NCBI GenBank assembly: GCA_013151055.1
Contig: JAADIZ010000144.1
Location: forward strand, 1-32,142
Origin: Campylobacterota bacterium
Lineage (GTDB): Bacteria; Campylobacterota; Campylobacteria; Campylobacterales; Sulfurospirillaceae
Direction: 5' to 3'
Length of the DNA: 32,142 nucleotides
This document shows positions 1-32,142 of the stretch, one piece after another (the first letter of the stretch is position 1; each line of letters begins with the position of its first letter). The notes beneath the pieces are model-generated. The model was not told the origin of the DNA. It saw nothing but the letters and a program-made list of their open reading frames with translations, and searched no databases. Both the position numbers and the translations under genes were made by a program.

Positions 1-2
1 CT

Positions 3-1667
3 TTGAAGCAAAAAGCAGTGGCATCTATATCTGTGGCTGTGGTTGTGGGTTTCTTATCTTTTCTTGTTCTTTTTAAAGGCTCAAGTTCGGCACTAGATGG
101 CGGTTATAGTATTTTATTTGACAATACAACACCTAGCGATTCTGCACTCATAATACAACAATTAGAAAAAGATAATATTAAATATAAAATTATAAACGAA
201 GGAACAATTGCGGTTCCAAATGACATCGTTTATAAAGAAAGAATTGCTATTTCTGCTCTAGGAATTCCAAAAAATTCTAAAGTAGGATTTGAGATATTTG
301 ATAAGACACAATTTGGTTCTACCGATTTTGAACAAAAAATAAAATATTTGAGAGCACTAGAGGGAGAATTGTCACGAACAATAGAAGATTTAAATCCAAT
401 ATCAGATGCGAGTGTACATATAGCCATACCAAAAGAGAGTGTTTTTGTTGATCAAAAACTTCCAGCAACTGCATCAATTTTGGTTGATGTTAGAAGAGGC
501 TTGAGCCTTAGCAATAAGCAAATTACGGGTATTAAAAACTTAGTTGCGTCTTCTGTTACAAATTTAAAAACAAGTAATGTTAAGATTGTTGATCAAAATG
601 GAATTTCTTTGGGAGACGAGGAAGCTTATGCATCCGATTTGGTTAAAAATCAAATACAATACAAAAAAGAGTTTGAATCAAATTTAGAAAATAAAATTAT
701 CAATGTTTTAACTCCAGTTGTTGGTGGAAGCGACAAAGTTGTGGCAAAAGTGACTATTGATTTTGATTTTAAACAAGAAAATTCGGTTAGTGAAGTATAT
801 GATCCAAATTCAGTCCCAAGAAGTGAACAAAGTGTAGAAGAAAAAAAAGATGGAGCTCCTGTAAAAGATGTAGGTGGTGTACCAGGAGCCGTGAGCAATA
901 TAGGTCCAGTACAAGGGTTGAAAAGTCAAAGTGGTGGTGAAAAATATCAAAAAAGCTCAACTACTACGAATTATGAAATTTCTAAAAAAACTACCAATAC
1001 AAAAGGTCAATTTGCAACTATAATGAAAATAAGTGCAGCTGTTGTTGTTGATGGAAATTATGAATTTTTAAAAAATAAACAGGGGAAAAGCACAAGCAAA
1101 CTTAAGTATACACCACTATCAAAAACACAAATGACCTCCATAGATAATATAGTAAGACAAACAGTTGGATATGAAAAGAAAAGGGGAGATGAGATAACTG
1201 TCAGTAATTTAGAGTTTAAACCACTTTCTAGAGATGGCACAAAGCCACTAACTCAAAATTTTATAGATCAAGTCGAATATTATCTAGGACCAATACTTCC
1301 TTTAATTAAGTACCTATTTGTATTTATTATACTGTTTATTTTTTATAAAAAAATTATTGTACCTTTTTCACAAAGAATGCTTGAGCAACAGGTAGAAGAT
1401 TTGGACGATATAGAAAATACAGATATATTAGAAGATGAAGATAATGCAGAAGATACACTAGAAAAATTTAGAAAGGCAAGAAAAAAAGTTGAAGAGCAAT
1501 TGGGAATTGGCGATGATTTTAATGAAGATGCCTTGAAATATGATGTTTTACTAGAAAAACTCAAAACGCTTTCTGAGCAAAAAAGTGAAGAAGTTGCGGG
1601 ATTATTAGAGAGTCTCATAAAAAATTCTAGCGAATTTGATTCATCAAATTTAAGCAGGGAGAAGTAG
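3..1667 (+). CDS. fliF: Flagellar MS-ring protein FliF (5' end truncated by window start)
   Basis: Protein has the FliF arrangement: N-terminal TM, YscJ/FliF-like ring-building region (GFEIFDKTQFGSTDFEQKIKYLRALEGELSRTI...ASVHIAIPKESVF), second TM and acidic C-tail. It is followed directly by fliG and fliH. The listed TTG 'start' at 3 is probably internal. Confidence 0.95.
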   Translation: MKQKAVASISVAVVVGFLSFLVLFKGSSSALDGGYSILFDNTTPSDSALIIQQLEKDNIKYKIINEGTIAVPNDIVYKERIAISALGIPKNSKVGFEIFDKTQFGSTDFEQKIKYLRALEGELSRTIEDLNPISDASVHIAIPKESVFVDQKLPATASILVDVRRGLSLSNKQITGIKNLVASSVTNLKTSNVKIVDQNGISLGDEEAYASDLVKNQIQYKKEFESNLENKIINVLTPVVGGSDKVVAKVTIDFDFKQENSVSEVYDPNSVPRSEQSVEEKKDGAPVKDVGGVPGAVSNIGPVQGLKSQSGGEKYQKSSTTTNYEISKKTTNTKGQFATIMKISAAVVVDGNYEFLKNKQGKSTSKLKYTPLSKTQMTSIDNIVRQTVGYEKKRGDEITVSNLEFKPLSRDGTKPLTQNFIDQVEYYLGPILPLIKYLFVFIILFIFYKKIIVPFSQRMLEQQVEDLDDIENTDILEDEDNAEDTLEKFRKARKKVEEQLGIGDDFNEDALKYDVLLEKLKTLSEQKSEEVAGLLESLIKNSSEFDSSNLSREK

Positions 1668-2692
1668 TGAAATTAAGTGATGACCAACAAAATGAGTATA
1701 ATGAACTTTCAATGCCTGAGAAAATCGGGATTTTATTTATACAATTAGGAGAAGATATCTCCACAACTCTTTTTTCACATATGCGAATAGAAACAGTAAC
1801 TGAAATTTCAAGATACATAGCAACCGTAAAAAATATAGATAAACAAGTAGCAAATGCAGTTCTTGAAGAACTTTATGCACTTCTGCAATCAAATCAATAT
1901 ATTAAAAGTGGTGGAATTGAGTATGCAAAAGAGATACTTTATAGAACTTTTGGTCCTGAAGCTGCCCAAAAGATATTGGATAAATTATCAAAAAATATGG
2001 AAAATACACAAAACTTTGGATATTTATCTCAAATAAAACCACAACAACTAGCAGACTTTATCATAAATGAGCACCCTCAAACGATTGCATTGATTTTGGC
2101 ACATATGGAGCCAACAAGTGCAGCAGAAACACTCTCTTTTTTTACAGATGAGCTAAGAAGTGAAGTGACTATAAGAATGGCAAATCTGGGTGAAATTTCA
2201 CCTTCGGTTGTAAAAAGAGTTTCGGCAGTTTTGGAAAATAAATTAGAATCACTAACTTCTTATAAAGTAGAAGTTGGAGGTCCTAGAGCGGTTGCTGAAA
2301 TATTAAATAGATTAGGTCAAAAAGCTTCTAAAACTACTATTTCATTTATTGAGCAAGCTGATGAGCAGTTAGCTTCTACTATCAAAGATATGATGTTTAC
2401 TTTTGAAGATATTTTAAAGCTAAATGCTACGGGAATTAGAGAAATACTAAAAGTTGCAGATAAAAAAGATTTGATGGTTGCACTAAAGGGTTCAGGAGAG
2501 GATTTGAAAAAGAAATTCTTAGAGAGTATGTCTCAAAGAGCACAAGATGCATTTTTGGAAGAGATGAGCTTTTTAGGAGCAGTTAGAGTTAAAGATGTTG
2601 AAGAGTCCCAAAGAAAGATAGTTGAGGAAGTTCAGAAGTTAGCTGAGCAAGGTATATTGCAAATTGGTGAAGCTGAAGAAATGATAGATTAG
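1667..2692 (+). CDS. fliG: Flagellar motor switch protein FliG
   Basis: Characteristic FliG sequence (PQQLADFIINEHPQTIALILAHMEPTSAAETLSFF...GVRVKDVEESQRKIVEEVQKLAEQGIL). GTG start overlaps the fliF TAG stop (TAGTG). Confidence 0.97.
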   Translation: MKLSDDQQNEYNELSMPEKIGILFIQLGEDISTTLFSHMRIETVTEISRYIATVKNIDKQVANAVLEELYALLQSNQYIKSGGIEYAKEILYRTFGPEAAQKILDKLSKNMENTQNFGYLSQIKPQQLADFIINEHPQTIALILAHMEPTSAAETLSFFTDELRSEVTIRMANLGEISPSVVKRVSAVLENKLESLTSYKVEVGGPRAVAEILNRLGQKASKTTISFIEQADEQLASTIKDMMFTFEDILKLNATGIREILKVADKKDLMVALKGSGEDLKKKFLESMSQRAQDAFLEEMSFLGAVRVKDVEESQRKIVEEVQKLAEQGILQIGEAEEMID

Positions 2693-2700
2693 GATATATT

Positions 2701-3471
2701 GTGGATAATGTAATTGAAAAACAAGAGCTAGATAAGCATACGATCCAAAGATATAGATTTAAGGTTTTGGGCTCATCTTTGCAAGAAGAAGGGGAATTGG
2801 AAGATATAGAATTGCAAAAAGAGAATGAAGAAACAGCCATACCAGTCGAAAATGTAAAAATTAGTCAAGATGAAAATAAGTTTATAGAAGAGTTGTTGAA
2901 AAAGAGTGACGAACTCTCCTCAAATATAATTAAGCTACAAATGCAAATTGAAAGACAAGAGAGTGATTTTAATACTAGATTAGAATCAGAAATACTAAGA
3001 CAAAAAGAGATATCTACAAAAGAAGGTTATGAGAAGGCAAAGTTAGAATTGGAAGATAGTTTTAAATCATCTATCGAAAACTATAAAAATTCAGCACAAA
3101 AATTAGATGAAAAACTAAAAGAGATAGATAGCTTTTTAAAGAAGGTAGAAGATGATGTAGCAAATACTGCAGTTGAAGTTGCCAAAGAAGTTGTAAAAAA
3201 AGAGATAAGCAACTCAAGCTCTGCTGTGGCAATAGCTTTAGCCAAGCAGTTGCTAGAAGAGTTAAAAGATGCAAATAAAATTATTATAAAAGTAAATCCA
3301 GAAGATTTTAAAATACTGAAGGATATCTATAAAGATAATGAAAAAATAAAGATTGAGGCAGACAAGGCCATATCAAAAGGTGGTGTTGTATTGCTAAGTG
3401 AGAATGGAAATCTAGATGGAAATATATCGCAAAGATTTGAAAAAGTAAAATATTTGCTACAAAGTAATTAA
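2701..3471 (+). CDS. fliH: Flagellar assembly protein FliH
   Basis: Coiled-coil protein with FliH/YscL-like C-terminus (IIIKVNPEDFKILKD...KGGVVLLSENGNLDGNISQRFEKV). Immediately after fliG; GTG start. Confidence 0.88.
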   Translation: MDNVIEKQELDKHTIQRYRFKVLGSSLQEEGELEDIELQKENEETAIPVENVKISQDENKFIEELLKKSDELSSNIIKLQMQIERQESDFNTRLESEILRQKEISTKEGYEKAKLELEDSFKSSIENYKNSAQKLDEKLKEIDSFLKKVEDDVANTAVEVAKEVVKKEISNSSSAVAIALAKQLLEELKDANKIIIKVNPEDFKILKDIYKDNEKIKIEADKAISKGGVVLLSENGNLDGNISQRFEKVKYLLQSN

Positions 3472-3479
3472 AAATAAAT

Positions 3480-5315
3480 ATGAAAATAAATATAAAAAAT
3501 AAAAATATACAAGAATTAAAAGATGAGTGTGTAGCTCTTAGAGGCAAGATTATACAAACTGTCAGTAAAAATGGTGGACATCTTAGCAGTAATGTTGGAG
3601 CAGTTGAGTTAATTGTTGCTATGCATTATGTTTTTGACTGTGAAAATGATCCATTTATATTTGATGTTAGCCATCAATCTTATGCTCATAAGTTATTGAC
3701 TGGCAGATGGGAAAAATTTGACACATTAAGACAAATAAATGGCATCAGCGGATATACAAAACCTAATGAATCAAAATATGATTATTTTATAGCAGGACAT
3801 AGTTCAACTTCTATATCTTTAGCTGTAGGTGCTGCCAAAGCAATAGAGCTAAAAGGTGAAACAGGACAAAGAGTTCCTGTGGCATTGATTGGTGATGGAT
3901 CCATGAGTGCTGGTATGGTTTATGAAGCACTGAATGAACTAGGTTTTAGAAAATATCCAGTTATTATCATTTTAAATGACAATAAAATGAGCATTTCAAA
4001 GCCAATAGGAGCGATAAGTAGCTTTCTTTCACATGCAATGGCTGGCAATTTTTATCAGAAAATCAAAAAAACTACAGAGCAAATTCTTGAATATCTACCT
4101 GAAAGTGCTACATATATGGCAAAAAAATTTGAAGAAGGTTTTAAGCTTATAACCCCTGGAATTTTATTTGAGGAATTAGGCATTGATTATATTGGACCAG
4201 TAGATGGACATAATTTAGAAAGTCTGATTAAGGCTTTTGAAGCTGCAAAAAGGTTGAAAAAACCAGTTATTATTCATGCACAAACTATAAAAGGCAAGGG
4301 TTATGAAAAGGCTGAGGGTTATCTCGAAAATTGGCATGGAGTTGGTCCTTTTGATATCAAAAGTGGAAAACCTTTAAAGAAAAGTGCCACTAAAAGTGCC
4401 ACTCATATATATAGTGAAGCTTTGCTAAAATTGGCTAAAACGCATAAAAATGTAGTAGGAGTAACAGCTGCTATGCCTAGCGGAACAGGTATGGATAAAC
4501 TCATAGACACATTTCCTGATCGTTTTTGGGATGTTGCAATTGCTGAACAACACGCAGTAACTTCAATGTGTGCTATGGCAAAAGAAGGTTTTAAACCTTT
4601 TGTTACTATTTATTCTACATTTTTACAAAGAGCATATGACCAAGTGATTCATGATGCTTGTATCATGAATTTAAATGTAGTTTTTGCGATGGATAGAGCG
4701 GGGATAGTTGGAGAAGATGGAGAGACTCATCAAGGGGTTTTTGATATCTCATATCTTAGTGCAATTCCAAATATGACTCTGCTAGCACCTAGAGATGAAG
4801 CAAGCATGCAAAGAGCCATTGAGTATGCTTATATTCATAAGGGTCCACTTGCTATTAGATACCCTAGAGGTTGTTTTGCAGATTGTGAAATACAAGGAGA
4901 AACACCTTTTGAATTAGGTAAACTTGAAATTTTAAAAGAGCAAAAAGACTCCGAGATTTTATTGCTAGGATATGGCAATGGTGTTGGAAGAGCTATGCAA
5001 GTCAGTAAATTGCTTGAAGAAAATAAAATTAAATCTAGTGTTGTGGATTTGAGATTTGCTAAGCCATTAGATGAGATGAACTTGATAAAATTAGCTAAAA
5101 ATCATAGCTCTTGGTTTGTATTTAGTGATAGTGCAAAATTAGGAGGAGTTGCCTCACTTTTAGGCATGATTAAAGAAGAAAATAGTTTAAATGTAAAAAT
5201 TAAAAGTTTTGAATATGACGATATTTTTATATCTCATGGAAATACAAAATTGATAGAGAAAAGTTTAGAAATTTTACCAGAGCAAATAACGCAGAGGATT
5301 ATGAAGGGGTTGTAA
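3480..5315 (+). CDS. dxs: 1-deoxy-D-xylulose-5-phosphate synthase
   Basis: TPP-enzyme motifs (VALIGDGSMSAGMVYEALNELG...ILNDNKMSIS), transketolase pyrimidine domain (AIAEQHAVTSMCAMAKEGFKPFVTIYSTFLQRAYDQVIHD), GEDGETHQGVFDISYL. Confidence 0.97.
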   Translation: MKINIKNKNIQELKDECVALRGKIIQTVSKNGGHLSSNVGAVELIVAMHYVFDCENDPFIFDVSHQSYAHKLLTGRWEKFDTLRQINGISGYTKPNESKYDYFIAGHSSTSISLAVGAAKAIELKGETGQRVPVALIGDGSMSAGMVYEALNELGFRKYPVIIILNDNKMSISKPIGAISSFLSHAMAGNFYQKIKKTTEQILEYLPESATYMAKKFEEGFKLITPGILFEELGIDYIGPVDGHNLESLIKAFEAAKRLKKPVIIHAQTIKGKGYEKAEGYLENWHGVGPFDIKSGKPLKKSATKSATHIYSEALLKLAKTHKNVVGVTAAMPSGTGMDKLIDTFPDRFWDVAIAEQHAVTSMCAMAKEGFKPFVTIYSTFLQRAYDQVIHDACIMNLNVVFAMDRAGIVGEDGETHQGVFDISYLSAIPNMTLLAPRDEASMQRAIEYAYIHKGPLAIRYPRGCFADCEIQGETPFELGKLEILKEQKDSEILLLGYGNGVGRAMQVSKLLEENKIKSSVVDLRFAKPLDEMNLIKLAKNHSSWFVFSDSAKLGGVASLLGMIKEENSLNVKIKSFEYDDIFISHGNTKLIEKSLEILPEQITQRIMKGL

Positions 5316-5326
5316 AAACCCCTTCA
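5302..5326. terminator. Putative bidirectional intrinsic terminator between dxs and peroxiredoxin gene
   Basis: Perfect 10-bp inverted repeat tgaaggggtt / aaccccttca with 5-nt loop. It overlaps the dxs stop codon and is followed by an AT-rich stretch (cttatttatt). Genes on both sides converge. Confidence 0.7.
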
Positions 5327-5334
5327 CTTATTTA

Positions 5335-5931
5335 TTATAATTCTTCAGAGTGTTTTGCTAGGTAATCAGCAACACCATCTGTTGAAGCTTTCATGCCTTC
5401 ATCGCCTTTATTCCAGCCAGCAGGACAAACTTCACCATATTCGTTTGTAAAAAGCATTGCATCTACCATTCTAAGCATTTCGTCAACATTTCTTCCAAGT
5501 GGTAAGTCATTGATAACAGCATGTCTAACAGTGCCGTCAATTCCGATTAGGAAAGAGCCACGAAGTGCTACACTATCATTTAGTAAAACATCAAAATCTC
5601 TTGAAATTTGCTTACTTAAATCTGCAACTAGTGGAAATTTTATTTTTCCTATTCCACCGTTTTCTATTGGAGTTTCTCTCCAAGCAAAATGTGAAAATTG
5701 ACTATCAACTGAAACACCTATGACATTGATGCCTCTTTTTTTAAACTCTTCAATTCTATGTGAAAAAGCGATAATTTCACTAGGGCATACAAAAGTAAAA
5801 TCTAATGGATAGAAAAATAAAACTGTGCCTTTTTCTCCAAAATTTTCATAAAGATTAAAATCTTCAACTATTTGTCCATCTTCTAATACAGCAGTTGCTG
5901 TAAAATCTGGTGCTTTATTTGTAACTAACAT
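5335..5931 (-). CDS. Typical 2-Cys peroxiredoxin (AhpC/TSA family)
   Basis: Peroxidatic motif FYPLDFTFVCPSEI, SHFAW(R), GGIG, resolving cysteine in GEVCPAGW. Confidence 0.95.
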   Translation of the reverse strand: MLVTNKAPDFTATAVLEDGQIVEDFNLYENFGEKGTVLFFYPLDFTFVCPSEIIAFSHRIEEFKKRGINVIGVSVDSQFSHFAWRETPIENGGIGKIKFPLVADLSKQISRDFDVLLNDSVALRGSFLIGIDGTVRHAVINDLPLGRNVDEMLRMVDAMLFTNEYGEVCPAGWNKGDEGMKASTDGVADYLAKHSEEL

Positions 5932-5967
5932 ATAAACTCCTTAATAATAATTTTTCTTAAAAACAAA

Positions 5968-5976
5968 ATTATAGCA
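5968..5976 (-). promoter_or_regulatory. Putative extended -10 promoter element of peroxiredoxin gene
   Basis: Minus strand reads TGCTATAAT (TGnTATAAT), about 40 nt upstream of the ATG. Confidence 0.5.
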
Positions 5977-6008
5977 TTTTAAAATTATATTAAGATTAAG
6001 TATTAGTA

Positions 6009-7991
6009 TTATGTTCTAAATTCACCCAATTTATTATTAAGTGTTTCAGTCATATTGTCAAGATGTTCGGCTGCACTTGCTATCTCTTCTGTACTTCTTG
6101 CATTTTTGCTTGATATGTCATTTATTTTTGATACTTGATTTGCAATGTTATCTACATTTTCTTGTGTTTGCTTGTAGTTTGTCTCTATAGCACTCATTGT
6201 TTTAGTAGCTGCATTATTAATGATAATTGCCATGTCATCTATCTTGCCCTCTACACTAGTTGCACTTTTAGATATCTCTTCGGTTCTCTTAGAGTTTTCA
6301 CTCATCTCCGTACTGCTTTCCATTATAGATTGAACTATTACATTTATAGTGGCATTTATCTCAACTAACGATTTTTGAGTTCGTTCAGCCAATTTTCTTA
6401 CTTCATCAGCAACAACTGCAAAACCTCTTCCGTGTTCTCCTGCTCTTGCTGCTTCTATGGCTTTTAATGCCAAGAGATTTGTTTGGTCTGCAATGTCGCT
6501 TATGACAGTAAGAACTTCTTTTACTTGTTCGGCGTCACTACTTAATTGTTGTATCTTTTGTGCCATCTCTATCTCTGTTGATGCACTTTTTTGTATATCA
6601 TTTGTTAAAACAATAAGTGCTTTGTTTGCCTCTTTCATTTGAGCATCTACTTTTTCTAGTTCAATTCTTGCTACTTTTGCTTCTTGTACTGATGTTACTA
6701 GTTTATCTTTTATCTCTTGTGTTGTACTGTTTGCTTCTTGTGTTGCTTTTGTAGAATCTTCTACTAATTTACCTACTCCCGAAGCAGTAGAAGAGAGTTC
6801 ATTTGCTATAGATGAGTTTTCACTCGAAATCTCTTTTGCTTCTTGTGTTATAACCCTTACTTTTTCTATAAAGTTATTTATCTCTTTACTAGCAATTGCA
6901 ATCTCATCTTCTCCGTGTATTTCTAGTTTTTTGGTTAAGTCCCCATCTCCACTTGCTAAGTCTTTTGCTTTTTGGGTTAGGCTATTGAGGGGTTTTGAAA
7001 TTATCTTGTGCATCATTAGCCACATTATTAAAATAAGTAAAATAGTTGAGAGTATAGATGAGATGATTAAGATATCGGAGACTTTATTACCAACTTTTTT
7101 AAAATCTACCATGTATGCTTTACCAACAACTACCCAGTTCCAATGTTTAAAATAAAAGAAATTATAGTAAACTTCTTGCCCATTTTCTATTTTTGTAAAA
7201 GATCCACTTTGTTTGTTAGAAATTTCTTTATCGATCTCATTTTCTATATTTTTTCCAGAAAGTTCTGAGTGTATTACATACTTATTGTCTCTTGTATTTA
7301 AAACATAATAGTACCCATTTTTTCCGATTTTCATTTTATTGATTTCATTACTTAAAGCTTCTAACCCGTCACTAAAATTATATCCGATGTTTAAAATACC
7401 TATGACATTTTTTTTATAATCAAAGAGTGGTTTATATACTGTTAAATACTCTTTCCCAAAAAGTTTTTTCATTCCGATATAATCCTGTCCTTGCATGATT
7501 TTGTTATAAACTGGTGATTTTGTGGCGAGGTAAGTTCCCATTGCACGCTTTCCGTCTTCTTTTTTTAAGGAAGAGTCGATGCTCACAAAATCTTTTCTTA
7601 CTTTATCAAAAACAAAAATAGTTGCAGTTGCGCCAGTAATCTTTGTAAAATTATCGACCACCTTAAAATAGCCGTTTAAAATTTCACTACTGTCAGCAAG
7701 TTCAGGTGTTTTTATACCATTTATATTGCTATACTGATTTTTTAATAGAACAACATTACTAAATGAACCTGCAAATACATTATATAGTTTAAGTGTATTT
7801 TTATTGAGTGCTGCATTATATAAGTCAACGGTTGATTCTAGAGTACTCAAATCAGATTTTATATTATTTTTTGCATCTTTGTCAAAATAGTTTTGTAAAT
7901 AACTGCTCAGGTAGATTGTTAGTAGTGACATCATGAGTAAAATAGTGACAGCTTGAAGAAGAAGTATTTTGTTTGAGATAGATTTAAGCAT
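6009..7991 (-). CDS. Methyl-accepting chemotaxis protein with periplasmic Cache-type sensor domain
   Basis: N-terminal TM, about 270-aa Cache-like periplasmic domain ([25 protein letters not shown]...[26 protein letters not shown]), second TM, HAMP, and MCP signalling domain ([43 protein letters not shown]). Confidence 0.95.
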
Positions 7992-8129
7992 GAAATTCCT
8001 TTTAGAAATATGAGTAAAAATTATGATAGTACTTTAAAACTTAAGAGTAGATTATTTATAAGATGATTATTATATTTTTCTGTATATTTTAAAAATATAT
8101 AGTATTTAATTTCTATTTTAATTTTCTTG

Positions 8130-8138
8130 TGATATAGT
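8130..8138 (+). promoter_or_regulatory. Putative extended -10 element upstream of ferredoxin gene
   Basis: TGATATAGT about 50 nt upstream of the ATG, preceded by T-rich stretches. Confidence 0.4.
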
Positions 8139-8188
8139 TTCGCATGTGGGTTATTTACTGTGCCCTATATTAAATTTAAGGAGATGAA

Positions 8189-8473
8189 ATGGCTGTTAAA
8201 ATTACAGATATTTGTATAGCTTGTGGAGCTTGTATAGATGAGTGCCCAGTTGAAGCAATTGTAGATGATGATGATAATCCAACAGGAGAAGATATTTATT
8301 ATGTTTACGCTGACAAATGTGTAGAGTGTGTTGGTCATCATGATGAGCCTGCATGTGCTGCAGCTTGTCCCACCGAAGGATGTATTGTGTGGAGTGATCT
8401 TGCTGATGGACAACCAAACAGAGATGAGATAGGTGCTGATTTAAGAAAAGGCGACACCCCTTGCGTTGAATAA
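8189..8473 (+). CDS. 2[4Fe-4S] ferredoxin, YfhL/'Alvin' type
   Basis: CIACGACIDECP (CxxCxxCxxxCP) plus CVECVGHHDEPACAAACP (second motif with an 8-residue insertion). SD aaggag upstream. Confidence 0.93.
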   Translation: MAVKITDICIACGACIDECPVEAIVDDDDNPTGEDIYYVYADKCVECVGHHDEPACAAACPTEGCIVWSDLADGQPNRDEIGADLRKGDTPCVE

Positions 8474-8480
8474 TAAAACT

Positions 8481-8512
8481 TAATCATTTTGGAGTTTTCT
8501 CCAAAATGATTA
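8481..8512. terminator. Strong hairpin downstream of ferredoxin gene (terminator-like, no clear U-tract)
   Basis: Perfect 14-bp inverted repeat taatcattttggag-tttt-ctccaaaatgatta. Confidence 0.55.
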
Positions 8513-8561
8513 CCTAATCTGTGTAAACTTTCAAATTTTAATTCTAATTAAAACTTTTTTT

Positions 8562-8570
8562 TGATATAAT
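8562..8570 (+). promoter_or_regulatory. Putative extended -10 promoter element of ndk operon
   Basis: TGATATAAT (TGnTATAAT) after an oligo-T stretch, about 48 nt upstream of the ndk start. Confidence 0.55.
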
Positions 8571-8617
8571 CCGCCCTTGACCTCTGCAAAAGAGATTAAT
8601 TAATTTAGGAGAAAATA

Positions 8618-9031
8618 TTGGAACAAACATTATCTATAATAAAACCAGATGCTGTAGCAAAAAATGTCATAGGAAAAATTGTTGATAGATTTGAGTCAAA
8701 TGGCTTAAGAATTGCTAGTATGAAAAAAATTCAAATGAGTGCGGCTGATGCTGGCAAATTTTATGAAGTACATGCACAAAGACCATTTTTTGGTGAACTT
8801 GTGGAGTTTATGACTAGCGGTCCAGTTGTAATTATAGTGCTCGAAGGTGAAGATGCAGTTGCTAAAAACAGAAAACTTATGGGTGCTACAAATCCAAAAG
8901 AAGCTGATGCTGGCACAATTAGAGCTGATTTTGCACAAAGCATAGATGCGAACGCAGTTCACGGAAGTGATAGTCTAGAAAATGCAAAAAATGAGATAAA
9001 TTTCTTTTTTGCAAGAAGAGAAGTGCTTTAA
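8618..9031 (+). CDS. ndk: Nucleoside diphosphate kinase
   Basis: NDK sequence ([18 protein letters not shown]...[20 protein letters not shown]). The active-site motif NAVHGSDS is present. Confidence 0.97.
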
Positions 9032-9038
9032 AAAATTT

Positions 9039-9386
9039 ATGAAAATCCAGTTCAAAAAAATTCCAATTACTGGGGTTGATTTTGATGCAAAAATTGATGA
9101 CTTGAGATTCTGTGGAGTTGTCAAAAAAATTTCAGAAAATTTAGTAAAATGCAAAGGTGTAATTGAAGGAAATTTCGATCATAATTGTGATAGATGCAAT
9201 GAACAATTTCAAGAAAATGTGAAAGAAGAGATTGATATATTTATCAGCAAAGGTATATATCATGACGGTGAAAAACTTTTAAATTTGATAGAAGTTTTTG
9301 ATGATTTTGTAAATTTCGATACAATACTAGAAAGTGAATTAGAATCATATAGATGTGATTATCTATATTGTGAAAATTGTAAATAA
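9039..9386 (+). CDS. DUF177 / YceD-family protein
   Basis: Lies directly upstream of rpmF, the usual YceD position. Contains CDRCNEQFQENVKEEIDIFI and a C-terminal YLYCENCK. ATG at 9039 preferred over the track's TTG at 9009. Confidence 0.75.
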   Translation: MKIQFKKIPITGVDFDAKIDDLRFCGVVKKISENLVKCKGVIEGNFDHNCDRCNEQFQENVKEEIDIFISKGIYHDGEKLLNLIEVFDDFVNFDTILESELESYRCDYLYCENCK

Positions 9387-9413
9387 ATAATTTAGAAAAA
9401 TAGGAGAATAATT

Positions 9414-9566
9414 ATGGCAGTACCAAAGAGAAGAGTTAGTAAAACTAGAGCAGCAAAGAGAAGGACACATTATAAAGTAACATTGGCTATGCCAGTCAAG
9501 GATAGTGATGGAACTTGGAAAATGCCTCATAGAATTAATACTACAACAGGCGAATACAAAAACTAG
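9414..9566 (+). CDS. rpmF: 50S ribosomal protein L32 (absent from supplied ORF track, 50 aa)
   Basis: Translated by eye: [52 protein letters not shown] aggag upstream; stop adjacent to plsX. Confidence 0.95.
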
Positions 9567-10562
9567 ATGTTAAGAATTGCAATTGATGTTATGGGAGGGG
9601 ATTTAGGTCCTCTGCCTGTCATTCAAGGCACTATAAAAGCTCTTAGAGAACAAGCTTTTCATCCTATTTTGGTTGGAAGGATTGAGCAAATAAAGCACTT
9701 AGTGCCACCTCATTTTATAGATAAAGTAACCTTTGTCAATGCTGACGAAGTTTTAAATATGAGCGATAGTGCAACTGATGCCTTAAAGAAAAAAGAAACT
9801 TCTATCTACAAAGCCGTAGAATTAGTAAGAGATAACAAGGCTGATGCTGTAGTTTCTCCTGGACATAGTGGAGCAACTATGAGCTTAGCAACCCTGAGAA
9901 TAGGCAGACTTAAAGGCGTGCTTAGGCCTGCAATTGCAACTATTATGCCAACTTCAACCAACAAACCAAGCTTTGTTTTAGATGTTGGAGCAAATGTTGA
10001 TTGCAAAAGTGAACATTTAACCCAATTTGCTATTATGGGCGATGCTTATGCTCGTGATGTCTTGAAGATAGAAAACCCAAAAGTTGGTCTTCTCTCAAAT
10101 GGAGAAGAAAAAAGCAAGGGTAATGAAATCACTAAAGAGGCATATAAAACACTCAGTACTTATGATAATTTTATAGGATATGTTGAAGGCAATAATATCT
10201 TTGATGGTTCAACTGATGTAATTGTTTGCGATGGTTTTGTTGGCAATATATTGTTAAAAACAAGTGAAGGTGTAGCAGAATCTATCACAAAAATTATAAA
10301 GAAAAATATAAGAAAATCACCATTAGCAATAGCTGGTGCACTACTAATGAGAAGAGTATTTAAGATACTAAAAAAACAAGTTGATTATGCTGAATATGGT
10401 GGAGCACCACTCATAGGCATAAAAGGCTGTGCGATAGTAGCACACGGCAAAAGTAATGCAAAAGCTATAAAAAATGCTATTTTTCAAGCAATAAGTTTTT
10501 CAGCATCCAATATAAATGAAGACATAGAAGAAAAAATAGCACAAACTCCCCAAGATATTTAA
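9567..10562 (+). CDS. plsX: Phosphate acyltransferase PlsX
   Basis: [20 protein letters not shown]...[32 protein letters not shown]...[21 protein letters not shown]; rpmF-plsX-fabH order. Confidence 0.97.
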
Positions 10563-10572
10563 AAGGATTTAT

Positions 10573-11565
10573 ATGTACGCATCTTTAAAATCTATAGGCT
10601 CTTTTGTTCCTAAAAAAATTATGACCAATAAAGATTTTGAAAAAATTGTTGACACGAGTGATGAGTGGATAGTACAGCGTACTGGTATAAAAGAGAGAAG
10701 AATTGCTGCGGATGACCAAGCAACAAGCGATATTGGAGCATTAGCAGCTATCAAAGCGATAGAACGATCTAATATAAGTAAAGAAGATATTGATCTTGTA
10801 ATTTGTGCAACCTTATCACCTGATCATTTAGCTATGCCTTCAACTGCTTGTTTGATAAGCCAAAAAGCTGGAATTAGAAATGTTATGGCTTTTGATGTAA
10901 GTGCAGCTTGTAGTGGGTTTGTTTATATGCTCTCTATTGCAAAAGCATTTATAGAATCAGGTGCAAAGAAAAATATTTTAATAGTTGGAGCTGAAAAGAT
11001 TAGCCCATTGATTGATTATAGTGATAGAGGAACTTGCATACTTTTTGGAGATGGTGCAGGGGCTGCTATAATTGGTGTGACACAGGATAAAAATGAAGCA
11101 ATCTTGGATGTCCATGCCTCAGCCGATGGAAAGTATGCGGACTTGCTTATAACTCCAGGTTGTGGTTCAAAATACCCTTGTAGAGCTGAAAATGTTAATG
11201 ACAAACTTCAATACATAAAAATGTCAGGAAATGAAGTTTATAAAGTGGCAGTTAGAACTCTTACAAAAGATGTTGTTGATATCTTAAAAACAAATGGCAT
11301 AACTTCAAATGAGATAGATTTGTTTGTTCCACATCAAGCCAATCTTAGAATCATAGAAGCTGTTAGAAATAAACTTAATTTTCCAGCAGAAAAAACAATT
11401 TTTACAGTTGAAAAATATGGCAATACTTCAGCAGCATCAATTCCTATGGCAATCAATGATGCCTACGAAGAAGGAAGATTAAAAAAAGGCGATTTGATGC
11501 TCCTTGACACTTTTGGTGGCGGTTTTACATGGGCTAGTGCTCTTGTAAGATTTGGCGGTAATTAA
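10573..11565 (+). CDS. fabH: 3-oxoacyl-[ACP] synthase III (FabH)
   Basis: DEWIVQRTGIKERRIA, AFDVSAACSGFVYML active-site Cys, VPHQANLRII, EKYGNTSAASIP, LLDTFGGGFTWASALVRF. Confidence 0.97.
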   Translation: MYASLKSIGSFVPKKIMTNKDFEKIVDTSDEWIVQRTGIKERRIAADDQATSDIGALAAIKAIERSNISKEDIDLVICATLSPDHLAMPSTACLISQKAGIRNVMAFDVSAACSGFVYMLSIAKAFIESGAKKNILIVGAEKISPLIDYSDRGTCILFGDGAGAAIIGVTQDKNEAILDVHASADGKYADLLITPGCGSKYPCRAENVNDKLQYIKMSGNEVYKVAVRTLTKDVVDILKTNGITSNEIDLFVPHQANLRIIEAVRNKLNFPAEKTIFTVEKYGNTSAASIPMAINDAYEEGRLKKGDLMLLDTFGGGFTWASALVRFGGN

Positions 11566-12449
11566 AAGATAGATTTCACTGGAACATAATAGTTCCCCTT
11601 TACTATCCCATTATTATCTACAATATCATCACCTTCATAAATCATATATGGAGGGATAGTCGTTTTTTCATATTCACTATTTGGTAACCATTCATGATAA
11701 ACCCATTTTATCAACATTAAAATATCTGTATGCGTCCCTTCAATTTCAAAAGTAATACATAAACACTTATCTATTTGCAATACTGGTAAACTACTGCTAG
11801 TTAAATCTATATCTTCATCTTTGGGTATTACACACGCCACATAACTACACTTATTTAATGGTGTTATGGTTGGATTATTATGATAAATACCAATTAGTTC
11901 ATATTTTTTAATATTATGAGTATATATCCAAGTAGCCATTTTTTCCCAAATTTGTTTATAATTTGAGCTATATCCTATTTGTCTGCAATAATATGCCTTA
12001 CGAGGTTTTACTTTTACTAATCCTTGCTTTAAATTATTAAAATTAATATTTGTTGTATATTGCTTTTCATAATTAGTCAAAATCAAATCCGAATACTCTT
12101 TAAATCCTCCATTTCTCCAATATTTAGGTGTTTGTCCAAATCGTTCTTTAAAGGCTCTAATAAATGATGTTTGAGCACTATATCCACACATATTTGATAT
12201 TTCAGTAATAGTTGAGTGTTTATTGGTAATCAATATATTTGCTGCTTTTTGCAATCGCACAGACTTTATAGTTTCATAAATTGCTTTTCCCATTTGTTTT
12301 TTAAATATTTTACAAAGATAAAATTTATCAATTCCATATTCATAAGCCAGTTGATTTATGTTTATATCAAATTCGATGTTATCATAGATATAACTCATCA
12401 AATTATTTGCAATTTTACTGTGTTTTAAGTTGGTAGATTTTTTATACAT
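11562..12449 (-). CDS. AraC-family transcriptional regulator with C-terminal GyrI-like effector domain (Rob-like architecture)
   Basis: N-terminal double HTH (LAYEYGIDKFYLCKIFKKQMGKAIYETIKSVRLQKAANIL...ITEISNMCGYSAQTSFIRAFKERFGQTPKYWRN) followed by about 160 aa resembling GyrI-like domains. Divergent from the gabT-like operon. Confidence 0.85.
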   Translation of the reverse strand: MYKKSTNLKHSKIANNLMSYIYDNIEFDININQLAYEYGIDKFYLCKIFKKQMGKAIYETIKSVRLQKAANILITNKHSTITEISNMCGYSAQTSFIRAFKERFGQTPKYWRNGGFKEYSDLILTNYEKQYTTNINFNNLKQGLVKVKPRKAYYCRQIGYSSNYKQIWEKMATWIYTHNIKKYELIGIYHNNPTITPLNKCSYVACVIPKDEDIDLTSSSLPVLQIDKCLCITFEIEGTHTDILMLIKWVYHEWLPNSEYEKTTIPPYMIYEGDDIVDNNGIVKGNYYVPVKSIF

Positions 12450-12454
12450 ATCAT

Positions 12455-12463
12455 ATTATATCA
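12455..12463 (-). promoter_or_regulatory. Putative extended -10 element of the AraC-family gene, very close to its ATG
   Basis: Minus strand reads TGATATAAT ending about 6 nt before the ATG at 12449. Confidence 0.45.
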
Positions 12464-12582
12464 ATTTTTGAGTAAAAAAGCCAAGAATTGTAAACTTTTT
12501 TATCAAGTATAGTGAAGAATAGTTTTTTTTATAGTGCTAGAATATCGACAATTATTAAGAATATAAAAGTTTTTAATATTTA

Positions 12583-12594
12583 AGATTATAATCT
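12583..12594. promoter_or_regulatory. 12-bp perfect palindrome overlapping a TATAAT -10 box upstream of gabT-like gene
   Basis: AGATTATAATCT in the divergent araC/gabT intergenic region; TATAAT at 12587-12592. Confidence 0.4.
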
Positions 12595-12648
12595 GGTCAT
12601 TTAAAAGTTAATTAAAAATGATATAAAGAAACAATATAAGGTAAAAAA

Positions 12649-13938
12649 ATGAAAAATAAAGAACTGCAAGAACGCAAACTAAAAGTCTTTGCAAAGGGTC
12701 AAGGAAATGTTTATCCTATTTATGTTAAATATGCAAAAAATGCTGAAGTATGGGATGTGGAAGACAATAGATATATAGATTTCGGTATGGGTATTGCTGT
12801 TTGCAATACGGGTCACAGCCATCCTAAAATTGTCGAGGCTGTAAAAGCACAAGTAGAAAAATTTAGTCACACATGTTTAATGGTAAATCCTTATGAGGTT
12901 GCTGTTGAACTAGCTGAAAAATTAATGAAATTGGCACCTGGAAAGAGTGAAAAAAGAGTTATTTTTGTAAATTCTGGTGCAGAAGCAGTAGAAAATTGTG
13001 TAAAAATTGCCAGAGTTCATACTGGAAAAAGAGGTGTCATAGCATTTAATGGTGCTTTTCATGGTCGAACCAATATGACCATGGGTCTTACAGGTAAAAT
13101 GGCTCCATATAAAAATACATTTGGTCCATTTCCAGGTGAAATATATCATGTGCCTTTTCCAGCTGCTGCTTATGGAATGTCAATAAAGGATTCAATAAAA
13201 GCGATACACAACTTGTTTAAATTTGATATTTCACCAAATGATGTTGCAGCAATAATCATTGAGCCTATTCAAGGAGAAGGTGGATTTTATCCAGCTCCGA
13301 TAGAGCTTTTAAAGGAATTACGCAAGATTTGTGATGATTATGGAATCGTATTTATTGTTGATGAAATACAAACTGGATTTGGCAGAACTGGTAAAATGTT
13401 CTGTATGGAATATACAGATATTGAGCCTGATTTAATAACAATGGCAAAAGGCATTGCAGGCGGATATCCAATTTCTGCTGTTGTCGGCAAACAAGAGATA
13501 ATGGATGCTGCAGGTCCTAGTGGACTTGGCGGAACTTATGGCGGCTCACCCATAGCTTGTGCTGCTGCTTTAAGTGTATTGGACATAATAAAAGAAGAAA
13601 ATCTTATTGACCGTGCAAATGAAATTGGAAAAATCTTTAATACAAGATTGACCAAACTACAAACACAATTTCCCAATTTAATTAGTGATGTTAGAAACAC
13701 AGGAGCAATGATTGCGATTGAATTAATGGTCGATAATGACAAAAATAAACCTAATACAGAATTAACAAAAAGTATTATTGCAAATGCATCTAAGTATGGA
13801 TTGATACTACTGTCTTGTGGGTTTAACGGTAATGTTGTTAGGTTTTTACCAGCTTTGACAACCAGCGATGAAATTGTTAATGAAGGTTTAGATAAGTTTA
13901 GTGATTTGTTCACAAGTTTGGTAAATAATAAAAATTAA
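12649..13938 (+). CDS. gabT: Class III PLP-dependent aminotransferase, GabT-like (4-aminobutyrate or other omega-amino acid transaminase)
   Basis: Close by eye to E. coli GabT along its length (VWDVEDNRYIDFGMGIAVCNTGHSHPKIVEAVKAQ...IIIEPIQGEGGFYPAP...IVDEIQTGFGRTGKMF...MAKGIAGGYPISAV...GLGGTYGGSPIACAAAL). Substrate specificity not proven. Confidence 0.85.
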   Translation: MKNKELQERKLKVFAKGQGNVYPIYVKYAKNAEVWDVEDNRYIDFGMGIAVCNTGHSHPKIVEAVKAQVEKFSHTCLMVNPYEVAVELAEKLMKLAPGKSEKRVIFVNSGAEAVENCVKIARVHTGKRGVIAFNGAFHGRTNMTMGLTGKMAPYKNTFGPFPGEIYHVPFPAAAYGMSIKDSIKAIHNLFKFDISPNDVAAIIIEPIQGEGGFYPAPIELLKELRKICDDYGIVFIVDEIQTGFGRTGKMFCMEYTDIEPDLITMAKGIAGGYPISAVVGKQEIMDAAGPSGLGGTYGGSPIACAAALSVLDIIKEENLIDRANEIGKIFNTRLTKLQTQFPNLISDVRNTGAMIAIELMVDNDKNKPNTELTKSIIANASKYGLILLSCGFNGNVVRFLPALTTSDEIVNEGLDKFSDLFTSLVNNKN

Positions 13939-14053
13939 ATCATCCAAGGAGGTTTTTGCAAAAAGAGTGTTAACGCGGTATGAAATTTAGTAGGTAACAA
14001 TTTTTGTTGATAAAGTTTTGATTAATAAAGTTAAAAGTTTTTAGGAGGCTTAT

Positions 14054-15325
14054 ATGTATAGAAAATATTTATTTGGATATGGAAGTCAGTTGACAATGGT
14101 CCTTTTTGTAACACTCGTGTTTGGTGTATTTAGTAGTTATGCTCAAGCAGCAAGTAAAGTTGTAGTGATAGGTAATATTTTACCTCTTTCAGGACCTTCT
14201 GCATCAGTGGGTGTTGAGGGGAAAAACATGAGAGAATTTGTAATTAAGAAATTCAATGCAGCAGGCGGACTGAAATGTGACGGTGCCTTGAATGGATCAA
14301 AGATAAAAATGATTTATTTAGACACAAAAAGTGATCCAACAGTTGGTGTATCAGATGTTCAGCAACTAATAAATCAAGATCATGCTGATTTGTTAACTGG
14401 TGCATGGAATTCAGGTGTCACATATCCTGCCACACAGATTGCAGAAATGAATAAGATACCATTTGTTGTACCTGTATCTGTTATGGACAGAATTACAGAA
14501 AGGGGATTTAAGTACACTTTTAGAGTAGCAGCAAAAGATTCGTGGTGGACAAAGGATCAATTTAAATTCATAGATTATTTGGCACATAAATCAGGCAAGA
14601 AGATAAAAACTGTGGGTTTTGTGTATATTAACAACGATTTTGGAAAAAGTTTCGATGATGTATGGGTTAAACTAGCAAAGCAATATGGATATAAAGTTGT
14701 TCTCAATCAAGCATATGGAGAAGCGGCAACAGACTTAACTCCTATTGTATTAAAAATGAAGAGCGTCAAGCCTCAGGTGGTATTGTTGGTTTCAGATGCG
14801 GCAGATGCTATCTTACTACAAAATACAATGGCAAGCTACGATGTGCATCCATGGGCACTTATATCAAGTGGTGGCGGACAAGCAGATCCCTCATTTATAA
14901 AAAATACTGGTAAAAATGCACAATATTTATTTGACGAGTCAGAATGGGCATCGGATATGAATAGACCAGGCTTACAAGAACTAAACAAAAGCTTCAAGAA
15001 GATTTATGGAAGTGATGTAAATGGGGAAACAATGGATGCATACATTGGTATACATACAATACTTGCAACTTTGCAAAAAACATGTTCAACAAATCCTGAT
15101 AAATTTAGACAAGCAATACTGAATACCGAATTTAAAGGCGGTCCTTTTAGTGTAATGGCTTACCCAAGTGTTAAATTTAATGGAAAAGGTCAAAATGTAA
15201 ATGCAGGATTGATAATGGTGCAGGTCAGAAAAGTAGGGAATAAATACGAAAGAGTTACAGTTTATCCCGAAGAAGATGCAAGAGCAGGATTCAAGATAGT
15301 TTTTCCACAACCAAATCATTATTAA
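14054..15325 (+). CDS. Liv/Bra-type ABC transporter periplasmic substrate-binding protein
   Basis: Signal peptide ending ...SSYAQAA, then KVVVIGNILPLSGPSASVGVEGKNMREFVIKKFNAAGG typical of the receptor family ligand-binding fold. Upstream of LivHMGF genes. Confidence 0.92.
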   Translation: MYRKYLFGYGSQLTMVLFVTLVFGVFSSYAQAASKVVVIGNILPLSGPSASVGVEGKNMREFVIKKFNAAGGLKCDGALNGSKIKMIYLDTKSDPTVGVSDVQQLINQDHADLLTGAWNSGVTYPATQIAEMNKIPFVVPVSVMDRITERGFKYTFRVAAKDSWWTKDQFKFIDYLAHKSGKKIKTVGFVYINNDFGKSFDDVWVKLAKQYGYKVVLNQAYGEAATDLTPIVLKMKSVKPQVVLLVSDAADAILLQNTMASYDVHPWALISSGGGQADPSFIKNTGKNAQYLFDESEWASDMNRPGLQELNKSFKKIYGSDVNGETMDAYIGIHTILATLQKTCSTNPDKFRQAILNTEFKGGPFSVMAYPSVKFNGKGQNVNAGLIMVQVRKVGNKYERVTVYPEEDARAGFKIVFPQPNHY

Positions 15326-15357
15326 AGAAATAGGGGTGTACACACCCCTTCTTTTTA
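15324..15357 (+). terminator. Intrinsic terminator/attenuator-like hairpin between SBP gene and permease gene
   Basis: aaagaaataggggtgtacacaccccttcttttt: GC-rich 8-bp stem aggggtgt/acacccct followed by ttcttttt. Confidence 0.7.
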
Positions 15358-15372
15358 TCTAAAGGAGAATAT

Positions 15373-16248
15373 ATGGGCTCTGCCATTCTTAACGGTATAT
15401 TAATGGGTAGTATATATGGGTTAACCGCCATAGGCTTAACACTGATATTCGGCGTTTTAAAAGTTATCAATTTTGCTCAAGGAGCTTTTTTGATGCTTGG
15501 ATTGTTTTCAACATACTGGTTCGTCGAACTCACAGGAGCAAATCCATATTTGGCATTAATCTTTGTTGTCCCTTTTACATATTTTACAGGTTACTATACT
15601 CAAAAATTTTTAATTAAACCTGTTTTTGAATCTGAAAAAGATGTAAGGGAACCGATAGGTGTCATAATAGTCACAACAGGAATTTGGTATATGTTAGATA
15701 ATCTGGCTTTAATGCTTTTTGGAGCTGAATACCGCACAATTAATGTACCGAGCCTTTCAGAAGCCATATCATTTTTTGGTCTTTATGCTCCTTTATCTAA
15801 AATAATAGGTTTTTTTATATCCATCACTATTGCAGGGGCTTTATTTTGGTTTTTAAAGTATTCCAAAATGGGTAAAGCAATAAGAGCAACATCTCAAGAT
15901 AGGGAAGCTGCAAGCTTGATGGGTATCAACCAATACAAAATATATAATGTGACATTTGGTATAGGCATAGCAATATGTGGAATTGCTGGTACTGTACTGT
16001 TGCCATTTTATTATGTTTACCCTACCGCAGGAATGCATTTGGATATATTGGACTTTGTAATAGTTGTTCTCGGTGGTTTGGGAAGCATACCGGGTGCTTT
16101 AGTCGGTGGTCTGATTATCGGCTTAATAGAATCTGTAGGATCTCAATTTATATCATATAGCTGGACAATAGAAATTATCTATCTTCTATTCTTAGTCATA
16201 CTGTTTGTTAAACCTGAGGGATTGTTTGGAGTTAAAGGAGAATTTTAA
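15373..16248 (+). CDS. livH: ABC transporter permease, LivH-type
   Basis: LNGILMGSIYGLTAIGLTLIFGVLKVINFAQGAFLMLG; IVVLGGLGSIPGALVGGLIIGLIES. Confidence 0.93.
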   Translation: MGSAILNGILMGSIYGLTAIGLTLIFGVLKVINFAQGAFLMLGLFSTYWFVELTGANPYLALIFVVPFTYFTGYYTQKFLIKPVFESEKDVREPIGVIIVTTGIWYMLDNLALMLFGAEYRTINVPSLSEAISFFGLYAPLSKIIGFFISITIAGALFWFLKYSKMGKAIRATSQDREAASLMGINQYKIYNVTFGIGIAICGIAGTVLLPFYYVYPTAGMHLDILDFVIVVLGGLGSIPGALVGGLIIGLIESVGSQFISYSWTIEIIYLLFLVILFVKPEGLFGVKGEF

Positions 16249-16472
16249 TTTAAATTAGCCTTTTTATATACTCTTTTCTAGTTCAGTCCCAAAGAATTTG
16301 AACGGAGTATTTTTGGTTAATAAGGTAGCGATAACAGCTTTGTGAAAGTTGCTATTGTGAGTGATTGAAGTATTAACTTCAATCTTAAAAGAGTAATACT
16401 TCTTTCAAAAAAAGTCAAAAAAACTTTAAAAAAGAAGCCTTACTCATAAAAGTTATTATACGAGGAGATAGT

Positions 16473-17474
16473 ATGGGTCTTTCAAAAAAGCAAATAAAAG
16501 TAATTTTGCTTATATTCTCAACTATAACAGTATTTTTAATACCTGTTTTTATTAAAAGTCAAAGTTATTTGCAAATTTTTATAGTTGTGCTATTTTTCAT
16601 GTATTTAACTACGGCATGGAATTTTGTAGGAGGTTTTGCTGGAGTTTTGCCACTAGGTCATGCAGCATTTATAGCGATAGGTGCCTATGTATCCACCATA
16701 TTATTTATGCAGTATCATATAAGCCCATGGATAGGTATGTTTGCAGGGGGTATATTTTCCGCAATTATCGGTGTAATTATTGGATTGCCTACATTCAAAC
16801 TAAGAGGGGCATACTTTGCATTGGCAACAATGGCATTTGCTGGTGGAATCAAAGTTTTAATTGATAACATTGACACTATAGGACCAATAAATGTTGGCGG
16901 TCCAAGAGGTATATTAATCAATTACTCTGGTAATTCATTTGTCAATTTTCAATGGGTTAGCAAAGTGCCGTACTATTATATAATATTAACAATGGTAATT
17001 ATTCTTGTATTATTTACCGTATTTATGATGAAATCAAAAATAGGATATTATCTTACAGCTGGAGGAGAAGACCCTGAAGCTGCAGCATCTTTGGGCATAA
17101 ATGTTGCCAAATACAAACTTATAGCTATGGCCTTAAGTGCATTTTTTACAGCATTAGCGGGATCTTTTTATGCACAATGGATTTTGTATATATCCCCACA
17201 ATCAGTAGGCAATATGAATTTGTCCTTTGAAATAGCATTTATTGCGATTATAGGTGGAAGAGGAACTATCATAGGACCTATTTTAGGTGCATTGCTTTTA
17301 AAACCATTGGAAGAATTCACAAGAACCTATATTGGCAGTGCATTGCCAGGAGCACATCTTTTTATATTAGGTTTGGTTCTTGTGCTTGTTATGATATACC
17401 AACCAAGAGGTATACAAGAAATCGTTTTAAAATTATCTAGAAAATTTATGAAACGAATAAGCAAAAAAGTATAA
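16473..17474 (+). CDS. livM: ABC transporter permease, LivM-type
   Basis: GFAGVLPLGHAAFIAIGAYVSTILF; GINVAKYKLIAMALSAFFTALAGSFYA; IGGRGTIIGPILGALLL. Confidence 0.93.
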   Translation: MGLSKKQIKVILLIFSTITVFLIPVFIKSQSYLQIFIVVLFFMYLTTAWNFVGGFAGVLPLGHAAFIAIGAYVSTILFMQYHISPWIGMFAGGIFSAIIGVIIGLPTFKLRGAYFALATMAFAGGIKVLIDNIDTIGPINVGGPRGILINYSGNSFVNFQWVSKVPYYYIILTMVIILVLFTVFMMKSKIGYYLTAGGEDPEAAASLGINVAKYKLIAMALSAFFTALAGSFYAQWILYISPQSVGNMNLSFEIAFIAIIGGRGTIIGPILGALLLKPLEEFTRTYIGSALPGAHLFILGLVLVLVMIYQPRGIQEIVLKLSRKFMKRISKKV

Positions 17475-17484
17475 GGGGGGTTAT

Positions 17485-18216
17485 GTGCCTATTTTAAAAA
17501 CAGAAAAGTTAACAAAAAAATTCGGTGGGCTTGTTGCTGTAAAAAATATTGATTTTGAAGTCAACGAAAAAGAGATAGTCGGAATAATTGGTGCAAATGG
17601 TGCAGGGAAAACAACTCTTTTTAATTGCATATCTGGTAATTTAAAAACTACTTCTGGTAAGGTAATATTTGATAATAAAGACATAACTGGTCATAAGCCT
17701 TATGAAATAGCTGAATTAGGCTTAGCGAGAACATTCCAAGTAGTAAGACCGTTTGCTAACAAAAGTGTTCTTTACAATGTAACAGTAGGTGCTTTTTTAA
17801 GAACAAATCAAAAATCTGAAGCTATAGAGAAGGCGAAAGAAATCATAAATTTTTTGAATCTGTCTAGTAAAACGGAGGTATTGGCAAAAAATTTAACTTT
17901 ACCTGAAAGAAAAAGATTAGAACTAGCACGCGCACTTGCAACTAGTCCTGTATTGTTAATGCTAGACGAAGTGATGGCGGGTTTAAGACCTGCTGAAATT
18001 CAAGATATGTTAAAAATAATTGAGAAAATTAACAAAAAAGGTATTGCTATAGTGATTATAGAACATATAATGCAAGTTATTATGTCTGTTTCTAATAGAA
18101 TATATTGTATGAATTTTGGAGAAAAAATAGCTAGCGGTACGCCACAAGAAATAACAAAAGATAAAAATGTAATTAAAGCATATTTAGGAGACGAATATGG
18201 CATTCCTGAAAATTAA
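17485..18216 (+). CDS. livG: ABC transporter ATP-binding protein, LivG-type
   Basis: Walker A GANGAGKTTLFNCISG, LPERKRLELARALATSPVLLMLDEVMAGL, IIIEHIMQVIM. GTG start after an aagggggg SD. Confidence 0.94.
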   Translation: MPILKTEKLTKKFGGLVAVKNIDFEVNEKEIVGIIGANGAGKTTLFNCISGNLKTTSGKVIFDNKDITGHKPYEIAELGLARTFQVVRPFANKSVLYNVTVGAFLRTNQKSEAIEKAKEIINFLNLSSKTEVLAKNLTLPERKRLELARALATSPVLLMLDEVMAGLRPAEIQDMLKIIEKINKKGIAIVIIEHIMQVIMSVSNRIYCMNFGEKIASGTPQEITKDKNVIKAYLGDEYGIPEN

Positions 18217-18907
18217 CAATATAAATGTAGCGTATGGAGATATACAAGTTCTGTTTGATGTAAGCCTGCATATTGAAAAAGGTGAGGTAATGAGCATTAT
18301 AGGAGCAAATGGTGCTGGCAAAACAACGACTCTCAAAACCATTTCGGGACTGCTTCATCCCGCAAAAGGAAGTATAATATTTAACAACGAAACAATCGAT
18401 AATCTTCCACCTGAAAAAATAGTGGAAAAAGGTATTATCCATGTTCCGGAGGGTAGAAGATTATTTCCTTTTATGAGCGTAGAAGAAAACTTAGAAATGG
18501 GCTCTTACAACTCAAGAGCTTACGATAAAAGATTTGAAACAATGGAAGAAATTTTTGAACTGTTCCCACGACTAAAAGAGAGAAGAAAACAGATGGCAGG
18601 AACACTTTCGGGAGGAGAAAGACAAATGGTAGCCGTAGGAAGAGGCTTGATGGCTAAACCAGTTGTACTGATGTTTGATGAACCATCCTTGGGATTAGCA
18701 CCCGTGATTATTAAGAGTATGATGGACGCCATAAAAAAAATAGCAAATAGCGGTATCACAATAATATTAGTAGAACAAAATATACATGCTTCTTTGAGTA
18801 TAAGTGACCGAGCTTATGTCTTAGAACAAGGATATGTTGTAAACAGCGGAAATGCTAAAGAACTTTTAAATGATCCGTCGCTTAAAAAGGCTTTCTTAGG
18901 AATATAA
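18197..18907 (+). CDS. livF: ABC transporter ATP-binding protein, LivF-type
   Basis: Walker A GANGAGKTTTLKTISG, PEGRRLFPFMSVEENLEMG, LSGGERQMVAVGRGLMAKPVVLMFDEPSLGLAP. Overlaps the livG end by 20 nt. Confidence 0.95.
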   Translation: MAFLKINNINVAYGDIQVLFDVSLHIEKGEVMSIIGANGAGKTTTLKTISGLLHPAKGSIIFNNETIDNLPPEKIVEKGIIHVPEGRRLFPFMSVEENLEMGSYNSRAYDKRFETMEEIFELFPRLKERRKQMAGTLSGGERQMVAVGRGLMAKPVVLMFDEPSLGLAPVIIKSMMDAIKKIANSGITIILVEQNIHASLSISDRAYVLEQGYVVNSGNAKELLNDPSLKKAFLGI

Positions 18908-18920
18908 AAAAGGGGACAAG

Positions 18921-19526
18921 ATGAGAAGAGATGAGTTTAAAGTCACAGATATGGATGAAATAAAGGCTGTCATGAGAGAATGTGAATATGGAGTGCTCTC
19001 TCTCATAGCAGATGGAGAGCCTTATGGGGTTGCTGTCAATTTTGTTTTTTTTGAAGATAAGATATGCTTCCATGGAGCCAAAGAAGGACGCAAAGCGAAG
19101 GCGATAAAAGCAAATCCACATGCCTCGTTTTTAGCAGTTAAGCCATATTCACTAATCCCATCTTATTTTAGTGATACTAACCTTGCTTGTTCTGTAACAC
19201 AATTTTTTGCTTCCATACACCTCTATGGGAATGTCATGATTGTCGAAAATAATCATGAAAAAGCAAAGATACTTGATGTGATGATGCAAAAACTGCAAAG
19301 CGAGGGCGGATATGATGAAATACATTCCGACAACCCTATGTACACAAAGATGCTTGAAAAAACAGATGTATATACGCTGATACCAAAAACTATAAGCATG
19401 AAGATAAAAGTTGGTCAGAATTTTTCAGATGAAAAAAAGCAATCCTTAGTAGATAAATTACAAGAGCGTAATAACGCTGGTGATAATAAAAGTGCTTTTA
19501 TAATCAAATCTTATATTAAAAGTTAA
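18921..19526 (+). CDS. Pyridoxamine 5'-phosphate oxidase-fold (FMN-binding split barrel, NimA-like) protein
   Basis: ECEYGVLSLIADGEPYGVAVNFVFFEDKICFHGAKEGRKAKAIKANPHASFLAV is typical of small PPOX-family flavoproteins. Confidence 0.8.
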   Translation: MRRDEFKVTDMDEIKAVMRECEYGVLSLIADGEPYGVAVNFVFFEDKICFHGAKEGRKAKAIKANPHASFLAVKPYSLIPSYFSDTNLACSVTQFFASIHLYGNVMIVENNHEKAKILDVMMQKLQSEGGYDEIHSDNPMYTKMLEKTDVYTLIPKTISMKIKVGQNFSDEKKQSLVDKLQERNNAGDNKSAFIIKSYIKS

Positions 19527-19585
19527 AATGTTGTTTATAAAAAAATTTTATTATTAAAAAATAAAAAATACAAGAAAGGAAAAAA

Positions 19586-21004
19586 ATGAAAGCACATATA
19601 TTTTTTGGTTCCATATGTAAAGAGTCTCGAACATATAAAGACATCTTAAGTCCCTATGATTATAGGATTGCTTCACAAGTAGCAACATGTAACGCAGATG
19701 ATGCACTAAAAGCTTTAAATATAGCAAAAAAAAGTGCGCCATTGGCTAAGAAAGTTCCTCTTCACAAAAGAGTGAGTTGGCTTTTAGATGTGGCACAAAA
19801 ACTTGAAAAAAATAAAGAAGATATGGCACAAACCATGACACATGAAGTAGGAAAGCCTATACGATTTTCTCGCGTAGAAGTTGACAGGTGTATCGAAACG
19901 ATAAAGCTCTCAGCACATGCAATGATGAATTTACATGGAGAAACCTTTGATACGACTGCGACACCGAGTGGCAAAGAGACATTATCTTTTTATAAAAGAG
20001 AGGCTATTGGAGTTGTTTTAGCGATTACTCCTTTTAACTTTCCACTCAATCTTATCGCCCATAAAATCGCTCCAGCTTTAGTTGCGGGTAATAGTGTTGT
20101 TTTAAAACCAACAGGTTCTGCACCATTAACAGCTTTTAAATTTGCCAAAATCTTTATACAGAGTGAATTTGCAACAACCGATGCACTCAGTGTAGTTTAT
20201 AGTGGAGATGGAGTTAATGAAGCATTAGTACAAAGTGATATCCCAAGAGTAATAAGTTTCACAGGATCAGTTCCTGTTGGGCGCGATATAGTACGCCATG
20301 CGGGTATTAAAAAATTAGGGTTAGAGCTTGGCGGAAATGCGGCGACTTATATCGATAAAAGTGCAGATATAAAACTGGCAACTACCAGATGTGCTCTAGG
20401 AGCCTTTATAAACTCAGGGCAAGTATGTATTTCATTGCAGAGAATTTATGTTAATGAAAAAATTTATAATGAATTTGCACAAGAGTTAGCTGTACAGACT
20501 AAAGTATTACAAGTTGGCAATCCTTATAAAGATGAAACCTTCATTGGACCAATGATTAACGAAGGTGCTGTAAAAAAAGCGAAAAGTTGGATCAAAAATG
20601 CCATAGAAGAAGGAGCAACACTTTTTTATGGTGAATCTTGTAAAGATTTGATGTTTCCACCTACTATTATGAGTGATGTGAGTGAAACGATGAATATTAT
20701 GTGTGAAGAAGTATTTGCACCCATAGTATCACTGATTAAAGTAAAAGATTTCGATGAAGCGAAGAAAAAAATGAATAACTCTCCTTATGGATTACAGCAT
20801 TCTGTTTTTTCCAACGATTTAACGGTATGTAAGCGTGCTATTGATGAGTTGGATGCAGGCGGAATAGTTATAAATGACATTCCGACATTGCGTTTTGATA
20901 TACAACCATATGGCGGTATCAGAGATAGTGGCATCGGAAAAGAAGGACCAAAATATGCACTTGAAGAAGAGTATACTCAGATAAAATCAGTAGTTATCTG
21001 TTAG
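19586..21004 (+). CDS. NAD(P)-dependent aldehyde dehydrogenase; possibly the semialdehyde dehydrogenase partner of the GabT-like enzyme
   Basis: ALDH motifs: ITPFNFPLNLIAHKIAPALVAGNSVVLKPTGSAPLTA, ISFTGSVPVGRDI, LELGGNA, FINSGQVCIS catalytic Cys, CEEVFAPIVSLI, PYGGIRDSGIGKEG. Confidence 0.9.
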   Translation: MKAHIFFGSICKESRTYKDILSPYDYRIASQVATCNADDALKALNIAKKSAPLAKKVPLHKRVSWLLDVAQKLEKNKEDMAQTMTHEVGKPIRFSRVEVDRCIETIKLSAHAMMNLHGETFDTTATPSGKETLSFYKREAIGVVLAITPFNFPLNLIAHKIAPALVAGNSVVLKPTGSAPLTAFKFAKIFIQSEFATTDALSVVYSGDGVNEALVQSDIPRVISFTGSVPVGRDIVRHAGIKKLGLELGGNAATYIDKSADIKLATTRCALGAFINSGQVCISLQRIYVNEKIYNEFAQELAVQTKVLQVGNPYKDETFIGPMINEGAVKKAKSWIKNAIEEGATLFYGESCKDLMFPPTIMSDVSETMNIMCEEVFAPIVSLIKVKDFDEAKKKMNNSPYGLQHSVFSNDLTVCKRAIDELDAGGIVINDIPTLRFDIQPYGGIRDSGIGKEGPKYALEEEYTQIKSVVIC

Positions 21005-21026
21005 ATTTATCTATCATAAAAACATT

Positions 21027-21064
21027 TAAGAGAGTTGATGTCTATATCGTCGGAGACTCTCTTA
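21027..21064. terminator. Hairpin downstream of ALDH gene (terminator-like; weak U-tract)
   Basis: 9-bp perfect stem taagagagt / actctctta with 20-nt loop between the ALDH and Hyf-like operons. Confidence 0.4.
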
Positions 21065-21112
21065 TGAAAACTCTGTACAATACTTAATATTGATTTTTAA
21101 GCGATTTTTAGG

Positions 21113-21118
21113 TAAAAT
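21113..21118 (+). promoter_or_regulatory. Candidate -10 box of Hyf-like operon
   Basis: taaaat preceded by a T-rich stretch (gattttt), about 70 nt upstream of the TTG start of the first gene. Confidence 0.3.
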
Positions 21119-21185
21119 AGCCCACTTTTAAAATTACTCAATTTTTAGGACTCTCAAAAAAGCCCTTTTGCTTTAGGAAAAAACT

Positions 21186-23066
21186 TTGTTTTTATTTGAC
21201 AATTTGTCTATTTTATTTCTATTTTTAATAATACTTGGAGTCGTGCCAAATCTTTTTTATTCATTTGGATATTTGCCACACATAAGAAGAAAAGCATACT
21301 ACCTTATACACTATTTTGCTTTTATTATCTCTATGATGGGAGTTGTAATTGCAGGAAATGCACTTGTATTTCTTTTCTTTTGGGAGCTCATGAGCTTAAC
21401 ATCTTGGCAGCTTATTTTAACACAAATTGAGGATAAATCAACCATAAAAGCAGCTAGATTTTACTTTTTTATGACTCACTTTGGTTTTATGTTTTTGCTT
21501 CTTTTTTTCTTAATCGTAACAAATGGGGATTTAGATATTAGTTTTGCACAAATGAAAGTTATAACATCTAATTTTGCATATCCTACACTTCTGTTTTTCT
21601 TTGTTGTCTTAGGGCTTGCTAGTAAAGCTGGAGCAGTTCCTATGCATGTATGGCTTCCTTACGCTCATCCTGCGGCTCCTAGCCCTGTGTCGGCTTTAAT
21701 GAGTGGAATTATGCTTAAAGTGGCAATATACGGATTTTTTAGATTTATGTTTGACATCTTTGGCGTTTGGCAGTTAGAGTGGGGAATTTTTATACTAATT
21801 ATGGGTGCCATTTCTTCTTTAGTTGGTGTTTTATATGCACTAAGTGAACACGATATAAAGGCACTTCTAGCAAATCATTCCATAGAAAATATAGGCATAA
21901 TTTTTATAGGTTTTGGAATGGGTATGATATTTTCGTCTCTAAAACTTCCAGCTCTTAGTGCATTTGCTTTTATAGCTGCACTTTTTCACACATTTAATCA
22001 CATGAGTTTTAAATCTCTGCTTTTTATGGGTGCCGGAAGCGTGTTGCATGAGACAAGTACGAAAAATATGGAAAAATATGGTGGATTGATAAAAGCTATG
22101 CCTATAACTGCTTTTACTTTTCTTTTAGCTTCCATCAGTATATCGGCACTTCCGCCAACAAATGGGTTTTTGAGTGAATGGATGATATTTCAATCTTTGC
22201 TTGGCTCTGCTAATATAGATAATATTTCATTAAAACTTGCCATCCCCTTTTCTATTTTTGCTTTGGCATTAACTGGCGGTTTAGCTATCGCTTGTTTTGT
22301 GAAAGTATTTGGAATTACTTTTTTAGGACTTCACAGAAGTACAAATGCCAAACACGCTCATGAAGTAAATATACTTATGAAAATAGGCATGATTTTAATG
22401 AGTTTAGTAGTTGTTTCTTTGATGCTTTTTACTCCATTTTACATAAAGCTTTTTGATAGTACGATAAATGCTCTTATGAATATAAGTATATATGATAAAA
22501 TTATCCCAAATATATGGAGCTTGCACTCAATTTCCAATAATGGTGGAGTTGTATCGCCTCTGATTTTATTAGCTGGTTTGGTGGTATTAACACTTATTTT
22601 ATATATATTTTATAAATCATTAAATATAAAACATAGAATTTTTCACACTTGGGCATGTGGTTATAACACATCACCTGTTACACAGTATTCAGCTACTGGT
22701 TTTGCAGGTCCAATTAGAAGATTTTTTACTTGGCTGTATGACCCTGATATTCATTTTGAAAAAGAGGTAATTCTTGGACATAAAACTAAGTTTGTAGATG
22801 CTAGATTTAGTGTACATGTAAGACCACTATTTGAGCGGTCCCTTTACCAAAGTAGTATAAAATTGACAAATAAAATCAGTTATTATGTTTATCGTTTGGC
22901 ACATTTTGAACAAAGCAGATATGCAGCCATGATTTTCAATATGCTTTTATCAGTTTTGTTTAGCTACAGGATATTTGTACATGAATTTAGCTGGGCTACT
23001 CTAGTATTAGAGTCAGTTGTGATGATTATTTCCGTTAAAGTATTACTAGTAGGCGGAAAAGAATGA
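21186..23066 (+). CDS. HyfB-like (NuoL-type, antiporter-like) membrane subunit
   Basis: Multi-TM; VFLFFWELMSLTSWQLI, LASKAGAVPMHVWLPYAHPAAPSPVSALMSGIMLKVAIYGFFR, LFHTFNHMSFKSLLFMGAGSVLHE. TTG start with SD agga. Confidence 0.92.
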   Translation: MFLFDNLSILFLFLIILGVVPNLFYSFGYLPHIRRKAYYLIHYFAFIISMMGVVIAGNALVFLFFWELMSLTSWQLILTQIEDKSTIKAARFYFFMTHFGFMFLLLFFLIVTNGDLDISFAQMKVITSNFAYPTLLFFFVVLGLASKAGAVPMHVWLPYAHPAAPSPVSALMSGIMLKVAIYGFFRFMFDIFGVWQLEWGIFILIMGAISSLVGVLYALSEHDIKALLANHSIENIGIIFIGFGMGMIFSSLKLPALSAFAFIAALFHTFNHMSFKSLLFMGAGSVLHETSTKNMEKYGGLIKAMPITAFTFLLASISISALPPTNGFLSEWMIFQSLLGSANIDNISLKLAIPFSIFALALTGGLAIACFVKVFGITFLGLHRSTNAKHAHEVNILMKIGMILMSLVVVSLMLFTPFYIKLFDSTINALMNISIYDKIIPNIWSLHSISNNGGVVSPLILLAGLVVLTLILYIFYKSLNIKHRIFHTWACGYNTSPVTQYSATGFAGPIRRFFTWLYDPDIHFEKEVILGHKTKFVDARFSVHVRPLFERSLYQSSIKLTNKISYYVYRLAHFEQSRYAAMIFNMLLSVLFSYRIFVHEFSWATLVLESVVMIISVKVLLVGGKE

Positions 23067-23983
23067 TACTATATACCACTACAATTATTTTGATGATTGT
23101 GATTGCTCCACTGCTTCCTAGTTTTATGAAGATGGTAAAAATGACATTACTGTATAAAAAACCAATCTCTATCTTTCAAGGGTATAGAGATTTTTCGAAA
23201 CTTTTAAGTAAAGAGATTATCGTTTCAAAAGAGACGAGCTCCATCACTTCAATGGCTCCCTTTTTAGTTTTGTCACCACTTATACTGACTCTGTTCTTTT
23301 TGCCGCCGATTGTAAAGGGTGAATACTTTGTGAGCTTCATTGATGCTTTTACAATTACTGGACTAATTTCACTTTCGACTTTTTTTCTTATGATTTTGGG
23401 GCTTGATAGTGCGAGTAGTTTTGGTGGTCTTGGAAGCAGTCGCGAAGCTTTTATCTCAGCTTTAGCGGAGCCCGCCATGATTTTGACCGTATTTAGTGTT
23501 TCGCTGATGGCTGATAATCTTGGGGTTGGGCAAGCTAGTATAAATTTAAATAACCATTTTCCATTTGAACATATGGCTAGTTTTATATTTGCGGGAATTA
23601 GTTTTTTTATTTTATTGATTGCTGAAAATGGTAGAATTCCAGTTGACAATCCTGAGACTCATCTTGAATTGACAATGGTTCATGAGGCTATGATACTTGA
23701 TTTGAGCGGTTTTTATTTAATGCTAATAGAGAGTGCAAGTAGTATAAAGTTTATGATATTTTCCTCAATGTTTGCATCACTATTTATGCCTTTTGGCTTA
23801 CATCTCCCGATTATTTTGGGTGTATTGGTTTTTATCCTAAAGCTTTTTTTTATCGCTTTATTGGTTGCTTTATTGGAAGTGAATACTGCAAAATTAAGGC
23901 TTTTTAAAATTCCAAATTTGCTAGGAATTGCTATAGTATTTGCATTTTTATCATTGATCACATTTTATGTGTTAGGAGTGTAA
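23063..23983 (+). CDS. HyfC/HycD-like (NuoH-type) membrane subunit
   Basis: GYRDFSKLLSKEII...SSFGGLGSSREAFISALAEPAMI...AENGRIPVDNPETHLELTMVHEAMILDLSG. Confidence 0.94.
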   Translation: MILYTTTIILMIVIAPLLPSFMKMVKMTLLYKKPISIFQGYRDFSKLLSKEIIVSKETSSITSMAPFLVLSPLILTLFFLPPIVKGEYFVSFIDAFTITGLISLSTFFLMILGLDSASSFGGLGSSREAFISALAEPAMILTVFSVSLMADNLGVGQASINLNNHFPFEHMASFIFAGISFFILLIAENGRIPVDNPETHLELTMVHEAMILDLSGFYLMLIESASSIKFMIFSSMFASLFMPFGLHLPIILGVLVFILKLFFIALLVALLEVNTAKLRLFKIPNLLGIAIVFAFLSLITFYVLGV

Positions 23984-24583
23984 ATGACAAGTTTTTTAAT
24001 CGGCCTCTTTATCGCCACTCTTATAGTAGCACTCTTTACCATGAGGTTATATAGGCTTATACTTTGGTACTCTCTAAATTCCTTATCTTTGGCACTCTTA
24101 GCGATAACTATAGGATATAGTATAAATGACAATACGATGATATTGAGCGGATTTCTTACTCTTGTACTAAAAGCTATTTTGATTCCATATATATTGAAAA
24201 AAGTTAGTGTAAAATTTGGTTTATCAAGACAAATAAAACCAAATGTACAAATTCATTACTCAATTATGCTAATTCCTGCTTTATTGGTTTTTACATTTTA
24301 TTTGGCTGAGCCTATCACAAATATGATGGTATCAAATGCAAATTATGTTGCTATTAGTATTTCTGCTCTATTTTTATCACTACTTCTCATGATAGAGCAT
24401 AAAAATATAGCACCTAAAATCATAGGGTTTTTGACGATTGAAAATTCACTGTTTTTACTTGGAACAACAGCAACAGGCGGGATGCCTATGCTTATCGAGC
24501 TTGGTATATTTTTTGATTTATTGATGGCAATTGTCATCATAAATCTTCTTTTTCATCAAGAAGAAGAGGAGGGCTTAGAGTGA
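23984..24583 (+). CDS. HyfE-like membrane subunit
   Basis: Multi-TM protein in the HyfE position, with ILSGFLTLVLKAILIPYILKK and the C-terminal LLFHQEEEEGLE style of HyfE. Confidence 0.82.
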   Translation: MTSFLIGLFIATLIVALFTMRLYRLILWYSLNSLSLALLAITIGYSINDNTMILSGFLTLVLKAILIPYILKKVSVKFGLSRQIKPNVQIHYSIMLIPALLVFTFYLAEPITNMMVSNANYVAISISALFLSLLLMIEHKNIAPKIIGFLTIENSLFLLGTTATGGMPMLIELGIFFDLLMAIVIINLLFHQEEEEGLE

Positions 24584-25992
24584 TTTATCTTTTACTTTTG
24601 CCAGCGATTATCATGCTAATTTTATCATTTAGTAATATTGAAAAATCAAAGTATATTTTGCCTGTAACTTCACTGTTGATACTGTTTCCTTCTATAAAAT
24701 TATTTTTTCTTCCAAGGCCTTATAGCGTTATAGGAAAATATTTAGTCGCAGATGATTTAAGTGCATACATAATGCTAGTTTCTTCTATTGTAGCAATTTG
24801 TGTTACTCTAGCCATGAGCACTTTGGGTCTACATGTTAAGATAAGTAAAAAAGCATACTCAAGATTTTATCGTTTTTTTGCAATATTTTGGATAGGCTTG
24901 ACATTGTCAATTTTGGCAAACAATATGGGTTTGTACTGGATTGGACTAGAAACTGCAACTCTTAGCACAGTGTATATGATAAAAACAAATAATACTGCCA
25001 TGGCTAGAAAAGAAGCTTGGAATTATATGATAGTTGGTGCCATTGCAATTTCGCTTATACTTTTTGGAATCATTTTGATTTATGCAAGTGCTAAGCCGAT
25101 ACTAGGCGAAGACGCTATGATTTTTTCATCTTTATTAGAACATGCGAAAGAGATAAAATCACCATTTTTGTTTGAAATTGGTTTTGCTATTACAACTTTG
25201 GGAATGTTTATAAAGATGGGTTTTTTTCCTATGAATTTATGGCTAGCAAATATAGAACGAGCATCATTTTATCCCGTTGCTGCACTTTTTAGTGGTATTT
25301 TAGAAAGTGCAGTCATGATAGGCTTTTTTAGATTTAGTAAAATTGCACAAGCAGTTGATTTGCTACATGTGTTTATATTTGTTTTTATTTATACAATATT
25401 GACCATCTTTATCGTCTCTTTTTTGATATATCGTGCAAAAGATTTTATGCGACTTTTTTCACTCTCAGGAGTTGAGCACATGGCATTAATCGCACTTTTT
25501 TGGGCAAGTGGTGGTATCTTTGCTGCCCTTTTACATTTTGGGGCACATGCATTTTTAAAGCCAGCTCTATTTTTATCTACAGGTATTTTAGAGTCAAGTG
25601 GAAAATACAAAATAGCAGGCGCACTTAGAGGATATAGGGGAATTAAAGGAAAAATTTTCTATTTTTTAACTGCTCTATTTTTACTAAGTATTGTCTCTTT
25701 GCCACCAAGTCCTATGTTTTTTTCAGAATTGTATGGTTTTGCAGCCATGGTAAATATAGCTAAACTTCATCAACATTTATTATTAATGATTGGAGCCATA
25801 ATAATTTTATTGATTCTTCTTTCTATCATTTTTTATAAGTTTATAGAGATTTATCAATCCATGAAATATGAGGGAAAAGAAGAAACAAAAGTAGTATATG
25901 GCAATGAAGTTTTAGCACTTATCATATTTGCAATTTCGTTGATGGTTTTACTTACACCTTGGAGTTTTGAATTTTTAAGAGGGGTTTCGTAA
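24580..25992 (+). CDS. HyfF-like (NuoN/NuoM-type, antiporter-like) membrane subunit
   Basis: YWIGLETATLSTVYMI, GMFIKMGFFPMNLWLANIERASFYPVAALFSGILESAVMIGFFRF, LLHFGAHAFLKPALFLSTG. Confidence 0.92.
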   Translation: MIYLLLLPAIIMLILSFSNIEKSKYILPVTSLLILFPSIKLFFLPRPYSVIGKYLVADDLSAYIMLVSSIVAICVTLAMSTLGLHVKISKKAYSRFYRFFAIFWIGLTLSILANNMGLYWIGLETATLSTVYMIKTNNTAMARKEAWNYMIVGAIAISLILFGIILIYASAKPILGEDAMIFSSLLEHAKEIKSPFLFEIGFAITTLGMFIKMGFFPMNLWLANIERASFYPVAALFSGILESAVMIGFFRFSKIAQAVDLLHVFIFVFIYTILTIFIVSFLIYRAKDFMRLFSLSGVEHMALIALFWASGGIFAALLHFGAHAFLKPALFLSTGILESSGKYKIAGALRGYRGIKGKIFYFLTALFLLSIVSLPPSPMFFSELYGFAAMVNIAKLHQHLLLMIGAIIILLILLSIIFYKFIEIYQSMKYEGKEETKVVYGNEVLALIIFAISLMVLLTPWSFEFLRGVS

Positions 25993-26307
25993 ATGAGAGA
26001 AGATAGATTTTTTCATTTTAAAGATAAAACTTTGGTTTTAAATGTTTTAGGAACACCATCTGCCAAAGTTGATAAGATAGGAAAAGTAAGAGGAAATCAA
26101 CTAAAAATTGCTATAAAAGCAGCCGCAGAAAATGGAAAAGCTACAGAATACATGATAAAATTTTTAGCCAAAGAGTTTGGAGTAAAAAAAGCAGATATTA
26201 GTTTGACTTTTGGTTTGACTAGTGTAAATAAGCAGTTTAAAATTATAAATCCAACAAAATTGCCAAAAGTAATAAGTGAATATATAGATAAAGAAGATGA
26301 GTTATGA
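25993..26307 (+). CDS. DUF167 (YggU-like) family protein
   Basis: LVLNVLGTPSAKVDKIGKVRGNQLKIAIKAAAENGKATEYMIKFLAKEFGVKKADISLTFGLTSVNKQFKI matches the YggU/DUF167 pattern (G-x-x-V-K-V-A-I-x-A-P-P-x-x-G-K-A-N...FLAKxxxV...G...R-x-K). Confidence 0.85.
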   Translation: MREDRFFHFKDKTLVLNVLGTPSAKVDKIGKVRGNQLKIAIKAAAENGKATEYMIKFLAKEFGVKKADISLTFGLTSVNKQFKIINPTKLPKVISEYIDKEDEL

Positions 26308-27677
26308 GAGCACAAAGATTAATAGCAAGATTTGCCATCGAAAATAGTGATAATTTTGAAATAGTTACGGTTTTTGATGATGAAATACAAAGAGAAATGC
26401 TAGATAAAGATGAGCCTATTTTAAAATCAATCTCTTCAAAATATACAATTGCAACTTGGTTTGAAAGAAAGATAAAAGATGATTTTGGTATAAAAATAGA
26501 AGGTGCATATGACAATAGACCTCTTGTGCATCATGAAAGGTTTCCAAATATTTATCCAATGCGAAAAGAGTTTGTCGAAAAAGATATAGAATTTAGAGAA
26601 TTCAAACCATACAAATACGAAACAGTAGGTGGAGAGGGTGTTTTTGAAGTAGCTGTGGGTCCTATCCATGCAGGTATAATCGAACCAGGTCATTTCCATT
26701 TTTCTCAAGAGGGAGAGAGAATGCTTCACCTCGAAGTTAGGCATTTTTATACATACAGAGGCATAGAAAAAACTCTTGAGGGAAAAAATTTGCTTGAGGC
26801 AAAAGAGATAATTGAGAGGATAAGCGGAAACGAAAGCATAGCTTATCAATTAGCTTGGTTTGATATCGTAAAGCAAGCTAGTGATTTGAAATATGATGAA
26901 AAACTGAAAAAATATCACTGTTTACTTCTGGAATTAGAGAGAATTATACACCATCTCACTGATATGGGTTTTATGCCAAATGATGCAGGATTTGGAGCAG
27001 CTCTATCTTTTGCATCTAAGCTGTCTGAAGATACAAGAGTGCTTTTGCAAGAATTAAGCGGGCATAGGTTTGGATTTGGAAGTGTTGGATTTGAAGTTAA
27101 AAAGTATGATAAACAAAAGATTTTAAATTTTTTAAATACTTTAGAAAAAAAAGTAAGATGGTTTGAAGATTGGATTATTGATATTCCTTCTTTATGGGAT
27201 AGATTTGATTTTACAGGTATTTTAAGTAAACAAAAAGCAAAAAGTTACTGTGTTTTAGGGGTTATAGCAAGATCAAGTGGTGAAAAAATAGATGCAAGAA
27301 ATAATGAATTTTACAAAAAACACGGTTTTGTATTGCAAAATGAATTGGTTGGCGATGTAGCTTCGAGATTTAAATTAAGAATAAAAGAGATATATAATTC
27401 TATTGGCTTGATTAGAAACTTTATTGATGGTTTTACAAAAATAGAAAAACCGATAAAATTTGATGACGCAGAGTATATGAGCTATGTTGAAAGCTCTATA
27501 GGCGAACTTTTTATGTTTATAAAACTTAAAAATGGTAAAATTGATAGATTTTATACAAGAGATGCAAGTTTTATAAATTGGCAAGCTCTTTATTTGATGA
27601 TGGAAAAAGATATAATTGCGGACTTTCCTTTGATAAATAAAAGTTGTGATTTGAGTTATGCAGGAAATGATTTATGA
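26304..27677 (+). CDS. HyfG-like large subunit (30-kDa plus 49-kDa fusion) lacking all NiFe-binding cysteines
   Basis: VGPIHAGIIEPGHFHFSQEGERMLHLEVRHFYTYRGIEKTLEGKN and RDASFINWQALYLMMEKDIIADFPLINKSCDLSYAGNDL align with hydrogenase/NuoD large subunits. The cysteine motifs are substituted. Confidence 0.92.
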   Translation: MRAQRLIARFAIENSDNFEIVTVFDDEIQREMLDKDEPILKSISSKYTIATWFERKIKDDFGIKIEGAYDNRPLVHHERFPNIYPMRKEFVEKDIEFREFKPYKYETVGGEGVFEVAVGPIHAGIIEPGHFHFSQEGERMLHLEVRHFYTYRGIEKTLEGKNLLEAKEIIERISGNESIAYQLAWFDIVKQASDLKYDEKLKKYHCLLLELERIIHHLTDMGFMPNDAGFGAALSFASKLSEDTRVLLQELSGHRFGFGSVGFEVKKYDKQKILNFLNTLEKKVRWFEDWIIDIPSLWDRFDFTGILSKQKAKSYCVLGVIARSSGEKIDARNNEFYKKHGFVLQNELVGDVASRFKLRIKEIYNSIGLIRNFIDGFTKIEKPIKFDDAEYMSYVESSIGELFMFIKLKNGKIDRFYTRDASFINWQALYLMMEKDIIADFPLINKSCDLSYAGNDL

Positions 27678-28183
27678 TAAAATTTTGGCAAGAAAGAGTA
27701 AAAAACCCAATTTCTACTAAAAACCTTGAATGTGACAGCAAACTAAAAGAGATTAAAAAAGAGTTAAAAAGTGTAATTGGCAAAAAATTTGCAGGAAGTT
27801 TGGCTATTAGAATGGTAAGTAGTGGAAGTTGCAATGCTTGCGAAGCTGAATGCAATGCACTTTCAAACCCATATTATAATTTAGAAAGACTTTGCATGCA
27901 TTTTGTTGCGAGCCCACGACATGCTGACATAATACTCTTAAGTGGTGTTGTAAGTGCAAATATGTATCATCATATACTAAATGTTTATCAGCAAATGCCA
28001 CAACCCGCATATATAGTAACTTTAGGAGATTGCCCACTTTTGCAAGGGGTTTTTCAAGAAAATTTTGCTATAAAAGGAGCTAAGTCATTAGGGCTACCGA
28101 TAGCATACCATATCAATGGATGTCCACCAAATCCTCAAGAAATTATCACTGGTTTACTTGAATTTTTAAAGAGTTTGGGCTAG
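27674..28183 (+). CDS. HyfI-like (NuoB-type) small [4Fe-4S] subunit
   Basis: SSGSCNACEAECNALSNPYYNLERL, VASPRHADIILLSGVV, TLGDCPLLQGVF, NGCPPNPQEIITGL. N2-cluster cysteines retained. Confidence 0.94.
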   Translation: MIKFWQERVKNPISTKNLECDSKLKEIKKELKSVIGKKFAGSLAIRMVSSGSCNACEAECNALSNPYYNLERLCMHFVASPRHADIILLSGVVSANMYHHILNVYQQMPQPAYIVTLGDCPLLQGVFQENFAIKGAKSLGLPIAYHINGCPPNPQEIITGLLEFLKSLG

Positions 28184-29011
28184 CTAGAGTATTTTATGTA
28201 AAGTAGTGGCTTTTCCCATCCATTTTCCCAGCTCTTCCCAATTTTCCTCTTTTATAATTTGTTTGCATTTGCCCAATTCTTTTTCAAAAAGTTCTATCGA
28301 ATTTAAGAGGTTTTTTCTATTTTGTTTAAAAACATCTGTCCACATGATAGGTGAAGATTTTGCAATTCTACTCATATCTCTAAATCCGCCACCAGCAAGC
28401 AATAGTATGCTTTTTGGCTCTTCTTCGCCCATGACGCTATTTGCTAGAGCATAACTTAGGGCATGCGGTAAATGAGAGATAAAAGAAGCATGTTTATCGT
28501 GTGCTATCGCATCCATAAATACTATCTTCATGCCAATATGAGAAAATATCTGAATAGCTCTGTTTTTATGGTCATCCCCTCGTTCGCTCATGTTGCACAA
28601 TACCACAACTTTGTCATGATATAAATTTTCTATGGCCGCACTTGGACCGAATTTTTCCGTTCCAGCCATCGGGTGAGCTGGGATAAAATTTTCCCTTATC
28701 TCTTTTGGAACACTTTTGATGATTTTCTCTTTCGTGCTTCCTAGATCAACAATTGTCGTAGTTTTTGGAATATCAGTTAAATTTTGCAGTACACTTATGA
28801 TGGCTTCAACAGGAATTGCCAAAAAAATCATATCACATTTTTTGATTTCATTAAATGTGACAATTTCATCAACTAAATCTAGTTTTATCGCTTCTTCGCA
28901 ATGTGATAAATTGTGATCAAACCCACAAATCTTAGATACAAATTTTATATGTTTAAGTCCAAGTCCCAAGGAGCCGCCCATAAGACCTAATCCAATTATT
29001 CCTATCTTCAT
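28184..29011 (-). CDS. tyrA: Prephenate dehydrogenase
   Basis: IGIIGLGLMGGSLGLGLK Rossmann motif, FIPAHPMAGTEKFGPSAA, SHLPHALSYALANSV, GGGFRDMSRIAKSSPIMWTDVF. Confidence 0.94.
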   Translation of the reverse strand: MKIGIIGLGLMGGSLGLGLKHIKFVSKICGFDHNLSHCEEAIKLDLVDEIVTFNEIKKCDMIFLAIPVEAIISVLQNLTDIPKTTTIVDLGSTKEKIIKSVPKEIRENFIPAHPMAGTEKFGPSAAIENLYHDKVVVLCNMSERGDDHKNRAIQIFSHIGMKIVFMDAIAHDKHASFISHLPHALSYALANSVMGEEEPKSILLLAGGGFRDMSRIAKSSPIMWTDVFKQNRKNLLNSIELFEKELGKCKQIIKEENWEELGKWMGKATTLHKIL

Positions 29012-29045
29012 ATTACAACCTTTAACAATTAATTAATTCCAAAAA

Positions 29046-29054
29046 TGGTATTAT
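29046..29054 (+). promoter_or_regulatory. Candidate extended -10 element upstream of bamA
   Basis: TGGTATTAT about 43 nt upstream of the ATG. Confidence 0.35.
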
Positions 29055-29096
29055 ATCTTTTTTTTATGACGATTAAATATTAAATTAGGGTTTTTA

Positions 29097-31307
29097 ATGA
29101 ATAAAATATTACTATCAGGATTTATTTTAGCTTCTTCACTTTATGCGATTACGATAAAAAGTATCAAATTTGACGGTTTAATTCACCTCTCTCCTAGTAT
29201 TGCTAAAGAGATTATGAATATTCAAAAAGGCGATACTTTAGATATAAATGTAATAGATCAAGGTATTCAAGATTTATATAAACAAAAGTTTTTTAAAGAT
29301 ATAGAAGTGAGTGAAAATGATGGAAATCTCGTTATAACTGTTGTGGAAAAACCAGTAATTGCAAATATCAAGATAAGCGGTATTGGCAATAATGATAAAA
29401 AAACTGTTAAAGCGACATTGGGTATCAAAAAAGGTGAAATTTTTGATGAAGAAAAATTAAAACTTGCAAAAAGAAGAGTGGAACAGTATTATGAAAACAA
29501 GGGTTATTTTAATACAGTTGTAGAAACTACTACGAAAAAATTAAATAAAAGTTCACTGTCACTAAGTCTCATAATCAATAGAGGCGAAAAAATAATTATA
29601 AAAACAGTAAGGTTGTGTGGAGCTAAAAAATTTAATTATAGCGATGTAAGATCATCAATAGCAAACAAACAAGCTGAATATCTCTCTTGGATGTGGGGAT
29701 TTGATAGCGGAGAACTTAGAATAAATGATTTACAATATGACCCAGCACGAATTAAAGATTATTATCTAAGACATGGATATTTAGATGCAAAAGTTAGCAA
29801 TCCATTTTTAAAAGCTTATATGGATAGTTATTCTGCTGAGATAACTTACTCTATAAAAGAGGGCGAACAATATCATGTCGATAAAATAAATATAAATGTT
29901 CCAAAAGGCTTGATTGATGTAAAAAAAGTATTGTCAGATTTGCGTCTTCAAACTGGTCAAATGTTTAGCTCTAAGAGGTTAAGAAAGGATATAAAGACGG
30001 TAAGACGAGATATAGCAGATTTAGGATATGCATTCGTTCGAGTAAATCCAAATGTTAAGACGAACAAAAAAGCACATACTGCTAATATCACTTTCATGGT
30101 ATATCCCGGAGAAAAAGTTTACATAAATGATGTTAGAATTTCAGGTAATACAAAAACAATAGACAGAGTAGTAAGAAGAGAAGTATATTTAGCACCAGGA
30201 GATTTATATAGCAGAACAGATTTGCAAGATTCCAAAAATGCTTTAAAGCGAACTGGTTATTTTGAAGATGCTAACATCAAAGAAATAAGAGTAAGTGAAA
30301 ATAAGATAGATTTGCTCGTGACTGTAAAAGAGGCGAGAACTTCATCTATAGGTGGAGGAATTGGATATGGGTCATCTGATGGATTATTGCTTAGTGCAAA
30401 TTTATCTGACGGCAATATATTTGGCTCAGGTATAAAAACCACAGTTAGCATCGATAGATCAAATTCTCAATTGAGCGGAAAAATTTCTGTTACAAATCCT
30501 AGAGTTTTTGACTCAATTTACAGCTTAAGCGGAAGTATATACAGGTCAAATAACAGTTACACCACTTATGATCAAGATACTGCTGGATTTAGCTTAACAC
30601 TTGGAAGAAAATTTGGAAGAAAATGGAGAGGTGCAGTAGGATACAACCTTGAAAGCTCAAAACTAAGCAATCTGTCTTCTACATTAAATCCAGCTTTATA
30701 TACAACTGATAAAGTATTGAAAAGTGCGATAACACCAAGTGTTTCATTTAACAATACCGATGATTATTATTTGCCAAGAAGAGGTATAAGGGCATCACTT
30801 AGTACAGAATTTGCTGGTGTTGGAGGAGATGAAAAATTTCTAAAAACAAGAGGAAAATTTGCTTACTTTTATGGCTTAAACGATAAGATTGATTATGATT
30901 TGATTTTGAGATATAGAGCTAGATTTGACTATATTATTGATAATGGATACCTCCCTATAGCAGAAAAAGCATATATGGGGGGAATTAGTACTGTCAGAGG
31001 ATATGCTTCAAGATCAATTTCACCTAAAAATAGTAGTGGTGATCTTCTTGGTGGAAAAATGATGTTTGCAAATAGTGTTGAAGCAGATTTTCCACTAATT
31101 CAAAGAGTAAAGTTAAGAGGTGCACTATTCTTTGATTATGGGATGATTGGCGAAAACAGTTTAAATATAAAAAGAGCTGGAACTGGTCTAAGTTTAGAGT
31201 GGGTATCTCCGATGGGACCTATAAATTTGATATTTGCAACTCCATTATTGACAAAAACTGGAGACAATACTTCGTCTTTTGAATTCACAATGGGACGACA
31301 ATTCTAG
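29097..31307 (+). CDS. bamA: Outer-membrane protein assembly factor BamA (POTRA repeats plus Omp85 barrel)
   Basis: Signal peptide, repeated POTRA segments, GYASRSISPKNSSGDLLGGKMMFANSVEADFPL Omp85 signature, C-terminal FEFTMGRQF. Confidence 0.96.
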   Translation: MNKILLSGFILASSLYAITIKSIKFDGLIHLSPSIAKEIMNIQKGDTLDINVIDQGIQDLYKQKFFKDIEVSENDGNLVITVVEKPVIANIKISGIGNNDKKTVKATLGIKKGEIFDEEKLKLAKRRVEQYYENKGYFNTVVETTTKKLNKSSLSLSLIINRGEKIIIKTVRLCGAKKFNYSDVRSSIANKQAEYLSWMWGFDSGELRINDLQYDPARIKDYYLRHGYLDAKVSNPFLKAYMDSYSAEITYSIKEGEQYHVDKININVPKGLIDVKKVLSDLRLQTGQMFSSKRLRKDIKTVRRDIADLGYAFVRVNPNVKTNKKAHTANITFMVYPGEKVYINDVRISGNTKTIDRVVRREVYLAPGDLYSRTDLQDSKNALKRTGYFEDANIKEIRVSENKIDLLVTVKEARTSSIGGGIGYGSSDGLLLSANLSDGNIFGSGIKTTVSIDRSNSQLSGKISVTNPRVFDSIYSLSGSIYRSNNSYTTYDQDTAGFSLTLGRKFGRKWRGAVGYNLESSKLSNLSSTLNPALYTTDKVLKSAITPSVSFNNTDDYYLPRRGIRASLSTEFAGVGGDEKFLKTRGKFAYFYGLNDKIDYDLILRYRARFDYIIDNGYLPIAEKAYMGGISTVRGYASRSISPKNSSGDLLGGKMMFANSVEADFPLIQRVKLRGALFFDYGMIGENSLNIKRAGTGLSLEWVSPMGPINLIFATPLLTKTGDNTSSFEFTMGRQF

Positions 31308-31312
31308 GGATT

Positions 31313-32137
31313 TTATTCTAAAATTATAGCAAAAGAGGCTGGCTTTGCTAGCTTCTTTATGCACTCTTTTGCAAGATAAAGTTTTTTACTGGATTTTATA
31401 TGCAAGGTATGATTTTCATATTTAAAAGTAAATTTATCATCTATCAAATCTTTATGTAAACAATTTGATAAAGAGAGTATAAAACTAAGCCAATTAACAA
31501 TTTTTATATCAGGTAACAAATTTTCATAAGCTTTTAAGTCTTCAGTTGACGGAAGTTTTTTCATATGGTATTTTATAAGCATAGCAATTAAAATCTTATC
31601 ACTGTGAGAAAATCCATAATTTAAACCGTTGATAATAAAATAGAAACTGTGTAAGTTTTTTTGATAAAAGTTGAGCCAGATTCCTATATTGTATAATTTT
31701 GCAGAAGTAGTTAATATATCTAGATACTTATCATCAATTTGATGTATATAGGAAAGGGTTTTAAATAGATCCTTAGCATATCTAACCATAGATTGGTTTT
31801 GTCTCTCTTTTGCGCTAAATCTATCCGTTAAGCTTCTAAGGCTTGGTTTAAAATTTGTACTAAATAAGTGATTTGAATTTCTCAATAAATCACATAAATA
31901 GACACCTTCTCTTACACCAACACCTGAAGTTATTATATTTTTTATTTCAAGTTCTTTGCAAATTTCATCGAAGATATATAAACCCTCGCGAGTTGTGCTA
32001 ATTCTCTCTTTTTTTATCCCTAACTTTTTTAAATTCAATGTGTCAGAGCATTTTATGTTTCTTATTAATTCTAAATATTGATTTAATTTATATTCAAAAC
32101 CATGCACAGTATCAAGAGGATAATTTATTTTCTTCAT
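31313..32137 (-). CDS. Ppx/GppA-family exopolyphosphatase/guanosine pentaphosphatase, C-terminal part (N-terminus beyond window)
   Basis: RISTTREGLYIFDEICKELEIKNIITSGVGVREGVYLCDLL is the Ppx/GppA ASKHA-domain end, followed by an HD-like helical domain. No stop is seen between the listed ATG and the window end. Confidence 0.8.
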   Translation of the reverse strand: MKKINYPLDTVHGFEYKLNQYLELIRNIKCSDTLNLKKLGIKKERISTTREGLYIFDEICKELEIKNIITSGVGVREGVYLCDLLRNSNHLFSTNFKPSLRSLTDRFSAKERQNQSMVRYAKDLFKTLSYIHQIDDKYLDILTTSAKLYNIGIWLNFYQKNLHSFYFIINGLNYGFSHSDKILIAMLIKYHMKKLPSTEDLKAYENLLPDIKIVNWLSFILSLSNCLHKDLIDDKFTFKYENHTLHIKSSKKLYLAKECIKKLAKPASFAIILE

Positions 32138-32142
32138 GATGA

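Follow-up and report, generated by a model that had tools for sequence, protein, structure and literature searches.

A compact hydrogenase-like operon

The window, by which we mean the whole 32,142 nucleotide stretch of DNA analysed here, contains a compact operon (21186-28183) with the order B-C-E-F-(DUF167)-G-I, in which neighbouring genes abut or share 4 bases; a gene on the opposite strand (28184-29011) abuts the 3' end of I. Its protein encoding genes are as follows.

21186..23066, + strand: subunit B, HyfB/NuoL-like antiporter subunit (626 aa, TTG start; NCBIfam hydrogenase 4 subunit B, E=2.9e-173)
23063..23983, + strand: subunit C, HyfC/NuoH-like (306 aa; Pfam NADHdh, E=5.8e-30)
23984..24583, + strand: subunit E, HyfE-like (199 aa; NCBIfam PRK11492, E=2.6e-14)
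24580..25992, + strand: subunit F, HyfF/NuoN-like antiporter subunit (470 aa; NCBIfam hydrogenase 4 subunit F, E=2e-50)
25993..26307, + strand: DUF167/YggU protein, between F and G (104 aa; Pfam DUF167, E=7.9e-20)
26304..27677, + strand: subunit G, Cys-less large subunit with NuoC- and NuoD-like domains (457 aa)
27674..28183, + strand: subunit I, HycG/NuoB-like small subunit (169 aa; Pfam Oxidored_q6, E=4e-22)

The DUF167/YggU gene, which sits in translational coupling between F and G, was recognised in the operons of the window's close relatives only. None of HyfA, HyfD, HyfH, HycH or HycI is encoded in the window operon, and a ferredoxin-like entry subunit (HycF/HyfH) is absent from the gene order of the window and of about 30 relatives. 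Alignment with 31 orthologues, NuoL, HyfB and HycC reveals that B starts ~73 residues, or two helices, later than HyfB, a short N-terminus found in nearly all members of the window's clade (clade A, see below), the few apparent exceptions resembling upstream-extended ORF calls. An upstream start that would recover the missing helices was rejected because of an in-frame TAG at 21174 and because most orthologues begin at the equivalent codon. In one genus, two genomes (one of them presumed S. autotrophica) carry two tandem full-length B copies and hence an additional antiporter subunit (L052:9200-13135, L073:3058-6840).

Subunit I holds the one [4Fe-4S] ligand set of the whole complex. Its ligands (C53, C56, C120, C150) are of the hydrogenase type, with C53xxC56 as in HycG, and the tandem-cysteine N2 ligands of NuoB are absent from it. 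All five cysteines of I, C60 included, are invariant in 32 of 32 sequences. Cys60 is specific to clade A and lies near the cluster ligands, at a position occupied by Ile in hydrogenases and by Met in NuoB.

No electron donor or acceptor gene is encoded near the operon, and no recurrent partner gene outside it was seen; most repeated 'neighbours' are antisense reading frames. Trk or CLC genes, recognised by eye, occur near a few clade A operons. Rfam elements, fluoride riboswitches included, were absent at the window operon and at ten clade A loci, and riboswitch control of the window operon was discarded for that reason.

A large subunit without nickel ligands

The G reading frame starts at ATG and has no internal stops. 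Two short stretches occupy the places of the hydrogenase ligand motifs.

26820..26840, + strand: codons of G residues 173-179 (ISGNESI), equivalent of hydrogenase VCGIC(G)
27648..27674, + strand: codons of G residues 449-457 (DLSYAGNDL), equivalent of DPCYSCTDR, with the stop codon directly after

A first-pass annotation of the window had claimed that all four Ni-Fe cysteines are lost from G and that DPCxxC is replaced by DLSYAGNDL, and in-register alignment with HycE, HyfG and NuoD bears out both statements: RVCGIC of HycE/HyfG reads RISGNE, DPCYSC reads DLSYAG, and HycE C241, C244, C531 and C534 correspond to G Ser174, Glu177, Ser451 and Gly454. The translated ORF has only the three cysteines named there (in YHCLL, SYCVL and KSCDL). 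In a single alignment, the four ligand positions are S, E/D, S and G in all 29 orthologues from other genomes, none of which has an internal stop; because these orthologues agree and are free of stops, the replacement is no sequencing accident, and a frameshift or assembly error masking CxxC pairs is ruled out. One relative's G gene (L008:5485-6854) is split over two frames (359 + 114 aa), reflecting a frameshift or an assembly error. Canonical HyfG proteins of the same phylum retain RVCGIC, DPCYSC and a C-terminal extension.

The absence of such an extension from G, also noted in the first pass, was upheld, but the protein does not end one residue after the motif as stated there; it ends three residues past the second ligand position, at the equivalent of HycE Arg537, which is the mature C-terminus after cleavage. 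The C-terminus of E. coli NuoCD aligns with this position too. The G gene thus encodes an already 'matured' C-terminal end.

The Pfam matches of G are confined to the 30 kDa and 49 kDa domains of complex I, with none to the nickel hydrogenase family. Among solved structures, G matches E. coli HycE best (7z0s_E, E = 8.7e-40, residues 32-455), and so does its predicted fold (TM 0.83, NuoCD next; AlphaFold mean pLDDT 80.8, loop 100-145 poor). MBS 6u8y_L matches weakly (E = 6.5e-4), ranked below HycE and complex I. The complex is unable to hold a [NiFe] site of known kind, and the earlier claim that it is not a hydrogenase is supported.

The first pass had also proposed searching the genome for maturation genes and other hydrogenases; HypD, one protease and other [NiFe] hydrogenases are present, and an inability of the host to mature hydrogenases was rejected on these grounds as the cause of the cysteine loss. 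The sole hydrogenase protease of this genome adjoins a group 1 hydrogenase. Two of its contigs (C139 and C51) carry two distinct NuoD genes, possibly from two complex I.

Conservation of channel, coupling and pocket residues

The antiporter residues (NuoL E144, K229, H334, H338, K342 and the TM12 Glu) are retained in 31 of 31 B and 32 of 32 F sequences, except that F lacks the TM8 Lys. Among the E-channel acids of C, the equivalents of NuoH E157 and D213 are retained in 30 of 30 sequences and E216 is E or Q. The structure of FHL assigns coupling to HycC C537 and HycE H188 and E193 (PMC9474812), whose equivalents are retained in every aligned clade A sequence. The coupling loops are intact in the window (G His122 and Glu127, B Cys491), and Cys491 is the retained counterpart of the ND3-loop cysteine that in FHL touches a loop of the large subunit (PMC9474812). 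Clade A G proteins retain the equivalents of HycE H188, E193, H284, E437 and canopy D529, with the canopy Arg/Lys changed to Ile/Leu in all of them and HycE D192 changed to Ile. The quinone ligands of NuoD, His38 and Tyr87 (Thermus numbering), are Ile126 and Gly175 in G.

Mean identity is 92.8% over G residues 436-457 and 88.2% over residues 112-134, versus 61.5% over the NuoD-like domain. The rebuilt pocket surpasses every other region examined in conservation and is under strong constraint, which speaks against a vestige and rules out pseudogene decay of G. In three genome pairs with both complexes, G identity is 54-59% for clade A versus 71-79% for Hyf, with B and C similar in both, indicating that the clade A large subunit as a whole is under less constraint and evolving faster than its Hyf counterpart.

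Distribution and relatedness

Orthologues (E < 1e-100) occur in 62 of 399 Campylobacterales genomes, representing 10 of 23 families (hand count). Nearly all loci read out have the order B-C-E-F-G-I, and the exceptions concern I: it lies ~5.5 kb downstream of G in genome G037, while in G223 a second, related Cys-less operon stands between G and I. In G373 the contig stops short of where the clade A I gene would stand. Because I is retained even when apart from G (G037, G223) and its cysteines are invariant, its cluster is probably used. At L039 and L040 a complete clade B operon lies directly behind the clade A G, and in L039 the clade A I gene comes after this operon and an amino-acid permease gene.

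ATP-citrate lyase (ACL, PF16114) scores above cut-off in 207 of 399 genomes and, fragments included, in 58 of 64 clade A genomes. By genus, clade A is found in 22 of 53 with ACL and in 0 of 34 others (hand tally; Fisher p = 2e-6, which ignores phylogeny), a link that may come from common ancestry or habitat.

Campylobacterota contain four Cys-less clades, A (that of the window), B, C and D, all of them without the Ni ligand set and all with the cluster cysteines of I retained. Clade B forms the tandem second operon, clade C includes, in L068, a fusion of I with a ferredoxin domain, and clade D has the gene order C-E-F-G-I-B. The window's genome has a second Cys-less operon, of clade D, on a 3.3 kb contig (C159, L071) whose upstream region is unassembled. 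Further Cys-less relatives are plasmid-borne, in Rhizobium, Paraburkholderia, Burkholderia and Meiothermus. In a maximum-likelihood tree (43 sequences, 450 columns, with the published Ehr reference proteins left out) all Cys-less proteins, including those of the four genera outside the phylum, fall into one clade beside HycE/HyfG. The split between Cys-less proteins and hydrogenases has a support of 98, some internal nodes have at most 85, and the pairing of clade D with Burkholderia has 64. Several independent losses of the cysteines are unsupported, since the Cys-less proteins form one clade, and the gathering of all Cys-less relatives there points to the known Ehr class (PMC6349859, PMC7304191) as the identity of the family. 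The class membership proposed in the first pass, which had also called for a phylogeny of the large subunit, is thereby supported. We conclude that the complex is almost certainly of Ehr type and no hydrogenase.

Fluoride riboswitches (RF01734) stand directly upstream of two clade D operons (L075:492-557, + strand; L078:8774-8839, - strand). On a B. cenocepacia plasmid (L117, NZ_CP073707) seven fluoride riboswitches surround a clade D operon, in the company of crcB, an inorganic diphosphatase gene and a chloride channel family gene.

The 'Hyc' hydrogenases of vent Campylobacterota

Several genome papers on vent Campylobacterota have built H2 or acid-resistance roles on this complex as an H2-evolving hydrogenase (PMC2628731, PMC4584964, PMC7952632, PMC10092268). 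A 'Hyc' group IV hydrogenase is reported for S. autotrophica (PMC4584964, PMC7952632), and the presumed genome of this species (G126) has one nickel-hydrogenase match, to group 1, and one clade A operon; because its sole nickel hydrogenase is of group 1, the reported 'Hyc' must be clade A if G126 is indeed S. autotrophica. The hydrogenases listed in the N. profundicola genome paper include a group 4 hyc (PMC2628731). Its locus (GAmH_0723-0718), interpolated between ech and coo, leads to the clade A operon of the presumed genome G062. A six-gene Hyc is listed for Nautilia PV-1 (PMC10092268), and a 2024 paper gives Hyf/Hyc as absent from Sulfurovum and Nitratifractor (PMC11406935). As far as these assignments hold, a new result is that the presumed S. 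autotrophica and N. profundicola genomes contain the Cys-less complex where the papers list group 4 'Hyc'. Its sequences in these two genomes are unable to bind nickel in the manner known from hydrogenases.

Possible functions of the complex

The best explanation of these features is that the six-subunit Ehr complex is an FHL-2/Hyf-type machine whose [NiFe] site was lost and then rebuilt. Three further aspects of it are new. It is pared down to one [4Fe-4S] site, with no ferredoxin subunit and a B short of two helices; its G, faster-evolving than that of Hyf, nevertheless has a pocket that is ~90% identical, and the complex retains its coupling and proton-channel residues; and clade A is confined to genera that carry ACL (rTCA autotrophs).

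Our preferred reading, which we hold tentatively and with some doubt, is that the complex couples proton translocation to a redox reaction other than that of H2 in the rebuilt pocket. A soluble low-potential carrier (ferredoxin or flavodoxin) would exchange electrons directly with the single cluster of I, and a non-H2 substrate would take up protons and electrons, or be oxidised, in the pocket that once held nickel. The charge moved at this site might then pass through the coupling loops and the E-channel to the two antiporter subunits and move protons. Such a machine could link the cell's ferredoxin or flavodoxin with the proton motive force in rTCA autotrophs, and, run in reverse, might supply CO2 fixation with low-potential carrier. 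The first pass had suggested another redox partner for the complex; no such partner emerged, although the invariance of the cluster cysteines in I suggests a redox function. The missing ferredoxin-like entry subunit, present in redox-active relatives, counts against this mechanism. The more specific proposal of a one-cluster complex I relative, in which proton translocation is coupled to an undescribed reaction with low-potential electrons for or from the rTCA cycle, and of which the vent 'Hyc' is an instance, is doubtful as a whole.

Another possibility, rather unlikely in our estimation, is that the complex is no redox enzyme any more and serves pH or ion homeostasis by gated exchange of protons, or of cations for protons, comparable to Mrp; G and I would form a structural or sensing cap in which the cluster reports redox state and the pocket relays protons. 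Loss of both the entry subunit and the active site would suit such a role, as would the lower identity of G in the paired genomes and the Trk or CLC genes seen close to some clade A operons. Cells acidify under fluoride stress, and riboswitches are commonly linked to Na+/H+ antiporters (PMC11139923); the riboswitches at clade D operons, within the same Cys-less clade, favour a function in ion or pH balance in some part of the wider clade, and, with the plasmid relatives in aerobic heterotrophs, suit a role in stress or ion handling no less than the redox mechanism. Against it stand the cluster cysteines, invariant in every clade and joined in clade A by Cys60, the absence of Rfam elements at the window and ten clade A loci, and the confinement of clade A to ACL-carrying genera.

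A complex I-like activity, in which menaquinone would occupy the place of the lost nickel site and the complex would serve as quinone reductase or quinol oxidase, is improbable. The fold and the NuoD-type C-terminal end are shared, and His122, the His and Glu equivalent to HycE 284 and 437, and canopy Asp449 are conserved. However, with the quinone His/Tyr gone and the canopy Arg/Lys replaced by Ile/Leu in all clade A proteins, a complex I-type quinone reaction is unlikely, and the cluster ligands of I are of the hydrogenase type rather than tandem-Cys.

Reduction of a sulfur compound (sulfane or polysulfide), as by the archaeal MBS complex, seems a shade less probable again. MBS is a solved non-hydrogenase relative with a match to G, and many hosts live in sulfidic vents (PMC4584964), but that match is weak and relatives occur in aerobic soil bacteria. 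A further point against a sulfur substrate is that MBS has ferredoxin-type subunits.

The reading of several vent genome papers, an H2-evolving group 4 hydrogenase (Hyc), is barely credible and, to the extent that sequence can decide, refuted, despite the kinship of the complex with HycE/HyfG, its hydrogenase-like gene order and the host's maturation machinery (HypD, one protease), given that the four ligands are replaced in every sequence, the C-terminal extension is absent, and HycF/HyfH, HycH and HycI are missing from the operon.

The same complex is widespread in vent and sulfidic Campylobacterota, in organisms that grow in culture, which opens the function of Ehr complexes to direct experiment. 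Should it pump protons in the way we prefer, it would stand out among redox-coupled members of the complex I superfamily for its simplicity, with one cluster and no ferredoxin subunit.

Comparison with known systems

Clade A shares with the established Ehr complexes its group-4-like large and small subunits, antiporter-type membrane subunits and absence of Ni-Fe ligands, and differs from them in having no ferredoxin-like subunit, a short B and an extra cysteine in I. A linked formate dehydrogenase has been proposed for the Ehr complex of Margulisbacteria (PMC6349859), whereas clade A has no linked dehydrogenase. FHL and hydrogenase-4 (HycE, HyfA-J) provide the best sequence and fold match of G, their B, E and F are matched by Hyf-like subunits, and the coupling residues are common to both; clade A is without their Ni ligands, C-terminal extension, HyfA, HyfD, HyfH, HycH and HycI. 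The canonical Hyf of Campylobacterota (L077, L086-L088, L118) occurs in the same phylum and partly in the same genomes (G037, G101, G289); it retains RVCGIC and DPCYSC, has an additional gene of ~178 aa between G and I, and has G as its most conserved subunit. Complex I (NuoB, CD, H, L/M/N) has the same fold, E-channel, antiporter residues and unprocessed NuoD-type C-terminal end, whereas clade A lacks its quinone ligands and NuoE/F/G/I and has cluster ligands of the hydrogenase pattern. The MBS of P. furiosus (6u8y) is likewise a non-hydrogenase machine of the complex I superfamily, weakly similar to G in sequence. From the Mrp antiporter (MrpA-G), which has no G or I homologues, clade A differs in that both subunits are present and retained.
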